Shown here one piece after another: positions 1 through 64,000 of a stretch of 64,000 nt of DNA. This DNA is from Staphylospora marina (GTDB taxonomy: Bacteria > Bacillota > Bacilli > Thermoactinomycetales > Thermoactinomycetaceae), in the NCBI RefSeq assembly GCF_003856495.1, contig NZ_CP034118.1:1958182-2022181 (forward strand). Direction: 5' to 3'. How positions within the stretch are numbered: position 1 is the first letter of the stretch; each line of letters opens with the position of its first letter. The notes beneath the pieces were generated by a model, which was not told the origin of the DNA, searched no databases, and was given only the letters and a program-made list of their open reading frames with translations. Made by a program: the position numbers and the translations under genes.

Positions 1-745
1 GCAAAAACACATGCCCTTCCGACATGGCCGACTCCTTGAGCACGTACATCACGGCCGCCCGATAGCGTTCCGGCGCATTTTCGGCCATTCCCTGTGCACG
101 GGCGATCTCATCCGCCCGGCGAAAACCGATGCCTTCCACTTCGTCGATCAGTCGGTACGGATTTTCCTTCACGAGATCAATGGTCTCATGTTTGTAAAGC
201 TGAATGATCCGCATGGCGAGTGCGGGACCGATGCCGAATCCGTACAGGAACACCATGGCTTCTTCCAGCGCGTGATTTTCCCGGAGCCGGTCGGCGATTT
301 TCTCCGCTTTCGCCTTGGAGATCCCCTTGATGCGGGTCAGCACGTCCGGATTCCGCGAAATCATGACCAACGCATCGGTTCCGAGGTGATCCACGATCTT
401 TTCCGCCGTTTTTTTGCCCACTCCCTCAAACAGTCCGCCCGACAGATACCGAATGATCGCTTCCCTTGTTTTCGGCGTCTCCCGTTCCACCCGGTGCGCA
501 TGAAATTGGCGTCCGAAACGCGGATGTTCCCTCCACTCGCCGTAGCAGACATACATCTCCTCTTCATGCGGCCGGAGCATGTTGCCGACCACGGTGATCT
601 CCGGATCCGCCTCTTCCGATGATTCATTGACGCGCATCAGAAACACGCCGTATCCGTTTTCTTCGTTGTAGAAGATCTCCTGCGAAAACGTTCCTTTGAC
701 GAAGCAGTCCCCGAAAAGCTCCAATTGGGTTTGGCTCACCGTCAT
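1..745 (-). CDS. recD2: RecD2-type ATP-dependent DNA helicase, N-terminal part (runs off the left edge)
   Basis: The first 248 codons of an open frame that leaves the window match the N-terminus of the RecD2/YrrC family, a 5'-3' SF1B helicase used in repair and fork maintenance. Visible parts are an OB-like start (FVKGTFSQEIFYNEENGYGV) and helix-hairpin-helix repeats (GLFEGVGKKTAEKIVDHLG, then ITRIKGIS-like and VEGIGFRRADEIA). The helicase motifs lie outside the window. Start: ATG at 745 has a GGGG tract about 9 nt upstream; an in-frame ATG at 754 is possible but would abut that tract. It lies downstream of iscS and an unknown gene on the same strand, as in the Bacillus iscS-trmU-recD2 cluster but without trmU. 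Identity is confident; the rest of the protein cannot be assessed. Confidence 0.9.
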   Translation of the reverse strand, partial: MTVSQTQLELFGDCFVKGTFSQEIFYNEENGYGVFLMRVNESSEEADPEITVVGNMLRPHEEEMYVCYGEWREHPRFGRQFHAHRVERETPKTREAIIRYLSGGLFEGVGKKTAEKIVDHLGTDALVMISRNPDVLTRIKGISKAKAEKIADRLRENHALEEAMVFLYGFGIGPALAMRIIQLYKHETIDLVKENPYRLIDEVEGIGFRRADEIARAQGMAENAPERYRAAVMYVLKESAMSEGHVFL

Positions 746-772
746 ATCGACCATCCCCGCTTTTCCGTCTTT

Positions 773-942
773 GAAAAAATGACCTCTTTTGAAGAGGAGA
801 GCTTGTTGACAAAGGCGCACGGGCGCCGGCACTGTTCCCCGGCCGATTTCGCGGCTTGCGCGAAGCCCGTGTGCAGGAAACAGTGGCGGCGGACAAAAAG
901 GGTTGTCAACATCCCCACCTCTTGAGAAGAGGTCATTCTTTC
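773..942. repeat. 170-bp imperfect palindromic element between recD2 and the upstream unknown gene
   Basis: Two arms of about 40 bp (773-812 and 903-942) are inverted copies. They share GAAA-A/G-AATGACCTCTT at the outer ends and TTGTCAACA towards the inside. Weaker pairing continues inwards (ACTGTTCC against GGAAACAGT), and the centre holds a small hairpin TTCGCG-GCTTG-CGCGAA. The stop codon of the upstream gene (933-935) lies inside the right arm. It looks like a MITE-type insertion or a large hairpin processing or attenuation site. No target-site duplication is obvious and no second copy was found in the window. Confidence 0.6.
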
Positions 943-1448
943 CAACCGGACAAATCTTCTCTCATTTCTCCCAACAATACTTCGGCGGCGCATTGGGCCG
1001 AGCAGAAACGACGTTGTTCTCCCCGTGAATCCCAGTGCATCCGCTCGGGATCGCGGGGATTGAACTCATGCTCGCAGCAGTCGCACCGGCTCATTTGCGG
1101 GAGCTGACTGAGTCCTCTTTCCAAATGAGCCCGTTTTCCTTCGTCAAGGCCCAGCATTTCCGAGATGTATCGAACGATCGACGGCTTGTCCGAAAAATAC
1201 AGGGGGTCTTCTTTGGCATAGGCGGTGGGACTCCACCACACCCAACGTCCGTCGGACAAGTGCGTCACATGGAAATCATCCTTGACGGCCAAAGACGCTT
1301 CCTCCAGGCGTTCAAAGGAGGGAAAGCCCAACTCCGCGGCAAGGTTGTCCATCAGCGCCCGGTCGATCTCTTCGAGCATTTGCTTCCAATTGATTTGATC
1401 CAGCTCTTCTTCCCAGTCTTCCATCTGCTTCCACAAGTTTTCAGCCAA
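933..1448 (-). CDS. Unknown conserved-looking protein with two Cys pairs
   Basis: A 171-residue acidic protein whose family I do not recognise. The N-terminal half is rich in Trp and acidic residues (NLWKQMEDWEEELDQ). The C-terminal half carries CDCCEHEF and, about 25 residues later, RRFCSAQCAAE, a pattern consistent with a small zinc-binding knuckle. The gene starts 14 nt downstream of the iscS stop, after a GAGAGA ribosome-binding site, and is followed by recD2. It therefore occupies the slot where Bacillus relatives keep trmU. No function is assigned; a link to sulfur or metal chemistry would rest on position only. Its last codon is inside the palindromic element, so the C-terminus may have been set by that insertion. 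Confidence 0.7.
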   Translation of the reverse strand: MAENLWKQMEDWEEELDQINWKQMLEEIDRALMDNLAAELGFPSFERLEEASLAVKDDFHVTHLSDGRWVWWSPTAYAKEDPLYFSDKPSIVRYISEMLGLDEGKRAHLERGLSQLPQMSRCDCCEHEFNPRDPERMHWDSRGEQRRFCSAQCAAEVLLGEMREDLSGWKE

Positions 1449-1462
1449 CGCATCTCTCTCCT

Positions 1463-2608
1463 TTATCCGGATTGGCCCACGGTTTGCAAAATCCGTGCGA
1501 TGAGGGAAGCTGCTTCCTTCATTTGCCCTTCGGTGTTTCCGTATCCGAAACTGAACCTCAGGGAGGAGCGCAGAATCTCTTCCTCCACCCCCATGGCATC
1601 AAGGACGTGAGACACCTGAAGCGTGCCGGACGTGCAAGCGGAACCGCTGGAGCAGGCGACTCCTTCCAGGTCCAGATTCATCAGCATCGTTTCCGCGTCC
1701 GCTCCCGGAAAGCCCAGGTTCAGGATGTGGGGAAGGAAATGTTCCGGGTTTCCGTTAATGACGAACGGAACATTCAGGCGTCTGAGTTCATTCAGCAGGG
1801 TGTTTCGGAGCGCGAGGCAATGCCTGCGATGTTCTTCCCGCTCGATCGTGGCCAGCTCCGCCGCTTTTCCGAAGCCGACGATCCCGGCCACGTTCTCGGT
1901 CCCCGGTCGGATTTTCCGTTCCTGTTGACCGCCGAACGCCCGCGGAAAGATCTTGGCCTTCGGGGCAATGTACAGAGCTCCCGCGCCTTTCGGGCCGTTG
2001 ATCTTGTGGCCGGACACGGTCAACAAATCCACCGGAAGGCCGGAAACATCCAATTCCTCCATTCCCAACGCCTGGACGGCATCCGTATGAAACAGGATGC
2101 CTCTTTGGCGGGCCCATTCTCCGATTTCGCGCACCGGCTGCAGCGTGCCGGTTTCGTTGTTTCCGTACATCACGGAGATCAAACCGGTGCGGTCGGTAAC
2201 CGCCCGTTTCAATTCATCCGGGTCCACCCTGCCCGTCCGGTCCACCGGCAGATAGGTCACGTCAAACCCGATGCGCTCCAAATGTCGACACGCATCCAAC
2301 ACCGCGTGATGCTCGATCCGGGTCGTGATGACGTGATTTTTTCCTTCCCGAAGCCGGGCGGTGGCGCCCCCGACGATTGCCAGGTTGTCGGCTTCCGTTC
2401 CGCCGCTCGTGAAATACACCCGGGACGGATCCGCCCCGATGGCTCTCGCCACTTGTTCTCTCGCCCGGTCCAAACCGTTTCTGGCTTCCCTTCCGTATTG
2501 ATGAATGCTGGAGGGATTTCCGAAAACGCCGTCCAAATAGGGAAGCATCGCTTCCCGGACTTCCGGCCGCAGCGGAGTGGTGGCGGCGTGATCCAGATAG
2601 ATGGCCAT
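1463..2608 (-). CDS. iscS: Cysteine desulfurase (IscS/NifS family, YrvO-like)
   Basis: A 381-residue PLP enzyme that removes sulfur from cysteine as a persulfide, for tRNA thiolation and Fe-S assembly. The sequence begins with the family hallmark YLDHAATTPL, carries the PLP lysine in SGHKINGPKG and has the mobile catalytic-Cys loop SSGSACTSG near residue 320. The ATG at 2608 is chosen because an AAGGTGAG ribosome-binding site sits just upstream; the open frame extends 22 codons further without support. It follows cymR on the same strand with a 40-nt gap, the conserved cymR-iscS pairing. In relatives this paralogue works with TrmU on 2-thiouridine, but no trmU is present here. Confidence 0.95.
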   Translation of the reverse strand: MAIYLDHAATTPLRPEVREAMLPYLDGVFGNPSSIHQYGREARNGLDRAREQVARAIGADPSRVYFTSGGTEADNLAIVGGATARLREGKNHVITTRIEHHAVLDACRHLERIGFDVTYLPVDRTGRVDPDELKRAVTDRTGLISVMYGNNETGTLQPVREIGEWARQRGILFHTDAVQALGMEELDVSGLPVDLLTVSGHKINGPKGAGALYIAPKAKIFPRAFGGQQERKIRPGTENVAGIVGFGKAAELATIEREEHRRHCLALRNTLLNELRRLNVPFVINGNPEHFLPHILNLGFPGADAETMLMNLDLEGVACSSGSACTSGTLQVSHVLDAMGVEEEILRSSLRFSFGYGNTEGQMKEAASLIARILQTVGQSG

Positions 2609-2648
2609 CCAAATCTCACCTTCCGGATGATTGCTCGATTGCAATAAA

Positions 2649-3068
2649 TCAGATGTAGAACATGTAATGGTCATTCTGTCCGTCTCGGGAATAATGGATC
2701 AGGCTGGACAACGTCGTGGAGTCCAGTTCTTTCGCGATGGCGTCGCGGATTCGTTTCCACAGGTCTCTCCGCCCCGGATCTTCCTCTTCCGTGAACTCCA
2801 CCGGGCTGATGGGACCTTCCAAAACGCGGATGATGTCGCCGGCCGTGATTTCATCCGGCGGTTTCGCCAGTTTGTATCCGCCGTATGCCCCCCGGACACT
2901 GCGGACCAGGCCGGCATTGCGAAGCGGTGCGATCAGCTGTTCCAGATAATGTTCGGACAAATCATGCCGTTCGGCCACGCTCTTCAGAGGAATCGGTCCC
3001 TTCCCGTAATGGGAAGCCAGATCCATCATGATCGTCAGGCCGTACCGTCCCTTTGTCGATATTTTCAA
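2649..3068 (-). CDS. cymR: Rrf2-family transcriptional regulator, CymR-like
   Basis: About 139 residues with the Rrf2 winged-helix start KISTKGRYGLTIM and the recognition segment RSVRGAYGGYKLA. Rrf2 members that carry Fe-S clusters have three Cys in the middle; none is present here, which fits CymR, the cysteine-metabolism repressor that senses through CysK. The start is taken as TTG at 3068: GGGGTGA lies five bases upstream and translation begins at KISTKGRYG, the usual family start. A GTG nine bases further out is the alternative. Its 5' end overlaps the 3' end of the membrane-protein gene upstream by about 107 bp. iscS follows, probably in the same transcript. Confidence 0.9.
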   Translation of the reverse strand: MKISTKGRYGLTIMMDLASHYGKGPIPLKSVAERHDLSEHYLEQLIAPLRNAGLVRSVRGAYGGYKLAKPPDEITAGDIIRVLEGPISPVEFTEEEDPGRRDLWKRIRDAIAKELDSTTLSSLIHYSRDGQNDHYMFYI

Positions 3069-3702
3069 GTCTGTCACCCCGTTTCAGCCAATTCCCCCAC
3101 ACCCGGTCAAACAACCGGATCGATGCTTGCATGAGCGGGCCCGTGAAGACACAAAAAAAGAGGGTTCCGATATGTATGGGCCCACCCAGCAGCCAACCGG
3201 CACACAAAACTGTCATTTCCATTATAGTACGAACTCTGCCGATCGACCACCCGCTCAGGCGGGAGAGCTCCAGCGTCAAGCCGTCCCTCGGTCCCGCTCC
3301 CACTTTCGGTGCGATGTACATCCCGACCCCCGCGGCAATCAGGAGCAGACCGATGAAAAACAATCCCCAACGCCCGACAAGACTCTCCGGATCCGGCACC
3401 AGTTCCATCCACATGATCGCATCGACGAACGGACCGACGAACAGCATGTTGCCCAATGTTCCCCAACGTGGCCACTCCCGGGTGAGCAGGCACGTCAACC
3501 CGACGATCAGGATGCCGACGACGGTCATCCAAAAGCCGATGGTCAGCCCCAGCACCATGGACAGACCGATGTGAAGGGTATCCCAAGGGGCCACTCCGAG
3601 GTCCGCCTTGACGGTACATACGATTCCCCATGAGAGAATCCACAATCCCGCAAAGAAAAAAACTGCCTGTTTGGCCAAATGAACAGAGGTCTTTCCGTTC
3701 AT
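2962..3702 (-). CDS. YczE/YitT-like integral membrane protein
   Basis: A 246-residue membrane protein of the YczE type. Hydrophobic helices include VFFFAGLWILSWGIVCTVKA, a second around GFWMTVVGILIVGL and a third around GLFFIGLLLIAAGVGMYIAP. The family loops DLGVAPWDTL and VGAGPRDGLTL are present. Bacillus YczE has been linked to sfp/surfactin expression, but the general molecular role is unknown. The ATG at 3702 has AAAGGAC nine bases upstream. The last ~37 residues are hydrophilic and charged (GTDSSEERGRTA) and are read from DNA that also encodes the first ~36 codons of cymR, so this tail may be a recent read-through extension. Confidence 0.8.
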   Translation of the reverse strand: MNGKTSVHLAKQAVFFFAGLWILSWGIVCTVKADLGVAPWDTLHIGLSMVLGLTIGFWMTVVGILIVGLTCLLTREWPRWGTLGNMLFVGPFVDAIMWMELVPDPESLVGRWGLFFIGLLLIAAGVGMYIAPKVGAGPRDGLTLELSRLSGWSIGRVRTIMEMTVLCAGWLLGGPIHIGTLFFCVFTGPLMQASIRLFDRVWGNWLKRGDRLENIDKGTVRPDDHDGSGFPLREGTDSSEERGRTA

Positions 3703-3879
3703 GATTGTCTGTCCTTTCCGATGTTCCGTCAGATTTACTCTTTTCCGGAAAAAGATTTTCCTGTTCCTCTTTGGAAAGTGTACCACAGCTTGGCCGGCTT
3801 CGCGCGACATGTTTTCCTGTTATGATATGATGGAGACCGAAATGAAGAATTCTGATCGGGAAAGGATGAACAGGGAACG

Positions 3880-5199
3880 ATGGACCTGTTTGAATACGGC
3901 GCCAGCTTGGAACGAAGCCGCCGGGAACCCCTTGCCTCCCGGATGCGCCCCACCCGACTGGACGAAGTGGTGGGTCAACGGCATCTGATCGGCCCGGGAA
4001 AACTGCTTCGCCGGATGATCGAAGCTGACCGGCTCACTCCGATGATTCTGCACGGACCGCCCGGAACCGGGAAAACCACGCTGGCCCACGTGATCGCCTC
4101 ATGCACCAAGGCGCGTTTTGAGCAGCTCAATGCGGTGACGGCCGGCGTTCCCGATCTTCGCCGGGTGATCGCGGAGGCAAAAGAAGCCCTCCATTTATAC
4201 GGCACCCGGACCGTCCTGTTTGTCGACGAAATCCACCGTTTCAACAAGGCGCAACAAGACGCCCTGCTTCCCCATGTGGAAAACGGGACCGTCATCCTGA
4301 TCGGCGCCACCACCGAAAATCCGTCATTTGAGGTCAACAAGGCCCTGTTGTCCCGCTCCAGGGTGTTCCGGCTCCAACCCTTGTCCGCGGAAGACCTGCG
4401 ACTCCTGTTGGAGCGGGCGTTGTCCGACAGGGAAAAAGGATTGGGAGAATGGGACGTTCGCGTGGATGAAGAAGCGATGGACCATTTGGTCCGCGTTTCC
4501 GGCGGGGATGCCAGGGTGGCACTTGCCGGCCTCGAACTGGCCGTATTGACCACCTCCCCCGGGCCGGACGGAATCCGGCACATCACCCTGGAAGTGGCCG
4601 AACAATCGGCACAAAAGCGGGTGATCCGCTATGACAAGAGCGGGGATCAACACTATGATGCGATTTCCGCCTTCATCAAAAGCATGCGGGGCTCCGATCC
4701 CGATGCGGCCGTCTATTGGTTGGCCAAAATGCTTCAGGCCGGGGAAGACCCGCGGTTCATCGCCCGCAGGGTGTTCATCCACGCCGCCGAAGACGTGGGA
4801 ATGGCCGATCCCCGTGCTTTGTTGATCGCATCCGCCGCAGCTCACGCCGTTGATTTCGTCGGCATGCCGGAGGCACAGATTCCGCTGGCCCAAGCGGTCA
4901 TCTACATCGCCACCGCTCCGAAAAGCAACTCGGTCGTCAAAGCCATCGGAGAGGCCAACGCCTGCGTGGAGTCGGAAACCACCGGGGAAGTCCCGCCGCA
5001 CTTGCGGGATGCGCATTATGCCGGAGCCCGGGAAGCGGGGCACGGCAAAGGGTACCTTTACCCTCACGACTTTCCCCGCGGGTGGGTCAACCAAGAGTAT
5101 CTGCCGGAGGAACATCGGGGCAAACGGTTTTATCACCCGTCGCCGCACGGTTATGAACGGAAACTCACCGAATTCCTTCGCTGGATGAAGGAAGAATAG
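3880..5199 (+). CDS. rarA: Replication-associated recombination ATPase RarA (MgsA/YrvN)
   Basis: A 439-residue AAA+ ATPase of the clamp-loader-like RarA/MgsA family, which acts at stalled forks. Seen in order: N-terminal MRPTRLDEVVGQ, Walker A HGPPGTGKTTLA near residue 58, Walker B VLFVDEIHRFNK near 110, sensor 1 GATTENPSFEVN and the C-terminal tetramerisation region AFIKSMRGSDPDAA with HAAEDVGMADP. Length equals that of bacterial homologues. It is transcribed divergently from the yczE-cymR-iscS group, as in Bacillus where rarA and cymR are neighbours. The start ATG at 3880 is preceded by AGGGAACG. Confidence 0.96.
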   Translation: MDLFEYGASLERSRREPLASRMRPTRLDEVVGQRHLIGPGKLLRRMIEADRLTPMILHGPPGTGKTTLAHVIASCTKARFEQLNAVTAGVPDLRRVIAEAKEALHLYGTRTVLFVDEIHRFNKAQQDALLPHVENGTVILIGATTENPSFEVNKALLSRSRVFRLQPLSAEDLRLLLERALSDREKGLGEWDVRVDEEAMDHLVRVSGGDARVALAGLELAVLTTSPGPDGIRHITLEVAEQSAQKRVIRYDKSGDQHYDAISAFIKSMRGSDPDAAVYWLAKMLQAGEDPRFIARRVFIHAAEDVGMADPRALLIASAAAHAVDFVGMPEAQIPLAQAVIYIATAPKSNSVVKAIGEANACVESETTGEVPPHLRDAHYAGAREAGHGKGYLYPHDFPRGWVNQEYLPEEHRGKRFYHPSPHGYERKLTEFLRWMKEE

Positions 5200-5351
5200 A
5201 CCCGCGAATTCAACCCGGCAGCCTTGATGCGCACCCGGAACGCGGGAAACGGATCCGATTCTTTTGTCCCGCCATGGCCCTCGCACATGAAACGCACTTT
5301 CGGCGGACATATTAACGAGTGGATGTTCAGTCTCGAAAGGAGTTGTGCGAT

Positions 5352-6002
5352 GTGCCTATGAGAACGCAAGGACAGCCGGAAAACCAAACGCTCAACCCGA
5401 ATGTTTCCTCCCCGCAACTGAACCACGGGGCGCATGAAATCCACGATGTGCGCGAAGTGCTCACCTGTGCGGTCAACATCGCGGACCAATATTTGATGCT
5501 GATCTCCCAAGCTCAGGATCCGGAATTGCGCGACATCCTGACCCGGCAACGCCAATTCATGATTCAGGAATACAACACGCTGGTGGAGTGCTTCCGCACC
5601 GGTCAAGATCCTTCCACCCCGACCGGATCTTATGAAATGAAGCAAGGCAACAACGTGGAATACGGGAACGGGCAAATGCAATCCGTGGCTCCGGCCGCTT
5701 CGCCGAATGAGATCGACGACCGGAGAATCTCGTCCCAAGCCTTGGGATTGATGAAATCCTCCGCGCTCGCCAAGACGAAAGCCGCCTGCGAAGTGACCAA
5801 CCCGGTGGTTCGCCGCGTTCTCGCGGACAGCGCGCCCAACTGCGTCGAAATGGCATATGAACTGTTCCTGTACCAAAACAAACGCGGCTATTACCCGGTT
5901 CAGCAACTTCCGCAAGATCAAGCCATCCAGTTGCTGAACTCCTTCCAACCGGCATCCGATGCTTCCGTTCCGGGAGCTCCCCAAACCAACCACATGCAAT
6001 AA
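5352..6002 (+). CDS. CotF-like spore coat protein
   Basis: About 217 residues of CotF-type coat protein: a hydrophilic start (RTQGQPENQTLNPNVSSPQL), a CotF segment HEIHDVREVLTCAVNIADQY with QAQDPELRDIL, and a C-terminal YELFLYQNKRGYYPV tail. The protein is expected in the spore coat. AGGAG at 5338-5342 is nine bases before a GTG at 5352 and about 15 before the ATG at 5358, so GTG is preferred. A three-codon frame (ATG TGC CTA TGA, 5350-5361) overlaps both. A sequence reminiscent of a late sporulation -10 (CATATTA) lies near 5310. A terminator follows directly. Confidence 0.8.
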   Translation: MPMRTQGQPENQTLNPNVSSPQLNHGAHEIHDVREVLTCAVNIADQYLMLISQAQDPELRDILTRQRQFMIQEYNTLVECFRTGQDPSTPTGSYEMKQGNNVEYGNGQMQSVAPAASPNEIDDRRISSQALGLMKSSALAKTKAACEVTNPVVRRVLADSAPNCVEMAYELFLYQNKRGYYPVQQLPQDQAIQLLNSFQPASDASVPGAPQTNHMQ

Positions 6003-6008
6003 CGATGA

Positions 6009-6044
6009 GAAGCCCGTCGAAAGTCGATCGACGGGCTTCCTTTT
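6009..6044 (+). terminator. Rho-independent terminator of the cotF-like gene
   Basis: GAAGCCCGTCGA (6009-6020) pairs perfectly with TCGACGGGCTTC (6028-6039) over a 7-nt loop and is followed by CTTTT. It begins seven bases after the stop codon. Confidence 0.88.
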
Positions 6045-6046
6045 GA

Positions 6047-6077
6047 AGCAAAAAAGCGACCTTCGCGGAGAAGTCGC
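6047..6077 (-). terminator. Terminator of the HAD nucleotidase gene
   Basis: Read on the minus strand, GCGAC-TTC and GAA-G-GTCGC form a stem around TCCGC, followed by six T. It lies about 55 bases past the stop of the gene that ends at 6132. Confidence 0.7.
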
Positions 6078-6131
6078 CTGAAAGATCTTCGGTATCACCA
6101 CGGAACCGAAATATGCGACCGTGGAACCGTC

Positions 6132-6704
6132 CTAGGTTTTGGCCATTCTCGACTCCAGCAGGTCATACACTTCACGCCAGTCATGAATGCGGGGAAGCGG
6201 CCAGGGGATGTCCCGGTTGTAAACGGCGTCGACGACCACCGTGGGAATGCCGTTTCTGTACAGGTTCGCCAGGTGTTCGGGGGCATCTTCGAAAAAGAGT
6301 TCCACTCCCGCTTCACGGGCTTTCTTCGCTTTGTCGAACGCATTCATCACCAGGTTTTTCCCGTCGTACGGAAAACCGTGCCGTTTCAGCCAATCCCGGG
6401 TCACCCGTTCGACTTTCCCGATCGCGGGTCTGGCGGTGATGAAAAACACTTCATGCCCTTTGGCCACCAGGTCGGAGAGCACTTCCGGCGCATGTGGAAG
6501 CGGAACCCCGAGGGAATAAATCTCCGCTTCCAGCTTCCTCCACAATTTGCGACCTTCTTGCCGCGTCAGTCCGTACGCGTTGTCCAGATGAAATTCGGTC
6601 ACGTCTTCCGCGCGAACGTTTTTTCCGAGCTCTCTGTTGTACACTTCCACCGCGGCCCGATGGGTATCTTTGACCGTACCGTCAATGTCCACACCGAGTC
6701 TCAT
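6132..6704 (-). CDS. HAD-superfamily hydrolase, NT5C/YqfW-like putative nucleotidase
   Basis: A 190-residue haloacid-dehalogenase-fold phosphatase. Motif I is LGVDIDGTV at the N-terminus with both catalytic Asp. Motif II is FFITARP around residue 92, and the C-terminal acidic motif is LFFEDAPEH around 137. The family includes 5'(3')-deoxyribonucleotidases, so a nucleoside monophosphate phosphatase role is likely but the substrate is not proven. The ATG at 6704 follows GGAAGGCGATG. It appears monocistronic, with its own terminator and the 6S RNA gene upstream on the same strand. Confidence 0.82.
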   Translation of the reverse strand: MRLGVDIDGTVKDTHRAAVEVYNRELGKNVRAEDVTEFHLDNAYGLTRQEGRKLWRKLEAEIYSLGVPLPHAPEVLSDLVAKGHEVFFITARPAIGKVERVTRDWLKRHGFPYDGKNLVMNAFDKAKKAREAGVELFFEDAPEHLANLYRNGIPTVVVDAVYNRDIPWPLPRIHDWREVYDLLESRMAKT

Positions 6705-6802
6705 GAGTCATCGCCTTCCCGTTTCCGGTCACCGACCGACCGAAGGTGACCGCATGATTCACCCATTACATTCCCCAACCCGACCGCTCTTTACGCATAA
6801 AA

Positions 6803-7003
6803 AAAAGAAGCCCCGTTATGCCGTGCTCCTCTGGTTTTGAACCTGCTCTCAGCAGGTGGGTGCCCTGCATCCGAATTCACGGGTCCGCCATCCACCGCGT
6901 GGATTCGCGCGGCTTCCGCTCCCCCGGATGACCCGGACTCCCGATCAATGGGTGTTGGCTCAAAACTTCAAGGTCGTCACGCACATCGCAGGACTCCTTT
7001 GTT
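6803..7003 (-). ncRNA. ssrS: 6S RNA
   Basis: The minus-strand transcript can fold into one long closed hairpin. Its 5' end AGTCCTGCGATGTGC pairs (with G-U pairs) with the 3' end GCACGGCATAACGGGGCT. Family signatures are GAGCCAACA in the 5' half and, in the 3' half, a stem-loop ACCTGC-TGAGA-GCAGGT flanked by GGCACCC and TCAAAACC. The long central bulge of 6S RNA fits the middle part. The transcript ends in GGGGCTTC plus seven T. Bacillus carries bsrA next to aspS, and aspS is the second gene upstream here. 6S RNA binds the housekeeping RNA polymerase as a promoter mimic. Ends are approximate. Confidence 0.85.
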
Positions 7004-7009
7004 AAGCTC

Positions 7010-7038
7010 ATGTTACCAAAAGCAGAAGAGAAGATCAA
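7010..7038 (-). promoter_or_regulatory. SigA-type promoter of 6S RNA
   Basis: On the minus strand, -35 TTGATC (7033-7038) and -10 TAACAT (7010-7015) are separated by exactly 17 bp. The predicted start falls at about 7003, just before the 6S RNA 5' end. Confidence 0.65.
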
Positions 7039-7133
7039 GCGGAAATATCATTCTCCAGGAAAATGATTCCACAAAAGAATCCGAAAGGAAGTTTCCGGAC
7101 GGCCGAACCGGCCCGTTTCACGTCAATATCGGC

Positions 7134-7153
7134 GACAAAATTTATATTTTGTC
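7134..7153. promoter_or_regulatory. Perfect 20-bp AT-rich palindrome, operator candidate
   Basis: GACAAAAT-TTAT-ATTTTGTC is an uninterrupted inverted repeat with 8-bp arms. It lies between the 6S RNA promoter and the 3' end of the MarR-GNAT gene. The size and dyad form suit a MarR- or TetR-type operator, but no promoter is visibly overlapped by it. The rest of 7039-7217 holds nothing I recognise. Confidence 0.4.
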
Positions 7154-7217
7154 ACGGAAAAGAATATCCCCGGGAACAATCGAGACGATTGGAATGAACC
7201 CCCTGGAAGAATCCCCC

Positions 7218-8147
7218 TCACAAGGTCAATTCCCAGGTTTCACCAACCTCATCCTCGCCGAACATGTGATGGTTCTCCGCATGAACCAATTCAAACCCAA
7301 AATTTTTGTAGATCCGGCGGGCATCTTTGAGAACACTGTTCGTCCACAGCACCATTTTCTTGTAGCCCCGTCGCCGCGCGAACCGGATGCATTCCTCCAC
7401 CAGCCGTCGCCCCAACCCGAAGCCTCGAGCTTCCGGCTCCACAAGCAGCAGGCGGAGTCTCGCCACCTCCTCGGAATCTTTCGTGACGAAGACGGACCCC
7501 ACGTTTTTCCCGTTCATTTCCGCAATCCAGCAGCGTTCGCGGTCCGGATCGTGATGATTCAAATATTCCGAAACAATCCGGGCCACCAATGCCTCAAACT
7601 GTTCATTCCATCCGTATTCCCTCGCGTACAGCACGCCGTGTCGGTGAATCACCCACCCCATGTCCCCCGGCTCGGGTTCTCTCAGCAAGAACGGCTCCGC
7701 TCCGCTGAAGCGTCCCCGGCGGACAAACACCTCTTCAATGGTCTTCATCGCTTGCAGAAGGCGCTCATCTTCTCCCGGAGGCAAGCCCTCCAACCACTCG
7801 GCCACTTCCTTTCCGGACCGCTTATCCAGGATGGCAAATTCCTTCCGTCCTTCCTCCGTCAGTGAAAGAATGCGTTGCCTGGCATCCGCATCCGACCGGA
7901 CTTTTTCGATCAGACCTTTTTGTTCAAATCGTTGCAGGATCCGACTGAGATATCCCGGGTCCATGCCCAGTTCACGGGACAGTCCCGTCATGGTCCACTC
8001 CCGGTCCTGTGCCAATTCAAACAGGACTCTGGCCTCCGTCAGGGAATACGGACTGTGCAGCAGCCCTTCCTGCAAAACCCCGATCTGGCGGGTGAAAAAA
8101 CGGTTGAATCGACGAATGGCATTCACTTTCTCTTCCATCGACTTCAT
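7218..8147 (-). CDS. MarR-type regulator fused to a GNAT acetyltransferase
   Basis: A 309-residue two-domain protein. Residues ~1-140 form a MarR winged helix (GLSRELGMDPGYLSRILQR as recognition helix; RQRILSLTEEGR as wing). Residues ~150-309 form a GNAT fold with the acetyl-CoA loop EARGFGLGRRLVEECI and a C-terminal LWTNSVLKDARRIYKNFGF segment. Such fusions are common in Bacillota; the acetylated substrate is unknown, and the MarR part probably autoregulates or senses a ligand. The ATG at 8147 has a strong AAGGAGGGAG site six bases upstream. It is monocistronic. Confidence 0.88.
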   Translation of the reverse strand: MKSMEEKVNAIRRFNRFFTRQIGVLQEGLLHSPYSLTEARVLFELAQDREWTMTGLSRELGMDPGYLSRILQRFEQKGLIEKVRSDADARQRILSLTEEGRKEFAILDKRSGKEVAEWLEGLPPGEDERLLQAMKTIEEVFVRRGRFSGAEPFLLREPEPGDMGWVIHRHGVLYAREYGWNEQFEALVARIVSEYLNHHDPDRERCWIAEMNGKNVGSVFVTKDSEEVARLRLLLVEPEARGFGLGRRLVEECIRFARRRGYKKMVLWTNSVLKDARRIYKNFGFELVHAENHHMFGEDEVGETWELTL

Positions 8148-8222
8148 CGTTCTCCCTCCTTGCCTCATTTATTTGCCATTATCAAACAATTATTTGCTTC
8201 GGTCAAGTTTTTTCGCCCGCAC

Positions 8223-8258
8223 AAAAAACCTCGTCCATGCACATGCATGAACGAGGTT
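8223..8258 (-). terminator. Terminator downstream of aspS
   Basis: Minus-strand AACCTCGT and ACGAGGTT, plus an inner CATGCA/TGCATG pair, form a hairpin followed by six T. It lies 76 bases past the aspS stop, so the hisS-aspS transcript probably ends here. Confidence 0.8.
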
Positions 8259-8333
8259 GTCCACAACGTCCTCAGCCGGCTCCGTCCGGCGGCGGGATCG
8301 ATGATGGAGTTTCGCGATGCGCTCATTCACCGG

Positions 8334-10112
8334 TCAGGTGTTCACCTTTTCATCCACCTGAAGCCTCAGCTCCCGGAGCTGCGCTTCGTCCACCGGAGAC
8401 GGCGCTTCCGTCATCAGGCAGGTGGCGCTGTTGGTTTTGGGGAAGGCGATCACGTCCCGCAAATTGCCCCGGCGCGCCAGCAACATGACCAGCCGGTCCA
8501 GCCCGAACGCGATGCCTCCGTGAGGCGGCGCACCGTATTCGAACGCTTCAAGCAGGAATCCGAATTTTTCACGCGCTTCTTCCATCGAAATGCCCAAGAC
8601 GGCAAACATGCGCTCCTGGATTTCCCGTTTGTGGATCCGTCGGCTTCCGCCCCCCAGTTCGTACCCGTTCAGCACCAGGTCATAGGCCACGGCACGCACC
8701 TTGCCCGGATCGGTTTCCAATAGGGGCAGATCCTCATCCATCGGGCTGGTGAAGGGGTGGTGCTTGGCATACCAGCGTCCGTCTTCCGGAGAGTATTCCA
8801 AAAGCGGGAATTCGGTCACCCACAGGAATTCAAACTTCGATTCATCGATCAGGTTGAGGGCTTTCGCAATCCGCACCCGCAGTTCTCCCAGAACTTCCGC
8901 CGCGACATCCGGCCCGTCGGCGATGAAGAACAGCAGGTCCCCCTCTTCCGCTTCGGTTTTCACGCGAATGGCCTCGATGTCCGTCGGGTCCATCGCCTTG
9001 GCGATCGATCCTTTCACTTCTCCGTCCTTGAAGGCGAGCCAGGCGAGACCTTTGGCTCCCAGGTGTTGGGCGACTTTGGTCCAGTTGTCGATCTCTTTGC
9101 GGCTCCACCCCGCGCATCCTTTCACGTTGATCGCCTTCACCCGGCCGCCGGACGCAATGGTGGAAGCAAACACCTTGAAAGAGGTGTCCTTGAGGGCCTC
9201 CGACAGATCCATCAGTTCCATGCCGAACCGGAGATCCGGCTTGTCGGATCCGTAGCGCTCCATCGCTTCCCGGTACGTCATCCGGCGGAAGGGGACCGGG
9301 ATCTCCACGCCGATCGCTTCCCGGAACAGCCGGGCCATCATCTCTTCCATCATGCCCATGAATGCTTCGGTATCCATGAACGAAACCTCAATGTCCACCT
9401 GGGTGAACTCCGGCTGCCGGTCCGCCCGGAGGTCCTCATCCCGGAAACAGCGAACGATCTGGAAGTAGCGTTCGATACCGGAAACCATCAACAGCTGCTT
9501 GAACAGCTGGGGAGATTGCGGCAACGCATAAAAGGATCCGGGATGCACCCGGCTCGGCACCAGATAGTCCCGGGCGCCTTCCGGCGTGCTGCGGGTGAGC
9601 ATCGGTGTCTCCACTTCCAGAAATCCGCGTTCGTCGAGGAACCGACGGATGATTTGCGACGCCTGGTGTCGGATCTTGAGCGCCTCCTGCATCCGCGGCC
9701 GGCGAAGATCCAGGTAGCGGTGTTTGAGCCGGATCGATTCATCCACATCCACGTTGTCCTGGATGGGGAAGAGCGGGGTCTTGGCCGGGTTGAACACCTC
9801 CAACCTTTCGCAGACGATCTCGATGTGACCGGTCTTCATGTTCGGGTTCACGTTTTCCGGCGCCCGGCGCTGCACTTTTCCGAAGACGGACAACACGTAT
9901 TCGTTGCGCACCTGCTTCGCCGATTCGAATAATTCCGTGGAAAGTTCCGGGATGACCACAACCTGGATCCGTCCCGTCCGGTCACGGAGATCGATGAAAA
10001 CGTGTTTTTTCTGATCCCGTATATGCTGCACCCAACCGTTCAGGACAACGTCGGTTCCTTCCGGGAGTCCGATGCAATCCATAATGCAATGTGTGCGTAA
10101 CAGCTCCTTCAC
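8334..10112 (-). CDS. aspS: Aspartyl-tRNA synthetase
   Basis: A 592-residue class IIb synthetase that charges tRNA-Asp. The N-terminal OB domain includes [20 protein letters not shown]; class II motif 2 is around [18 protein letters not shown]; the GAD-type insertion follows; motif 3 [13 protein letters not shown] is near the C-terminus. GTG at 10112 has GGAGGGAAG about eight bases upstream. It follows hisS with a 24-nt gap and shares its T-box-controlled transcript, as in other Bacilli. The length is typical of bacterial AspRS. Confidence 0.98.
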
Positions 10113-10136
10113 GAAACTTCCCTCCTGCCGATTGAC

Positions 10137-11399
10137 TCAGACCTGTTCTTTCAGCCACTCGACGAGCCGGTCGAGAGAAATCGTTTCCTGCCGGCCGTCC
10201 GTCTGATTTTTCACGTTGATTTGACCGTTTTTCCATTCTTCGTCTCCGAGGATCGCCACAAAGCGGGCCCCGAGGCGCTCGGCTTGTTTGAACTGGGCTT
10301 TCAGCTTGCGGCCCATGTAATCCCGTTCGGCCATCAACCCGGCGGCCCGGAGATCTTCCAGGATTCGCACCCCTGCCCGGTCCGCCTCTTCTCCCAGCGT
10401 GACGAGCCAGCAATCGACCGCGGCATCCCCGGGCACGCCGACCCCCTGTTCTTCCAGGGCGAGCAGCACCCGCTCCACGCCGATGCCAAAGCCGATTCCC
10501 GGCATGTCGGGGCCGCCGATTTCGGCCACCAGACGGTTGTATCGTCCGCCTCCGCCGATCGAACCGGCCTGCGAACCCTTCGACTCCACCGTGTATTCAA
10601 ACGCGGTGAACGTGTAGTAATCCAACCCGCGAACCAGCCGGTCGTTCAGTTCAAACGGAATGTCCAGCAAGGTGAGCGCGTCTTTCACCCGGTCGAAGTG
10701 GCGCTTCGCCTCCTCGCTGAGGAAATCCAGGATGGACGGCGCCCCGGCGGAAATTTCTTTGGTGCGCGGGTCCTTGCTGTCGAGAATGCGCATCGGATTT
10801 TTGTACAGACGCCCTCTCGCTTCTTCGGCCAGTTCGTCTTTGTAAGGCTCGAAGTATTCGATCAGCTTTTCGAAGTAGCGCGCCCGCGACTCCGGATCGC
10901 CCACGCTGTTCAGTTGAACCGTCACTCCCCGGAGGCCGGCTTCGCGGAAAAACCGCATGCCCAGTGCGATCACTTCCGCATCCAGGTACGGATCCACGCT
11001 GCCGAACGCCTCCACTCCGAACTGGTGGAACTGCCGGTTCCGCCCCGCCTGGGGACGCTCATAACGGAACATCGGGCCCATGTAATACCACTTGGTCGGC
11101 TGGGGCTCCGCGTACCATTTGTTTTCCACGAACGCCCTCACGACCCCGGCCGTTCCTTCCGGACGAAGGGTCAGGTCCCGGCCTTTTCTGTCCTGGAACG
11201 AATACATTTCTTTTTCGACGATGTCCGTCGTCTCACCGACTCCCCTTCGAAACAGTTCGGTATGTTCAAACACGGGCGTGCGAACTTCCCGGTATCCGTA
11301 GAGTCGGCACCATTCCCGGAATTTCGCTTCAACCCATTGCCACTTCTCGCTCACGCCCGGAAGCAGATCCTGGGTTCCCCGCGGAATTTTGTAAGCCAT
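10137..11399 (-). CDS. hisS: Histidyl-tRNA synthetase
   Basis: A 420-residue class II synthetase for tRNA-His. It starts AYKIPRGTQDLLPG and has motif 2 FRYERPQAGRNRQFHQ. The histidine-specific loops are LVRGLDYYTFTAFEY and GGGGRYNRLV, with motif 3 GIGFGIGVERVLL, followed by an anticodon-binding domain. The ATG at 11399 begins the conserved MAYKIPRGTQ sequence; a TTG four codons upstream abuts GGGAGG and is less likely. It is the first gene after the T-box leader and is followed by aspS. Confidence 0.98.
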   Translation of the reverse strand: MAYKIPRGTQDLLPGVSEKWQWVEAKFREWCRLYGYREVRTPVFEHTELFRRGVGETTDIVEKEMYSFQDRKGRDLTLRPEGTAGVVRAFVENKWYAEPQPTKWYYMGPMFRYERPQAGRNRQFHQFGVEAFGSVDPYLDAEVIALGMRFFREAGLRGVTVQLNSVGDPESRARYFEKLIEYFEPYKDELAEEARGRLYKNPMRILDSKDPRTKEISAGAPSILDFLSEEAKRHFDRVKDALTLLDIPFELNDRLVRGLDYYTFTAFEYTVESKGSQAGSIGGGGRYNRLVAEIGGPDMPGIGFGIGVERVLLALEEQGVGVPGDAAVDCWLVTLGEEADRAGVRILEDLRAAGLMAERDYMGRKLKAQFKQAERLGARFVAILGDEEWKNGQINVKNQTDGRQETISLDRLVEWLKEQV

Positions 11400-11418
11400 C
11401 CTTCCATTCAACCTCCCG

Positions 11419-11735
11419 AAAAAAATGAAAATCTCCCGCCACTGACCTGTTTGTCAGGGACGAGAGATTGGTTGCCTGTTCCCGTGGTACCACCCTGGTT
11501 GGAAATCCGTATGGCCGGACTTCCCACTCATTGCCCCGATATCGCCGGGGATCGCGTCCAAGTCTACTGACCGATCGTTCGATGCGGCGTTCGGTTGGAA
11601 CCTCCGGGTGTCTTTCCCCGATGCGTGACACGGAGAACCTCTCAGCCCACGGGTTCTCCTCTCTGGTTGTCCGTTTAACGGGTACTTTTCCCTTCCTCGG
11701 TCTGTGTATTCCGCTGTGAATTCCGAAGTATTTAG
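11419..11735 (-). promoter_or_regulatory. T-box leader of the hisS-aspS operon
   Basis: The minus-strand leader has the diagnostic T-box AGGGTGGTACCACGGG (11481-11496), which can pair with an uncharged tRNA end. It is followed by an intrinsic terminator (11430-11469, with poly-U at 11419-11429). Stem I features are the AGTA bulge after GGGAAA, the AGAGAGG distal region and the GGCTGAGAGG turn. The specifier region at 11608-11612 reads GACAC, which contains both GAC (Asp) and CAC (His). This matches the two enzymes of the operon and suggests response to either tRNA. Transcription should read through when the tRNA is uncharged. Confidence 0.92.
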
Positions 11736-11741
11736 TTTCAT

Positions 11742-11770
11742 ATTCTACTCAGGGTCTTTTCCTTTGTCAA
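11742..11770 (-). promoter_or_regulatory. SigA promoter of the hisS-aspS T-box transcript
   Basis: On the minus strand, TTGACA (11765-11770) and TAGAAT (11742-11747) are spaced by 17 bp, close to consensus. The predicted start is near 11735, at the 5' end of T-box stem I. Confidence 0.8.
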
Positions 11771-11911
11771 CGGATCCACGTCAAGTTTTTTCACGGGGAT
11801 TCCCGAAATTCACCGGTTCCGAAAAAAGCACAGGTGACCGCCCGGGTCCCCTTGCCGCCCGGAACTGTGGTATAGTGAACGATGAATCAACCATTGCGGG
11901 AGGATCGGTAC

Positions 11912-12286
11912 ATGAAAACATTCGTCCTCTTGGGAAGCGTCAACATGGCGCTGGCCATTGCCCTGGGTGCTTTCGGTGCGCACGGCCTGGCCGGGAAGAT
12001 CACCGAGAAATTGCTGGCCAACTGGAACACGGGCGCCCATTATCACCTGATTCACGCCCTGGGACTGATCGCCGTGGGAATCCTGATCGGCAAATCCGCA
12101 CAGGCAGACTTGTTGAACACGGCCGGATGGCTGCTGTTTGCGGGAATCATCCTTTTCTCCGGCAGCCTGTACGCGATGGCGCTGACAGGCGTCAAAGCAC
12201 TGGGAGCCATCACTCCGATCGGCGGCGTATCGTTCATCATCGGGTGGGTGCTGGTGGCCGTCCACGCCGTGAAACATCTGAACTGA
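11912..12286 (+). CDS. DUF423 small membrane protein
   Basis: A 124-residue protein with four hydrophobic helices: the N-terminal VLLGSVNMALAIALGAFGAH, then HYHLIHALGLIAVGILIG, LLFAGIILFSGSLYAMALTG and GGVSFIIGWVLVAVHAV. The GAFGAHGL and GSLYAMALTG motifs are those of DUF423 (YwdK-like). The function is unknown. The ATG at 11912 is preceded by GGGAGGATCGG, so the longer frame upstream is not needed. It is transcribed away from the hisS promoter and converges on a small minus-strand gene. Confidence 0.85.
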   Translation: MKTFVLLGSVNMALAIALGAFGAHGLAGKITEKLLANWNTGAHYHLIHALGLIAVGILIGKSAQADLLNTAGWLLFAGIILFSGSLYAMALTGVKALGAITPIGGVSFIIGWVLVAVHAVKHLN

Positions 12287-12294
12287 ACCGGGGA

Positions 12295-12465
12295 TCAATC
12301 CAGTCGGAAGTCCGGATGCACATAAGGACGGGGATGCAGGGAGAACCGAGACGGTTGCGGTTTTCGCCTTGGATCATCCGGCGGCACGGATCGCTCGGAG
12401 GGATCGGCGAAACCGAACAGGTTCATCTGCTCCTGAATGTGTGTTTCCTCCGGGGAACGACGCAT
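12295..12465 (-). CDS. Small 56-residue protein, unknown
   Basis: A short frame beginning MRRSPEETHIQEQMNLFGFA and ending HPDFRLD. It has an AAGGAG site ten bases before the ATG and ends nine bases from the stop of the convergent DUF423 gene. It is proline- and arginine-rich in the second half (PPDDPRRKPQPSR) with no membrane segment. The good ribosome-binding site and snug fit between neighbours argue for a real gene. I do not recognise a family. Confidence 0.5.
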   Translation of the reverse strand: MRRSPEETHIQEQMNLFGFADPSERSVPPDDPRRKPQPSRFSLHPRPYVHPDFRLD

Positions 12466-12567
12466 GAACGGTCAACTCCTTGGGATGAGGTTCTGCTCCT
12501 CTCCATTCTGCCCGTTTGACCGGCCGCTTACACGGAAGCAGGCCTCCCCCCGAACACCCCCGAACGG

Positions 12568-12600
12568 AAAAAGCGACAGGCGCATGGCCTGCCGCTTTTC
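12568..12600 (-). terminator. Terminator of tkt (potentially bidirectional)
   Basis: AAAAGCG-A-CAGGC and GGCCTG-C-CGCTTTT flank a short loop, with A and T runs on both sides. It lies immediately past the tkt stop at 12603. Confidence 0.8.
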
Positions 12601-12602
12601 GT

Positions 12603-14606
12603 TTATTGGCGCAAGACCGCTTCCATGGTCTTGACCACATTGTCCACGTGAAAACCGAACTCTTTCATCACCCGACCGCCCGGTGCCGACGCGCCGAACC
12701 GGTCGATGCCGATGACCGCTCCCTGTTCACCCGTGATTCGTTCCCAACCTGCGGGATGAGCGGCTTCAATGGCCACCCGGGCACGAATGTGCGGAGGAAG
12801 CACTTCATACCGGTATTCCTCATCCTGAGCTTCAAACAGCTCGCGACACGGCATGCTGACCACCCGGACGCGAATGCCCTTCTCCAACAGCTTGTTCTGG
12901 GCTTCCAGGGCCAGCGCCACCTCGGAACCGGTGGCCACCAGGATGCCCTGCGGTTGTCCGTCCTGCGCCTCGGACAGGATGTAAGCTCCTTTTTCGATGA
13001 GCTCTTTTCCTTTCCCCGCAGGTGCTTCGAGCACCGGCAAGTTTTGGCGGGTGAGCACCAGCGCGACCGGATGTTCCCGCTGACTGAGGGCGTATGCCCA
13101 GGCAGCGGCGGTCTCGTTCGCATCGGCCGGACGAATCACCACCAGCCCCGGGATCAGGCGAAGCGACGGAATGTGTTCGACCGGCTGGTGCGTCGGACCG
13201 TCTTCCCCCACCGCGATGCTGTCATGGGTGAACACGTAAATGACCGGCAATTTCGAGAGAGCCGCCACGCGAATCGCCGGGCGCAGGTAGTCGGAAAACA
13301 CCAGGAAGGTTCCTCCGTACGCGCGAAGCCCCCCGTGCAGCGCCAATCCGTTCAGAGCCGCTCCCATCGCGTGTTCCCGGACTCCGAACCAGATATTGCG
13401 GCCGGCCGGATGTTCCGCCGTGAAATCCCCTGCGCCTTTCATCAAGGTATTGTTGGAGGATGCCAAATCGGCCGAACCGCCGACAAGCAGGGGAACGCTT
13501 TCCGCCAGGCTTTGAAGCACCTTGCCGGACGCGGACCGGGTGGCAACGGGCTTTTCCTCCTTGCCGAACACCGGCAGGCTGTCTTCCCATCCTTCCGGCA
13601 ATTCTCCCCGCATCGCCTCGTTCAATTGACGGGCCAGCTCCGGATAAGCCTCTTCATACCGGTGAAGTTTCGCATTCCATTCCGCCTCTTTTTCGGCGAG
13701 ACGGGCCCGGATGCCTTCAAAGTGAGCCTTCACTTCATCCGGAACGGTGAAGGACTCTTCATGCGGCCATCCGTATGCTTTTCGCACTTCGGCCACCTCG
13801 TCGCCGCCCAGCGGCTTGCCGTGCGCTTCCGAAGTGCCGGCGCGATTGGGGCTCCCGTAGCCGATGACGGTCTTTACCTCGATCAGCGTCGGACGGGACA
13901 GATCCGCCTTCGCCTCGCGGATGGCCCGGCCGATCGCCGCGAGATCATTGCCGTCCTCCACGCGCAGCACTTGCCAGCCGCATGACTCGAAGCGTTTGGA
14001 CACGTCTTCGCTGAACGAGAGCGACAATTCTCCGTCCAGGGAAATGTCGTTGGAATCGTACAACACGATCAACTTTCCGAGTTTCAGGTGACCCGCGAGC
14101 GAAACGGCTTCCGCCGCCACTCCCTCCATCAGGTCCCCGTCACCGCACAGCACGTACGTGAAGTGATCGATCACCTCATGACCTTCCCGATTGAAACGCG
14201 CGGCCAAATGGGCCTCCGCCATGGCCATGCCGACCGCGGTGGCGATGCCTTGACCAAGCGGACCCGTGGTCGCTTCCACGCCGGGCGTGTGCTTCACTTC
14301 GGGATGGCCCGGAGTGAGCGACCCCCATTGGCGAAACTGTTTCAAATCTTCCATGGAAAGTCCGTATCCGAACAGATGAAGAAGCGAGTAGAGAAGCGCG
14401 GACCCGTGTCCGGCCGACAAAACGAACCGGTCCCGGTTGAACCAGGCGGGATTGGCCGGGTTGTGATTCATGTGACGGGCCCACAACTCGTATGCCATCG
14501 GGGCGGCCCCCATCGGCAGACCGGGATGTCCGGAATTTGCCTTTTCAATCTGGTCGATGGAGAGCATGCGGATGGTGGAGATCGCCAGTTGGTCGAGCTG
14601 GGTCAC
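12603..14606 (-). CDS. tkt: Transketolase
   Basis: A 667-residue thiamine-diphosphate enzyme of the non-oxidative pentose phosphate pathway. Visible are the N-terminal [20 protein letters not shown], the ThDP/Mg2+ motif [14 protein letters not shown] near residue 155, the HGKPLGG loop and the pyrimidine-domain sequence [19 protein letters not shown]. The C-terminal domain includes GTRVMK-like [16 protein letters not shown] at 14606 follows AAAGGGGGAACCG. It appears to be a single-gene transcript with terminators on both sides. Confidence 0.97.
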
Positions 14607-14690
14607 TTCGGTTCCCCCTTTACCCTGTCTGCGTAAAATCCAATGGATAATATAGCATACCCCAAATTTCGTCCGGGTTCCAGCACAAAA

Positions 14691-14722
14691 ACGCGGCCTT
14701 TTCCCCGTGAAAAAGGCCGCGT
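14691..14722 (-). terminator. Terminator of the rel-dtd transcript
   Basis: ACGCGGCCTTTT and AAAAAGGCCGCGT form a 12-bp stem around CCCCGTG; T residues follow on the minus strand. It lies just after the dtd stop at 14732. Confidence 0.8.
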
Positions 14723-14731
14723 GCCGCCGTT

Positions 14732-15172
14732 TCAGCGGCTTTCCAGAATCAGCGTGACCGGTCCGTCATTGATCAGCGATACTTCCATCATGGCACCGAA
14801 CCGGCCCGTTTCCACCCGAACGCCGTACTCCCGCAGCATGTCATTGAACCGGTCGTACAGCCGGAGGGCTTCTTCGGGACGGGCCGCTTCCATGAAATTG
14901 GGCCGCCGTCCCTTTCGGCAGTCTCCGTACAGGGTGAACTGGGAAACGGACAGGATCGCCCCGCCGACATCCAGCAGGGAGCGGTTCATCTTGCCGTGGT
15001 CATCCTCAAACACCCGCAGGTGAACCGTTTTTTCGGCCAAATATCGCAGATCTTCCTCGGTGTCCCCGTGGGTGAATCCGACCAGAAGCAGATGTCCTTT
15101 TCCGATGGCTCCGGTCACCTGTCCGTCCACGGTCACTTTGGCTTCTTTCACCCGTTGCAGGACGATGCGCAT
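14732..15172 (-). CDS. dtd: D-aminoacyl-tRNA deacylase
   Basis: A 146-residue DTD that hydrolyses D-aminoacyl-tRNA (and Gly-tRNA-Ala) to protect translation. It begins [17 protein letters not shown], has the [19 protein letters not shown] active-site motif near residue 78 and the C-terminal [20 protein letters not shown], which contains the Gly-cisPro-like NDGPVT motif. Length is typical. It lies 37 nt downstream of rel on the same strand, a conserved rel-dtd pairing. ATG at 15172 follows GGAGACAACG. Confidence 0.97.
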
Positions 15173-15209
15173 CGACGTTGTCTCCTCTCTCCGTCACGGT
15201 CTCTTTTTG

Positions 15210-17357
15210 TCACTGCGTGATGCGTCTGACGCTGTAGATGTCACGAACCCGTTTGACCCGTTCGACGACGGACTGAAGGTGATTGATGTTGCGGATCCCC
15301 ACGCGGATGTGAATCGATGCCATGCCCCGTTTGTCACCGCGGGCGACCACGGCCGACAGGTCGGTCTTGGCGTCGCTGACGGCTTGCAACACTTCGCTCA
15401 GAAGCCCCCGGCGATCGAACCCGGAAACCTCGATGTCCACCTGGTAACTCTTTTCGGTGGGATTGTCCCATTCCACCTCGATCCTTCTTTCGTCGGGGAC
15501 CGTCTTCAAGTTGGGACAATCGGCGCGGTGAACCGTCACACCCCTTCCCTGGGTCACATATCCGTCGATCTCGTCCCCGGGCACGGGATTGCAACAGCGG
15601 GACAGGCGAATCAGGAGATTGTCCACCCCTTTGACCCGTACGCCGAAATCGGCGCGACGGCTGCGGGTGGGAAGGGATTTCACCTGGGGCAGCACGACCG
15701 GCTCTTCCGGCTCTTTCAGATCGTTGGTCAGGCGATGCACCACCTGTCCGACCGAAATCCCTCCGTAACCCACGGCCGCAAACAGATCATCCGCCTCGTT
15801 GAAATTGAACTGGCGCGCCACTTCGCCTACACGGTCGGCCGTCATCACCTCGTTCACGTTGAAGTCGTGCTTTTTGAGCAGTTGCTCCACCATTTCCCGA
15901 CCTTTTTCCATGGCCTCTTCCCGGCGCTGTTTCTTGAACCAGGCACGAATTTTGTTCCGGGCGTGAGAGGTTTTGACAATCTTCAACCAGTCCTGGCTCG
16001 GTCCGTAACTGTGCTTCGAAGTGATGATCTCCACGATGTCGCCGGTTTTCAGGCGGTAATCCAGGGGAACGATCTTGTTGTTCACCTTGGCGCCGATGCA
16101 ACGGTTGCCGATCTCCGTGTGGATCCGGTACGCGAAATCGAGCGGAACGGAACCGGCCGGCAGTTCGATCACATCCGATTTGGGTGTGAAGACAAACACC
16201 GTGTCGGAGAAAAAGTCCATCTTCAGGCTTTCCACGAATTCACGGGCATCCCGGGATTCCTGCTGCAGCTCCATCATTTCCCGGAACCATTTCAGCTTGT
16301 CTTCGAACCCGCTGTTGTCCACCGTGGTGCCTTCCTTGTACGCCCAGTGCGCGGCAATCCCGTATTCCGCCGTGCGGTGCATCTCCATCGTGCGAATCTG
16401 CACTTCCACCGGCTCCCCTTTGGGGCCGATCACGGTGGTGTGGAGGGATTGGTACATGTTGGCTTTCGGCATGGCGATGTAATCCTTGAACCGGCCGGGC
16501 ATGGGTTTCCACAGGGTATGGATTACGCCCAGCACCGCGTAGCAGTCACGAACGGTTTCGACGATCACCCGCACCGCCATGAGATCGTAGATTTCATTGA
16601 ATTCCTTGTTTTGGGTGACCATTTTTTTGTAGATGCTGTAAATGTGCTTGGGTCTGCCGGAAATGTCCAGCATGGCGATGTCGGCATCATCCAGACGCTC
16701 CCGGATCACCCGGATGATCTCCTCCAGGTGCTGTTCCCGCTCCGCCCGTTTTTTCTTCATGAGATGAACGATACGGTAATATTGCTGCGGATTGATGTAG
16801 CGAAGCGACAAATCTTCCAGTTCCCACTTGATCCGGAAAATTCCGAGCCGATGGGCGAGCGGGGCGAAGATTTCCAGCGTCTCCTGAGCCGTCCGCCGTT
16901 GCTTGTGTTCCGGCACGTACTTGAGCGTTCGGAGATTGTGCAACCGATCCGCCAGCTTGATCAGGATCACCCGGATGTCCTGGGCCATGGCCACGAACAT
17001 CTTTCGGTGATTTTCGGCCTGATGTTCTTCGGTGGATTTGAATTTCATGTGCTTTTTCAGTTTGGTCACTCCGTCCACCAAATGGCGCACGGTTTCTCCG
17101 AAGTGTTTTTCCACGGTGTCCAGCGTGACACCCGTGTCTTCCACCACGTCATGCAACAGGGCGGCGATCAGGGTGGACACGTCCAGTTTCAGGTCCACCA
17201 GGATCCGGGCGACGGCCACGGGATGGATGATGTAGGGTTCCCCCGATTTCCGGAATTGCCCCCGATGCGCGTCCTCCGCAAACCGGTAGGCTTCCTCCAG
17301 CCTCGCAATGTCCTCTTTCGACAAATATTCACTCGCGGATTTCAGAAGTTCCTCCAT
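15210..17357 (-). CDS. rel: Bifunctional (p)ppGpp synthetase/hydrolase
   Basis: A 715-residue Rel/SpoT-type stringent-response enzyme. In order: HD hydrolase domain with LLHDVVEDTGVT near residue 75 and VAMAQDIRVILIKLADRLHN, synthetase domain with YDLMAVRVIVE and LHTTVIGPKGEPVEVQIRT, TGS domain (VFVFTPKSDVIELPAG), and C-terminal ACT domain with VVARGDKRGMASIHI. HD residues are intact, so it should both make and break alarmone. ATG at 17357 is best spaced from GTGAGGAAC; ATG at 17363 is the alternative. apt, often upstream, is absent. Confidence 0.97.
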   Translation of the reverse strand: MEELLKSASEYLSKEDIARLEEAYRFAEDAHRGQFRKSGEPYIIHPVAVARILVDLKLDVSTLIAALLHDVVEDTGVTLDTVEKHFGETVRHLVDGVTKLKKHMKFKSTEEHQAENHRKMFVAMAQDIRVILIKLADRLHNLRTLKYVPEHKQRRTAQETLEIFAPLAHRLGIFRIKWELEDLSLRYINPQQYYRIVHLMKKKRAEREQHLEEIIRVIRERLDDADIAMLDISGRPKHIYSIYKKMVTQNKEFNEIYDLMAVRVIVETVRDCYAVLGVIHTLWKPMPGRFKDYIAMPKANMYQSLHTTVIGPKGEPVEVQIRTMEMHRTAEYGIAAHWAYKEGTTVDNSGFEDKLKWFREMMELQQESRDAREFVESLKMDFFSDTVFVFTPKSDVIELPAGSVPLDFAYRIHTEIGNRCIGAKVNNKIVPLDYRLKTGDIVEIITSKHSYGPSQDWLKIVKTSHARNKIRAWFKKQRREEAMEKGREMVEQLLKKHDFNVNEVMTADRVGEVARQFNFNEADDLFAAVGYGGISVGQVVHRLTNDLKEPEEPVVLPQVKSLPTRSRRADFGVRVKGVDNLLIRLSRCCNPVPGDEIDGYVTQGRGVTVHRADCPNLKTVPDERRIEVEWDNPTEKSYQVDIEVSGFDRRGLLSEVLQAVSDAKTDLSAVVARGDKRGMASIHIRVGIRNINHLQSVVERVKRVRDIYSVRRITQ

Positions 17358-17551
17358 AGGCATGTTCCTCACACCCGTACTTTCGATGTCTGATGTCCCG
17401 GCTTTCCGCGCCGGGAATCCGGGCTCCGGCAACGGTCGAACGCCAAATTTTCCTATTATTATTACCCATCCGGGGCATGAAAGTAAAGAGTCGGAAAATT
17501 GGACCTTTGACGAAGTTTGTATGTCCCCGTGCGGATGGCGGACAAAAACGA

Positions 17552-17598
17552 AAAGGGGTTTGACGCTCCCGGACACCCCCGGAAACGCAAACCCCTTT
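17552..17598 (-). terminator. Hairpin after the small membrane-protein gene
   Basis: AAAGGGGTTTG (17552-17562) and CAAACCCCTTT (17588-17598) are perfect inverted arms around a C-rich loop with its own CCGG dyads. On the minus strand it ends in TTTTCG, so it serves the gene ending at 17611. Confidence 0.7.
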
Positions 17599-17610
17599 CA
17601 AACAGTCCGT

Positions 17611-17961
17611 TCATTTTCTGACACGGGAACTCATGAAGCCGCCGGTCTGTTTGCGAACGGCCAACCAGACGCCGCTCATGATGACGGCGGCCACCGTCAG
17701 CATCACATAGGTCAGTTTCTCTTCGGAAAACATCAGGAACACGGGGCCCCCGATGACTCCGGCGTAGGAAACCCATTCAAAGCTGGCGAGGAGAAGTCTC
17801 CACACCTTTTGGAGATATTCCCTGAGCACGAGCTCTCGCCCGCTGAACATTTCGCGGAACAGAAGCACGACGAGACCGAACATCCAGATGAAGAGCGAAA
17901 TGAGAAAAAGGCGGGCGAATCCCATGACGAATGCGGAAAATCCATCTTGAATCGATTCCAC
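17611..17961 (-). CDS. Small integral membrane protein, unknown
   Basis: A 116-residue protein with three or four hydrophobic helices: ARLFLISLFIWMFGLVVLLF, then WVSYAGVIGGPVFLMF and YVMLTVAAVIMSGVWLAV. Charged residues between the first two (REMFSGRELVLREYLQK) form a loop, and the C-terminus is basic. GAGAGGTCCGC precedes the ATG at 17961. It lies downstream of addA on the same strand with a 76-nt gap and might be co-transcribed. No family was recognised. Confidence 0.65.
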   Translation of the reverse strand: MESIQDGFSAFVMGFARLFLISLFIWMFGLVVLLFREMFSGRELVLREYLQKVWRLLLASFEWVSYAGVIGGPVFLMFSEEKLTYVMLTVAAVIMSGVWLAVRKQTGGFMSSRVRK

Positions 17962-18037
17962 TTGCGGACCTCTCCCTTACGAAAATCAATTGGGCGGGAT
18001 CTGCCTCTTCCCATGATAGTCCATCCCCCGGCGTTTG

Positions 18038-21000
18038 TCATCCTTCAGCGGCGGCACCGTCACACAACCAGTTCCAGGGGCAATGGAAGCACCGTTTCCC
18101 CGGTCGCGGTTCCCATCCGTCCTGCTCCGTGGACGTCCGGAGCTTCACGGCGGTTTCCTCCAGCATTTCCTCCGCGCGTCCGATCCACGTTGCGTCAACG
18201 TCCCAGGATCGCTCCAGCCCCGCTCCCACGAACCAGAGAGACGCGCGGACAGGCCGGATGTTTCTTTGCGAGGCCGCCAATGCGTACAGCATCAGCTGGG
18301 GCATGTATTCCCGTGCCGTCTCTTCCAGCGTTTCGGGTGTCACCTGATCGGTCTTGTAGTCGATGATTTCCCAATTCCCCCGGGCATCGCGGATCAGGCA
18401 ATCCATCACCCCGATGATCGTAAGCCCCCGGGTGGTGAACGTGAATCGTTCTTCCGTCCGGCATTCGGAACTGTTTCTCACCCGCGCGTACCATTCCCCG
18501 AACGCAAATCTCCCGATGAACGGGCGAATCTCTTCCAGTGCCGCCTTTCTGTCCTCCGGGGCGATCTCTTGTTCTTCCAAAGCCTGCAACGCGAACCGCT
18601 CCCAAGTTTCCGGTTCTCCCCCCGATTCGGCGAGCAGTTCGAACACGCGATGAACGACCGTTCCCCGTTCATTGGGGGCGAGGACTCCCGGTTTTCCCCC
18701 GGTCGGGTTCGGCTCTTCGCCGCCGGCGCCCAGTGCGGGAACGCCGATCACCCTTCCGTAATAATATCGACGGGGGCAGTTGACCATTTCTTTCCATTCG
18801 GTGACGCTCATCTCCAGAAGGTCACCCGGGGTCAGGCCGCGGCGGAGAAAAAACGGCGGGGAATCCGGCTCCTCCTCCGTTCCGGTGATCCCTTGAAACG
18901 GATCTTCGCCTTTTGCCAATCGATCGAGCGGGGTTTCCTGCCGGCTCCCGGCGGACACATCGGGGGCCGGACCGGTCAACCATCGGATGGGAAGAGCTCC
19001 TTCTTCATACATCCACTCCCCGGTGTCGGGATTGATGTTGTCCGCGCCCAGTGACGCCGACAATCCTTCGATCCACGTCTCCTCCTTTCCTCCTTTTTTT
19101 GTCCCCCCTCTCACCCCGCTGAGCACCAATCGCGATTCCGCCCTCGTCATCGCCACGTACAGAAGCCGGAGCGACTCTTCCCGCTCGAGCCTCTTTCGCC
19201 GCTCTTCCGCCGATGTAAAACGCTCCACCGTATTCCCCTGACCGTCCTTCAGATTGACGACCAGTCCCCGCTCGTCACACACGAACAGATCAAGCCGGTT
19301 TCGGCCGGGTTTTCGGGACAGATCGGGGACGAATACCACCGGAAATTCCAATCCTTTTGCCTGGTGAATCGTCATCAGCTTGACACAGTCGCTGTCCTCC
19401 GACTCCACCGCCGCTTCGTTTTCCCTCTCCTGTTCCCGGGTCAGCCACTCCAGCCGATCCAGGTAACGGGAAATCGACCATCCGTCCATCCCTTCGAGCC
19501 GATCCGCCTGTTCGAGAAGCTTGTTCAGATTGGCCACCGTCCGCTTCCCTTCGGGGACGGCCCACGCCGTGACGGTGTATCCGCTCTCTTCCAATACCAT
19601 CCTGAGCAAGTCGCCGATCCGCATCGTCCCGGCCAGTTGCCCGGCTTTTTGGAGCAAGACGGCGAACCGGCGAAGCTTTCGCCGTTCCGCCTCGTCCAGG
19701 TCCGGCCGTTCGGCCCATCGTTCGGGCCCTTCCCGCCAGGCGGCTTCCAGGGCAATCCGGGTGACGGTTTCATCGGAAACGGCGCAAAACGGTGACCGGA
19801 GAACGCCGACCATCGCCGCCCGATCCTCAGGGTTGACCAGCAGCCTGAGGAAGTGCTTCACATCATGGATTTCCTGCCGGTCATAAAACCCCCTTCCTTT
19901 CACCACGAAATACGGAATGCCAAGTCGGGCCAATTCCCGTTCAACCTTTTTGACATGGGTCATCGCCCGGAACAGGACCGCCATCTGCCCCGGTCGCACG
20001 CCCTCTTCCCTGATCATCCGGTCGATCCGCCGGGCGAGCATCGCCGCTTCCAGATCCCGGTGATCCCATCCGGGAAAACGGGGATCCGCTTTCGGCACGT
20101 CGATCCATTCCGCCACATGGGACGGTGAAGATCCGCGGATGCCGGCTTCGGCCGGAACATATCCGTTCGGTGCCTCTTCGTTCATGAGCTTGCCGAACAC
20201 GTTGTTGCAGAGCTTCACCAGCTCCGGTTCGGAACGGAAATTGTGCCGCAGGAACACTTCGGTTCCCTCCGGCGAAGCGCAGATCTCCTCCCGGGTCCGG
20301 TGAAACACGGTCACGTCGACACCGCGGAACCCGTAGATCGACTGGTTGGGGTCCCCCACCACGAACAGTTTGCCGGGTCTGAAAGAACCGTCATCATCCC
20401 GACCCAAAAGATCGATCAGCTTTTTTTGCAGCGGACTGGTGTCCTGATATTCATCCACCATCAACCAATCGATGCCTTCCCGGATTTCCCTGCGGATTTC
20501 CGGATGTTTTTCCAACAGCCCGCACACCCGGGACTGCATTTCATCGTAATCGATCGCCCCGTCGGCTTGCTTGCGCTCCGCGTACAGCCGGAACGCCGCC
20601 TCGATCACGTCAAAGATTTCTTCGAGCAGGATCCGCTCCAACCGGGCGGCCGGAAATTCCCGCTTTCCAAACGCATCCTCCGTTGGTTCCGGAACCCTCA
20701 CCGATCCTTCCCGCTCCGCCCGGTCCGACGAAAGTCGTTCCCGCATGTCCAGATCGGACATGGTTTTTTCCCGGAGCGCAGGAACGTCCATGCCCTTGGT
20801 GAGCAATTCGGCCAAGACACCGGTGAGCCGGTTCACGCTGCCCGACCATCCGATGTCCACCACCCAGCTTTCCAACACCCCCGTCGATTCACCGGTTGCG
20901 GACAATCGGGCGGCAAGCGCTTCTTCCACCGATTCGGTCAGGCGTCTTCCGCTTTCCGCTTCCTCCAGCACGACGGGATCCGGATCGATCCCCGCCTCGA

Positions 21001-21373
21001 CCGGATAACGACGCAGAAGTTGCAAGCAAAACGAATGAATCGTGGTGATCCGGGCTCGCTCCATCTCGCCGAACAGGCGATGCCAGGCCGCGGCCCGCAC
21101 ATCGTCTCCGGCCTGACGCATGCGCCGGGCCCGGACGGACACCTCTTTGCGAATCCGTTCCTTCATCTCGGCGGCCGCTTTCTCGGTGAACGTGATGGCC
21201 ACAATCCGGTCCAACATTCCGGGATCCTGGTTGTGACGTTCCAGGATGGCGAGATACCGCTCCACCAGCACCCGGGTCTTTCCGGATCCGGCACCGGCCT
21301 GCACGATGCAGTTTTTGTCCAGACAATTCGCCGCCTGCCACTGTTCGGACGTGAGTTCCGCCACTTTGATCAT
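18038..21373 (-). CDS. addA: AddA-like helicase-nuclease with a probable Fe-S nuclease domain
   Basis: A 1111-residue UvrD-type SF1A helicase with a C-terminal PD-(D/E)XK nuclease, the AddA part of the double-strand-end resection complex. Seen: Q motif TSEQWQAANCL, Walker A QAGAGSGKTRVLVERY, motif Ia AITFTEKAAAEMKERI, motif II MVDEYQDTSPLQ, motif III VGDPNQSIYGFRG, motif V TIHQAKGLEFPVVFVPDL, motif VI LLYVAMTRAESRLVLSG and nuclease motif WEIIDYKTD. Unusually there are also VNCPRRYYY before the nuclease and CFHCPWNWLC at the end. This CX2CX5C plus upstream Cys is the Fe-S arrangement normally seen in AddB. ATG at 21373 overlaps the addB stop (TGATG). Confidence 0.92.
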   Translation of the reverse strand: MIKVAELTSEQWQAANCLDKNCIVQAGAGSGKTRVLVERYLAILERHNQDPGMLDRIVAITFTEKAAAEMKERIRKEVSVRARRMRQAGDDVRAAAWHRLFGEMERARITTIHSFCLQLLRRYPVEAGIDPDPVVLEEAESGRRLTESVEEALAARLSATGESTGVLESWVVDIGWSGSVNRLTGVLAELLTKGMDVPALREKTMSDLDMRERLSSDRAEREGSVRVPEPTEDAFGKREFPAARLERILLEEIFDVIEAAFRLYAERKQADGAIDYDEMQSRVCGLLEKHPEIRREIREGIDWLMVDEYQDTSPLQKKLIDLLGRDDDGSFRPGKLFVVGDPNQSIYGFRGVDVTVFHRTREEICASPEGTEVFLRHNFRSEPELVKLCNNVFGKLMNEEAPNGYVPAEAGIRGSSPSHVAEWIDVPKADPRFPGWDHRDLEAAMLARRIDRMIREEGVRPGQMAVLFRAMTHVKKVERELARLGIPYFVVKGRGFYDRQEIHDVKHFLRLLVNPEDRAAMVGVLRSPFCAVSDETVTRIALEAAWREGPERWAERPDLDEAERRKLRRFAVLLQKAGQLAGTMRIGDLLRMVLEESGYTVTAWAVPEGKRTVANLNKLLEQADRLEGMDGWSISRYLDRLEWLTREQERENEAAVESEDSDCVKLMTIHQAKGLEFPVVFVPDLSRKPGRNRLDLFVCDERGLVVNLKDGQGNTVERFTSAEERRKRLEREESLRLLYVAMTRAESRLVLSGVRGGTKKGGKEETWIEGLSASLGADNINPDTGEWMYEEGALPIRWLTGPAPDVSAGSRQETPLDRLAKGEDPFQGITGTEEEPDSPPFFLRRGLTPGDLLEMSVTEWKEMVNCPRRYYYGRVIGVPALGAGGEEPNPTGGKPGVLAPNERGTVVHRVFELLAESGGEPETWERFALQALEEQEIAPEDRKAALEEIRPFIGRFAFGEWYARVRNSSECRTEERFTFTTRGLTIIGVMDCLIRDARGNWEIIDYKTDQVTPETLEETAREYMPQLMLYALAASQRNIRPVRASLWFVGAGLERSWDVDATWIGRAEEMLEETAVKLRTSTEQDGWEPRPGKRCFHCPWNWLCDGAAAEG

Positions 21374-24300
21374 CACTCGGCCCCCTCTCCCGCCATTTTC
21401 CGGAGCATCAACCGGTTCAGGTCGATCCGGCAGAGATGTCTCTGTGAACAGTAAGTCGAACATCCGTCCGACGGCTCCACCCGGAAATCTCCCTCCAACG
21501 CTTTCTTCCATTCCCGGAAGAGGAGCTGTTTTGCCTGCTCCAGCGTGTCTTCCCACCGGTCTTCGGGAATGCATTTGGCACGTTGGATGATGCCGGCCTC
21601 TTTGGCCGCATCTCTCCACAATCCCCAGTTCCGGTCCTTGACCGTCCAGCACCCGGATCCGCACGGTTCCGGAGAATCCGGTTCCAGCTCACGAAAGGCC
21701 CACAAATCGGCGAAAGCGCGGATCCTGCGCCCCTGAACCAGTTTTTCTTTCGGGACATTGCCGGTGTCCACCCGGTAATGGAACAGCGCCGGGGTTCCGT
21801 CCTCCGACACGTCGACCCGGTCAATCGTTCCGGTCAAGCGGATGACCGACCCGTCATCCACGGGAAGATCCCATTCATACCGGAGGCGGACCCGATGAGG
21901 CGGCAGGTGGTTGCCGCGATCCTTTCGCCATTTGGCTTCCTTTTCCCAAAGTTCGCGGAGGTTTTTCAAAAACCGCCTCCGTCCCACGCTCAAGGCGGCA
22001 CCGAATGCCCCCGCCCCCTCCTCATGGCTCCATCCGTCCATCACCTCTTCGGCCACGCCCACCAGGCGATTCCAACCTGTTTCCTCGCAAAACCAGTCTC
22101 CGAATTCGCTTCCGTACCGCTCGAAAAACCGGGTCATCGTCCGGGAGAGCCAGATGCTCTGCACCGCCTTGCCGACCTCTTTGAAAGTAAATCCGGCAGG
22201 CAAGGCCTCCCACACCTTGTCCGCCAGGAACCGGAAACGGCATTCGATCAGCCGGTCCAGGTCTTCAGGCCGCCACCGGAGAACCTCCAACCGCTCCCGC
22301 AAACGCCTTTGCAAATCATCGGACAGTCGGATCCTCCCGTCAAACGGCGTCCATTCCGGAGAATGCCTGGCTCTGGCTGCCGCGGCGCGATCCAGGAACA
22401 CCTGCCAGGTTTCCGGCCACAGCTTCGTCCATACCTTTTTCACCGTGGCCACCCGCAAGCGATCTTCATCGCCGAGGGACGGTTCCGCCAAACGACTGAT
22501 CGCGAATTCGGCCGCCCGCGCGGGCGTGAATGCCGCTTCCCACGAGACGGGACCGGACCGTTCGGATACGTCAATGTTTTGAATCTCCACTTGCTGTGCC
22601 ACTTGCAACACTTCTTCCAGGTACGGGGACGGAATCAGCTTGCGACCCTCGTCGTCCTGGGTGGGCATTGTGAGCACGAGCTTTTCCCCGGCGGCCGTCA
22701 GGCTCATGAAAAATTCCACCCGCTCCCTGTCCCTGTGTTCCCCGGACAGGATCAAACGCACTTCTTCCTTGCGAAGTGCCTTGCGCTCGTTGTCGGGGAG
22801 CAGCCAAAAGTCCTGGTGAACCCGGGGCCAAATCCCGTCGGCGGCTCCCAACAGGAACACCGCCCGGAAACGGTCCCCGCGAACATCGGGCGCTTCCAAC
22901 ACGTGCACCCCTTGCCTCTCCGTCCGATTCAGGGCGATCCGGCTCCCTTTGGCTCCGTCCGCGAGCAAGGCGGCAAAACGATCCGCATCCATGCTCCTGA
23001 GAGGTGCCAACCGGGCCAGCTGCTTCCATTGGGCAGCCAAATGTTTCAATTCCCGGTACACCGCCATCTCCTCGGCCGCCTGTTTCAACAAGCGCCCGTC
23101 TTTGGCCATTTCCCGCCAACGCTCCCGATGACAGAGCGGCTCCGTCCATGCTTGGAACCACTCCGCCCAAGTGTTCGGATCGGCCGAATCCGGGATGCTG
23201 TCGATCCAATCGCAAAGTGCTTGAATCGCCGTTTCGGCCTCCTGCCATTTCAACAGTTCCGCCTGCGCCGTATCCCGCTCCGGCGAATCGGGGTCCTCCG
23301 CTTTCCGGCGGAGTTCCCGAACCTCATCTTCCCATCTCCGCCGAAGCTCGTCCGGCATACGGGGAACCGGAGGACGCAGCAGACGCTTCCGCACCGGCGC
23401 CAATTTCGCAGACCAAGTGAAATACGACGTTCCGACCAACTCTCTCAAAGCGGACGAATCACCGGATTTTGTCCGGAACGCCTCCAGCAGCAGCCGGAGC
23501 ATCGGATGCGCATGCATGTCCTTCCCCGTTTCCCCGCGTGCCGGAATGCCGGCCCGCTCCAGTTCCCTGAACAGAACGGGACCGTACAGACGCATGCTCG
23601 GCACGATCAGCGCCACCTCGGAACAATCCGTTCCCGTCTCCCGCAACCAGCGCTTCAATCGCACGACCGCCGCCTCGACTTCCGCTGTCATTCCCGGTGC
23701 ACGGATCACTTCCAGTGCATCCCGCCCGGTACGGGGCAACGGAAAGTCCAAAAAGACTTCTTCACACAGATGGGCAAGAAACGGATGCTTGCCATGATGA
23801 TCCATCGGATCGCGACTGACATAAACAGGCTGAAATCCCCTGGACATCAGTCGCTTCACGATCGATTCCGCCATGCCCCGCAGCAACGGGCGCCGCTCGT
23901 CCATCATGACATGGAAGAAAATCTCCACTTCCGTGACCAGAGCCGTCAGCAACTGTTCCTGAAGCGGGTTGAGATCATGGAAATGTTCCAACACGAGCCG
24001 CTTCGGGCGGCGAATCCCCGGTTCCTTCCAGCGGCGTGCCAGCTCGAAATACGGTTCTTCCTGATCCCACCAACCGTACCGATGCAGGAGCTCTTGGTAG
24101 GTTTCGTAAAACGCGGCCAATTCCGCGTACCTGACCGGACGATCCTTCCACAGTTCCAAGAGACGCCCCGGTGTGACTCCGGAACGCTTCAACTCACCGA
24201 TCGCCCCCTCCAAAGCGGCAAACCATCCCGATGGTCGCCGGAGCGCCCCGTCCAAAAACCGGAGGGAACCCCGCTTTTCACGAAGCTCCCACAATGCCTG

Positions 24301-24552
24301 CTCAATCAGCAATCTTTGCTGAGGGCGGGTCATCAAGGGTCTTTTGCCGGCGGTGCCGAGACACCACCGGACAAACCGGTCAAAGGTCATGCATTGGACA
24401 TCTTCGTTTTCAAGCGTCCCGATCATGCTTTTCACGTGCCGGGTGCCCGGCAATATGTATACGGTGGTGCTTCCCGGTTCCGGGTCGACGGAACGCAGTC
24501 CCATGCCCCTCCCGGACCGTGTCACGGGATGAAGACAGATCCATCCGGCCAC
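21373..24552 (-). CDS. addB: AddB-like subunit with degenerate Walker A and nuclease motif
   Basis: A 1059-residue partner of AddA, upstream and overlapping it by one base. The helicase-like body is divergent: no GxxxxGK[ST] motif is visible at the N-terminus, where AddB normally has one. The C-terminal nuclease fold has GTIDRVDVSEDG followed by LFHYRVDTG, where active AddB proteins have DYK; both the catalytic Asp and Lys are replaced. The four Fe-S Cys remain (IECRFRF, then CSTYCSQRHLC). The GTG at 24552 has a strong AAGGAGG site nine bases upstream; longer starts lack support. It is probably a structural subunit that holds DNA, with nuclease work left to AddA. Confidence 0.85.
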   Translation of the reverse strand: MAGWICLHPVTRSGRGMGLRSVDPEPGSTTVYILPGTRHVKSMIGTLENEDVQCMTFDRFVRWCLGTAGKRPLMTRPQQRLLIEQALWELREKRGSLRFLDGALRRPSGWFAALEGAIGELKRSGVTPGRLLELWKDRPVRYAELAAFYETYQELLHRYGWWDQEEPYFELARRWKEPGIRRPKRLVLEHFHDLNPLQEQLLTALVTEVEIFFHVMMDERRPLLRGMAESIVKRLMSRGFQPVYVSRDPMDHHGKHPFLAHLCEEVFLDFPLPRTGRDALEVIRAPGMTAEVEAAVVRLKRWLRETGTDCSEVALIVPSMRLYGPVLFRELERAGIPARGETGKDMHAHPMLRLLLEAFRTKSGDSSALRELVGTSYFTWSAKLAPVRKRLLRPPVPRMPDELRRRWEDEVRELRRKAEDPDSPERDTAQAELLKWQEAETAIQALCDWIDSIPDSADPNTWAEWFQAWTEPLCHRERWREMAKDGRLLKQAAEEMAVYRELKHLAAQWKQLARLAPLRSMDADRFAALLADGAKGSRIALNRTERQGVHVLEAPDVRGDRFRAVFLLGAADGIWPRVHQDFWLLPDNERKALRKEEVRLILSGEHRDRERVEFFMSLTAAGEKLVLTMPTQDDEGRKLIPSPYLEEVLQVAQQVEIQNIDVSERSGPVSWEAAFTPARAAEFAISRLAEPSLGDEDRLRVATVKKVWTKLWPETWQVFLDRAAAARARHSPEWTPFDGRIRLSDDLQRRLRERLEVLRWRPEDLDRLIECRFRFLADKVWEALPAGFTFKEVGKAVQSIWLSRTMTRFFERYGSEFGDWFCEETGWNRLVGVAEEVMDGWSHEEGAGAFGAALSVGRRRFLKNLRELWEKEAKWRKDRGNHLPPHRVRLRYEWDLPVDDGSVIRLTGTIDRVDVSEDGTPALFHYRVDTGNVPKEKLVQGRRIRAFADLWAFRELEPDSPEPCGSGCWTVKDRNWGLWRDAAKEAGIIQRAKCIPEDRWEDTLEQAKQLLFREWKKALEGDFRVEPSDGCSTYCSQRHLCRIDLNRLMLRKMAGEGAE

Positions 24553-24768
24553 GATTTGGGTCCTCCTTGCTTCGCTGGATTTGACGATACTTTTCAGAAT
24601 CCGCAAATGGAATGATGCCATACCCGGCACGGGTATTTCAATATGAAAGAATGCCTTGCCCCCGGGAGGAAAAAGGAGGAAATTCGGCGAATTTACTGGA
24701 AATCTTCCACAAATCACGAAATCGGGAGAATGTTCGCGATTATACGATTTTATCCGACAAACCGGAAA

Positions 24769-24838
24769 ATGACACATCATTTCGGGAATAGTATAATGAT
24801 GGAACCCTCTCCCTTGCGCGTTTGATTCTGAAAATCAA
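24769..24838 (+). promoter_or_regulatory. Globin promoter with an overlapping-leader palindrome
   Basis: ATGACA (24769-24774) and a perfect TATAAT (24792-24797) are 17 bp apart. About 25 bp past the -10 box is the dyad TTGATT-CTGAA-AATCAA (24822-24838), placed where a repressor could block elongation or initiation. The half-sites resemble FNR boxes, but the 7-bp gap between TTGAT and ATCAA is wider than the usual 4. The remainder of 24553-24905 shows no gene. Confidence 0.6.
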
Positions 24839-24905
24839 TGGAGAAACATCCAGGACCGGATTCATCGCCCAACTCCTCTGCACAATACGAAACGGAGGTT
24901 TTGAA

Positions 24906-25277
24906 TTGTTAAGGAGTACGAAGAGCACGTTGTATGAAAAGATGGGGGGAGACGAAACGATTCGCGCGGCCGTCCACGATTTTTGCAACCGCATGTTGCT
25001 GGATGACCGGGTCAACCACCACTTCATCGGCATCAACGTCGACTCACTTCGCAAGAACATGACCACCTTCTTCATGAGTTGGGCCCTGAACGGAAAGCCG
25101 TTTGACCAGTTCTCCCTCCGAAAAGCCCATGCCGGCCTGAACATCACCTCCGAAGAGTACAACATCGCCGTGAAACATATGGTGGAATCCCTCCGCACCT
25201 GCAACGTGGACCTGGAAGACATCGCCCGGGTCGAAGCCTATCTTCGATTCATCAAACCGCACATCATCCACAAATGA
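24906..25277 (+). CDS. Truncated haemoglobin (group I-like) with Cys at B10
   Basis: A 123-residue truncated globin. The landmarks are TLYEKMGGDETIRAAVHDF at the A/B helices, the proximal F8 His in RKAHAGLNIT and the H-helix RVEAYLRFIKPHI. Group I members bind O2/NO and can act as NO dioxygenases or in redox sensing. The B10 position, Tyr in nearly all members (DFY), is Cys here (DFC), which should change the distal pocket. The TTG at 24906 is chosen because GGAGG lies seven bases upstream; the frame has no earlier supported start. It has its own promoter and terminator and is transcribed away from addB. Confidence 0.85.
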   Translation: MLRSTKSTLYEKMGGDETIRAAVHDFCNRMLLDDRVNHHFIGINVDSLRKNMTTFFMSWALNGKPFDQFSLRKAHAGLNITSEEYNIAVKHMVESLRTCNVDLEDIARVEAYLRFIKPHIIHK

Positions 25278-25336
25278 ACATCCCGTCCGTGGACGAACGA
25301 GCCCGTAAAACGCTGTCATTTCGCTCGACGGTCCCC

Positions 25337-25476
25337 GGACGGGTTGAACTTGTTCCGTAAAAGGCCGGTTCCGTTTCCCGCTTCGCCGAATCGAACCAAA
25401 GCGCATGCGGGAAACGGAACCGGCCCATGACTGGCGTGACATGCCCCTCCACCCGTCCCGCGGACGGGTTTTGTTG
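25337..25476 (+). terminator. Compound hairpin/terminator after the globin gene
   Basis: A perfect 19-bp stem (25363-25381 with 25407-25425, arms starting GGCCGGTTCC) is followed by a terminator hairpin ACCCGTCC-CGC-GGACGGGT (25451-25469) and TTTGTTGTTTG. A GGACGGGT at 25337-25344 can also pair with the ACCCGTCC of the terminator, giving a mutually exclusive outer stem that encloses the 19-bp hairpin. Confidence 0.65.
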
Positions 25477-25490
25477 TTTGGGCGGTCGGA

Positions 25491-28325
25491 TCACGCGAGC
25501 TTCACCTCATGCCACCGGATTCCTTCTTCCTCCATCAACCGACGCTCACGGTTTTGACAAGTGCAAAGAATGATCTGATGCTCCCGCGAAAACTCCGCCA
25601 GAAGACGAATGGCCCGGCGGATCCGTTCCTCGTCAAAGTGGACGAAACAATCATCCAGAAACAGGGGGAGACGGGTGCCGGTATGCTCGGAATAAAACTG
25701 GACGAGGCTGAGACGCATGGCGAAAAACATCTGGTCGATCGTGCCTTGGCTGAGCCGGTCCACCGACTTTTTCTCGCCGGTTTCGGGCACGAACACATCC
25801 AGGCGGATGCCGTTTTTCACATCGATGAGCAGATCGCTGTAACGTCCGTCCGTCACTTGGCGGATCCACCCCGCCGCATGGGGGACCAATCGGGGAGCGA
25901 TGTTGTCGCGCACTTCCCTTGCCGCCTTATCCAGCGCTTCTCGGGCGATTTCCAGCACGTTCCGCCTGCGTCGGATCCGATCGATTTCCTCTTCGGCACG
26001 AACCCGTTCCGCGGCTTTGATCGACATCTCTTCCAACCATTCTTCCAATTGGTCGATGCTTCCCCGCAGGCGATCCATCGTTTCCTTGTGCTCTCTCCAT
26101 TTCTCGATGAAATGGGAGAGTTCCCGTTCCGCGTCGAGCAGCCGCGCCTTCCAATCCACCTGGGGTTCGGTCATGCCCGAGTAGTAGTCGGCCAACATGG
26201 ATTGAAGTTGCAAAATCCTCTCTTCCAGTTCCCGTTCCTGCTCCTCCCATCGCTCCTTGCGGCGCAATTCCTCAAGTTCCAGGAACTTCTTCCGTTCCTC
26301 CGAGAGTTTTTGTTCCAACTTCAACAACGTTTCCGTCTGATCCATCCATTTCTTGGCCGTTTCGGGATCCGTCGTGCCGAACCGTGCTTCCCACGCTTCC
26401 AAAAATGCCCGGACACTTTCCAGTTGCCGCTTGCGGTCTTCCTGCTCCTTGCGTTTCATGCTGCGTTCCAACTGAAATTGATGAAGTTCACTCTTCACCT
26501 GACGGAAACGGGTCACCAGATTGCGGGCCGACTCCAGCCATTCCGCCGCCGACCACTCGGGAACTTCCTCCAGGTAATCGGCAAGCCACGTTCCCGCCTC
26601 TTTTTTCAAATGTTCGATCGCTTCCCGGTTTTCCGCCGCTTCCCGTTTCCAGTTTTCCCGCTTTTTCATCTCCTCCAGGATATCCGCCTGTTTCTGAACC
26701 ATGTGTCCGATGGACTCCGCCTGCCACCTTTGCATCAGCTCCCGCTGCGAAGCTTCATTGGCGGAGATCTTCCCGCACACCTCTTCCAGGCGCGCGCGCA
26801 ACTCCTCTCTCTCGGCTTCTTGCTGTTCCCGCCGCACCTGGTCCGCCATCCGGCCGCGATGAAAACGGAAACCGGCCCAACCGGCCATGATGAGGGGAAC
26901 GGGAGAAACCGCGGGCAACCAAATGGCCAACGGAACCGTGGCGATCACGCCCGCCACGCAGACGGCCAACCAACCCCATGACCGAAGCATCCATTTCCAG
27001 ACGGGCCGGTCGGTCAGCTGGGTCAGTCGCAGTTGCACGCGCATCTTGTCCTGTTCCAGCGTTTTGGCTTCTTTTTGCAATTCGTCGAGTCGAAGCAGAT
27101 CCTGGCGGATCTCTCCCCAACTTCCGGATTCCTCGGATTTGTCCAACATGGCGGCCAGTTCCTCGTTCCGCTCCTCCAGTCGCCGGATCTCTTTCAATTG
27201 ATGCAAGACCCCCAAGGAGCGGGATTCGTCCATCTGCAGCAGCTTGGCATGTGTCTGAACCATTTCTTCCAGCGAGCGATCCAATTCCGCCAGCCGCGCG
27301 TCGAATTCCTCGATTTGCTGGAGCAAGGCCTGTTTTTGCCGCTGTTTTTCCGCCAATTCGTAGTACTGTTCATAATAGATGGGCCGCGGGGGACGGGTCC
27401 GGTCGCATTCCACCTGCAATTCTTCCATTTTCCGGCACGATTCCCGGTGCTCGTCCAATTTCATCCGGATGTTGTTGCGCTCCATGATCAGATGTTGCAG
27501 TTCTTTGTGCAACATTTCCGTGGCCTGTTGCCGTTCCGCTTTTTCGCGGATCTCGGTCAGGAGGCTCTCCAGTTCCCCCTTTTCCGCATCGATGAGGCGA
27601 AATTGCTCCTCCAGTTTCTTGAGCTCCTCCCGTTCCCTCACGTACTGCTCCCGCTTTTCGGCCATCTCGGCGATCTCTCGCTCCAGCTGCTCCTTTCGGG
27701 CCAGCGCCGCCCCGTACGGGCGGGTGGAAGCCCTTGCGGTGCCGATCTCCGCCAGCGACGCGTCCAGTTGCCGGACGGCCCGGTTCACGTCATAATCTTC
27801 TCCCTGGACCACCAGACGCTTCAGTCGCTCGAGAACCTGCGAGTCTCCCCCTTTTTTCTCCTTTCTCCCGTCCTGCGGCAGCGTTCCGGAGGTGAGAAAA
27901 ATGATTCTCCGGAGGCTTTCCCCGGAAAGCCGGATCTGCCGCTCCAGAAACTGGCGGTCTTTCCGCTGGTCCGGCGGGAACTCCCCGGTGATCTCCCTCT
28001 CGGCTTCCAGATCGAACAGTTCTTCCTTTTCCCGCTTCCAATCCAGGTTTCTCACCAGACGAAACCGTTTGCCGGAGAGACTGTATTCAATTTCTCCCCC
28101 GTACCCGCCTCCCGTCCAGGGGGCATACCGTTCCAGCCAGTCGGCTCTGGTGCGAATCTGCGTCCCCTCTTTTTTCGGACCGTAGAGCAGGGCGAAGATG
28201 CCGGTAAGCAGCGTGGATTTTCCCGCTTCGTTGGGGGCCTCGACCAGATTGATGCCGTCTTTGAATTCGAATTCGCGGTCGATCCAGCGACCGAATCCCC
28301 GAAATTTCACCCGGTGCAGCCTCAT
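25491..28325 (-). CDS. yhaN: YhaN-like SMC/SbcC-type ATPase with internal membrane segments
   Basis: A 944-residue coiled-coil ATPase. The N-terminus has RVKFRGFGRW and Walker A EAPNEAGKSTLL; the C-terminus has the signature VDRLSQGTIDQMFFAMRL and Walker B LPLFLDDCFVHFD. Between them are long heptad stretches interrupted near residue 450 by two hydrophobic segments (WLAVCVAGVIATVPLAIWL, then PLIMAGWAGF). This is the layout of YhaN rather than SbcC and suggests a membrane-tethered Rad50-like machine. It overlaps the yhaO stop by four bases (ATGA), so the two are translationally coupled partners in DNA-end metabolism. Confidence 0.85.
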   Translation of the reverse strand: MRLHRVKFRGFGRWIDREFEFKDGINLVEAPNEAGKSTLLTGIFALLYGPKKEGTQIRTRADWLERYAPWTGGGYGGEIEYSLSGKRFRLVRNLDWKREKEELFDLEAEREITGEFPPDQRKDRQFLERQIRLSGESLRRIIFLTSGTLPQDGRKEKKGGDSQVLERLKRLVVQGEDYDVNRAVRQLDASLAEIGTARASTRPYGAALARKEQLEREIAEMAEKREQYVREREELKKLEEQFRLIDAEKGELESLLTEIREKAERQQATEMLHKELQHLIMERNNIRMKLDEHRESCRKMEELQVECDRTRPPRPIYYEQYYELAEKQRQKQALLQQIEEFDARLAELDRSLEEMVQTHAKLLQMDESRSLGVLHQLKEIRRLEERNEELAAMLDKSEESGSWGEIRQDLLRLDELQKEAKTLEQDKMRVQLRLTQLTDRPVWKWMLRSWGWLAVCVAGVIATVPLAIWLPAVSPVPLIMAGWAGFRFHRGRMADQVRREQQEAEREELRARLEEVCGKISANEASQRELMQRWQAESIGHMVQKQADILEEMKKRENWKREAAENREAIEHLKKEAGTWLADYLEEVPEWSAAEWLESARNLVTRFRQVKSELHQFQLERSMKRKEQEDRKRQLESVRAFLEAWEARFGTTDPETAKKWMDQTETLLKLEQKLSEERKKFLELEELRRKERWEEQERELEERILQLQSMLADYYSGMTEPQVDWKARLLDAERELSHFIEKWREHKETMDRLRGSIDQLEEWLEEMSIKAAERVRAEEEIDRIRRRRNVLEIAREALDKAAREVRDNIAPRLVPHAAGWIRQVTDGRYSDLLIDVKNGIRLDVFVPETGEKKSVDRLSQGTIDQMFFAMRLSLVQFYSEHTGTRLPLFLDDCFVHFDEERIRRAIRLLAEFSREHQIILCTCQNRERRLMEEEGIRWHEVKLA

Positions 28326-29458
28326 ACCGTCACCTCCTCTTTCGCCAGAAGGGTTTCCAGTCCGGTCCAGAGTGCGGCCGCAAGCTCTTCCGCCCGTTCC
28401 GGTTCTCTCTCGATCCGCTCTTCCATCATCCGGACAAACACTCCGACCACGCCCGGTTGTCTCCGGTAGTGATCCAGATCCAGATCGGGAACGGTCGCGT
28501 CTTCCACGCGGATTTCCGCAAATCCCGACGCCAGGAGCCGTTCCTCCAGCCAGAACAGGTCTTCATCCGTCGGTTTCCAACCGCCGCTTCGTTTTCCACG
28601 GATTCTCACATACAGCCGAACGTCCCGGAACGCAGCCAGTTCTTCCGCCAGCCGAGGCAGAACGTCCTCGCGGCTTCGGCATCCGGTGACGTCGACTTCC
28701 ATTTGCTCCGCGCGCCTCGTCTCGACGGACACCGGTTCCACCCGGATGCCGACAGAATCCCAGCATCCGAAGAAAACATGACGCGGACCGCACTCCCCGG
28801 GACTTCTTCCTTCGGGAGAATCCGGCCGGAAGATCCGGGTTTTTCTCTGATTGTTCAGCCTCTTTTCGGCCATCCTCCGCCCGTGTCCCAGCAAGACGAG
28901 GTCCACGTCCAGTTTCATCAGCTCCCGCTCGGGAACGGGGAACACTTCACACGGTTTCCGCCTGTCCAGCCATTCCCCGTGCAGCAGGAGCACTTTCCTC
29001 GGCCCGGTTCCGGTCTCCGGCGGTCGCTCCCATTCGTTCTCCGCCGGATCGGCCATCCCGCGTCCGGTCACCGAGATCCCTTCTTCTTCCAGCTCGACGC
29101 ATTCCCATCCCGGACCGAACACGTGCACATGGTCCGGCCAATCTTCCAGAAGCCATGACGAGCCCGCCCGGATCGGGTCCCGGTTTCCGGGAGCGATGAA
29201 CACCCGGGTTCCCTCCAGCCTTGCCAGTTCCTCCTTCACGAACCGAACCGTGGACGGCGTCAAAAACTCCGAGTTCCATACATCTCCCGCGATGAACAGA
29301 AAATCGGCTCTTTTATCCTGCGTCAGGGAAACAATGCGGCGGATTGTTTCCCGGTGTTCTTCCCTTCTTCGCAACAAATCCTCCTTGGTCCCTCTCCACC
29401 CAGCGGCCGGCTCGTCCAGATGCCAGTCGGCGGTGTGGATCCAGGTGATCGGTTTCAA
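28322..29458 (-). CDS. yhaO: YhaO-like metallophosphoesterase with substituted metal ligands
   Basis: A 378-residue SbcD/YhaO-type protein. Motif I ADWHLD and motif II IAGDVW are intact. Motif III reads GNRD where active enzymes have GNHD or GNHE, and the last motif reads LLGHGRR where GHxH is expected. LLHG (motif IV) is present. Two His to Arg changes in the dinuclear metal site suggest weak or lost nuclease activity, perhaps leaving a structural partner of YhaN. TTG at 29458 is chosen for a GAGG five bases upstream and for placing ITWIHTADWHL at the N-terminus. The frame continues upstream without a ribosome-binding site. Confidence 0.82.
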   Translation of the reverse strand: MKPITWIHTADWHLDEPAAGWRGTKEDLLRRREEHRETIRRIVSLTQDKRADFLFIAGDVWNSEFLTPSTVRFVKEELARLEGTRVFIAPGNRDPIRAGSSWLLEDWPDHVHVFGPGWECVELEEEGISVTGRGMADPAENEWERPPETGTGPRKVLLLHGEWLDRRKPCEVFPVPERELMKLDVDLVLLGHGRRMAEKRLNNQRKTRIFRPDSPEGRSPGECGPRHVFFGCWDSVGIRVEPVSVETRRAEQMEVDVTGCRSREDVLPRLAEELAAFRDVRLYVRIRGKRSGGWKPTDEDLFWLEERLLASGFAEIRVEDATVPDLDLDHYRRQPGVVGVFVRMMEERIEREPERAEELAAALWTGLETLLAKEEVTV

Positions 29459-29569
29459 CGGTGCCTCAACCTTTCTTGTACGGAAAGTGATGGTTCCATG
29501 GGACAGGTGTATCAACAGGAAAAATTTTCTCCTGCCTCCGCTCTTTTTCCTTCCCTTTCCAGACAAAAG

Positions 29570-29599
29570 AAAAAGCGGGCATCCCAATCGGTTGCCCGC
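29570..29599 (-). terminator. Terminator of the UvrA-like gene
   Basis: GCGGGCA (29575-29581) and TGCCCGC (29593-29599) form a stem around an 11-nt loop; on the minus strand it is followed by TTTTTC. It lies ~78 bases past the stop at 29677. Confidence 0.75.
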
Positions 29600-29676
29600 C
29601 TCCGCGGTTTCGGCGCCCCTTGCGCATCCGGTTTCTTCTTTCTTCCCGGCATCACTCACTCAAAGGAAACGTCCCG

Positions 29677-31941
29677 TTACTGCAAAGCCATTTTCAAGTA
29701 TTTTCCGGTCACGGACTGCTCCGCGTGAATGATTTCCGCCGGGGTGCCTTCAAACACCACCCGTCCGCCCCGGCTGCCCGCGTCCGGTCCCATGTCGATG
29801 ATTCTGTCGGCCTGGCTGATCACTTCGAGGTTGTGTTCGATGACGATCACCGTGTTGCCGGCATCCACCAGCCGGTTGATGATCTCCAGCAGCTGACCGA
29901 TGTCCGACATGTGCAAGCCGGTCGTCGGCTCGTCCATCACGTAGATGCTCCCCTTCTTGTGAAGTTCGTTCGCCAGCTTGATGCGCTGCAATTCCCCGCC
30001 CGAGAGCGTGCTGAGCGGCTGGCCGAGCGTCAGATAGGACAAGCCCACGTCACTCATGGCCCGAAGCTTTTTCACGATCTCTTTCTGTTCAAAAAATGAA
30101 AGGGCCTGTTCCACCGTCATTTCCAACACGTCCGCGACGGATTTTCCGTTCAGTTTGTACGCCAGCACTTCTTCCTTGAACCGTCTGCCTCCGCACACTT
30201 CACAGGGAAGTTCCACGCTGTCGAGAAACGCCAGATCGGTGTACACGACTCCCAGCCCTTTGCAGTTGTCGCAAGCTCCCTTGGAATTGAAGCTGAACAG
30301 GCTCGGGCTGACCTTGTTGGCGGAAGCGAACGCCTTGCGGATGTCATCCATCAGCCCCGTGTACGTCGCGGAATTGGAACGCGTGGATACGGAAACCGCC
30401 GATTGATCGATGACGATCGCTTCCGGATGCTCACGGAGAAAAACATCATGAATCAGCGTGCTCTTGCCGGAGCCGGAGACTCCGGTGACGACCGTCAGCA
30501 CGCCCGTCGGAAGATCCACGCTCACATTTTGCAGATTGTGCAGCGTGGCATTTTTGACGGACAATGTGCCCGTCGGGCGTCTGACCTTCTCCTTCGGACG
30601 AAGCGGCCGTTTCAGGTGTCTGCCGGTCAGCGTATCCGAACGGAGGAGTCCCGTAAAGCTTCCTTCATATACGATGGTGCCGCCTCGGCTGCCGGCATGA
30701 GGGCCGACGTCGACAATGTGATCTCCCACCTTGATCACGTCGGGATCATGCTCGACGACAAGCACGGTATTGCCCTTGTCCCGCAAACGTTGAAGCATCC
30801 CGTTCAACCGGTGCACGTCGCGGGGATGCAGTCCGACGCTGGGTTCTTCAAAAATGTACGTCACATCCACCAGGCTTCCGGTCAGATGCCTCACCATTTT
30901 GACACGCTGCGCCTCTCCCCCGGACAACGTGTCCGTTTCCCGGTCCAGCGTCAGGTAATCCAGCCCGATCTCCACCAGATGCCGGAGCCTCTCCGTCAAC
31001 GCCCGGACGACGGGGGCGGCAACGGGAGCGTCGATCTCGTCCAGAACGCGGAGCAGCTGTCCGATTTCCATGGATGACAGTTCCGCGATATTGTATCCGT
31101 TGATCCGGGAGTTGAGGGCGGCCTGATTGAGCCGCGCACTTCCGCAGGCGGGGCAGGGAGCCTCGGTGATGTACGGCTCGACGGCCTTCCGGGTACGTTC
31201 GGACATGGTTTTCAGGTCACGCTTGATGTACTTGTTGGTGAATTTTTCAATGACCCCTTCCCATGTCACGTTCACCTCTTTTCCGGCGAACTGCATTTTC
31301 AGTTTCCGGGCCTTGCCGTACAGGAGCAGCTCCAGCTCATCCTCCGCATAATCTTCCAGTTTCTTGTCGGGATCAAAATAGTTGGATTGCACGATCAGCG
31401 ACCAGTCCCATCCGTCCACCTTGTAGTCGGGCAGCAGGATGGCCCCTTCGTTCAGGGACTTGGACATGTCCACCGCTTTCCCGAGATCGACGGACAGTCG
31501 GCGGCCGACACCGTTGCACTCCGGGCACATCCCCTTCGGATCGTTGAAGGAATACATGCTCGGCGGCCCCGCGGACGGTTCCCCCAAACGGGAAAACAGC
31601 AGCCGAAGCAACGGGGATATATCGGTGACGGTGCCGACCGTCGAATGCGATCCCCCTCCCGGCGGTTTCTGGTCAACGACCACCGCCATGTTCAAGTGTT
31701 CGATCGAATCGGCGTCCGGATGCGGAATCTTCGGCAAAAAACGACGCACGAACATGCTGAAATTCTCGTTCAGCAAACGCATGGATTCCGCCGCGATCGT
31801 ATCAAAGACGATCGAAGATTTGCCGGAACCGGACACCCCGGTGAACACCGTGATCTTCCGTTTGGGAATGCGCAAGGAGACGTTTTTGAGGTTGTTCTCC
31901 CTCGCTCCCTTGATGACGATGTATTCCCGGGATTCATGCAT
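29677..31941 (-). CDS. Short UvrA-like ABC ATPase (UvrA2 class)
   Basis: A 754-residue tandem ABC protein related to excinuclease subunit A. First cassette: VFTGVSGSGKSSIVFDT. Second cassette: VVTGVSGSGKSTLIHDV. ABC signatures are LSGGEAQRVKMVRHL and LSGGELQRIKLANEL, with Walker B FEEPSVGLHP and YVMDEPTTGLH. Zinc modules are CPECNGVG/CPACGSAR and CDNCKGLG/CEVCGGRR. It is about 190 residues shorter than UvrA, consistent with absence of the UvrB-binding insertion. UvrA2-like proteins are linked to drug tolerance or damage recognition. ATG at 31941 has GGGAGGTG upstream. It lies 32 nt downstream of the ketosynthase gene. Confidence 0.85.
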   Translation of the reverse strand: MHESREYIVIKGARENNLKNVSLRIPKRKITVFTGVSGSGKSSIVFDTIAAESMRLLNENFSMFVRRFLPKIPHPDADSIEHLNMAVVVDQKPPGGGSHSTVGTVTDISPLLRLLFSRLGEPSAGPPSMYSFNDPKGMCPECNGVGRRLSVDLGKAVDMSKSLNEGAILLPDYKVDGWDWSLIVQSNYFDPDKKLEDYAEDELELLLYGKARKLKMQFAGKEVNVTWEGVIEKFTNKYIKRDLKTMSERTRKAVEPYITEAPCPACGSARLNQAALNSRINGYNIAELSSMEIGQLLRVLDEIDAPVAAPVVRALTERLRHLVEIGLDYLTLDRETDTLSGGEAQRVKMVRHLTGSLVDVTYIFEEPSVGLHPRDVHRLNGMLQRLRDKGNTVLVVEHDPDVIKVGDHIVDVGPHAGSRGGTIVYEGSFTGLLRSDTLTGRHLKRPLRPKEKVRRPTGTLSVKNATLHNLQNVSVDLPTGVLTVVTGVSGSGKSTLIHDVFLREHPEAIVIDQSAVSVSTRSNSATYTGLMDDIRKAFASANKVSPSLFSFNSKGACDNCKGLGVVYTDLAFLDSVELPCEVCGGRRFKEEVLAYKLNGKSVADVLEMTVEQALSFFEQKEIVKKLRAMSDVGLSYLTLGQPLSTLSGGELQRIKLANELHKKGSIYVMDEPTTGLHMSDIGQLLEIINRLVDAGNTVIVIEHNLEVISQADRIIDMGPDAGSRGGRVVFEGTPAEIIHAEQSVTGKYLKMALQ

Positions 31942-31973
31942 GCCCCACACCTCCCGATCAGTTCTTTCCGCGT

Positions 31974-33290
31974 TCATTTGTCATGACCCGCGGTTGTCCC
32001 GAAACAAACTTGTTCCGGGATGGGCGAAAACGAACCGACTCCCTCTTCCCAGCGCTTGACGATCAGGCTGACATTGTGCCCGCCGAATCCGAAGGAATTG
32101 CTCATCACAAATTCACATTCGCGGCGCCGGGCACGCCCCGGCACAAAATCGAGTTCAAATCCCTCATCGGGTTCTTCCAGATTGATGGTCGGCGGAATCC
32201 AACCCGTGCGAAGGGTTTGGACGGATGCCACCAGTTCCACGGCTCCGGCCGCCCCCAGCAAATGGCCGGTCATCGATTTGATCGAACTCACGGGCACCTT
32301 GGGCGCCCACTCGCCGAACACCTGACGAATCGCTTCCGCTTCCATCCGGTCATTGAGCGGTGTGCCGGTTCCGTGGGCGTTCACATAGCCGATGTCCTCC
32401 GGTTGCAAACCCGCATCCCGGAGAGCCAGGGTCATCGACCGGACCGCGCCGGCCCCGTCCGCGCGGGGGGCCGTCACATGGTGAGCATCGGTGGACGTTC
32501 CGTATCCGACCAGTTCCGCCAAAATGGGCACTCCACGCTTCAGGGCATGTTCCAACTCCTCCAGGACGAGAACGCCGGCTCCCTCTCCGGCGACAAATCC
32601 GTCCCTGCTCCGGTCGAACGGCCGGCTGGCCTTTCCCGGTTCATCGTTTCGGCGGGACAACGCGCGGATCCGGCTGAAGGCCGCCAAACCAAGCGGAGTG
32701 ACGGGAGCTTCCGACCCGCCTGCCAGCATCACGTCGGCCTCCCCGTATCGGATCATTCGCATCGCTTCCCCGATGCAGCTGGCTCCGGTGGCGCACGCCG
32801 TCACCACCGCGGCGGAAGGTCCGTACGCCCCGACGGCGATGGCGATCTCTCCGCACGCCATGTTCACCAGCATGGCCGGTGCCAGATACGGACTGAGCCG
32901 GGAGGGACCCGATGTCAGCACCCGCTCGTGCTCTGCCTGAATCATGGACAACCCCCCGCTGCCGGATCCCACCATCACCCCGATCCGGTTCCGGTCGATC
33001 CGGGGATCATCCAGCCGGGCGCTTTCGGCAGCCATCCGGGCGGCGGCCACCGCAAACCGGGTGAACAGATCCATCCGACGGATCTCTTTCCGGTCCAGAT
33101 AATCCTCCGCGCGAAAATCATCGATCTCCGCCGCGATGGTCGTGGGATACCCCGTGGGATCAAAGCGTGTGATCGGTCCCACTCCGCTTCTTCCTTCCAG
33201 CAATCGGGAGAAAAAGATCTCGGGAGTGTTGCCGACCGGCGTCAATACGCCCATCCCTGTAATGACCACTCTTCGTCTCACCGGATTCAT
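31974..33290 (-). CDS. Beta-ketoacyl-ACP synthase II (FabF-type)
   Basis: A 438-residue condensing enzyme for fatty-acid elongation. It begins RRRVVITGMGVLTPVG and has the catalytic Cys in VTACATGASCIGEA, the first His in YVNAHGTGTPLND and the second in SIKSMTGHLLGAAG, completing the C-H-H triad. It ends with NSFGFGGHNVSLIVKR plus about 30 extra residues (GSFSPIPEQVCFGTTAGHDK), a tail longer than typical FabF. No acpP, fabH or fabG is adjacent, so it may be an accessory FabF paralogue. ATG at 33290 follows GAGGAAGGGGAC. Confidence 0.9.
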   Translation of the reverse strand: MNPVRRRVVITGMGVLTPVGNTPEIFFSRLLEGRSGVGPITRFDPTGYPTTIAAEIDDFRAEDYLDRKEIRRMDLFTRFAVAAARMAAESARLDDPRIDRNRIGVMVGSGSGGLSMIQAEHERVLTSGPSRLSPYLAPAMLVNMACGEIAIAVGAYGPSAAVVTACATGASCIGEAMRMIRYGEADVMLAGGSEAPVTPLGLAAFSRIRALSRRNDEPGKASRPFDRSRDGFVAGEGAGVLVLEELEHALKRGVPILAELVGYGTSTDAHHVTAPRADGAGAVRSMTLALRDAGLQPEDIGYVNAHGTGTPLNDRMEAEAIRQVFGEWAPKVPVSSIKSMTGHLLGAAGAVELVASVQTLRTGWIPPTINLEEPDEGFELDFVPGRARRRECEFVMSNSFGFGGHNVSLIVKRWEEGVGSFSPIPEQVCFGTTAGHDK

Positions 33291-33345
33291 GTCCCCTTCC
33301 TCACATGATCCGGCTTAGTTTGCAAAGAAACAGGAAAAATTATGC

Positions 33346-33375
33346 AAAAACCCCCGGCCGAATGGTTGCCGGGGG
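33346..33375 (-). terminator. Terminator of greA
   Basis: CCCCCGGC (33351-33358) and GCCGGGGG (33368-33375) form a stem; five T follow on the minus strand. It lies 33 bases past the greA stop. Confidence 0.88.
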
Positions 33376-33407
33376 CCTGTCCGTACGGACGACGAAACCG
33401 TCCGTCG

Positions 33408-33902
33408 TCACTCGATTTTGGTCACCTTGAACTTGATCACGACACCGTCCGGAGTGGTGACGTGGATGAGATCGCCGACGCGTTTGCCGATCAGCTCGGC
33501 ACCGATCGGGGATTCGTTGGAAATCTTGAATTCGGACGGATTGGATTCCGCGCTGCCGACGATGGTGTAGGTCTCCTCGTCTCCTTCCTCTCCGTCCTCA
33601 AACAGTTCACGGATGGTCACCGTGGAACCGACATTCACCACATCCTTGTCCAAGTGTTCCGAAGAGATGATTTTCGCATTTCGGATCATGTTTTCAAGAT
33701 GAATGATTCTGGATTCGATGAATGCCTGCTCTTCTTTCGCAGCATCGTACTCGGAGTTTTCGCTCAAATCGCCCTGGGCGATCGCATCTTTCAACCGTTG
33801 AGCCACTTCATGCCGCTTGTGCGTCTTCAGGTGCTCCAATTCCTGTTTGACTTTTTCAAGCCCCTCTTCCGTGAGCAGTACTTCTTTCTTCGTTTGCGAC
33901 AT
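33408..33902 (-). CDS. greA: Transcription elongation factor GreA
   Basis: A 164-residue GreA, which rescues backtracked RNA polymerase by stimulating transcript cleavage. The N-terminal coiled coil has the catalytic acidic tip [16 protein letters not shown] (residues ~45-60), and the C-terminal FKBP-like domain has [17 protein letters not shown]. Length and motifs are canonical. ATG at 33902 follows GGGAGGCGG. It is flanked by a strong terminator and an intergenic region, so it is probably monocistronic. Confidence 0.97.
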
Positions 33903-34235
33903 TCACAACCGCCTCCCTTGATATCCGAACAAGCTATTGAGCGGGCAAGTCACCGTCATCGTCCGGCCGGGATGCCATTTCCCCTGCAACTCATATGCTG
34001 AAACAAGCCCTTTTATGACAAATGTCGGTCAATCGGTCAACATGGTGTTCCCGTCCATCCGGAAACACCCTTCCGAGAATAGGCAAAAGCATCGAATGCA
34101 AGCGGTTTCTTCGCCCATGACCGGGCCGTCCGTGGCCGTCTTTTCGGACACTGGTGATTATCTTAGCACATTTCCCACGATTGTCCAAGGAGTGGAGGGC
34201 CGGAAATTCCGTCTCGATTCCGAACCCGCCTCCCG
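33903..34235. other. 333-bp intergenic region upstream of greA
   Basis: No convincing gene is seen. Short frames on both strands lack ribosome-binding sites and sensible composition. The region should hold the greA promoter and the end of the dehydrogenase transcript, but I could not pick a consensus promoter; the best minus-strand -35 candidate (TTGTCA at 34016-34021) lacks a good -10. Confidence 0.4.
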
Positions 34236-35213
34236 TCACGATGGCAGAATTTCCGGGTTGACCGGGTGAGGAGGACGTCGTCCTTCAAAATATGCCTTCA
34301 GGTTTTCAACCGCCAGATGAGCCATGGCCTCCCTTGTCTCCCGGGTGGCACTGCCCAGATGGGGTGCCAGCACCACCTGCTCCAGTCCGGGGAGTTCCGG
34401 ATGAACCTCGGGCTCCCGCTCGTAGACATCCAACCCTGCGGCAGCGATTTGTCCGCGTTTCAATGCCCGGACCAACTCCTGTTCGTCCACCAGCGAACCG
34501 CGGGCGGTGTTGATCAGAATCGCCCCCGGCTTCATCAGAGACAGCTCCCTTTTCCCGATCAGATGGTGGGTCTCCCGGGTGTATGGTGCATGCAGGGAGA
34601 CAAAGTCCGCTTCTGCAAGCAGCCGGTCCGGTGTTGCGTATTCCGCTCGGAGCTCCCGCTCTTTCTCCGGCGCCAGACGGCGGCGGGAATGATAGAGAAT
34701 CCGCATCCGGAAGCCCGAAGCGCGCCGGGCCACTTCCTGACCGATCCGGCCCATGCCGATGATCCCCAGGGTCTTTCCGGTCACTTCCGTTCCGAGCATG
34801 AATGTCGGCGTCCACCCTTTCCATCCGCCTCTCCGGACCAAACGGTCCCCTTCCGAGACCCGACGGGCCGCGTCCAGCAGCAGGGCCCATGTCAGATCCG
34901 CGGTGGCGTCGGTGAGTACACCGGGTGTATGGGTGACGAGGATGCCCCGCCGGGTGGCCGCTTCGATGTCAATGTGGTTGACGCCCACCCCGAAATTGCT
35001 GATGATCCTGAGATCCGGCGCGGAAGCGATGACTTCCTCATCGACCGGATCGGTCACCGTGCAGAGCAGAGCCTCTTTTCCCTGCAATCCCCGAATCAGC
35101 TCGTCGCGCGTGGGCCCCGATTCTCCCGGATGGATCACGCAAGTTGCATGCGAACCGAGCCGGTGCAGCACGGCCTCCCCAATCTGTCTCGTGACAAAAA
35201 CCTGACGGCTCAC
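34236..35213 (-). CDS. D-isomer-specific 2-hydroxyacid dehydrogenase (glyoxylate/hydroxypyruvate reductase-like)
   Basis: A 325-residue NAD(P)-dependent oxidoreductase that reduces 2-ketoacids such as glyoxylate or hydroxypyruvate. The Rossmann motif is GIIGMGRIGQEVARR near residue 155. The catalytic triad is visible as Arg in INTARGSLVDE, Glu in YEREPEVHPEL and His in LAPHLGSATRETRE. NFGVGVNHID at residue 73 is the substrate-loop motif of the family. The exact substrate cannot be read from sequence. GTG at 35213 follows AAGGGGAAACG. The amidase gene is divergent from it. Confidence 0.9.
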   Translation of the reverse strand: MSRQVFVTRQIGEAVLHRLGSHATCVIHPGESGPTRDELIRGLQGKEALLCTVTDPVDEEVIASAPDLRIISNFGVGVNHIDIEAATRRGILVTHTPGVLTDATADLTWALLLDAARRVSEGDRLVRRGGWKGWTPTFMLGTEVTGKTLGIIGMGRIGQEVARRASGFRMRILYHSRRRLAPEKERELRAEYATPDRLLAEADFVSLHAPYTRETHHLIGKRELSLMKPGAILINTARGSLVDEQELVRALKRGQIAAAGLDVYEREPEVHPELPGLEQVVLAPHLGSATRETREAMAHLAVENLKAYFEGRRPPHPVNPEILPS

Positions 35214-35374
35214 TGCGTTTCCCCTTCCAACACTTACTTCGTACCGGATATGGGTATTTTACCAATTATAATAATATTCGGCTAAAAAGTGTATTTTCCC
35301 TGCATGTCTGTCGTCTATTTTCCCGATGTCCCGTTTCCGAAACGGGCTTCATTCCCCCGTCCTTTTCCGGGCAA

Positions 35375-35390
35375 TGATATAATAATATCA
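35375..35390 (+). promoter_or_regulatory. Palindrome and -10-like sequence upstream of the amidase
   Basis: TGATAT-AATA-ATATCA is a 16-bp perfect dyad 30 bp before the amidase start and contains TATAAT. No good -35 is seen 17 bp upstream, which would fit an activator-dependent or repressed promoter. Confidence 0.4.
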
Positions 35391-35420
35391 AAAATCAGGC
35401 AGATGACAAGGGGGAGCGGG

Positions 35421-36836
35421 ATGACAGAAATCCTTGACATGGATGCTTCCGGATTGGCGGAATCGATCCGGCTCGGGCACATCTCGCCGCGCGAGGCGAC
35501 GGAAGCCTATATGGCCCGGATCCGCCGGGTCAATCCCAACATCAACGCCGTGGTGGAAACGCGATTCGAGGAAGCCCTGCGCGAAGCGGACTCTCCTCCG
35601 GGACAAAAAAACGGACGACTGCGGGGCGTGCCGGTAAGCATCAAGGAATCGTTTGACGTGAAGGGCATGCTGACCACCGGCGGCATTCCCGGACTTGGTC
35701 GGACCCCGGCTCCCGCCGACAGCGAACCCGTCCGAAGGCTTCGTGAAGAAGGGGCCATCGTGCTGTGCAAAACCAACACGCCGGCTCTCTGCTTCTGCCA
35801 GGAGACGGACAACGTGCTGTACGGTCGCACCAACAATCCCTGGGATCTCACCCGCACGGCCGGCGGTTCGAGCGGCGGAGAAGGAGCCCTGATCGCGGCG
35901 GGGGGAGCCGCCGTGGGGCTGGGATCGGACATCGGCGGTTCGATCCGCTTTCCGGCCCATTTCAACGGGGTGATCGGATTCAAATCCGCGGCGGACTCGG
36001 TCCCTGATTCCGGTTCCCATCCCGTGTCGCCGTGGCCTTTGCAGCGGATCATGCTGGGACACGGTGCCATGGCCAAGTCGGTGCGCGATGCCCGCCTGAT
36101 CCACGAAATCATCACCGACCGGCACATTGCGACCGTTCCCGACGATTCCGTCCGCGTCTCGGTCCCGGAGCCGCTCCCGGACCTGCCGATGGGGCAGGAA
36201 ACGGCCGACCTGCTTCAAGCGATCCGCCGCAGCTTGCAACGGAACAGAACGGTGGATGCCGAAGGAGCTCCCCATCTCAAAGAATCCGCCTTGACCTGGC
36301 AACTGATCATGTCCCTGGGAGGTGCGGAACACATCCGGAAAACGGCCGGACTCCGGGGAATTCTGCACACGACGACGGAGTGGCTGAAGGGAAAGGCGGG
36401 CCTTCACACTCCCTGGCATCCATGGCTCACCTGGGGGTTGCTCGGGGCCTGGATGTTCCGACCGAACGATCAACAAGTCGCCGAATTGGAGCGTTGGCTC
36501 GCCCGGTCCCGCAAGGAAGTGGAAGCGTATCTGCGCGGCCGCGTCGTCATCCTGCCCGTCTGGCACACCGCCGCCCCCGAACACGGCACGGTCTACGGGG
36601 AGATTTTCTCCATCCGCAAAACCTTCCTGAAATACATGCCCTATGTCGCCTGGGTCAACACGTTCGGCCTTCCCTCCCTGACGGTCCCCGTCGGCGAGGA
36701 TCGGGACGGACTCCCGATCGGCGTTCAGCTGGTGACCGCTCCGGGACAGGAAGATGTGCTGTTTCGGCTGGGAGAAGAACTGGAGCGCGATTTCCGCGGA
36801 TACGTCCGCTGCCGCCTGGAAGATCAGCCCGCATGA
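35421..36836 (+). CDS. Amidase-signature family hydrolase
   Basis: A 471-residue amidase-signature enzyme that hydrolyses amide bonds through a Ser-cisSer-Lys triad. The Lys is in GVPVSIKESFDVKG (~residue 75), the cis-Ser in TAGGSSGGEGAL (~150) and the nucleophile Ser in GSDIGGSIRFPAHF (~175). The substrate is not predictable. It is not GatA: no gatB or gatC is adjacent, and the C-terminal half resembles stand-alone amidases. ATG at 35421 has GGGGGAG seven bases upstream; the longer frame starting at 35289 has no support. Confidence 0.9.
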   Translation: MTEILDMDASGLAESIRLGHISPREATEAYMARIRRVNPNINAVVETRFEEALREADSPPGQKNGRLRGVPVSIKESFDVKGMLTTGGIPGLGRTPAPADSEPVRRLREEGAIVLCKTNTPALCFCQETDNVLYGRTNNPWDLTRTAGGSSGGEGALIAAGGAAVGLGSDIGGSIRFPAHFNGVIGFKSAADSVPDSGSHPVSPWPLQRIMLGHGAMAKSVRDARLIHEIITDRHIATVPDDSVRVSVPEPLPDLPMGQETADLLQAIRRSLQRNRTVDAEGAPHLKESALTWQLIMSLGGAEHIRKTAGLRGILHTTTEWLKGKAGLHTPWHPWLTWGLLGAWMFRPNDQQVAELERWLARSRKEVEAYLRGRVVILPVWHTAAPEHGTVYGEIFSIRKTFLKYMPYVAWVNTFGLPSLTVPVGEDRDGLPIGVQLVTAPGQEDVLFRLGEELERDFRGYVRCRLEDQPA

Positions 36837-36846
36837 TTCACAAAGA

Positions 36847-36875
36847 AAAGCCCCGCGCAACACGCGTCGGGGCTT
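36847..36875. terminator. Shared terminator between convergent genes
   Basis: AAGCCCCG (36848-36855) and CGGGGCTT (36868-36875), with an inner CG-rich extension, lie between the amidase stop and the convergent isomerase stop. A residues upstream give a T run on the minus strand. Confidence 0.75.
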
Positions 36876-36894
36876 CAAGGTGCGGCCACCCCTC

Positions 36895-37710
36895 TCAACC
36901 CTGAACGGGAATCCCCAGCTTCTCCTGCAGATAATCCCGGCACACCGTCAAACTTTGAAGCGGCGTGGAAAGGGACCGGTCGATCTCCACCGTCACCCAT
37001 CCGTCATAGTCCGTTTCCTTCAAAAAATCCATGATCTCCTTCAAACGGATGTCGCCTCTCCCCAATTCGCAAAACACCGTTCCCTCCTCCCCGTCCGCGG
37101 TGCCGGCGCCCAAGGAGGCATCTTTCAGATGAAGATACGCGATCCGGTCCTTGTACCGCTGCATGACCGCCAACGGATCCATCCCCGCTTTGGCCATGTG
37201 GGCCGTATCCGGACAGAGAAACACGCATTCCGGATCGGTCCATTCCATGATGGCATCCAATTCCCACTCATCCTGGATCTCCGTCCACAGATGCGGATGA
37301 ATGCAAGCTTTCACTCCCAGCTCCATGCAGCGTTTCGCCGTTTCATTGATGGTCTCCGCGGCGGCTTTCAGCATCTCCCGGGTCATCCCGGACTCCGGAC
37401 GCGGACCTTCGGGTCCCAACACCAGCCGGTTGCTGCCGCACTCCCGGAGAAACCTGGCCACCCGGACATTGTATGCGATCACATCGCTTCGCTTGAACGA
37501 ATCGCTGAATCGTCCCGCGGCGTACAACCCGGACAAGACCAAACCATGCTCGTCGAGCAACTCCCGAAAAGCGGCCACGTCCTTCTCATATTGAAGGGCA
37601 TGATGCGTAAGAGGCTCCACCGCCCCGAAGCCGAGCCCGGCCGCTTCGGTCAACGCCTGCCGGAACGCTTCCCCCCAAGTGATCAAATGACATGACACAC
37701 GAATCGGCAT
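36895..37710 (-). CDS. Sugar phosphate isomerase/epimerase family TIM-barrel protein
   Basis: A 271-residue AP-endonuclease-2-fold TIM barrel (the IolE/IolI/xylose-isomerase-like group). Metal-ligand segments are visible: VEPLTHH, HPHLWTEIQDEWE, FLCPDTAHM, YLHLKDA and TVEIDRS. Members isomerise or dehydrate sugars such as inosose; no other sugar-catabolism gene is adjacent, so the substrate is open. ATG at 37710 follows GGGGGAGAGGCGG. Upstream lies the 1.1-kb hairpin cluster. Confidence 0.85.
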   Translation of the reverse strand: MPIRVSCHLITWGEAFRQALTEAAGLGFGAVEPLTHHALQYEKDVAAFRELLDEHGLVLSGLYAAGRFSDSFKRSDVIAYNVRVARFLRECGSNRLVLGPEGPRPESGMTREMLKAAAETINETAKRCMELGVKACIHPHLWTEIQDEWELDAIMEWTDPECVFLCPDTAHMAKAGMDPLAVMQRYKDRIAYLHLKDASLGAGTADGEEGTVFCELGRGDIRLKEIMDFLKETDYDGWVTVEIDRSLSTPLQSLTVCRDYLQEKLGIPVQG

Positions 37711-37861
37711 CCGCCTCTCCCCCTGTTCTCGAATCTTCTCTTGCAACACGCCTTGCTCCCGCACGTTCCCGGGAGCTTCCGACCATTCTATTCTTCGGAT
37801 GTTGAAACAATTCCTTTGTGAACCTTTTACTTTCCATTTTTATATGGATGGATGTTCCAGC

Positions 37862-38252
37862 CATCGTCAGTTCCCTGCTCACTTCATTGCAGAAGCAAAG
37901 GCGTTCGCAGGGAACTGACATGGCTCCGGCGGACATCCTCTCAAAAAAACCCGTCACAGTTCCCTGCTCATTTCGTTGCAGGAGCAATAGGCATTCTCAG
38001 GAAACTGGCACGGACGCAGCATTTGTACAACAAAAGCCGGACCGTCCCCCGTGAGTGCCTTTGCCATCGCAACGAAACGAACGGAGGACGATTCCGGCTT
38101 GCCTCACGACTATGACCGAACGGAGGACGACTCACGGCATTCACGCACACGCACATAAATGAACGAAGCCGGAGCTGCCCCCTGTGAGCGCCTTTGCCAT
38201 TGCAACGAAGCGAACAGGGGGTAGCTCCCGGCAGTCATACGCACACATCAGC
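37862..38252. repeat. Hairpin-cluster unit 1
   Basis: First unit, holding hairpins A1, B1, C1 and E1. Between C1 and E1 is a half-hairpin remnant (GAACGGAGGACGACTCACGG) followed by a flank rich in CGCACAC, which recurs in unit 2. Confidence 0.8.
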
Positions 38253-38632
38253 CATCGTCAGATCCCTGCTCACTTCGTTGCAGAAGCAAAGGCGTTCGCA
38301 GGGAACTGACATGGCTCCGGCGGACATCCTCTCAAAAAAACCCGGGATGGTTCCTCCTCATTTCGTTGCAGACGCAATGGGATTCGCAGGAAACTGGCAC
38401 AGCCGCAGCATTTGTACAACAAAAGCCGGACCGTCCCCCGTGAGTGCCTTTGCCACCGCAACGAAACGAACGGGCTTGCCTCACGACTATGACCGAACGG
38501 AGGACGACTCACGGCATTCACGCACACGCACATAAATGAACGAAGCCGGAGCTGCCCCCTGTGAGCGCCTTTGCCATTGCAACGAAGCGAACAGGGGGTA
38601 GCTCCCGGCAGTCATACTCACACAAAAGCCGC
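38253..38632. repeat. Hairpin-cluster unit 2
   Basis: Second unit, offset by 391 bp from unit 1. Hairpin C2 lost most of its 3' arm at 38474, by a short deletion relative to unit 1, while the remnant and E2 are nearly identical to unit 1. Confidence 0.8.
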
Positions 38633-38953
38633 CATTGTCAGTTCCCTGCTCACTTCGTTGCAGACGTAAAGGCGTTCGCAGGGAACTGACATGGCTCCGG
38701 CGGACATCCTCACAAAAAAACCCGTCACAGTTCCTCCTCATTTCGTTGCAGGAGCAATAGGCATTCGCAGGAAACCGGCACGGACGCAGCATTTGTACAA
38801 CAAAAGCCGGACCGTCCCCGTGAGTGCCTTTGCCATCGCAACGAAACGAACGGGGGACGGTCCGGCAGACTTGCATGCCCTGTGAACACAGCCGGTGTAC
38901 CCCCTGTGAGCACCTATACCTTCGCAATGAAGCGAACAGAGGGCAGCTCCGGC
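38633..38953. repeat. Hairpin-cluster unit 3
   Basis: Third unit, offset by 380 bp. Hairpin C3 (38806-38865) has a perfect outer stem (GCCGGACCGTCCCC with its exact complement). The last hairpin (38891-38953) is a diverged E-type with inner stem lost (CTATACCTTCGCAA). Confidence 0.8.
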
Positions 38954-39037
38954 AATAGAGCACCGGTCTATCGAACGGAGGCCTGCCCGGCGGACATTCT
39001 GATACAATGACATTGACAACCACAAGGAGGTTTGCTC

Positions 39038-39877
39038 ATGAGCCGGATCGTCTCCATGGATGAAGTGCTGAAACACTTGCATGATCCCCAAACGGTCATC
39101 GTCGACTGCCGGTTTGTTCTCGGTCAGCCGGATGCGGGTCGGGAAGCCTACCTGAAGGAGCATCTTCCCGGCAGCGTGTACCTGGATCTGGAACGGGATC
39201 TTTCCGGTCCCGTCATCGGTCCCGGCGGCCGCCATCCTCTTCCCGATCCGAAACGACTGGCGGAAACGTTGGGCAACGCGGGAGTGGATGATTCGGTGCA
39301 GGTCATCGCCTATGACGACCAGTGCGGCGCCATGGCATCCCGGCTGTGGTGGCTGTTGACCTGGCTGGGGCATCCCCGTGTCCGCGTGATGAACGGGACG
39401 TTCTCTCGCTGGAAGGAAAAGGGGTACCCTGTCGATTCGACCGTCCACGTGCCGGTCCGCCGGACGTTTCTCCCCCGGCCGCAGAGCGACATGCTGGCGG
39501 ACGCGGACGAAGTCCTCCGCAAACTGGACGATCCCGATGCGGTGATCATCGACTCGCGGGAGCGGGCCCGCTGGTTGGGCGAACACGAGCCGATCGACCC
39601 GGTGGCCGGACGCATCCCGGGTTCGAAACACTGCTTCTGGAAAAACGTCTGCACGGAACACGGAGAATGGAAAAGCCCCGAAGAACTGGCGCGCCTCTTT
39701 GCCTCCGTCCCGAAGGACAAAGAGCTGATCGTTTATTGCGGTTCCGGCGTGACCGCCACTCCCAACGTCCTGGCGCTCAGGGAAGCGGGATATGAACGGG
39801 TGAAGCTGTATGCGGGCAGCTGGAGCGATTGGATCACCGATCCGTCCCGGCCGGTGAAACGCGGAGACGAAGACTGA
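39038..39877 (+). CDS. Sulfurtransferase with two rhodanese domains
   Basis: A 279-residue thiosulfate or 3-mercaptopyruvate sulfurtransferase. The N-terminal inactive rhodanese domain contains TVIVDCRFVLGQPDAGR and HLPGSVYLDLERDL; the C-terminal active one contains VIIDSRERARWLGEHEP and the catalytic loop VYCGSGVTA with Cys near residue 233. CGSGVT is closer to mercaptopyruvate-type loops, but the donor cannot be settled. ATG at 39038 has AAGGAGG eight bases upstream. It follows the hairpin cluster by 85 bp and ends in a terminator, so it is monocistronic. Confidence 0.92.
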   Translation: MSRIVSMDEVLKHLHDPQTVIVDCRFVLGQPDAGREAYLKEHLPGSVYLDLERDLSGPVIGPGGRHPLPDPKRLAETLGNAGVDDSVQVIAYDDQCGAMASRLWWLLTWLGHPRVRVMNGTFSRWKEKGYPVDSTVHVPVRRTFLPRPQSDMLADADEVLRKLDDPDAVIIDSRERARWLGEHEPIDPVAGRIPGSKHCFWKNVCTEHGEWKSPEELARLFASVPKDKELIVYCGSGVTATPNVLALREAGYERVKLYAGSWSDWITDPSRPVKRGDED

Positions 39878-39944
39878 GGCGAAGCCGGGTTCGGCTCCGG
39901 GGATGACTGATTCGCGTCGGAAGCGGTCAACGGGAAACAACGCG

Positions 39945-39980
39945 AAAAGCAGTGGGGAGCATTCCCTCACTGCTTTTTTC
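39945..39980. terminator. Bidirectional terminator between rhodanese and aldehyde dehydrogenase genes
   Basis: AAAAGCAGTG-G-GGA and TCCC-TCACTGCTTTT form a hairpin with A and T runs on both sides, placed between two convergent stops. Confidence 0.85.
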
Positions 39981-40009
39981 GGACATGCCTCAAGTGACGC
40001 AAAGATGGG

Positions 40010-41380
40010 TCACCCCATCATCTTCCTGAACAGGGACAACGCCCGTTTGGATCCCGGATACCGGAACGAAAGATCAAACACGGTGGTTTGCATCACGATG
40101 CTTTTCTCGTGGGTGAAGGCATCAAAGCTGTATTTGCCGTGATACTTGCCGATGCCGGAGGAACCGGCTCCGCCGAACGGCAAATGCGGTGAACCGCAAT
40201 GAATCATCGTGTCGTTCACACATCCCCCGCCGTACGGAAGAGAAGCGATCACTTTGTCTTTCGTTTCCCGGTTTTCCGTGAACAGATACAGCGCCAGCGG
40301 CTTCGGCTTTTCCCGGAGCGTCCGGATGACTTCGTCCAGATCGGTCCAGGTGAGAACGGGCAAAATCGGGCCGAAAATTTCCTCCTGCATGACGGGATCC
40401 TCCCAGCTGACCTCTTCCAGCAGCGTGGGGGCGATCAACAGCCGGTCTTCATCCGTTTCTCCGCCGAAGATCACCGCTCCGTTTTTCATCAGCTTGCACA
40501 AACGGTCGAAGTGGCGCTTGTTCCCCAGTTTTGCCAGTCGGTCACCTTCCAGGGGGCGTTCGCCGTAAAACTTGACGATCGCCTCTTTCATCCGTTTGAC
40601 CAGCTCATCCTTGACCGATTCATGCACGAGCACGTAATCGGGAGCAATGCAGCTTTGCCCGGAGTTGGTGAATTTCCCCCAGACCAGGCGCTTGGCTGCC
40701 GTTTCCAACTTGGCATCCGCGGCGACGATGGCCGGGCTCTTTCCTCCCAGCTCAAGCGTGACCGGAATGAGCTTTTCAGCCGCTTTCTTCATGACAGATC
40801 GGCCCGTGTTCGGGCTTCCCGTGAAAAACACATGATCAAAGGGGAGATCCAACAGTTTCTTTCCCACCTCCGGACCGCCTTCCACCACGGTCACGTGGTT
40901 GGATTCAAAGATCCCTTCCAGCATTTGCCGGATCACCCGGGTCACATGCGGCGTGAATTCGGACGTTTTGATCACCGCGCAACAGCCGGCGGCAATGGCT
41001 CCGACCAGCGGAGAGATCGACAACTGAAACGGATAATTCCAGGGAGAAATGATCAGGGACACGCCATGGGGTTCAGGGTAAATCCGGCTCCGGCTGCCGA
41101 ACAGAAACCGCGGTCTTCCCACCCGTTTCGGACGGGACCACCGCTTGACATGGCGAATGGCATGATTCAGTTCCTCAAGGACCAATCCGATCTCCGTCAC
41201 GTATGCTTCCGCTTCCGGCTTGTTCAAATCTTTCTTCAAGGCCGTGAAGATGTCCGGCTCATACCGTTTGACGGCATCCCTCAGTTTTCTGAGACTCTCC
41301 AGGCGAAACCGGATGTCTTTCGTCGCTCCGGAATGGAAATATTCGCGTTGGGTCTGTACCAGTTGCTTCAGTTCTTGCAC
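40010..41380 (-). CDS. Aldehyde dehydrogenase (class 3-like, YwdH type)
   Basis: A 456-residue NAD(P)-dependent aldehyde dehydrogenase. The Glu motif is VTLELGGKSPAIV near residue 205 and the catalytic Cys is in NSGQSCIAPDYVLV near 240. The oxyanion Asn region is IISPWNYPFQLSI. The C-terminal SSGIGKYHGKYSFDAFTHEKS is typical of class 3 / fatty-aldehyde enzymes. GTG at 41380 follows AGGGGGAAAAG. No neighbouring pathway gene indicates the substrate. Confidence 0.93.
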   Translation of the reverse strand: MQELKQLVQTQREYFHSGATKDIRFRLESLRKLRDAVKRYEPDIFTALKKDLNKPEAEAYVTEIGLVLEELNHAIRHVKRWSRPKRVGRPRFLFGSRSRIYPEPHGVSLIISPWNYPFQLSISPLVGAIAAGCCAVIKTSEFTPHVTRVIRQMLEGIFESNHVTVVEGGPEVGKKLLDLPFDHVFFTGSPNTGRSVMKKAAEKLIPVTLELGGKSPAIVAADAKLETAAKRLVWGKFTNSGQSCIAPDYVLVHESVKDELVKRMKEAIVKFYGERPLEGDRLAKLGNKRHFDRLCKLMKNGAVIFGGETDEDRLLIAPTLLEEVSWEDPVMQEEIFGPILPVLTWTDLDEVIRTLREKPKPLALYLFTENRETKDKVIASLPYGGGCVNDTMIHCGSPHLPFGGAGSSGIGKYHGKYSFDAFTHEKSIVMQTTVFDLSFRYPGSKRALSLFRKMMG

Positions 41381-41561
41381 CGCTTTTCCCCCTCCCTGAC
41401 TGTCCGAACCGTGCGTTCATCCTGCCATGTTGCCGTCCCTGACGGGCGTACTCCCATCCAAAAATCCCTAAAGATTTCGCTCTGAATTGCTTTCATTATC
41501 ATTTTAAATATTGAAGCAAGAATTGGCCAACCGCCGATGCCCTTCCGTCGCAAATGAAACA

Positions 41562-41584
41562 GCCGCCATGACATCCACGGCGGC
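41562..41584 (-). terminator. Hairpin after the VOC gene
   Basis: GCCGCC and GGCGGC flank an 11-nt loop; on the minus strand TGTTTCATTTG follows. It is a weak terminator candidate 33 bases past the stop at 41617. Confidence 0.5.
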
Positions 41585-41616
41585 CGAGACGGTCCACTCT
41601 CTTTTCGTTTTCCCGG

Positions 41617-42003
41617 TCAATGGTGCTGCGCGATTTGGATCAGATTGCCGCAGGTATCGTCGAGGACGGCAATGGTGGCACCAGCCACATTCGTCGGCTC
41701 CATCGTAAACCTGACACCCAGTTGCTTCAACCGTTCGTATTCGGCATGAACGTCCGCCACGCTGAACATCATCGCCGGAATGCCGTCGGCCTGGATTTTC
41801 TTCTGATATTCTTGGGCGGCCGGATGCCGGTTCGGCTCGAGCAACAGCTCGGGCCCGTCCGGATCCTCGGGAGAAACCACCGTCAGCCACCTGTACTCTC
41901 CGGCCTGTACATCGTTTTTCTTGACAAAGCCCAGTTTTTCGGTATAGAACCGAAGCGCTTTTTCCTGGTCATCCACGAAAACGCTGGTCAAAAAAATTCT
42001 CAT
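41617..42003 (-). CDS. VOC-superfamily (glyoxalase/bleomycin-resistance-like) protein
   Basis: A 128-residue single-module VOC protein with two beta-alpha-beta repeats: MRIFLTSVFVDDQEKALRFY at the start and MMFSVADVHAEYERLKQLGV in the second half. It ends in VLDDTCGNLIQIAQ, a typical metal-site strand. Such proteins range from dioxygenases to antibiotic-binding proteins; no specific role is claimed. ATG at 42003 follows GGAGGAGATGGG. It may form a transcript with the MFS gene ending in the opposite flank at 42059, which lies upstream on the same strand. Confidence 0.85.
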   Translation of the reverse strand: MRIFLTSVFVDDQEKALRFYTEKLGFVKKNDVQAGEYRWLTVVSPEDPDGPELLLEPNRHPAAQEYQKKIQADGIPAMMFSVADVHAEYERLKQLGVRFTMEPTNVAGATIAVLDDTCGNLIQIAQHH

Positions 42004-42058
42004 CGTCCCATCTCCTCCTATCCTGATTCATTCGTGTTTGCTCGGATTGCATGTTCTT

Positions 42059-43276
42059 TCATGCCGATGCATCCTGTCTGAGCGGAATGTGGCGGATCGC
42101 CCACCAGCCGAGCAGTTGCACAAATCCCACCATCAGCACGAACCAGCGAATGTGCGCGAGTTCCGCGGATTTCCCCACCCAACCGATGAACAGCAGAATG
42201 CCGATCGCCCTTCCCGCCGCGAGGAACAATTCCCTTGCCACGACAAATTCGACCCGGAGCCGGACCGATTCCTCCGTTTGCCCGATCACGTCAAACACCG
42301 TGGACATGGTGGGGGACATGTAAAACGGATAAAAAAAGCTCGCCCCCACCCCCAATACCCAGATGGACCAGTCCGTGCCGAAAAACGCATAGGGGAGCAC
42401 GACGAGTCCCATCATCAGGGTTCCGAGCAGGATGAACCCGTTTCTGCGACGGGGTCTGATGAATTTCCCGGCCAGATAAAACGAAATCATGGACGTCAGC
42501 GATGAAACCGTGAAGAAAATCCCCAGCTGCCATTCGCTTTTCACCGTCACAAAGAAGAGAACACTGATGAGAAAGGTGAAGACGCCTTCCCGGACTCCCT
42601 GAGCGGTCATGGCGACCGAAACCCACTTCCAGTCACCCACCCCGCTTCTGCCGAGGACATCGGTCACCCGGTAACTGCCGGGGGCTCTCCGTCCCTTGAA
42701 CAGAAAGCTGACCAGCACGGCCAGCACGAAAATGCCCAGGGACATCGCGAAAATCACGCGGTACCCGACCGATTCACCCATTCCGCTGATGATCCACCCG
42801 GAGGTGAAAGGAGCCGCGATCCCGGCCAAGGAACCGATCAAACCGTTGATGCCGTTGAACAGATCCCGGTTGTCCCGCTCGGTGATCTCAAAATAGAGGA
42901 CATTGAACGAGAGCCAAAAAAAGCCGGATCCGATGCCGAGCAACACTCCCAGGAAAAGATGGTTCCCCGCGGCCCGCTCGCCCAACCAGAACACCGTGAG
43001 ATAAAAAACGGAAAGAAACGCGACGCCCAGCCGAATGATGATGATCCGGTCGATTTTCTTCGCCAACCACCCCGCCAACACGAACGTGGCCGCTCCCGAC
43101 AGGTAATGCATCAGGTTGTACAGGGCGATCATGATCCAGTCATTGCCGATTTTCCACAAAAACACGTTCACGAACGTACCGGACAAGGCGGTCGCCACGG
43201 CGAAAAGACCGCTTTCCAGCAGCAGAAGCTTGGCGCTTCTGTCCAGTCGTTGTGTTGGATCCGTATTCAAGGCCAT
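42059..43276 (-). CDS. Major facilitator superfamily transporter
   Basis: A 405-residue membrane protein with about 12 predicted helices, for example GLFAVATALSGTFVNVFLW, HYLSGAATFVLAGWLAKKI and WSIWVLGVGASFFYPFYM. The loop GWLAKKIDRIIIIRLG corresponds to the MFS loop 2-3 motif. Substrate unknown; the family context is drug or metabolite efflux. ATG at 43276 follows GGTGAAG. The VOC gene lies 55 nt downstream on the same strand and may be co-expressed. Confidence 0.85.
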   Translation of the reverse strand: MALNTDPTQRLDRSAKLLLLESGLFAVATALSGTFVNVFLWKIGNDWIMIALYNLMHYLSGAATFVLAGWLAKKIDRIIIIRLGVAFLSVFYLTVFWLGERAAGNHLFLGVLLGIGSGFFWLSFNVLYFEITERDNRDLFNGINGLIGSLAGIAAPFTSGWIISGMGESVGYRVIFAMSLGIFVLAVLVSFLFKGRRAPGSYRVTDVLGRSGVGDWKWVSVAMTAQGVREGVFTFLISVLFFVTVKSEWQLGIFFTVSSLTSMISFYLAGKFIRPRRRNGFILLGTLMMGLVVLPYAFFGTDWSIWVLGVGASFFYPFYMSPTMSTVFDVIGQTEESVRLRVEFVVARELFLAAGRAIGILLFIGWVGKSAELAHIRWFVLMVGFVQLLGWWAIRHIPLRQDASA

Positions 43277-43325
43277 GTGACTTCACCGGTAATAGGGTTT
43301 GCCTTCACACCGGTTTTTAGACAGG

Positions 43326-43358
43326 AAAAAACGGTGCTCCGGGAACCCGAAGCACCGC
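43326..43358 (-). terminator. Terminator of psd
   Basis: CGGTGCT-C-CGGG and CCCG-A-AGCACCG form a strong stem and TTTTTT follows on the minus strand, directly after the psd stop. Confidence 0.85.
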
Positions 43359-43365
43359 TTCACGC

Positions 43366-44226
43366 TCAATTCACCGGGGTCGGACGGATGATGCGGGCGA
43401 TCGGTTCGCCCATCCGCAAAACGGTTCCTTCCGCTTTCGGAATCAACCACTCCGTGCGCCCCGGCTCAAACAGAAGGATCACGGTGGATCCGAACTCGAA
43501 CCGGCCCAATTCCCCGCCTTTGTCCAAGGCCACGTTTCCATGGTACACCTTGCGGCAATACGGTTTTTCCGGCCGGGGATTGGTCACGATTTCCTCATCG
43601 TACGAGACCCGGATGCTCCCGACGTTGGTCGCCCCCACTTTGACCAACGCGACCATGCCGGCGGATGACCGGATCAGCGACACCAACCGTTCATTCACCG
43701 CGAACAGGCCGGGAATCAACCGGATGCCGGTCTTGTTCACCGGGTACAATTCCCCGGGGATGTAAATGCATTCCTCGATCGTTCCCTCCACTGGCATGTG
43801 AATGCGATGATAATCTCTCGGACTCAGATAAATGGTGACAAATGCGCCGCCCGAGAACCGATCGGCCAATTCCCTGTCTCCCCCGAGCAACTCCCTGGCG
43901 GAATAGGAGATACCTTTCGCCTGCAACAGCGTCCCGTTCTCGATGGTGCCGATCTGCGAAACGGTGCCGTCCACGGGACTGATCACCATCTCTTTGCCGG
44001 GATGAACGGGACGGGCTTCGGGGTCCAGTTCCCGCACAAAAAAATCCAACAGACAGCTGAATTGGTCCAGCGGCCGCTTCACGGGCGCAAGGTCGACGTC
44101 AAACATTTTCACGTAGAGCGGAATCACGTGCCGGCTCACGGGATGGCGGGCAAATTTCCCCATCCACCGCGAAATCGTTTTTTTCGGCAAACGTTTCCAG
44201 AACGTACGGGACAGTAAATGTTTCAT
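43366..44226 (-). CDS. psd: Phosphatidylserine decarboxylase proenzyme
   Basis: A 286-residue pyruvoyl-dependent enzyme that makes phosphatidylethanolamine at the membrane. Features are SPVDGTVSQIG (Asp of the self-cleavage triad), YLSPRDYHRIHMPVEG (His) and GRFEFGSTVILLFE, whose GST provides the Ser that becomes the pyruvoyl group. ATG at 44226 has GGGAGGT six bases upstream; the frame extends 30 codons upstream without support. No pssA is adjacent. It is divergent from the gamma-SASP gene. Confidence 0.94.
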   Translation of the reverse strand: MKHLLSRTFWKRLPKKTISRWMGKFARHPVSRHVIPLYVKMFDVDLAPVKRPLDQFSCLLDFFVRELDPEARPVHPGKEMVISPVDGTVSQIGTIENGTLLQAKGISYSARELLGGDRELADRFSGGAFVTIYLSPRDYHRIHMPVEGTIEECIYIPGELYPVNKTGIRLIPGLFAVNERLVSLIRSSAGMVALVKVGATNVGSIRVSYDEEIVTNPRPEKPYCRKVYHGNVALDKGGELGRFEFGSTVILLFEPGRTEWLIPKAEGTVLRMGEPIARIIRPTPVN

Positions 44227-44317
44227 AAAAACCTCCCAACCTCGGTGGTGAAGGAAAAATACGGCATGTGTAACCTTTCCGAAGGAGGACATGATACGTT
44301 TCAGGAGGTGATACACA

Positions 44318-44500
44318 ATGGAACGCAGGAACCAACTGCCGCAAGAGTCTCAAACCAACGCCGCTCAGGTTCGCCGGCAAAACCAGGCTTCCCAACAAGG
44401 AATGAACAATGAGTTCGCAAGCGAAACGAACGCTCAACGCGTCCGTGAGCAAAACGCACAATCCGAAGCCCGCAAAAACCGGCAGCAACCGCAGGCCTGA
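44318..44500 (+). CDS. Gamma-type small acid-soluble spore protein
   Basis: A 60-residue Gln/Asn-rich protein with the imperfect repeat typical of gamma-type SASP: RRQNQASQQGMNNEFASETN, followed by RVREQNAQSEARKNRQ. The EFASETN sequence is the site where the spore protease GPR cuts. It serves as an amino-acid store released at germination and is expected under late forespore control. ATG at 44318 has AGGAGGTG upstream; that site overlaps the stop of a six-codon frame at 44291-44311. A terminator follows at once. Confidence 0.9.
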   Translation: MERRNQLPQESQTNAAQVRRQNQASQQGMNNEFASETNAQRVREQNAQSEARKNRQQPQA

Positions 44501-44519
44501 ATGAGGTATCACTTCTGAG

Positions 44520-44560
44520 CCGGGATCCCGTCCGTCCACGGATGGGATCCCGGTTTTTTT
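44520..44560 (+). terminator. Terminator of the gamma-SASP gene
   Basis: CCGGGATCCC-GTCC (44520-44533) pairs with GGAT-GGGATCCCGG (44540-44553) and is followed by seven T. Confidence 0.9.
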
Positions 44561-46529
44561 ACCGGTTGAATCGTTCATGCCACAAACCGATCATCTTTTC
44601 GGCAATCGGTCCGGCCGCCACCGCCCCGTATCCGCCTTCCGGCACCACGACCGCCACGGCGATTTCGGGGTCATACGCCGGCGCAAAGGCGATGAACACC
44701 GAGTTCTCCACTCTTCCCCGTCCGGGAATGTCCTGCTCGGACGTCCCCGTTTTTGCGGCCACCGGAAACGGCAGATCCTTGAACAGATGACCGGCCGTTC
44801 CGCCCGGCTTGGTCACTGCCACCATTCCGTCCAGCACCGTGCGCCAGTGGGAAGGTTCCATCGGAAACTTACCGAGCACCTCCGGCTCATACCGGACGGT
44901 TTGTCCCGTGTTCGGATCCACCGCCTGCAGGGCCAGCCTCGGGCGCATGCGGGTCCCCCGGTTGGCCAACGTTGCCGTGTACTGTGCCAGTTGCAGGGCC
45001 GTATGACGCTGGGCCTGTCCGAACGAGGCCAATGCCATGGCTCCCAATCCGGAATGTTTCCGGGCGATGCTCAGGTAGTCCTCCGTTCCGTCCTGCTCGC
45101 CGGGAAGATCCACCCCCGTTTTCACCCCGAGGCCGAACGCCCTGGACCAGCGGTTGAATTCCCGGACCGCTTCGTTCTTCTCTTGGTGGTACCAGCTCGT
45201 GCCGATCCACGCCATGAACGTGTTGGACGATTTTTGAATGGCTTTCACCGGTCCCAACAGTCCGTACCGGTGACCCCCGGAATTGCGGACCGGTGGCGTG
45301 GCTTTGGCGTAGGTGAAGGCTCCCGGATCATTCCATAATGTATCTTCGTTGATCAGCCCTTTTTTCAGTCCGAACAGCACGGTGAGCGGTTTGACCGTGG
45401 AACCGGCCGGCACCACCGAGAACGGATGGCGGAGCATCTCCTTCTCCGGATCCGCCTCCTCTCTCGCGTCATACGGTGCTTCCCGGATCGTGCCGTTGCG
45501 CATGACATAGCTCAAATTTTTGTAGACTTCGGGCGTGACCCGGCCGTTCCAGACATTCGGGTCGTAATCGGGATGGCTGACCATGGCGAGAATGTTCCCG
45601 GTTTTCACTTCCATGGCGACGGCATAGGCGTTCCGGGCATGGGGAGCGCGCTGACGGTCCGTCCGGTTCCGGAGCTGTTCCAAATGGCGGGCGATGAATT
45701 CCTCCGTTTCCGATTGCATGACGGAATCCAGTGAGATCACCAGATCTTTTCCCGGCCGGGACGGCACCTCTTTCAGCACCTCCACCTGCCGGCCGTGGGA
45801 ATTGACGCGAATCAGCCGATACCCGTTGATGCCGCGAAGCACCGACTGATAGGTGTATTCCAGACCGTCAACGCCCACCTGTTCCCAATCCAGATATCCG
45901 TTCGTTTCCGGAAACCGGGGGGCACTCCGGTACGGATCCAGGGATTCACGGGCACCGGCAAACGGTCTGACATACCCGATGGTCTGCACGGCGATGCGAT
46001 CATCACGGTACCTGCGAAGCGGCTCGGCAAACACGTTCACTCCCGGAAATCTCCCGGGATCCTCGGAGATGCGCACCACTTCCTCCGGCGTCAACCCGTT
46101 CTTGATTTTTTTGGGATAGTACGGAGGCATCTTTCTCGGGACGGATTTCCCGCTTGCATCCATTCCGACATCCATGGCTTCCAATACTTCGTGGACGGGC
46201 ATTTGCAAGGTTTTGGACAATTCTTTGGCGGTGGCCAGTTTCCGTTCGCGGGGGAGCTCCGGCTCCAGATAGATGGCCGTGAACAAGGAGCGGTTTTCGG
46301 CCAGGGGAACCCCGTTCCGGTCCAGGATTTTCCCCCGGGGAGCCGGAATGGGGATTTGCTTGAAATTGTTTTCCACGGAAAGGCGATGATATTTGTCGCC
46401 GGATCCCAGCTGGATCCAGCCCAACCTGAGAATCAGGGCCACAAAAAGCAAGACGGTGATGAGCCACAGACCCTGAAGCCGACTTTGCGACAAGGTTCGC
46501 GTTTCCGTCTTGGATTCCGGCCGATTCAT
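44559..46529 (-). CDS. Class B penicillin-binding protein (PBP2-like transpeptidase)
   Basis: A 656-residue membrane-anchored transpeptidase. One N-terminal helix (GLWLITVLLFVALILRLGW) is followed by a dimerisation domain with IPIPAPRGKILDRNG. The transpeptidase domain has SxxK as PAGSTVKPLT (~residue 390), SxN as IQKSSNTFM (~440) and KTG as VAAKTGTSEQ (~600). It is close to PBP2/PbpA-type enzymes of Bacilli; whether it acts in elongation or sporulation is not clear. Start: ATG at 46529 is chosen with AAGGA about 11 bases upstream; starts at 46541 or 46565 are possible. Confidence 0.9.
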   Translation of the reverse strand: MNRPESKTETRTLSQSRLQGLWLITVLLFVALILRLGWIQLGSGDKYHRLSVENNFKQIPIPAPRGKILDRNGVPLAENRSLFTAIYLEPELPRERKLATAKELSKTLQMPVHEVLEAMDVGMDASGKSVPRKMPPYYPKKIKNGLTPEEVVRISEDPGRFPGVNVFAEPLRRYRDDRIAVQTIGYVRPFAGARESLDPYRSAPRFPETNGYLDWEQVGVDGLEYTYQSVLRGINGYRLIRVNSHGRQVEVLKEVPSRPGKDLVISLDSVMQSETEEFIARHLEQLRNRTDRQRAPHARNAYAVAMEVKTGNILAMVSHPDYDPNVWNGRVTPEVYKNLSYVMRNGTIREAPYDAREEADPEKEMLRHPFSVVPAGSTVKPLTVLFGLKKGLINEDTLWNDPGAFTYAKATPPVRNSGGHRYGLLGPVKAIQKSSNTFMAWIGTSWYHQEKNEAVREFNRWSRAFGLGVKTGVDLPGEQDGTEDYLSIARKHSGLGAMALASFGQAQRHTALQLAQYTATLANRGTRMRPRLALQAVDPNTGQTVRYEPEVLGKFPMEPSHWRTVLDGMVAVTKPGGTAGHLFKDLPFPVAAKTGTSEQDIPGRGRVENSVFIAFAPAYDPEIAVAVVVPEGGYGAVAAGPIAEKMIGLWHERFNR

Positions 46530-46659
46530 CACCTGTCTCATCCTTCTTCTGTTTCTGTTTTGCAAGGTCAGCCCAAGCTTCGGTTCGACTATAAGTGTAC
46601 CACAAAACCCGGGCCATCCGGCATACCCGCTTGCATTGCCGAACTCCTTTGAAACCGCT

Positions 46660-47787
46660 TCATCTCATGTACCGGAGGCAAAAGTTGACGGCCCGGTGGG
46701 CGTTCAACATGCCGATCTCCTCCAGTTGCCCGTTTCTCACCGCGGATTGTCTCAAAATGTACCTCACTTTTTCCGGATTGAGGTTGCGATGGATCTGCAA
46801 GAGAAGCGCCACCGTTCCGCACACGTGGGGCACCGCCATGGACGTGCCGCTCATTTCCCGCTTGGATCTGCCCAGCCACGCCGACGGAATGCGGTCGCCC
46901 GGAGCGGCCAGATCCACCTCTTTGCCCGTGTTGCTGAACGTGGAAATCGTTCCGTTGCGGGACACCGAAGTCACCGCGATCGTTTCCGGATACCTGGCCG
47001 GGAAGTCCACGTGTCCCTTGAGCCCCAGGTTTCCGGTGGCCGCCACCATGACGATTCCCCGGCGATGGGCGATCTGGATGGCCTGCTTCAACGATTCGCT
47101 CATTTTGTCCATGCCGAAACTCATGTTGATCACTTGCATGTTGTTTTCGATGCACCAGTTGATCGCCGAGAGCAAATCCGACAAATTGGCGCTCCCTTTG
47201 CGGTTGAAGGCCTTGACCGCGTACAATTCCGCCCGCGGCGCCACCCCGAGGATGGACATTTCCGTCGCCCTGCCCGCGATGATCCCGGCCACATGGGTTC
47301 CATGACCGTTGTAATCCTGCGGTGAAAAGTACGGGGACAACATGTTGACTCCCCCGCGGTAATTGTCCCGCACCGCCGGATGATCCGCGTCGATTCCCGT
47401 ATCGATCACCGCCACCCGGATCCCCTGGCCCTGGGTGATTCGCCAGGCTTTTTCCGCCTCGACCATTTCCACTCCCCACGGAACGGAAATCTCCTTCTTC
47501 TCGACGGTTCCAAGGTACGGCTCCGTCAGGGTGATCCGAATGTCGGGTTCCATGTGTTCAACGCTCTGATGAAGTTCCGAGCCAGGCCTCAGAGGCGAGC
47601 GGGAATGAAATTCCCCGATCACCATGCCGAGGTTTTGGAGCACCCTGACCCGGTGAACTCCGATTTTCCTGAGTTCTTCCACATGTTTTTTGGGATGGAC
47701 TCCGTCCCTCAGAAAAAAGATGCTCCTGAATGTCTTTCTGCTCCGATCGGGCGATGGCTGGGAGAGAGACATTTCATCCGTGTACAT
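46660..47787 (-). CDS. Subtilisin-like (S8) serine protease without signal peptide
   Basis: A 375-residue subtilase. The catalytic Asp is in AVIDTGIDADHP (~residue 130), the His in NGHGTHVAGI (~167) and the Ser in SGTSMAVPHVCG (~320), with oxyanion Asn in VAATGNLG. The ~110-residue N-terminal region resembles an inhibitor-type propeptide. No signal peptide is visible, so it may be intracellular or exported by another route. ATG at 47787 has GGGAGTGA six bases upstream; GTG at 47808 is less likely. It is divergent from the unknown gene at 47865. Confidence 0.92.
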   Translation of the reverse strand: MYTDEMSLSQPSPDRSRKTFRSIFFLRDGVHPKKHVEELRKIGVHRVRVLQNLGMVIGEFHSRSPLRPGSELHQSVEHMEPDIRITLTEPYLGTVEKKEISVPWGVEMVEAEKAWRITQGQGIRVAVIDTGIDADHPAVRDNYRGGVNMLSPYFSPQDYNGHGTHVAGIIAGRATEMSILGVAPRAELYAVKAFNRKGSANLSDLLSAINWCIENNMQVINMSFGMDKMSESLKQAIQIAHRRGIVMVAATGNLGLKGHVDFPARYPETIAVTSVSRNGTISTFSNTGKEVDLAAPGDRIPSAWLGRSKREMSGTSMAVPHVCGTVALLLQIHRNLNPEKVRYILRQSAVRNGQLEEIGMLNAHRAVNFCLRYMR

Positions 47788-47864
47788 GTTTTTCACTCCC
47801 GTTTTCACTCCCGGCCCCGGGCCTGAATACCATAAACCGAATTCGGGCCTTGAGAGGATGGTGC

Positions 47865-48248
47865 ATGCAAATGTCCGATCATCGACAAAGCGGTCCGAAA
47901 CGCCCGCACGGCAGACTCCACGACGACCGCCCTTCCTTGAGCATTGAGGACATCCGGCGCTGGTCGGGGCTGGTTTCCAAAAGGGCGAAGCAATTCGACG
48001 AATTGCTCGCCGCCTTTGAGTCGCTGTCCCTGGCCGCCCGAAACAAGGAACACATCACGGACATCATTTCCGCGCTCGCCGGTTTGAACAAAAAGCTGTC
48101 CTCGGGCAATCAGGCCGCCGGGAAAAAATCATCTCCGGGCGCATCAGCGAGCGGTCCGACCGGAGACCTGTTGTATGACCTGTTCACCTCGCCGAACATG
48201 AGATCCGTCGTCAGCGAGGTAATGAAGTCCAAACCGAAGCGGTGGTGA
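47865..48248 (+). CDS. Unknown 127-residue protein
   Basis: The basic hydrophilic start (MQMSDHRQSGPKRPHGRLHD) is followed by a helical region IEDIRRWSGLVSKRAKQFDE and AALAGLNKKL-type helices, a low-complexity linker rich in Ser/Gly/Ala and a C-terminal LLYDLFTSPNMRSVVSEV. No family was recognised. GAGGATGG lies seven bases upstream of the ATG. The terminator hairpin starts inside its last codons. The convergent 48260 gene also has SP-rich and helical parts, but no clear relation. Confidence 0.65.
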   Translation: MQMSDHRQSGPKRPHGRLHDDRPSLSIEDIRRWSGLVSKRAKQFDELLAAFESLSLAARNKEHITDIISALAGLNKKLSSGNQAAGKKSSPGASASGPTGDLLYDLFTSPNMRSVVSEVMKSKPKRW

Positions 48249-48274
48249 TCCGAATCACCTCACCGCTTTTTTCT
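48238..48274. terminator. Terminator between convergent unknown genes
   Basis: AAGCGGTG and CACCGCTT, with inner GTGAT/AATCAC pairing, are followed by TTTTTTC on the plus strand. The 5' arm overlaps the stop of the plus-strand gene. Confidence 0.75.
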
Positions 48275-48580
48275 CTTCTTCTTGGAAGCGGATGAAGCGT
48301 TGACATCCGTGAGAGTTTGGGGGCCTCCCAATTCGCGGATCATCTTCTGAAGCCCTTCCGGGCGGGACAGTTGGTTCATCACGTCACGCAGAAATTCATT
48401 GGACACCGGCGCGCCGGTCACTTTGCGGAGAAATTCGAACAAACCGTCGACTCCGTTTTCCCGCATGGCGCGATTGGCCCCGCGCATGATGTTTTCGAAT
48501 TTCCTTTCGTCCATCACCGGTGAACCGGCCACCCGGTTGATCCAATCCACAAAATCTCTTTCGGAAAATCCGTTGCTCAA
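48260..48580 (-). CDS. Unknown 106-residue protein with a Lys-rich tail
   Basis: A helical, hydrophilic protein (SERDFVDWINRVAGSPVMDE, then LFEFLRKVTGAPVSNEFLRD) ending in SASKKKRKKR. The strongly basic tail suggests nucleic-acid or membrane-surface binding. TTG at 48580 is supported by AAGGAGG eight bases upstream. I do not recognise a family. Confidence 0.6.
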   Translation of the reverse strand: MSNGFSERDFVDWINRVAGSPVMDERKFENIMRGANRAMRENGVDGLFEFLRKVTGAPVSNEFLRDVMNQLSRPEGLQKMIRELGGPQTLTDVNASSASKKKRKKR

Positions 48581-48668
48581 GAGAGTTCCTCCTTTCCCAT
48601 CACCCGACTTTTATACATGTATGAATTCCGTGGACAGCTCGCATGCTTCAAATGCCCACTCCATGCAA

Positions 48669-48702
48669 AAGGGGCGGAAGCCTTTTTCGGCTTCCGCCCC
48701 TT
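48669..48702 (-). terminator. Terminator of the gene ending at 48705
   Basis: AAGGGGCGGAAGCC and GGCTTCCGCCCCTT form a perfect 14-bp stem with a 6-nt loop; TTTTGC follows on the minus strand. Confidence 0.85.
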
Positions 48703-48704
48703 GG

Positions 48705-49247
48705 TCATTCGTGACATCGGTTTTTCCGGAGGAAACTGAGATCGTTGGCCATGCATCCGGTGACCCGGAAATCGACGTCCCTTCCCACCTCGTGGACGAG
48801 ACTCCAAAACTCCGCCACGCACGACAGGATGTCGGAACACGCATCCGGATCCGCGAGGAAATAAGTGGTCTCCTCCAGCGCTCCCGGTTCCGAAACCGTG
48901 ATATACACAACGCGGACCGTCACCCGGTCCCGACGGGGATCTTCAATGTCAAAAACGGCTTCATGGCTGATCGCAAGGTGATCCGCCGGATGCACGATCC
49001 GCCGCTCTTCCCGCTCGCCTTCCGCGGGCAGGAACACGAATTCGCAGCGGTTCTCCCCCTCGTCGATGCGGACCGATTGCAAATCACCGTACAGCCGCAG
49101 CTCGGATTTGTCCAAATCGATCGTTCCGAGCCAGGTCCGGGAATGTTCTCCGATGAATCCCTGAAGCAGCCGATCCAGATCGGACGGCGTCATTTCCCGG
49201 GCAGACCGGTCGAAATTGATCAAGCAGCCATGTGCGAAAACCTTCAT
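48705..49247 (-). CDS. Unknown 180-residue protein
   Basis: A mostly beta-rich, acidic sequence starting MKVFAHGCLINFDRSAREMT, with LRLYGDLQSVRIDEGENRCE in the middle and ending near VTGCMANDLSFLRKNRCHE. No domain was recognised. ATG at 49247 has AAGGAG nine bases upstream. It is monocistronic, with its own terminator. The acyl-CoA synthetase gene lies upstream on the same strand, separated by 130 bp. Confidence 0.65.
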   Translation of the reverse strand: MKVFAHGCLINFDRSAREMTPSDLDRLLQGFIGEHSRTWLGTIDLDKSELRLYGDLQSVRIDEGENRCEFVFLPAEGEREERRIVHPADHLAISHEAVFDIEDPRRDRVTVRVVYITVSEPGALEETTYFLADPDACSDILSCVAEFWSLVHEVGRDVDFRVTGCMANDLSFLRKNRCHE

Positions 49248-49377
49248 GTTCGGGGCTCCTTCTCTGAAATGGCACGTCCTCTTCATTATACCGGACTTGC
49301 GAAAACCTGTTCAAGGAAAGAAGCCCCGGGGGCGGGCCGTTCGCTCATCGGGAAAGCCGTCCGGCCCATCGCCCGAA

Positions 49378-50937
49378 TCACCGGCCGGCCTTGCGCTTTT
49401 TCTCCAGTTCGCGAAGTTCCACCCGCCGGATTTTGCCGCTGGCCGTTTTCGGGAGAGCGTCGACGAACTCGATTTCCCGCGGATATTTGTACGGCGCCGT
49501 AACCGTTTTCACGTGATTCTGCAGTTCTTTGACCAAATCGTCCGAAGGCGTGACGTGTTCCTTCAGAATGACGAATGCCTTCACGATGGATCCCCGGTCC
49601 GGATCGGGGCTGGCCACCACGGCACACTCTTTCACGGCCGGATGTTTCACCAGCGCATCCTCCACTTCGAACGGACCGATGGTATAGCCGGCGCTGATGA
49701 TGATGTCGTCGGCGCGACCTTCAAACCAGAGATACCCGTCCTCGTCTTTTCTCGCCCGGTCTCCGGTCAGGTACCAGTCGCCGATGAAGGCCGCTTTGGT
49801 CCGCTCCGGATCCTGGTAGTATCCCTTGAACAGGGCGGGAGAGGAGCGGTGAACGGCGATGTGCCCCACTTCACCGGGAGGCAGTTCATTTCCTTCGTCG
49901 TCGATGATGGCGATCCGGTTTCCGGATGTCGGTTTGCCCATCGAACCCGGACGGGGTTCCACGTCCTTCAGGGTGCCCACCAGCAGGGTGTTTTCCGTTT
50001 GGCCGTATCCGTCCCGCACCTGGACGCCGAAATACCGCCGGAAGGTATCGATCACTTCCCGGTTCAGCGGTTCCCCCGCGCTGACCGCACTGCGCAGATG
50101 GGACAAATCATACCGGTCCAGGCGTTCCGTCTTGGCCATCATGCGATACTCGGTCGGCGTGCAGCACAGCACGTTCACTTGTTCATTTTGCAGGATGGTC
50201 AGCCAGGTTTCCGGATCAAAGGCCCCATGATAAACCAGCGCGGTTGCCCCCGCTCCCAGCGTCGACACGAACGGGCTCCACACCCACTTGGCCCATCCCG
50301 GACCGGCCGTCGCCCACACCACGTCTCCCTCACGGATGTCCAGCCACGCTTCCGTCGCGGTCTTCTGGTGGGCGATCGCCCAGCTGTGGTGATGGATCAC
50401 CCCTTTCGGTCCCCCGGTGGTTCCGGACGTATAAGAGATGAAGGCGATGTCATCGGCATACGTTTCCGGCAATGCCGTCTCTTCGCTCCCGCGGCAATCG
50501 TCCAGCGGAGTCCAGCCGTCGCCGCCTTCCCCGCAGACAAAGCGAAGCAGTTCACCGTCATACGCTTCGGCCGCTTCGTCCACGCGGGAAATCAGCGTTT
50601 CGTGGGCGATGACCGCCTTGACCCGGGCATGGTTGAGCCGATACAAAATGTCTCCCGGCTGCAGCATTTCCGAACCGGGCAACACGATCAATCCCGCTTT
50701 GAGACACGCCAGATACGACACATACGCCTCGGGAATTCTCGGAAGCAAAATCATGATGCGATCGCCTTTCCCGAGGCCGGCTTCCACCAATCCCCGTGCG
50801 GTCGCGTCGGAAAGCTCCTTCAGTTTCGCATACGTCCATTCGCTCCGCTTTCCTTCCCGGTTCAACCAGCGGATGGCCACCTTGCCCGAGGATGCGTGAC
50901 GGTCGATGTCGTGACTGATGTTGTAAATGTGCGACAT
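49378..50937 (-). CDS. AMP-forming acyl-CoA synthetase
   Basis: A 519-residue ANL-superfamily ligase that activates a carboxylate to acyl-AMP and then acyl-CoA. The P-loop is ISYTSGTTGGPKGVIHH (~residue 170), followed by the adenine-site DGYGQTENTLLVGT, the hinge YLTGDRARKDEDGY and the C-terminal catalytic Lys in PKTASGKIRRVELR. The pattern is that of the medium-chain/AcsM-like (acetyl-CoA synthetase-like) group; chain length is not determinable. ATG at 50937 follows GGGGGTTGGG. The T-rich region 50950-51000 may hold its promoter. Confidence 0.92.
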   Translation of the reverse strand: MSHIYNISHDIDRHASSGKVAIRWLNREGKRSEWTYAKLKELSDATARGLVEAGLGKGDRIMILLPRIPEAYVSYLACLKAGLIVLPGSEMLQPGDILYRLNHARVKAVIAHETLISRVDEAAEAYDGELLRFVCGEGGDGWTPLDDCRGSEETALPETYADDIAFISYTSGTTGGPKGVIHHHSWAIAHQKTATEAWLDIREGDVVWATAGPGWAKWVWSPFVSTLGAGATALVYHGAFDPETWLTILQNEQVNVLCCTPTEYRMMAKTERLDRYDLSHLRSAVSAGEPLNREVIDTFRRYFGVQVRDGYGQTENTLLVGTLKDVEPRPGSMGKPTSGNRIAIIDDEGNELPPGEVGHIAVHRSSPALFKGYYQDPERTKAAFIGDWYLTGDRARKDEDGYLWFEGRADDIIISAGYTIGPFEVEDALVKHPAVKECAVVASPDPDRGSIVKAFVILKEHVTPSDDLVKELQNHVKTVTAPYKYPREIEFVDALPKTASGKIRRVELRELEKKRKAGR

Positions 50938-51021
50938 GGCCCAACCCCCTGAACTTTTCGATTTCATTGTTTAATGAAAATATTCTTATCGAAAATTATA
51001 CATTCAGTTGCATCAAAATGA

Positions 51022-51053
51022 AAGACGGCGGTTCCATGAGGAACCGCCGTCTT
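51022..51053 (-). terminator. Terminator of the alpha/beta-SASP gene
   Basis: AAGACGGCGGTTCC and GGAACCGCCGTCTT form a perfect 14-bp stem with loop ATGA; TTCATTTTG follows on the minus strand. Confidence 0.85.
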
Positions 51054-51077
51054 CGGGAAACCAGGATATGCTCTTGG

Positions 51078-51299
51078 TTACTGGATCATGGCACCACCCA
51101 GTTGGGATTCGGCCAGAGCCACCAGACGCTTGGTGATTTCACCTCCGACGGAACCGTTGGCACGGGACGTGGTGTCCGGGCCCAGTTGCACGCCGAATTC
51201 GCTGGCGATCTCATACTTCATTTGGTTGAGAGCCTGAGCAGCACCTTGAACCAGGAGTTGGTTCCGGTTGCGGCTGCGACCTTGTTGTTGTTGCGGCAT
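51078..51299 (-). CDS. Alpha/beta-type small acid-soluble spore protein
   Basis: A 73-residue SASP that coats and protects spore DNA. Helix 1 has [20 protein letters not shown], including the GPR cleavage site EIASEF. Helix 2 has [20 protein letters not shown], with the [12 protein letters not shown] core that contacts the DNA minor groove. ATG at 51299 has GAGGAGGTG seven bases upstream. It is probably transcribed by the late forespore sigma factor: GAATT lies about 17 bp before CAATCTA in the upstream DNA, a loose match. Confidence 0.95.
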
Positions 51300-51467
51300 G
51301 TGTTTCACCTCCTCGTGTTTTCTTGTCTATAGATTGCTCCCGAACAACTTCATAATTCGTAGGAAAAATTGGAATCGGTTTGAACCGTCGTCAGGAATGA
51401 ATCACGCCATCCCCAAATAAAATGGAAGCATTGAACGATCCCTCCAAAGGAAAGGGATGATGAGTCA

Positions 51468-51716
51468 TTGCATCACCATCGGAAGCCTGACCCGTTTTTG
51501 CACCAGGAACGGGTGTGGTATCCCTACGTGGGACTGCATGATCCCTGTCCTCCGATCCGGGCCAAGACGTACGTGGTTCCGCCCAACCAGTTTCTCGGGT
51601 TCCAGCCCCCGTGCCTGCCGCGGTTCTCCTCGCGCGAAGCCCTGAAGCACGGAACCTTGTGGCCCATTCTGGTCAGTCCCTATCGCAAAAAGTCGGAAAC
51701 GGAGGATGTCCCGTGA
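51468..51716 (+). CDS. cotJA: Spore coat-associated protein CotJA
   Basis: An 82-residue CotJA with the family core DPCPPIRAKTYVVPPNQFLG and LPRFSSREALKHGTLWPIL. It is the first gene of cotJABC, made in the mother cell during sporulation. The TTG at 51468 gives the family-sized protein; AAAGGG lies about 12 bases upstream, so the exact start is uncertain. Its stop overlaps the cotJB GTG (GTGA). Confidence 0.92.
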   Translation: MHHHRKPDPFLHQERVWYPYVGLHDPCPPIRAKTYVVPPNQFLGFQPPCLPRFSSREALKHGTLWPILVSPYRKKSETEDVP

Positions 51717-51976
51717 ACGAGCGTGAAAAGGCCCGTCAACTCAAGATCCTGCAGCGTTTGCAGGAAGTGGATTTCGCTCTCGTCGAGTTGACCCTGTATC
51801 TCGACACACATCCTCACGACCAGGAAGCTTTTGATCTTTACAAACGGTACGCGAAAAAAAGCCACAAGATCCGGGAAATCTACGAGTCCCGCTACGGCCC
51901 GCTGTTGCAGTACGGACTGGGCAGACAAGGAAGCCGCTATCGCTGGCATAAAGGCCCCTGGCCGTGGGAACTCTGA
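51713..51976 (+). CDS. cotJB: Spore coat protein CotJB
   Basis: An 87-residue CotJB: LQRLQEVDFALVELTLYLDT, then HPHDQEAFDLYKRYAKKSHK and a C-terminal YRWHKGPWPWE. GTG at 51713 has GGAGGATG seven bases upstream and overlaps the cotJA stop by four bases. It is needed for assembly of the CotJ proteins in the coat. Confidence 0.94.
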   Translation: MNEREKARQLKILQRLQEVDFALVELTLYLDTHPHDQEAFDLYKRYAKKSHKIREIYESRYGPLLQYGLGRQGSRYRWHKGPWPWEL

Positions 51977-51991
51977 AAGGGGAACGGTTGC

Positions 51992-52561
51992 ATGTGGATC
52001 TACGAAAAGAAATTGCAGTATCCCGTTCGCGTCTCCCAGTGCAACCCGAGACTGGCCAAATTCCTCATCGAACAATACGGAGGGGCGGACGGTGAATTGG
52101 CCGCCGCGCTGCGCTATCTGAACCAGCGCTACACCTTGCCCGACAAAGTGAAAGCCATTCTCACGGACATCGGGACCGAGGAATTCGCCCACCTGGAAAT
52201 GATCGCCACGATGGTTTACAAACTGACCAAGGACGCCACGCCCGAACAGCTGAAGGAAGCCGGTCTGGGCGCCCACTACGCGGATCATGACCGCGCCCTC
52301 TTTTACAACAACGCCGCCGGCGTCCCCTGGACCGCCGCCTACATCCAAGCCAAAGGCGACCCCATCGCCGACCTGTACGAAGACATCGCGGCGGAGGAAA
52401 AAGCCCGGGCCACGTACCAATGGCTGATCGACATGTCGGACGATCCCGACCTCAACGACGCCCTCAAATTCCTTCGGGAACGGGAAGTGGTCCATGCGCA
52501 GCGGTTCCGGGAGGCGGTGGAGATTCTGAAGGAGTACCAGAGTCAGAAGAAGTACTTTTAG
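51992..52561 (+). CDS. cotJC: CotJC, manganese catalase-like coat protein
   Basis: A 189-residue di-manganese catalase-type protein. Metal-ligand Glu/His residues are visible in GGADGELAAALRYL, IGTEEFAHLEMIATM and REREVVHAQRFREAVE. It sits in the spore coat and is thought to protect against peroxide. ATG at 51992 follows AAAGGGG and lies 15 nt after cotJB. A terminator follows; no gene is co-transcribed beyond. Confidence 0.95.
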   Translation: MWIYEKKLQYPVRVSQCNPRLAKFLIEQYGGADGELAAALRYLNQRYTLPDKVKAILTDIGTEEFAHLEMIATMVYKLTKDATPEQLKEAGLGAHYADHDRALFYNNAAGVPWTAAYIQAKGDPIADLYEDIAAEEKARATYQWLIDMSDDPDLNDALKFLREREVVHAQRFREAVEILKEYQSQKKYF

Positions 52562-52614
52562 GATGTTCAGACCATGATGCAAAAATGCCCCCGATTTATG
52601 GGGGAGTTTGCATG

Positions 52615-52648
52615 AAAAAACCCCTTCCCGTGATGGGAGGGGGTTTTC
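52615..52648 (+). terminator. Terminator of cotJABC
   Basis: AAAACCCCTTCCC and GGGAGGGGGTTTT flank GTGAT. A smaller CCCCC/GGGGG hairpin precedes it at 52587-52605. Confidence 0.82.
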
Positions 52649-52697
52649 ATTTACGTGGATTGATGGAATGCATGGAAATTCACAGTTTCCGCTTGAT

Positions 52698-52762
52698 GCC
52701 GGAAACCTTCCCCTGCTCGTTTCGTTGCGATGGCAAAGGCTCTCGCAGGGGAAGGTTCCGGC
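52698..52762. repeat. Covarying hairpin H1, distal to CRISPR array 1
   Basis: The arms begin GCCGGAAACC and end GGTTCCGGC (18 bp with one bulged A). The conserved apex TCGTTTCG-TTGC-GATG-GCAA-AGGCTCTC is identical to H2 at 54698-54762. H1 and H2 differ at only two positions, which pair with each other (A-T here, G-C in H2). It is followed by TTTTCATTGTGTGTGAG, which H2 shares. Confidence 0.85.
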
Positions 52763-52789
52763 TTTTCATTGTGTGTGAGTTTGCAGATG

Positions 52790-52966
52790 TCTTCTAATCC
52801 ACACTGGATTCAATAACGGTTTTTGATCCATGCATCAATTTCTTTGGGAACGGTAGAGTATTAGTTTCCAATCCACAATGGTTTCAATAACCTGGCGGAT
52901 CATCACTTCGATGTGCTTGTCGTTGATATCGTGTACAAGTTTCCAATCCACAATGGATTCAATAAC
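52790..52966 (-). CRISPR. CRISPR array 1 (three repeats, two spacers)
   Basis: 28-bp repeats at 52790-52817 (degenerate, four mismatches), 52864-52891 (one mismatch) and 52939-52966 (perfect). The minus-strand form begins GTTATTGAATCC, has the dyad AATCCA-TTG-TGGATT and ends GGAAAC, like type I-B/III repeats. Spacers are 46 and 47 bp. The degenerate repeat is at the left and the leader at the right, so transcription is on the minus strand. Spacer 52892-52938 encodes a peptide resembling the RpoC C-terminus. Confidence 0.9.
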
Positions 52967-53135
52967 CCCCTCGTCAATTCTGGCTTTCGGCAATTCTCAC
53001 AGCTCAAAACCCTTGATTTTTCGTGATCTGCAACCTTCCCAACCCCCTCAAAACAGGGGAGGGTTGTAGATAAATTCGGGGCAATTGCGCTGAGCCACAT
53101 AATGTTATCATACCAAATATGGACCTATCCGTCAA
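52967..53135 (-). promoter_or_regulatory. CRISPR leader 1 with promoter
   Basis: About 130 bp adjoining the last perfect repeat are nearly identical to leader 2. They contain a C/G-rich dyad (CAACC..CCCC / GGGG-A-GGGTTG, 53030-53067). On the minus strand, TTGACG (53130-53135) and TATGAT (53107-53112) are 17 bp apart, a strong promoter pointing into the array and away from cas1. Confidence 0.8.
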
Positions 53136-53364
53136 ATCATTGCAAATTTTGTTGCTCTTGACCGCCCTTTGCAGGGGAATGATCCCTGTCGATGAACCCA
53201 AAAAGGAAATTTCTGTATCCATTTATCTGCAACTTGCCACAAGGGGACTGTGCCCGATTGAGTGCTGGACCGGATCCCTTTTTCCCCGACAATCCATCAC
53301 CGGTGTGAAACATGATTTCGGGGGTAATAAATTCATAACAGACAACTCCGTTGAGGTGTGCACC

Positions 53365-54393
53365 ATGAAAAAGCAACCCCTCTTCCTGACCCGCCCGGTT
53401 TCTATGATGAAAAGACAGGGAACGATCGCGTTGCAATTGGAGAACGAGAACGGAAAAAAACTGATCCCTGTTGAGTAGATTGATTCCATCTATGTAATGG
53501 CGCCCATGACCTTCAGTACCAAACTGCTGGAACTGGCCAGTCGATACGAGATCCCGATTCATTTTTTTCATTACTACGGTTTTTACGTGGGAAGCTTTCA
53601 TCCCAACCAAAATGCATCGGGACAAAGTGAAATCGTGATTGAACAAGCCCTTACATATCGCAATGAAAAGCGAAGACTGATTCTCGCCAAGGAATTTTTG
53701 GTGGGTGTTCAGACCAACCTTCTCAGAAACTTGGCCCGTCTGGAACGAAAATCCGAATTTGCTCTGTCCCCCACCAACAAGCAATCCCTGGACCTTCTTC
53801 GCTCAAAGGTGAGAGCGACTGCAGATCTCGGGTCGCTCTTGGGATTGGAGGGCAAGTTTCGCTCCATCTACTATCAGTCGATGGATGAGTATCTGAAAAT
53901 GAAACACCCGGCATATCAAATCGTCAAACGCACTCGACGCCCACCTCAAAACCGGATGAACACCTTGATCTCCTTTCTGAATTCCCTCTTGTATGTCACC
54001 ATCATTGAACAGCTGCAATTCACCCCTCTTCACCCGGGTATTCCCTTTCTCCACAGCACACGAGATCATAGGCAAAGCCTGGCCCTGGACATCAGCGAAG
54101 TGTTCAAACCCGTCATTGTCGACCGGATCATCCTCCGCCTTCTGTCTTATCGCATGCTGAATGAATCGTGTTTTGAAATGAAAGGGAAAGGCTGCTTTCT
54201 CACGGACACAGGAAAACAAATTGTCATCAAAGCCTACACACAAACACTCAATACATCCATCTTTCACCGGCAAAAACAACGATCATTGACGTATCGCCAA
54301 CTGATTCAACATGAATGCTCCAAACTGGTTGAGCATTTTCGCGGACGTCAGCCTTACCGAAGCTTCCGAATGTGGTGGTCATCATGTTCGTGA
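53365..54393 (+). pseudogene. cas1: cas1 with one in-frame amber codon
   Basis: A full-length Cas1 integrase (type I-B-like) is encoded in one frame but has TAG at 53476-53478, between GKKLIPVE and IDSIYVMAP. Total length is ~342 codons, as in intact homologues. Catalytic residues downstream are intact: Glu in GLEGKFRSIYY, His in GIPFLHSTRDHR and Asp in LALDISEVFKP. ATG at 53365 has GAGGTG six bases upstream. A second fragment could start at ATG 53497. It is either a recent nonsense pseudogene, a split protein or a product of amber suppression. Cas1 integrates new spacers with Cas2. Confidence 0.88.
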
Positions 54394-54647
54394 TCGTGGT
54401 TTATGATGTTCAATCCGTCCGAGTCGCAAAAGTGAAAAAGATCTGCCATCCATACCTCTTCTGGGTTCAACGCTCAACATTTGAAGGAAACCTGTCCCGG
54501 AAACAGGTGCAAGCATTGAAAAAAAGTTTGGAAGATGTGATTCATCCCGACCATGATCAAGTCAAAATGTACATCATTCAGCAAGATACCGCCGTGCAAA
54601 CGGAAGTTTTGGGATGCCCGGATCAGCCTGAGCCCTTTATGTTTTAG
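54384..54647 (+). CDS. cas2: CRISPR-associated endonuclease Cas2
   Basis: An 87-residue Cas2 with the ferredoxin-like start MFVIVVYDVQSVRVAKVKKI, the WVQRSTFEGNLSRKQ motif and DQVKMYIIQQ near the C-terminus. The conserved Asp is in VYDV. ATG at 54384 follows GTGGTGG and overlaps the end of cas1, so the two are translationally coupled and any cas1 block may affect it. No other cas gene (cas3, cas4, cas5-8, cas6) is nearby. Confidence 0.95.
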   Translation: MFVIVVYDVQSVRVAKVKKICHPYLFWVQRSTFEGNLSRKQVQALKKSLEDVIHPDHDQVKMYIIQQDTAVQTEVLGCPDQPEPFMF

Positions 54648-54653
54648 GCATAC

Positions 54654-54688
54654 AAAAAGCGCTGGAGCATTTTCTTCAGCGCTTTTTT
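54654..54688 (+). terminator. Terminator of cas1-cas2
   Basis: AAAAAGCGCTG and CAGCGCTTTTTT form a stem around a 12-nt loop. It starts seven bases after the cas2 stop. Confidence 0.9.
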
Positions 54689-54697
54689 GTATCGAAT

Positions 54698-54762
54698 GCC
54701 GGAAGCCTTCCCCTGCTCGTTTCGTTGCGATGGCAAAGGCTCTCGCAGGGGAAGGCTCCGGC
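54698..54762. repeat. Covarying hairpin H2, distal to CRISPR array 2
   Basis: The arms begin GCCGGAAGCC and end GGCTCCGGC. The apex is identical to H1, exactly 2000 bp away. The only differences from H1 are one compensatory base pair. It is followed by the same TTTTCATTGTGTGTGAG flank and then array 2. Confidence 0.85.
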
Positions 54763-54795
54763 TTTTCATTGTGTGTGAGTTTGCCGATGTCCTTG

Positions 54796-54898
54796 GTTTC
54801 CAATCCACAATGGATTCAATAACGAGCCTGTTCCTGCAGCGGATTCGGAAGCAACAGCAGCAATGTATTAGTTTCCAATCCACAATGGATTCAATAAC
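54796..54898 (-). CRISPR. CRISPR array 2 (two repeats, one spacer)
   Basis: Perfect 28-bp repeats at 54796-54823 and 54871-54898 flank a 47-bp spacer (54824-54870). The repeat is identical to the perfect copy of array 1. The leader is on the right, so the crRNA strand is minus. Confidence 0.9.
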
Positions 54899-55067
54899 CC
54901 CTCGTCAATTCTGGCTTTCGGCGATTCCCGCAGCTCAAACCCCTTGATTTTTCGTGATCTGCAACCTTCCCAACCCCCTCAAAACAGGGGAGGGTTGCAG
55001 ATCTTTTCGGGGTTCGTACGTTGATCCACATAATGGTATGATAACACGATACAGTTCGATCTGTCAA
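54899..55067 (-). promoter_or_regulatory. CRISPR leader 2 with promoter
   Basis: Nearly identical to leader 1 for about 120 bp, including the GGGG-A-GGGTTG dyad. The minus-strand promoter has a perfect -35 TTGACA (55062-55067) and -10 TATCAT (55038-55043), spaced by 18 bp. Homology to the DNA upstream of cas1 continues patchily to about 55170. Confidence 0.8.
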
Positions 55068-55213
55068 ATCATTGCCAATTTTATTGCGAAGCAATGCTCA
55101 TTTCCAATGGTTTTTGTCCGCAGGATAAGTCGAAATGGAAATTTCTGTATCCATTGATCTGCAAGTCAAGCCGTGAAAATCGGGATTCTTCCCATTCATG
55201 GTGCAAACGAATT

Positions 55214-55271
55214 GCCGGACCTTTCCCCTGCGAGTGCCTTTGCGTGGCAACAAGCAGGGGAAAGGTCCGGC
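55214..55271. repeat. Covarying hairpin H3, inverted orientation
   Basis: A perfect 18-bp outer stem (GCCGGACCTTTCCCCTGC and its complement). The apex is the family loop read on the opposite strand, with the TTTCG side shortened (GAGTGCC-TTTGC-GTG-GCAA-CAA). It precedes the CRISPR remnant. Confidence 0.8.
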
Positions 55272-55293
55272 TTATTTTCATGACGCATGTGAG

Positions 55294-55395
55294 TCTTCCA
55301 ATCCACGCTGGATTCAATGAGCAACCTCACTCTGATCATGAATACGTGTCGAGGTCAACATGTCCTGGTTTCCATTCCACACGGATTCAATCCAC
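55294..55395 (-). CRISPR. Degenerate CRISPR remnant
   Basis: Two decayed repeats (55294-55321, about five mismatches; 55368-55395, more diverged but keeping GTTTCCATTCCAC and GGATTCAAT) enclose a 46-bp spacer-like segment. No leader follows. It looks like a third copy of the hairpin-array cassette in decay. Confidence 0.65.
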
Positions 55396-55449
55396 TCTTG
55401 GATGGCGTGGGTTCCACTGCCGAAACCTTGAGATCCGCCACAACGCCGA

Positions 55450-55511
55450 CCGGATGCTGTCCCCTGTTCACTCCGTTGCCGAACCGAAAACATGTACAGG
55501 GAACAGCCCGG
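55450..55511. repeat. Degenerate hairpin H4
   Basis: CTGTCCCCTGT and ACAGGGAACAG are inverted arms around a decayed family loop (TCACTCCGTTGCCGAACC). It lies just right of the CRISPR remnant. Confidence 0.5.
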
Positions 55512-55598
55512 TTTGGTGGCATTGTCTTGTCATCCCTTCCGGATGGCGGAAAGGTCCAGGGTCGCGGGTGCGACCGGTTGGACGATGAACATGTATGA

Positions 55599-55766
55599 TC
55601 AATTGAGACCCAGTTTCGCCTTGAGTTCGCGCTCCATTTTCTTGAGCTGTTTCCATTCCTCGTACAAGTCGTATTGCGCCAGGAACTCGTGCCGCTCCTT
55701 GGCGAGGAGATACTCCTGCTTCACGGAATCGAGACGCTCTTCCAATGCTTTCAACTGATCGATCAT
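55599..55766 (-). CDS. Small coiled-coil protein, unknown
   Basis: 55 residues, almost entirely helical with heptad spacing: MIDQLKALEERLDSVKQEYL, then KQLKKMERELKAKLG. ATG at 55766 has GAGGTG seven bases upstream. It probably dimerises. No family was recognised; it is on the opposite strand to the CRISPR genes and shows no link to them. Confidence 0.6.
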   Translation of the reverse strand: MIDQLKALEERLDSVKQEYLLAKERHEFLAQYDLYEEWKQLKKMERELKAKLGLN

Positions 55767-55783
55767 ACGGAAGCACCTCAATT

Positions 55784-55986
55784 CTTTTCGATTTGAGACA
55801 AGCTTGTTCTGGAGTGACCAAAGGTTTTATACCCTGACAAAACCGACTTGAAACCCGTTTTTTCCTTGGACGAACGGCCGGACAGGCGGCAAGTTTTGCC
55901 AAGGGCGAACCGGTGCCCGCGGGATCTTTCCGGCGAACACTCTTCATTCACTCCCGGTGAACAAGCGTTGTCTCGATTCAAAAGGG
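55784..55986. repeat. Long imperfect inverted repeat in a gene-free gap
   Basis: The left arm (about 55786-55830: TTTGAGACAAGCTTGTTC then GGAGTGA) and the right arm (about 55942-55984, read on the other strand as GAGACAACGCTTGTTC then GGAGTGA) match over ~43 bp with small gaps. The centre contains GGCAA-GTT-TTGCC. No convincing gene is seen in 55767-56041. It could be a MITE-like element. Confidence 0.5.
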
Positions 55987-56041
55987 ACTCGCCCTACCAT
56001 GTGTATGCGGACAACCCGGCGCTCATTCCAAGCAAACAAAA

Positions 56042-56069
56042 CCCCGATTCGCCGTCCGGTGAATCGGGG
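56042..56069 (-). terminator. Terminator of the gene ending at 56070
   Basis: CCCCGATTC and GAATCGGGG flank a 10-nt loop; TTTTGTTTG follows on the minus strand. Confidence 0.85.
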
Positions 56070-56510
56070 TCAACAGAGGGGTTTGCCGTTTTCCAGTTGT
56101 CGGAACAATTGCCTGGACAGAACGGAAGAGCGGAACATCGCGTACATCTTGGCCGCGTCGACGGCGACCATGAGATTGGTGCCCGGAAGAATCGTACCGC
56201 CTTCGGTCACGCGCACATAATCATGCTCTCTGAATCGTTCGATCAATGCGGCACACCGGTCAGAGTCCCCCACGTAATCCGGAAACAGCCGGGAAAGATC
56301 TTGCAGGCGCAGCGTAAATGTCCGCCGGTCCCGCAAGTCGGGATCCAGCTGCGGGTAGACGAGCAGTCCCCACAAGATGACCAGCACGGTCCGAACCGAA
56401 TCATCCCACCGGACATGGGGCGGTTCTTCCCGCCGCTCTTCCGCGGAGCCGGAAAACACCCGCCGGGCGGGCAGCGAGGATCCGATCTCCCGAATGGACA
56501 AATTTCCCAC
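56070..56510 (-). CDS. Unknown 146-residue protein
   Basis: Starts VGNLSIREIGSSLPARRVFS and has a central hydrophobic helix VRTVLVILWGLLVYPQLDPD, then a helical C-terminal half (LQDLSRLFPDYVGDSDRCAA, RFREHDYVRVTEGGTILPG). The second half could be a small winged helix. No family was recognised. GTG at 56510 has GGAGGAAAGG upstream; the longer frame reads into an AT-rich region and is not supported. Confidence 0.6.
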   Translation of the reverse strand: MGNLSIREIGSSLPARRVFSGSAEERREEPPHVRWDDSVRTVLVILWGLLVYPQLDPDLRDRRTFTLRLQDLSRLFPDYVGDSDRCAALIERFREHDYVRVTEGGTILPGTNLMVAVDAAKMYAMFRSSVLSRQLFRQLENGKPLC

Positions 56511-56858
56511 GGAACCTTTCCTCCCTTTTGACTTCCAACTATTCCCTGAAACTTGTCTACTAAGGGTTATGGTCAAAAGATCGGAGATTCATACCTGCAA
56601 AAGCAAGAAAAATCAAGCTTTGACGTGCATTCGGCCGAAATTTGGCCGGAAATGCAAGGATTGGAGGGGAGATTTCTAATTTCTCCGCATACGGCTGAAA
56701 TTTTGGTTTCGACAACCGCTTGCATCGATTGGGTGGCGTGTAAAATATCGGCTTGTGAACAATTTTTTTATTTAGTGGCTGAAAAGATTGTGTCATTTCT
56801 GTTATATTAGTAAGTAAGTCAAACCCGGGGAATGTTTGATGAGGAGGAGCATGTTCCC
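56511..56858. other. AT-richer intergenic region upstream of the RsfA-like gene
   Basis: This 348-bp stretch is clearly less GC-rich than its surroundings. Short frames on both strands (56553-56810 plus, 56560-56874 minus) lack ribosome-binding sites. A dyad TGCATT-C-GGCC / GGCC-GG-AAATGCA lies at about 56623-56653. The promoter of the RsfA-like gene should be near 56790-56820, where TATATT occurs. Confidence 0.4.
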
Positions 56859-57680
56859 ATGTTTTTTGAGACAAAGAAAGGAAAGTATTCCGAAGAAGAG
56901 AATGAGATCATCATCAACGCGATCAATCAAGGGATTCAGGAAGGCAGAAAAGAACGGGACATTCTGAAGGAGCTTTCGGACAAATTGAACCGCGGATACG
57001 CCGGGGTCATGTCACACGTACGGAAATTGAGGTCTGAATTCCCCCATCGTTTCATCTCCTCTGAAGATTCAGGAGCCTCTTCCCGGCAGGGGGCGTGGGA
57101 GGAATGGGAAGAAGAACTGGTGATCTCCACGGTCAACCGGTATCTGAAAGAAGGAAAATCCCTGTCCGCGGCGATCAGCGAACTGGAGAATAAACTTCCC
57201 CGCACGCAAGGAGCCATTTATCAGCGGATCTATACGTTGAGACGGAAAAAACCGGAGAAATTCGAAGTGTTGCCCGAGTCCAGACCCCGCAAGCGGCGCA
57301 AGCTTCCCGAATGGCACACCCGTCATCCGGTCATCCGTTCATTGGATGCTCCGATCGAAGAAGTCGCCGGCGCCATGGATTGGAACCGAACCGCCATGAA
57401 CCAGCTGGCCGTCGCGGTGGAACATTCCCGGACGATGATGCACGAACAGGGAATGACGACGAACCAGGCCAATTCCGAGGAAGAACTGCTTCTCAAAGCC
57501 TTTGAAGAACGGTACGGACGTCCCAATCCGACGATCCGCGAAAAACTCCTGTCGTTGATGAGAACGTACGGGCCGACGCATGTCTCCATCGCCATGTTCA
57601 CGCTGAGCCAGGACAAGGGCTTCCCCGGCGTGGTGGCGGACTATCTGGAAAAAAAGCTGGAACGGAAAAATTTTGTGTGA
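56859..57680 (+). CDS. RsfA-like/Myb-SANT-like DNA-binding protein, sporulation-type
   Basis: A 273-residue basic protein with two repeats that each resemble a Myb/RsfA helix-turn-helix: KYSEEENEIIINAINQGIQE with GYAGVMSHVRKLR, and EWEEELVISTVNRYLKEGKS with TQGAIYQRIYTLRRKKP. A basic linker (RPRKRRKLPEW) and a helical C-terminal domain follow. RsfA-family proteins act in the forespore, so a sporulation regulator is likely, though the duplicated arrangement is unusual. ATG at 56859 has AGGAGGAG nine bases upstream. Confidence 0.65.
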   Translation: MFFETKKGKYSEEENEIIINAINQGIQEGRKERDILKELSDKLNRGYAGVMSHVRKLRSEFPHRFISSEDSGASSRQGAWEEWEEELVISTVNRYLKEGKSLSAAISELENKLPRTQGAIYQRIYTLRRKKPEKFEVLPESRPRKRRKLPEWHTRHPVIRSLDAPIEEVAGAMDWNRTAMNQLAVAVEHSRTMMHEQGMTTNQANSEEELLLKAFEERYGRPNPTIREKLLSLMRTYGPTHVSIAMFTLSQDKGFPGVVADYLEKKLERKNFV

Positions 57681-57685
57681 AAAAG

Positions 57686-57716
57686 AAAGCACGAACCGAA
57701 CCGGTCCGTGCTTTTT
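57686..57716 (+). terminator. Terminator of the RsfA-like gene
   Basis: AAGCACG and CGTGCTT flank an ACCG-rich inner stem, followed by TTTTTC on the plus strand. It ends at the convergent minE stop. Confidence 0.78.
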
Positions 57717-57973
57717 CATCCCGGCTCTTTGAGCCTGACCGGGATGCTGGCGTTGATGATGGTGGTCCGCTCTTTGGACTGGGGCACCACTTCCACATGC
57801 CCCACCACGTCATAACCGAAATCGTCACACAGCTCAATGAGACGACTCCGGAATTCCTTGAGTTTCCGTTCATCGATGTTGGATCTTTGATAGCTGAGCA
57901 CCAGGGAAAGGCGATCATCCGCACGGACGGCCGTGGGCGGTTCCTTCGGCCGGAACATGTTCAAAAACGACAC
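57716..57973 (-). CDS. minE: Cell-division topological specificity factor MinE
   Basis: An 85-residue MinE. The N-terminal membrane-contacting part (SFLNMFRPKEPPTAVRADDR) is followed by the MinD-activating strand-helix RLSLVLSYQRSNIDE and the dimerisation domain ending ERTTIINASIPVRL. MinE displaces MinD from the membrane and drives pole-to-pole oscillation. GTG at 57973 has GGGGGTGA seven bases upstream, 19 nt after minD. MinE is rare in Bacilli, where DivIVA/MinJ normally position MinCD. Confidence 0.88.
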   Translation of the reverse strand: MSFLNMFRPKEPPTAVRADDRLSLVLSYQRSNIDERKLKEFRSRLIELCDDFGYDVVGHVEVVPQSKERTTIINASIPVRLKEPG

Positions 57974-57992
57974 CTGACTTCACCCCCGTTCT

Positions 57993-58793
57993 TCAGGCAA
58001 TATGGAACAACCGCTTGATCTTGGTGATCAACGTGGCGCTTTCCAGTTCGAGGAACGGAACTTCTTCCCCCTTGATCCTCCGGGCGATGTTGGCAAAGGC
58101 CTTTCCTGCCAGCGACTTGGGATCCAGAATCACCGGTTCTCCGGTGTTGGAGGAACGAATGATCCGGCGGTCTTCGGGAACGATGCCCAGCAGATTGATG
58201 GCCAGATGGCTTTGCACCCGTTCCACGCTGAGCATGTCTCCGTCCCTGACCATTCCCGGTTGGACGCGGTTGACGATGAGATCGATCGTTTCAATGCCGG
58301 CCGCTTCCAGGAGACCGATGACCCGGTCCGAATCGCGGACCGAAGGAATCTCCGGATTGACGACCAGGATGGCCCGGTCCGCCGCGGCGATGGCATTCCG
58401 GAATCCTCCCTCGATGCCGGCGGGCGAGTCGATGAGGATGAAATGGAATTCGTTTCTCAGCTCGTCCACGACCGCTTTCACCTGAGCCGGCGAAACCTCT
58501 TCCTTGTACCGGGTCTGGGCCGCCGGAAGCAAAGCCAGTTCGGGAAACTCCTTGTGCCGGACCAGGGCTTGTCTGAGTTTGCAGATTCCTTCCACCGCGT
58601 CCACCAGATCATAGACGATGCGGTTTTCCAACCCGAGCATCAGATCCAGTTTCCTCAGGCCGATATCGGTATCCACCAGACACACCTTGTATCCAAGCTG
58701 CGCAAGCCCCAAACCGAGGGATGCCACGGTGGTCGACTTTCCCACCCCGCCTTTTCCGCTGGTCACGGTGATGGCCACTGAGCTGTGGTTCAT
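57993..58793 (-). CDS. minD: Septum site-determining ATPase MinD
   Basis: A 266-residue deviant-Walker ATPase: VTSGKGGVGKSTTVASLGLG at the N-terminus, switch I/II regions DTDIGLRKLDLMLGLEN and LIDSPAGIEGGF, and the C-terminal amphipathic membrane-targeting helix ATLITKIKRLFHIA. It recruits MinC to the membrane to block polar septation. ATG at 58793 follows AAAGGGGTAG. minC is not upstream as in many bacteria. minE follows in the same transcript. Confidence 0.95.
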   Translation of the reverse strand: MNHSSVAITVTSGKGGVGKSTTVASLGLGLAQLGYKVCLVDTDIGLRKLDLMLGLENRIVYDLVDAVEGICKLRQALVRHKEFPELALLPAAQTRYKEEVSPAQVKAVVDELRNEFHFILIDSPAGIEGGFRNAIAAADRAILVVNPEIPSVRDSDRVIGLLEAAGIETIDLIVNRVQPGMVRDGDMLSVERVQSHLAINLLGIVPEDRRIIRSSNTGEPVILDPKSLAGKAFANIARRIKGEEVPFLELESATLITKIKRLFHIA

Positions 58794-58842
58794 ATGTACG
58801 CTACCCCTTTCTCAACCCTCTCTTGTATCCAACGTGAACCGC

Positions 58843-58871
58843 AAGGCGGCTCGCACCGGGCAAGCCGCCTT
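58843..58871 (-). other. Hairpin in the minD 5' leader
   Basis: AAGGCGGCT and AGCCGCCTT form a 9-bp perfect stem about 50 bp upstream of minD. There is no T run on the minus strand, so it is more likely a leader structure than a terminator. Confidence 0.4.
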
Positions 58872-58991
58872 TCAACGAATTTCGCTCCCAGCTTGCAAGG
58901 TTGTGCACGATTCAACAACTATTTTAACAAAAGGCGAACAATAAAAAAAGTCAGAATTCGAGTTTTTTCCAGATTTTCCAAGAGAGGGTCG

Positions 58992-59035
58992 AAAAAAGAA
59001 AACCCCGCGGCCCGAGAGAAAGCCCGGGAACGGGG
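58992..59035 (-). terminator. Terminator of the zinc-ribbon protein gene
   Basis: On the minus strand, CCCCG-TT-CCCGGGC and GGGCCG-CGGGG fold together and are followed by TTTTCTTTTTT. It directly abuts the stop at 59036. Confidence 0.75.
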
Positions 59036-59542
59036 TCAATGAAACCGGCTCCGGCAGTGAGGACATTCTTGATCTTCCAGGGACACCTGTTTGGCACACC
59101 ATGGACAGATGCAGATGACGGCCGGGCGAACCTTGGCTTCGGTGGACGCGGTCTTCGCAACGTCCGGCCGGACGGGAACCGCCTCGATCACGGGAACGGA
59201 ATCGGGAGATACGCCCTCTTCCACCTTCATGGAGAAATCCCGGATGTTCACCAGCGATTGGCGCAATTCCTCCAGTTCCTTCTCCATGCGCACCAATTCG
59301 TCCCGTTTCTTCTCGGCTTCTTCCAATTGCTGAAGAAGCTCGCCTTCCAATTTGACGTCGTTCGTTTTCTTCCAGGTCTCAAACAGCTTCCAGCCGAGCT
59401 CGTTCATGGTTTTTTCCAATTCTTCCTTCTGTGTCTTCACCCGAAGGGTGAGACGGCTGAGTTCCAGCATTTGCTGCGATTTCTGCCCGGCCGCTTCCAT
59501 CCCTTTTTCCAGTTTTTGTTTCAGATCCTGAAAAAAGTTCAA
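59036..59542 (-). CDS. Coiled-coil protein with C-terminal zinc ribbon
   Basis: 168 residues: a long helical N-terminal half with heptads (LTLRVKTQKEELEKTMNELG, LLQQLEEAEKKRDELVRMEK), a Pro/Val-rich linker, and a terminal CICPWCAKQV / CPHCRSRFH pair of CxxC motifs forming a zinc ribbon. Similar proteins exist in Bacillota without known function. TTG at 59542 has AAAGGAG about nine bases upstream. It is upstream of minD on the same strand but separated by a terminator. Confidence 0.7.
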   Translation of the reverse strand: MNFFQDLKQKLEKGMEAAGQKSQQMLELSRLTLRVKTQKEELEKTMNELGWKLFETWKKTNDVKLEGELLQQLEEAEKKRDELVRMEKELEELRQSLVNIRDFSMKVEEGVSPDSVPVIEAVPVRPDVAKTASTEAKVRPAVICICPWCAKQVSLEDQECPHCRSRFH

Positions 59543-59641
59543 CGGGATCGCTCCTTTAAAGCACGGTCTGCTTCATTCCTTATTTTATTTTAAGGAGTGT
59601 GCTTGGCCGTCACAAGCAAAGAAACGGGGAACATTCGGGAC

Positions 59642-60868
59642 TCAGGCGGTGGACCGGTAGCGGCTGTTGCCGTCCGCTTCGGAAGAGGCCCGCTTTTTCA
59701 GGGATCTTCCCAGCCACACGGCGTTGGCGGCGAGCAGGCCGGCCGTCAGGAGGAAGACGCCGCGGATCCCGATGATTCCCGACAAATACCCGTAGGTGAC
59801 CGGTCCCAGCATGTTGCCCAGACTGACGGCACTGGTCGAAAACCCGTAGGCCGTGCTCTCCATTCCCTGCGGAGCCAGGCGCCGGATCATGGCGTTGAGC
59901 GACGGCAACAAGCCTCCGGCACACAATCCGAGCAAAAAGCGCAGGGCCAGCAATTGCCAGACCGAGAGAACCATCGCATGCGGCACAAAGATCAGCGCCG
60001 CGCCGATCATCGCATACAGGAGAACCCGGCCGCTTCCGATCCGGTCCCCCCATCTGCCCAACAGCGGAGAAGCCAGCATGTTGGCCGCGCCCATCGCGGC
60101 CGCCACCAGACCGGCGAAAAAGGCCACGTAGCCCCCCGGAACCCCGAGGTCTTCCACAAACAGCGACATCATGGGCATGGGACCCAACATGGCAAACTGA
60201 AGCAGGAAGGCGACGGAAAACAGCACCTGCAACCGGGGATCCCGCAAGATCCGTTTTCCGCTCTGCCAAAGTCCCCCGGTACGGTTTTGACCCTCCGGCT
60301 TGAATTCCTCCCGGACGGCCACCAGAACCACGAGCGTGGCGAGACAAAGCACCGCGGCGGTCAGGAAAAAGATTTGGCGAAAGCCGACGATCTCCGCCAG
60401 GATCCCCCCGATGAACGGTCCCATGATGGACCCTCCCACCGCTCCCGATTGCAACATGCCGAGGGAACGCCCGACGTTTTCTTTGGGAGTGTTTGTGGCG
60501 ACGAGGGACACGGAAGCCGGAATGAACCCGGAGACCAGCCCGTTCAACATGCGCAGCGCCAGCAACTGCCAGTGGTTGGTGACCATCGCCGTCAGGCAGA
60601 GAATCACCGACATGCCGAATCCGGACCGGAGCACCATGATCTTGCGGCCGTACCGGTCTCCCAGGCTTCCCCAGAGCGGGGCGACGAGAAATTGGGACAG
60701 GAAATTGACGCCGAAAATGATCCCCGCCCAGAATTGGATGGTCTCCTGCCCTTCAAGTCCCAACTCCTTCAGATAGAGCGGCAAAAACGGCATGACCATC
60801 GACATGGACCCGAACACGAGAAACTGGCACACCATCAAAATGTACAAGTTGCGTTTCCAAGCATTCAA
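59642..60868 (-). CDS. MFS multidrug-efflux-type transporter
   Basis: A 408-residue, 12-helix MFS protein of the DHA1 group. Motif A appears as APLWGSLGDRYGRKIMVLRS in loop 2-3 and again as SPLLGRWGDRIGSGRVLL in the second half. Motif C (drug:H+ antiporter) appears as GPFIGGILAE in helix 5. The likely role is export of a small toxic compound. TTG at 60868 has GGGGAG about ten bases upstream. A 20-bp palindrome about 40 bp upstream may be the operator for a repressor encoded elsewhere. Confidence 0.88.
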   Translation of the reverse strand: MNAWKRNLYILMVCQFLVFGSMSMVMPFLPLYLKELGLEGQETIQFWAGIIFGVNFLSQFLVAPLWGSLGDRYGRKIMVLRSGFGMSVILCLTAMVTNHWQLLALRMLNGLVSGFIPASVSLVATNTPKENVGRSLGMLQSGAVGGSIMGPFIGGILAEIVGFRQIFFLTAAVLCLATLVVLVAVREEFKPEGQNRTGGLWQSGKRILRDPRLQVLFSVAFLLQFAMLGPMPMMSLFVEDLGVPGGYVAFFAGLVAAAMGAANMLASPLLGRWGDRIGSGRVLLYAMIGAALIFVPHAMVLSVWQLLALRFLLGLCAGGLLPSLNAMIRRLAPQGMESTAYGFSTSAVSLGNMLGPVTYGYLSGIIGIRGVFLLTAGLLAANAVWLGRSLKKRASSEADGNSRYRSTA

Positions 60869-60907
60869 CAGAGGTCAACTCCCCACTCATTCCGGTCCAA
60901 AAAAATC

Positions 60908-60927
60908 TGCCACAGTACTCTGTGGCA
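60908..60927 (-). promoter_or_regulatory. 20-bp palindromic operator candidate upstream of the MFS gene
   Basis: TGCCACAG-TACT-CTGTGGCA is a perfect dyad with 8-bp arms, 40-59 bp before the transporter start, where a TetR- or MarR-type repressor would bind. No regulator gene is adjacent. Confidence 0.55.
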
Positions 60928-61114
60928 ACCAAAGATGAACATCTGACCAACCGACCATCTGACATTCCTGACGCGGACCGCCTGCTGTTCCCCGCAAGCG
61001 GCCACGCCCCTTCCACCTGCTTCCCGAAACCGTCCGTGACCCATGCGGAAAGGGGTCCGGCTTTGCCCGTCAAAGGGCAAGTCTTCCCGAACCCCTTCGA
61101 TCAGCCCGTTTCTA

Positions 61115-61363
61115 TCAACGGGCTTGATACTTTTTGCCGAAATCCAGCGACAATCTGTTACGCTGCGAACGCTCCACCCGCTTGACGAACGGAAGGCGTT
61201 CGATGCGACGGATGAGCTGGTCGGCCGATTTTCCATCCACATATAGAACCACGTATTTCAGCCGTTTGGACATGTAGTGAATGTTCCCGATGCGGCCGAG
61301 TGAGCGGGCCGCTTTCAAATCCTTGACCCAAACGGCCAAACCCAACCGTTCGGCAAATTCCAT
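61115..61363 (-). CDS. ylbG: YlbG family (DUF2129) protein
   Basis: An 82-residue YlbG: RLGLAVWVKDLKAARSLGRI, then GNIHYMSKRLKYVVLYVDGK and RIERLPFVKRVERS. The GNIHYMSKRLKYVVLY core is diagnostic. The function is unknown; it is usually adjacent to ylbF in Bacilli. ATG at 61363 has AAGGGG about 11 bases upstream. A hairpin (ATCAGCCCGTT / AACGGGCTTGAT, 61100-61128) overlaps its stop. 60869-61114 holds no other gene. Confidence 0.88.
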   Translation of the reverse strand: MEFAERLGLAVWVKDLKAARSLGRIGNIHYMSKRLKYVVLYVDGKSADQLIRRIERLPFVKRVERSQRNRLSLDFGKKYQAR

Positions 61364-61532
61364 ATATTGGTGTCCCCTTTTCAGAAACGGTCTCAAACTG
61401 CCCCTGCGTCCCCCGGGTGCCGTCGAACCGCTTCCTTCTTTCATCGTATCACGGCCGCGACACGCAAATCAATGCGGAGCTGCAATCTGCTCGGGTATAA
61501 TGAATGCTGAACCGGATATGGAGTGACGACAG

Positions 61533-61859
61533 ATGAACAACAACCCCGTGGATCTCTTCACGAAACGGCTTGCCACCGCGCCCGGCAGACCGTTTGAGCG
61601 ACTCGATCGGAGACAATTTGCCGGTGTGACTTTTCTGTATTTCTTTCCCGCCGAGGAATCCCTTCGACGGCCCCTGGAGGAATTCCTGAACCGGGAAGCG
61701 GCGAAATTCACCGAAAACACGGAGCTTCGCCACGAACTCGGCTACGTGCGCACGTCGCGGCACGGACTGGTCTACCGCTTCCGCCTGCTCGTGCCGGACG
61801 AAAAGAGCTTTTGTTGCGGCAATCTGTGTCCGGACTGCATCCGGCTCAGAAACCGCTGA
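61533..61859 (+). CDS. Unknown 108-residue protein with Cys-rich C-terminus
   Basis: A mixed alpha/beta sequence (VDLFTKRLATAPGRPFERLD, then GVTFLYFFPAEESLRRPLEE) ending in FCCGNLCPDCIRLRNR, a possible metal-binding CC-x3-C-x2-C cluster. No family was recognised. ATG at 61533 has GGAGTG seven bases upstream. It is inserted on the opposite strand between ylbG and ylbF, which are neighbours in Bacillus. Its probable terminator lies inside the 3' end of ylbF. Confidence 0.65.
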   Translation: MNNNPVDLFTKRLATAPGRPFERLDRRQFAGVTFLYFFPAEESLRRPLEEFLNREAAKFTENTELRHELGYVRTSRHGLVYRFRLLVPDEKSFCCGNLCPDCIRLRNR

Positions 61860-61944
61860 AAGCTATCGCGAACATCTCCCGGCGCTTTTCCCGGAAGGCA
61901 CATGCGTTCACCGGACAGAGCGTCCGACGGACGGCAGACACCGT

Positions 61945-62364
61945 TTACCTCAAGTCCCGGCAGGAAGGCCGGGCCTTTTTGATGCCGTCACCGTCGTTGA
62001 CGGGAACCTTGATCGACGGCGAAACCGAGCGGGCAATGATCAGGGAAACGGCGTTCAGCAGTTCATCCAATCGTTCTTCCGCCTCCAGAAACTCCCGGAT
62101 GACGGGATGCGAATGAAGTTTGTTGCGAAACGAAAGAGCCCGCTCCTTCGCCTCATGATAGTCGGGGTGAAAGATGCCGAATCGGCTCGCCTCGTCAAAC
62201 AGCTCTTTCACTTTGCCGAACTCCCGGATGAGCGCCTGGGCTTCGGCGTCCTGCTCGAGCTTTTGTTTGCATGCCAGATAGCGCTTCACTTCTTCGGATT
62301 GATTGATGCTGTCGGCCAGGTCGTAGGCTTCCAGCAGAATTTGCGACATGTCCAGCGATTCCAC
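61945..62364 (-). CDS. ylbF: YlbF/RicF-family regulator of RNA processing and development
   Basis: A 139-residue YlbF (RicF) homologue: LADSINQSEEVKRYLACKQK, then LIREFGKVKELFDEASRFGI and HPDYHEAKERALSFRNKLHS, with the Com_YlbF helix EERLDELLNAVSLIIARSVS and IKVPV. With RicA and RicT it supports RNase Y, competence, biofilm and sporulation in Bacillus. The C-terminal Cys cluster that helps bind Fe-S in Bacillus RicF is absent; the tail is KKARPSCRDLR with one Cys. GTG at 62364 has a G-rich site upstream. It lies 23 nt downstream of the helicase-associated gene. Confidence 0.85.
   Translation of the reverse strand: MESLDMSQILLEAYDLADSINQSEEVKRYLACKQKLEQDAEAQALIREFGKVKELFDEASRFGIFHPDYHEAKERALSFRNKLHSHPVIREFLEAEERLDELLNAVSLIIARSVSPSIKVPVNDGDGIKKARPSCRDLR
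61955..61980 (+). terminator. Plus-strand terminator inside the 3' end of ylbF
   Basis: CCCGGC-AGGAA-G-GCCGGG is followed by CCTTTTTG on the plus strand. It suits the gene ending at 61859 and overlaps the last ~12 codons of the convergent ylbF. Confidence 0.6.
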
Positions 62365-62387
62365 ATCCCATCCCCCCAACTTCCATT

Positions 62388-64000
62388 TTACCGGAAATCG
62401 CCGGCCAAATCTTCCGTTTTTTGTTCGTCGCGGATGCGAATCCGCCCGATCTCTCCCAGGCGCACCCTCACTTTTTTCCCTTGCTCCCTGGCTTCCAGCA
62501 ACCAATCTCCTTGTGTCCTTGACAGGTTTTCGGGGGAAAGCCGCCTTGTCTTTCCTCTGATTTCCACCTCGAGATCCAGGCAAAGTTCCAGGCTTTTCCT
62601 CACCATTTCCCTGATCATCGCCGGCGGATAGGAACGGAAGCCGGCGGTCCAGACGGCCGGGAGCGTCCCTTGACGCAACCGGCGATCCGTCGCCGGCCCA
62701 TCCGGCAGGATCGCGGAGATCTCCCCGGTGGTTTTTTCCCGGATCTCATCGGCACGGAACCGCCGGTGCCGAACCCGTTCCGCATGCAATCCGGCCCGAT
62801 GAAGACATTCCCCGACCGTTTCCGCATCAGCGCCAACCACCGCGAGACCCCCGTCCCCCAGCGGCATCACCTTGTACCCCTCCGCCACAAGCAAGTCTTC
62901 CGACCGCTTGGCGGCCGCGGGATCACCGGTCCGGACCAGGACCGCTTCCTCCAAGCGGACGGCCCCGTCCGCCTCCGCCCATTCCCTGATCTTTCTCTCC
63001 GCCCAGTCCGGAAGCGGATGCCCCGTCCATGCGGAAAGCATTTCGGAGAGCTCCTGCGGTTCCAACCCGCAACGAAGGGCACGGGCGACGGAAGAGGCGG
63101 TGACCGCATAGGAGAGCATCCTCTCCCCGCCGAGGAAATCGGCCATTTTCATCAGTTCCAGTCGGTCCCTCAGAGGGAAGTGGGACGGGACCAACAGCTC
63201 CATGCCCGGCTCCAGAAACATCACCGGTTCGTCGGCAGGACCGTCCGTCCACGGAGGCTCCCCCGTCCGCTTCACCCACCGGTCGTTGGCGGTACTCCCC
63301 GTCCACAGCCATCCGGCTTCCCGCAACCAAGCGGCCGTTTTCTCCCACGCGCACTTGGCGGCCCGGGGCACGGTCACGTTCCAGCATTTGTTCAGATTGC
63401 GCTCGAGGTCCTTCAGCGACAGCCAACCGTCCCATTCGGCCGTTTCGAGAACAAGCCAAAAGCCCGCACTTTCCGGAAACCGGCAAATCCACCCGTCTCT
63501 GCAGCATCGATACAGCCACCCGGTCATGCCGGACCAGGAGTGGTTGAGCCATTCGGCAAAGCGGGCCTCGTTCACATCCAGCCGGTCTCCGCACCGCCGG
63601 AGGAGTCCGGCCGTTTCCGCGATGTCCGTCAAAAACAGGATCCAGGGCGGTACATCGTCACTGTCCCAGCGCGTTCCGGAAAACACGTCGCCGTCCAGGT
63701 CCATTTCCACATCCAGCTTCTTCGCTTCCCGAAGCGACAGCCGTCCCCCGGATGTGAGGGGCAGCGGTTCCAAAGCGCAACTGGCGACAAAATGGAAAAA
63801 CGCCTGGCTCAGCCCGGCATGCCGCGGGCCGGCGGGTCCCTCCTCCGGCTGATCCTCACGAAACACGTCCATATGGTCCAGCCAAAAGGACATGAGCGCC
63901 CTTCGCACCTGTTCGGGGACCAACAACACCCTCTCCCCGCCGAGGGCGCGTGCAACATGAATCCACCCTTCTTCGGCCAGAATCTTCACGGCTCCGTGAA
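62388..64000 (-). CDS. Helicase-associated (XPB N-terminal-like) domain protein, 5' end outside the window
   Basis: At least 537 residues, open to the right edge. The middle region AAKCAWEKTAAWLREAGWLW, the segment LMKMADFLGGERMLSYAVTASSV and the recurring helix pattern LSEMLSAWTGHPLPDWAERK resemble the helicase-associated domain found at the N-terminus of XPB-type helicases and as stand-alone proteins in Bacillota. No Walker motif is present in the visible part. A Lys/Arg-rich C-terminus (REQGKKVRVRLGEIGRIRIR) may bind nucleic acid. The first in-frame GTG (63989) is probably internal, since the frame continues HGAVKILAEEGW. Confidence 0.65.
   Translation of the reverse strand, partial: HGAVKILAEEGWIHVARALGGERVLLVPEQVRRALMSFWLDHMDVFREDQPEEGPAGPRHAGLSQAFFHFVASCALEPLPLTSGGRLSLREAKKLDVEMDLDGDVFSGTRWDSDDVPPWILFLTDIAETAGLLRRCGDRLDVNEARFAEWLNHSWSGMTGWLYRCCRDGWICRFPESAGFWLVLETAEWDGWLSLKDLERNLNKCWNVTVPRAAKCAWEKTAAWLREAGWLWTGSTANDRWVKRTGEPPWTDGPADEPVMFLEPGMELLVPSHFPLRDRLELMKMADFLGGERMLSYAVTASSVARALRCGLEPQELSEMLSAWTGHPLPDWAERKIREWAEADGAVRLEEAVLVRTGDPAAAKRSEDLLVAEGYKVMPLGDGGLAVVGADAETVGECLHRAGLHAERVRHRRFRADEIREKTTGEISAILPDGPATDRRLRQGTLPAVWTAGFRSYPPAMIREMVRKSLELCLDLEVEIRGKTRRLSPENLSRTQGDWLLEAREQGKKVRVRLGEIGRIRIRDEQKTEDLAGDFR

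Follow-up and report, generated by a model that had tools for sequence, protein, structure and literature searches.

An array of hairpins with a conserved apex in Staphylospora marina belongs to a dispersed palindromic repeat family, possibly a mobile element recognised through its apex

The window analysed here is a stretch of 64,000 nucleotides from Staphylospora marina (contig NZ_CP034118.1, positions 1,958,182 to 2,022,181). At 37865–38949 of the window, 12 hairpins with the apex TCRYTTCG/TTGC-N4-GCAA/AGGCRYTC were found by a covariance model (R1). The array is flanked by two divergent genes identified with Pfam, encoding a xylose-isomerase-like TIM barrel protein (36895–37764, −) and a rhodanese (39032–39877, +). 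It is therefore located in a double promoter region and not at gene ends. Two long overlapping ORFs in this region (36754–37695, +; 38738–39970, −) have no Pfam match. Elsewhere the window carries a 6S RNA (6806–6997, −; Rfam) and a subtilase-like protein (46660–47808, −), whose similarity to IetS, from a defence-protein library, is weaker. The features of the array are as follows.

37860..38250, no strand: tandem unit 1, four hairpins in the order ++-- (direct repeats D1 and D3, spacing 391; boundaries approximate)
37865..37920, +: hairpin type 1, unit 1 (R1 70.3 bits; fold z -8.0)
37954..38010, +: hairpin type 2, unit 1, partly decayed (R1 43.7 bits; fold z -2.2)
38039..38094, -: hairpin type 3, unit 1 (R1 72.2 bits; fold z -6.3)
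38172..38227, -: hairpin type 4, unit 1 (R1 75.8 bits; fold z -7.4)
38251..38630, no strand: tandem unit 2 (direct repeats D1, D3 and D4; 380 to the next unit)
38256..38311, +: hairpin type 1, unit 2 (R1 69.2 bits; fold z -6.1)
38344..38399, +: hairpin type 2, unit 2, decayed (R1 49.3 bits; fold z -0.3)
38428..38481, -: hairpin type 3, unit 2, one stem arm rearranged (R1 53.1 bits; fold z -0.3)
38549..38604, -: hairpin type 4, unit 2 (R1 75.8 bits; fold z -7.4)
38631..38953, no strand: tandem unit 3 (direct repeats D1, D2 and D3)
38636..38691, +: hairpin type 1, unit 3 (R1 69.8 bits; fold z -7.5)
38724..38780, +: hairpin type 2, unit 3, decayed (R1 40.4 bits; fold z -0.2)
38809..38863, -: hairpin type 3, unit 3 (R1 69.9 bits; fold z -6.8)
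38894..38949, -: hairpin type 4, unit 3, diverged apex (R1 48.2 bits; fold z -2.9)

Six hairpins lie on each strand. The strand order ++-- runs through the array three times, and a direct-repeat search puts the unit starts 391 and 380 bp apart, showing that the threefold tandem unit is real. The preliminary description of this DNA, made from the sequence alone, had reported about 12 hairpins with a common apex in both orientations, a threefold tandem repeat, and outer stems that differ by type but stay complementary, and all of these points were borne out. R1 was built from an alignment (A1) of 41 copies of the own genome, which partly includes the array copies; A1 holds 41 of 59 pattern matches after identical, rearranged, badly decayed or redundant copies were omitted by hand. 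With at most 3 mismatches, the apex pattern matched 11 times in the window, 9 of them within the array span, and never in 100 shuffles. The loose octamer TCRYTTCG matched 32 times against 17.8 expected, a number reached by 0 of 100 shuffles. When the 12 hairpins were folded as RNA, always on the + strand, nine reached z values of -2.2 to -8.0 relative to shuffles. The other three (38340–38405, 38420–38490 and 38722–38786) folded no better than shuffles and are decayed or rearranged. The type 2 hairpin shows decay, partial or complete, in every unit.

Three further copies in the window, outside the array, were found by R1 at E<=0.001.

52703..52758, +: further copy adjoining CRISPR-like repeats, upstream of cas1 (R1 78.3 bits)
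54703..54758, +: further copy adjoining CRISPR-like repeats, downstream of cas1 (R1 78.7 bits)
55218..55267, -: weak further copy with shortened apex (R1 37.8 bits)

This brings the window total to 15, one fewer than the 16 first counted; a sub-threshold match at 55454 (+, E 0.064) could be the sixteenth copy. At 52696–55000 a cas1 gene (Cas1b-like, 53497–54393, +) lies between two similar segments with pieces that are 95–97% identical, and both segments carry the hairpin and CRISPR-like repeats.

The own genome (2.75 Mb, 2 contigs) contains 68 copies at E<=1e-3 by R1 and 72 at E<=1e-5 by R2, a model trained also on relatives. A set of 73 copies at 16 places, consisting of the R1 copies and five of a second subtype, was used for the counts below. 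The hairpins are clustered and their orientation often alternates, as at loci L005 and L003; both orientations occur at 5 of the 16 places. At L005 (4620–5944) a 176-bp unit is repeated 7.5 times and carries two hairpin subtypes in opposite orientation; this repeat sits between convergent genes according to crude ORF calling. At L124 (about 2630236 and 2631952 of the own genome) two identical hairpins with near-identical flanks lie 1.7 kb apart, apparently through a segment duplication. At L001, ten hairpin copies (6060–11640) are found among ten consecutive short CRISPR arrays (5500–11700, about 2405500–2411700 of the own genome), whose repeat is like GTTTGAGTTGTATCCATCGTGGAATTGAAAG. These arrays have ten copies of a leader-like segment, and a degenerate repeat ends eight of them, followed by the hairpin. 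Counted by eye, 8 of the 10 arrays are directly followed by a hairpin in fixed orientation. A reading of L001 as gene cassettes, taken from the hairpin spacing, was rejected, as the spacing is that of the CRISPR sub-arrays. Copies elsewhere, for example in the window array, have no CRISPR link.

Homologues in other genomes, which the preliminary description had proposed to seek with a covariance model, were indeed found. R1, trained on the own genome only, found the hairpin in 10 of 60 other genomes at E<=1e-3; in four of these the E-value was at most 3e-5, and in six it fell between 1e-4 and 8e-4. R2 was trained also on these ten relatives, so that its independent finds are limited to G009, G033 and G200. 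It matched 13 of 42 genomes of the order with the own genome included (12 of 41 others), and 12 of 299 genomes of the class sample, among which G200 is the one match outside the order. In the phylum sample, R2 at E<=1e-5 matched none of 397 other genomes, the own genome being the sole match among 398. Stricter filters applied to the class and phylum samples, with 19 and 14 candidates scored per genome, so weak copies may be missed there. Between genomes, the apex is kept on differing stems. A search of named-genome contigs, where records near the window may be absent, returned eight scattered single matches to the exact pattern in unrelated taxa, which is about chance by a rough estimate. Viral contigs gave no match to the hairpin pattern, and searches of plasmids and phages with one hairpin each as query gave weak partial matches at best (E 0.5–0.6). 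No description of the hairpin family was found in the literature, including by a search with the motif letters, as far as titles and listings and an excerpt of PMC2267715 go.

The pairing of the stems covaries. In the 41 own-genome rows, 91.6% of pair cells were paired, compared with 81.2% after shuffling and at most 50.3% when the arms were slid, and both sides had changed at 14 of 21 pairs, two of them inside the apex. With relatives included, in an alignment that was fitted to the structure, both-side changes were seen at 15 of 21 pairs and 90.7% of cells were paired; the number of both-side-changed pairs was reached by 44 of 500 shuffles and the other four measures by none. Pairing thus covaries beyond the slid controls and most shuffled ones, which shows an inverted repeat that is kept paired. 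The preliminary description would fall if homologues were missing elsewhere and covariation did not exceed that of recently duplicated copies; with homologues in other genomes and covariation beyond most controls, it stands. Its further step, from compensatory change to selection for a folded RNA or single-stranded DNA, is less well supported. Template switching during replication can create and mend the stems of inverted repeats, as described in part of PMC8794818, and stem covariation alone is therefore no proof of such selection. A strand test was also inconsistent: G.T and A.C stem mismatches numbered 33 and 37 in the own genome and 8 and 0 in relatives by the model alignment, and 22 and 37 in the own genome and 6 and 19 in relatives with freely placed arms, giving no G.T-over-A.C preference, as sought for an RNA strand, across both alignments. 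Nor could the two strands be told apart when two copies were folded as DNA.

The tip evidence is better support for recognition than the stem covariation. In alignment A3, weighted over 11 genomes (the own genome supplies 67 of 84 rows, and several relatives a single one), apex columns 23, 53, 54 and 59 reached 1.99–2.00 bits and stem columns about 0.1–1.1. The tip mismatches are mostly retained across copies. Columns 22 and 55 change together: T22-G55 occurs in 57, C22-T55 in 51 and G-A in one of 109 distinct copies, in a count whose pattern fixes the neighbouring letters, needs 8 of 10 outer bases paired and leaves mixed copies out. Both main states occur in G000, G011 and G039. Among 72 model-aligned rows, TG was found in 64, CT in 4, TT in 2 and CG in 1, with one gap; the TT and CG rows indicate that mixed copies exist (3 of 71 copies in the model alignment). 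On the complementary strand, the two main states read C.A and A.G and the outer loop reads GA/GA. Tandem sheared G.A pairs would therefore be possible at the tip of this strand.

In some relatives the hairpin is part of a larger element. In G041 it is central in an element that has CTAGAAGCGTTGTGA and its inverse as ends, located at CTAG; 24 inward end pairs span 137–141 bp, and other inward pairs span 88, 274, 367 and 1628 bp. No autonomous partner was found in G041, and the ORF within the 1628-bp pair is not a transposase, as judged by eye. G039 has CTAGAAGCGTTGTGA-type ends in nearly equal numbers on its two strands (125 and 124, at most 1 mismatch). Apex-like sequence (at most 7 mismatches) was present in 18 of 18 fetched G039 stretches, of which eight have both ends 137–139 bp apart and five carry inserts (191–295 bp). 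Some inverted-repeat elements of G039 (L125, L131 and L144) contain inserted copies of a unit of about 50 bp with GCATAGCGAGACC or its reverse complement. The stems and apex allowed 28 G039 hairpin sequences to be aligned, and some G039 elements keep the stems with a diverged apex. Neither of two fetched G038 elements had a recognisable apex. Further copies in G037 and G039 end differently, with ends of the TAGGGCGTGTCTG type, and in G001 hairpin pairs lie about 142–146 bp apart. No shared ends or terminal inverted repeats were seen by eye around the 73 own-genome copies. The different ends around a like apex indicate that one apex occurs in several kinds of repeat.

The orientation of copies relative to replication was analysed in G039, a single contig with dnaA at position 1 (by eye) and the terminus assumed opposite. 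The sub-motif CCAAAGKCACTCC occurs 113 times there and its reversed control 0 times; these are occurrences of the sub-motif and not hairpins confirmed one by one. The left half has 38 minus and 20 plus copies and the right half 11 minus and 44 plus (Fisher 1.4e-6), where 100 positions were listed and the other 13 (12 plus and 1 minus by subtraction) were taken as beyond the last one listed. One orientation relative to replication is thus shared by 82 of 113 copies, which places the GA-rich strand on the lagging-strand template. Of the 113 sites, 50 were picked by hand as a sample, and 28 of these lie between tandem genes, with 18 antisense and 10 sense copies; by replication strand, 17 are lagging and 11 leading. 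The bias at tandem genes was 14 to 7 for genes moving with the replication fork and 3 to 4 for genes opposing it; divergent gene pairs gave 12 to 4 and convergent pairs 2 to 3. Gene direction is confounded with replication in this bias, which could belong to the whole element and not to the apex. The own genome showed no clear strand tendency (7 places all-lagging, 4 all-leading and 5 mixed).

For gene context in relatives, 38 of 56 sites lie between same-direction genes, with 9 convergent, 8 divergent and 1 undetermined, as called by a crude ORF caller that misplaced genes beside the window array; 19 of the 77 sites in the gene-context set overlap an ORF of at least 120 codons, possibly spurious. 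Among 492 ORFs compared, the families recurring beside hairpins in several genomes were common genes alone. A four-T run follows within 16 nt downstream in 19 of 73 own-genome copies when one strand is read and in 11 of 73 when the other is, compared with 4.4 and 1.6 in shuffled flanks, although related copies are not independent. No Rfam match at the window hairpins was over the gathering score, the 6S RNA being the sole Rfam match in the window. Six other loci gave nine matches at E<=5, all under gathering scores; such matches, among them CrfA on a G200 hairpin (31.3 of 38 bits), are weak.

Taken together, we give a probability of about 45% to the reading that these hairpins belong to a small palindromic DNA element that proliferates, has a REP-like layout and is recognised through its apex. 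A mobile element recognised by its loop had been among the first suggestions, and it fits best with the dispersed copies, the similar apex on unrelated stems and the tip mismatches that are mostly kept. The recognised form would be a folded single strand, most likely the strand reading GAGYGMCTTTGC-N4-GCAACGRARYGA, whose tip could form the tandem sheared G.A pairs and which may be exposed on the lagging-strand template. A putative enzyme acting in trans would move or copy the element. The hairpin-bearing elements of the two relatives G041 and G039 may in addition be moved by a transposase that reads their ends, although no such gene was found. On this reading, the window array would have formed from a four-hairpin cluster triplicated by ordinary unequal recombination. 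In its full form, this would be an order-wide group of mobile palindromes tagged at the apex and not at the foot, with a tandem-G.A tip on the lagging-strand template read in trans by a putative enzyme unrelated to Y1 transposases and integron integrases, so that stems and flanking ends could turn over freely; we regard this combination as rather doubtful.

It is somewhat unlikely that the copies are kept for a role of the hairpin in transcripts, whether in termination, in stabilising mRNA 3' ends or in protein binding. Such a role would agree with the fixed orientation after eight CRISPR arrays of the L001 cluster, the excess of four-T runs over shuffled flanks and the many relatives' sites between same-direction genes. 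However, the window array lies between divergent genes with both orientations present, most copies lack a T run, the G.T-over-A.C preference is not consistent and Rfam matches are weak. A conserved tip is also unnecessary for simple terminators. Passive palindromes left by ancestral mobile elements, in which template switching keeps the stems paired and the apex looks conserved through ancestry or gene conversion alone, are an unlikely explanation. In its favour, stems can be made and repaired by template switching (PMC8794818), adjacent G039 stem positions differ jointly on both arms, the own-genome numbers of G.T and A.C are nearly equal in the model alignment, and local duplication is obvious. 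Template switching should erase the tip mismatches, yet most of them persist while the stems turned over between genomes, and the linked change at columns 22 and 55 also speaks against this explanation. A polar chromosome site, where the apex binds a host protein that reads the direction of replication so that one orientation is favoured, is very improbable: the shared orientation in G039 agrees with it, but patchy presence in the order and own-genome clustering with alternating orientation do not suit an essential spaced site.

If the apex is the recognised part of a mobile element, as we prefer, these repeats would represent mobile DNA that is guided by a hairpin and has no known enzyme, and the conserved tip with its linked mismatch would be a bait for finding that enzyme. 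They would also show that stem covariation by itself can mislead where replication corrects inverted repeats.

The preliminary description had found no match to REP/RAYT, attC or CRISPR layouts, and the search for the defining features of these systems agreed. The array consists of 12 whole hairpins with shared linkers and not of regular repeats with unique spacers, which rejects a CRISPR repeat. Integron attC sites are imperfect hairpins that are processed as folded single strands. The present hairpins resemble them in being imperfect and forming arrays, but none of the 73 copies has an RYYYAAC/GTTRRRY core pair on either strand within its 40-nt flanks, and an integron integrase (TIGR02249) over the curated cut-off was found in 0 of 8 carrier genomes; attC sites were ruled out on these grounds. 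Tyrosine recombinases below that cut-off occur in 8 of 8 carriers and 14 of 14 control genomes. The MITEs, such as bcr1 of the Bacillus cereus group, are like the elements of about 137–141 bp in G041 and G039, where the hairpin is central between terminal inverted repeats. The own-genome hairpins are unlike MITEs in showing no shared terminal inverted repeats (73 flanks, by eye), and one apex is common to elements with different ends. The end hairpins of IS200/IS605 are recognised by a transposase that acts on single strands and has the lagging-strand template as its target (part of PMC6006769); a transposase of this family, the Y1 family (PF01797), was not found in the own genome. Among the eight carriers, Y1 transposases were found in G001, G011, G037 and G041 and not found in the own genome, G031, G039 and G200, and 5 of 14 control genomes have a match; Y1 therefore stays a candidate mover in those four.

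The closest likeness in layout is to REP/BIME repeats with RAYT (TnpA-REP), which are also short imperfect palindromes with conserved mismatches, many copies, and pairs or clusters in opposite orientation. Opposite-orientation clusters, a REP/RAYT trait, are present in the ++-- window array, L005 and L003. REP/RAYT itself was ruled out by the lack of a Y1 transposase in the own genome and of a GTAG foot tag. Within 14 nt outside the 56-nt model, the stems extending about 5 nt past it, a GTAG or CTAC tag was found at the foot of 0 of 73 copies on either side, and shuffled flanks give 3.9 and 2.9. The CGTC-tagged REPs are palindromic repeats apparently without a dedicated transposase, according to part of PMC3733652, and share the palindromic layout. 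They differ from the present hairpins in their tag, as CGTC occurs close to the foot of 2 of 73 copies, fewer than in shuffled flanks (3.3 and 3.6); GACG was found in 4 of 73. Unlike the REP/BIME repeats, with their tag near the foot, these hairpins carry their conserved part at the apex.
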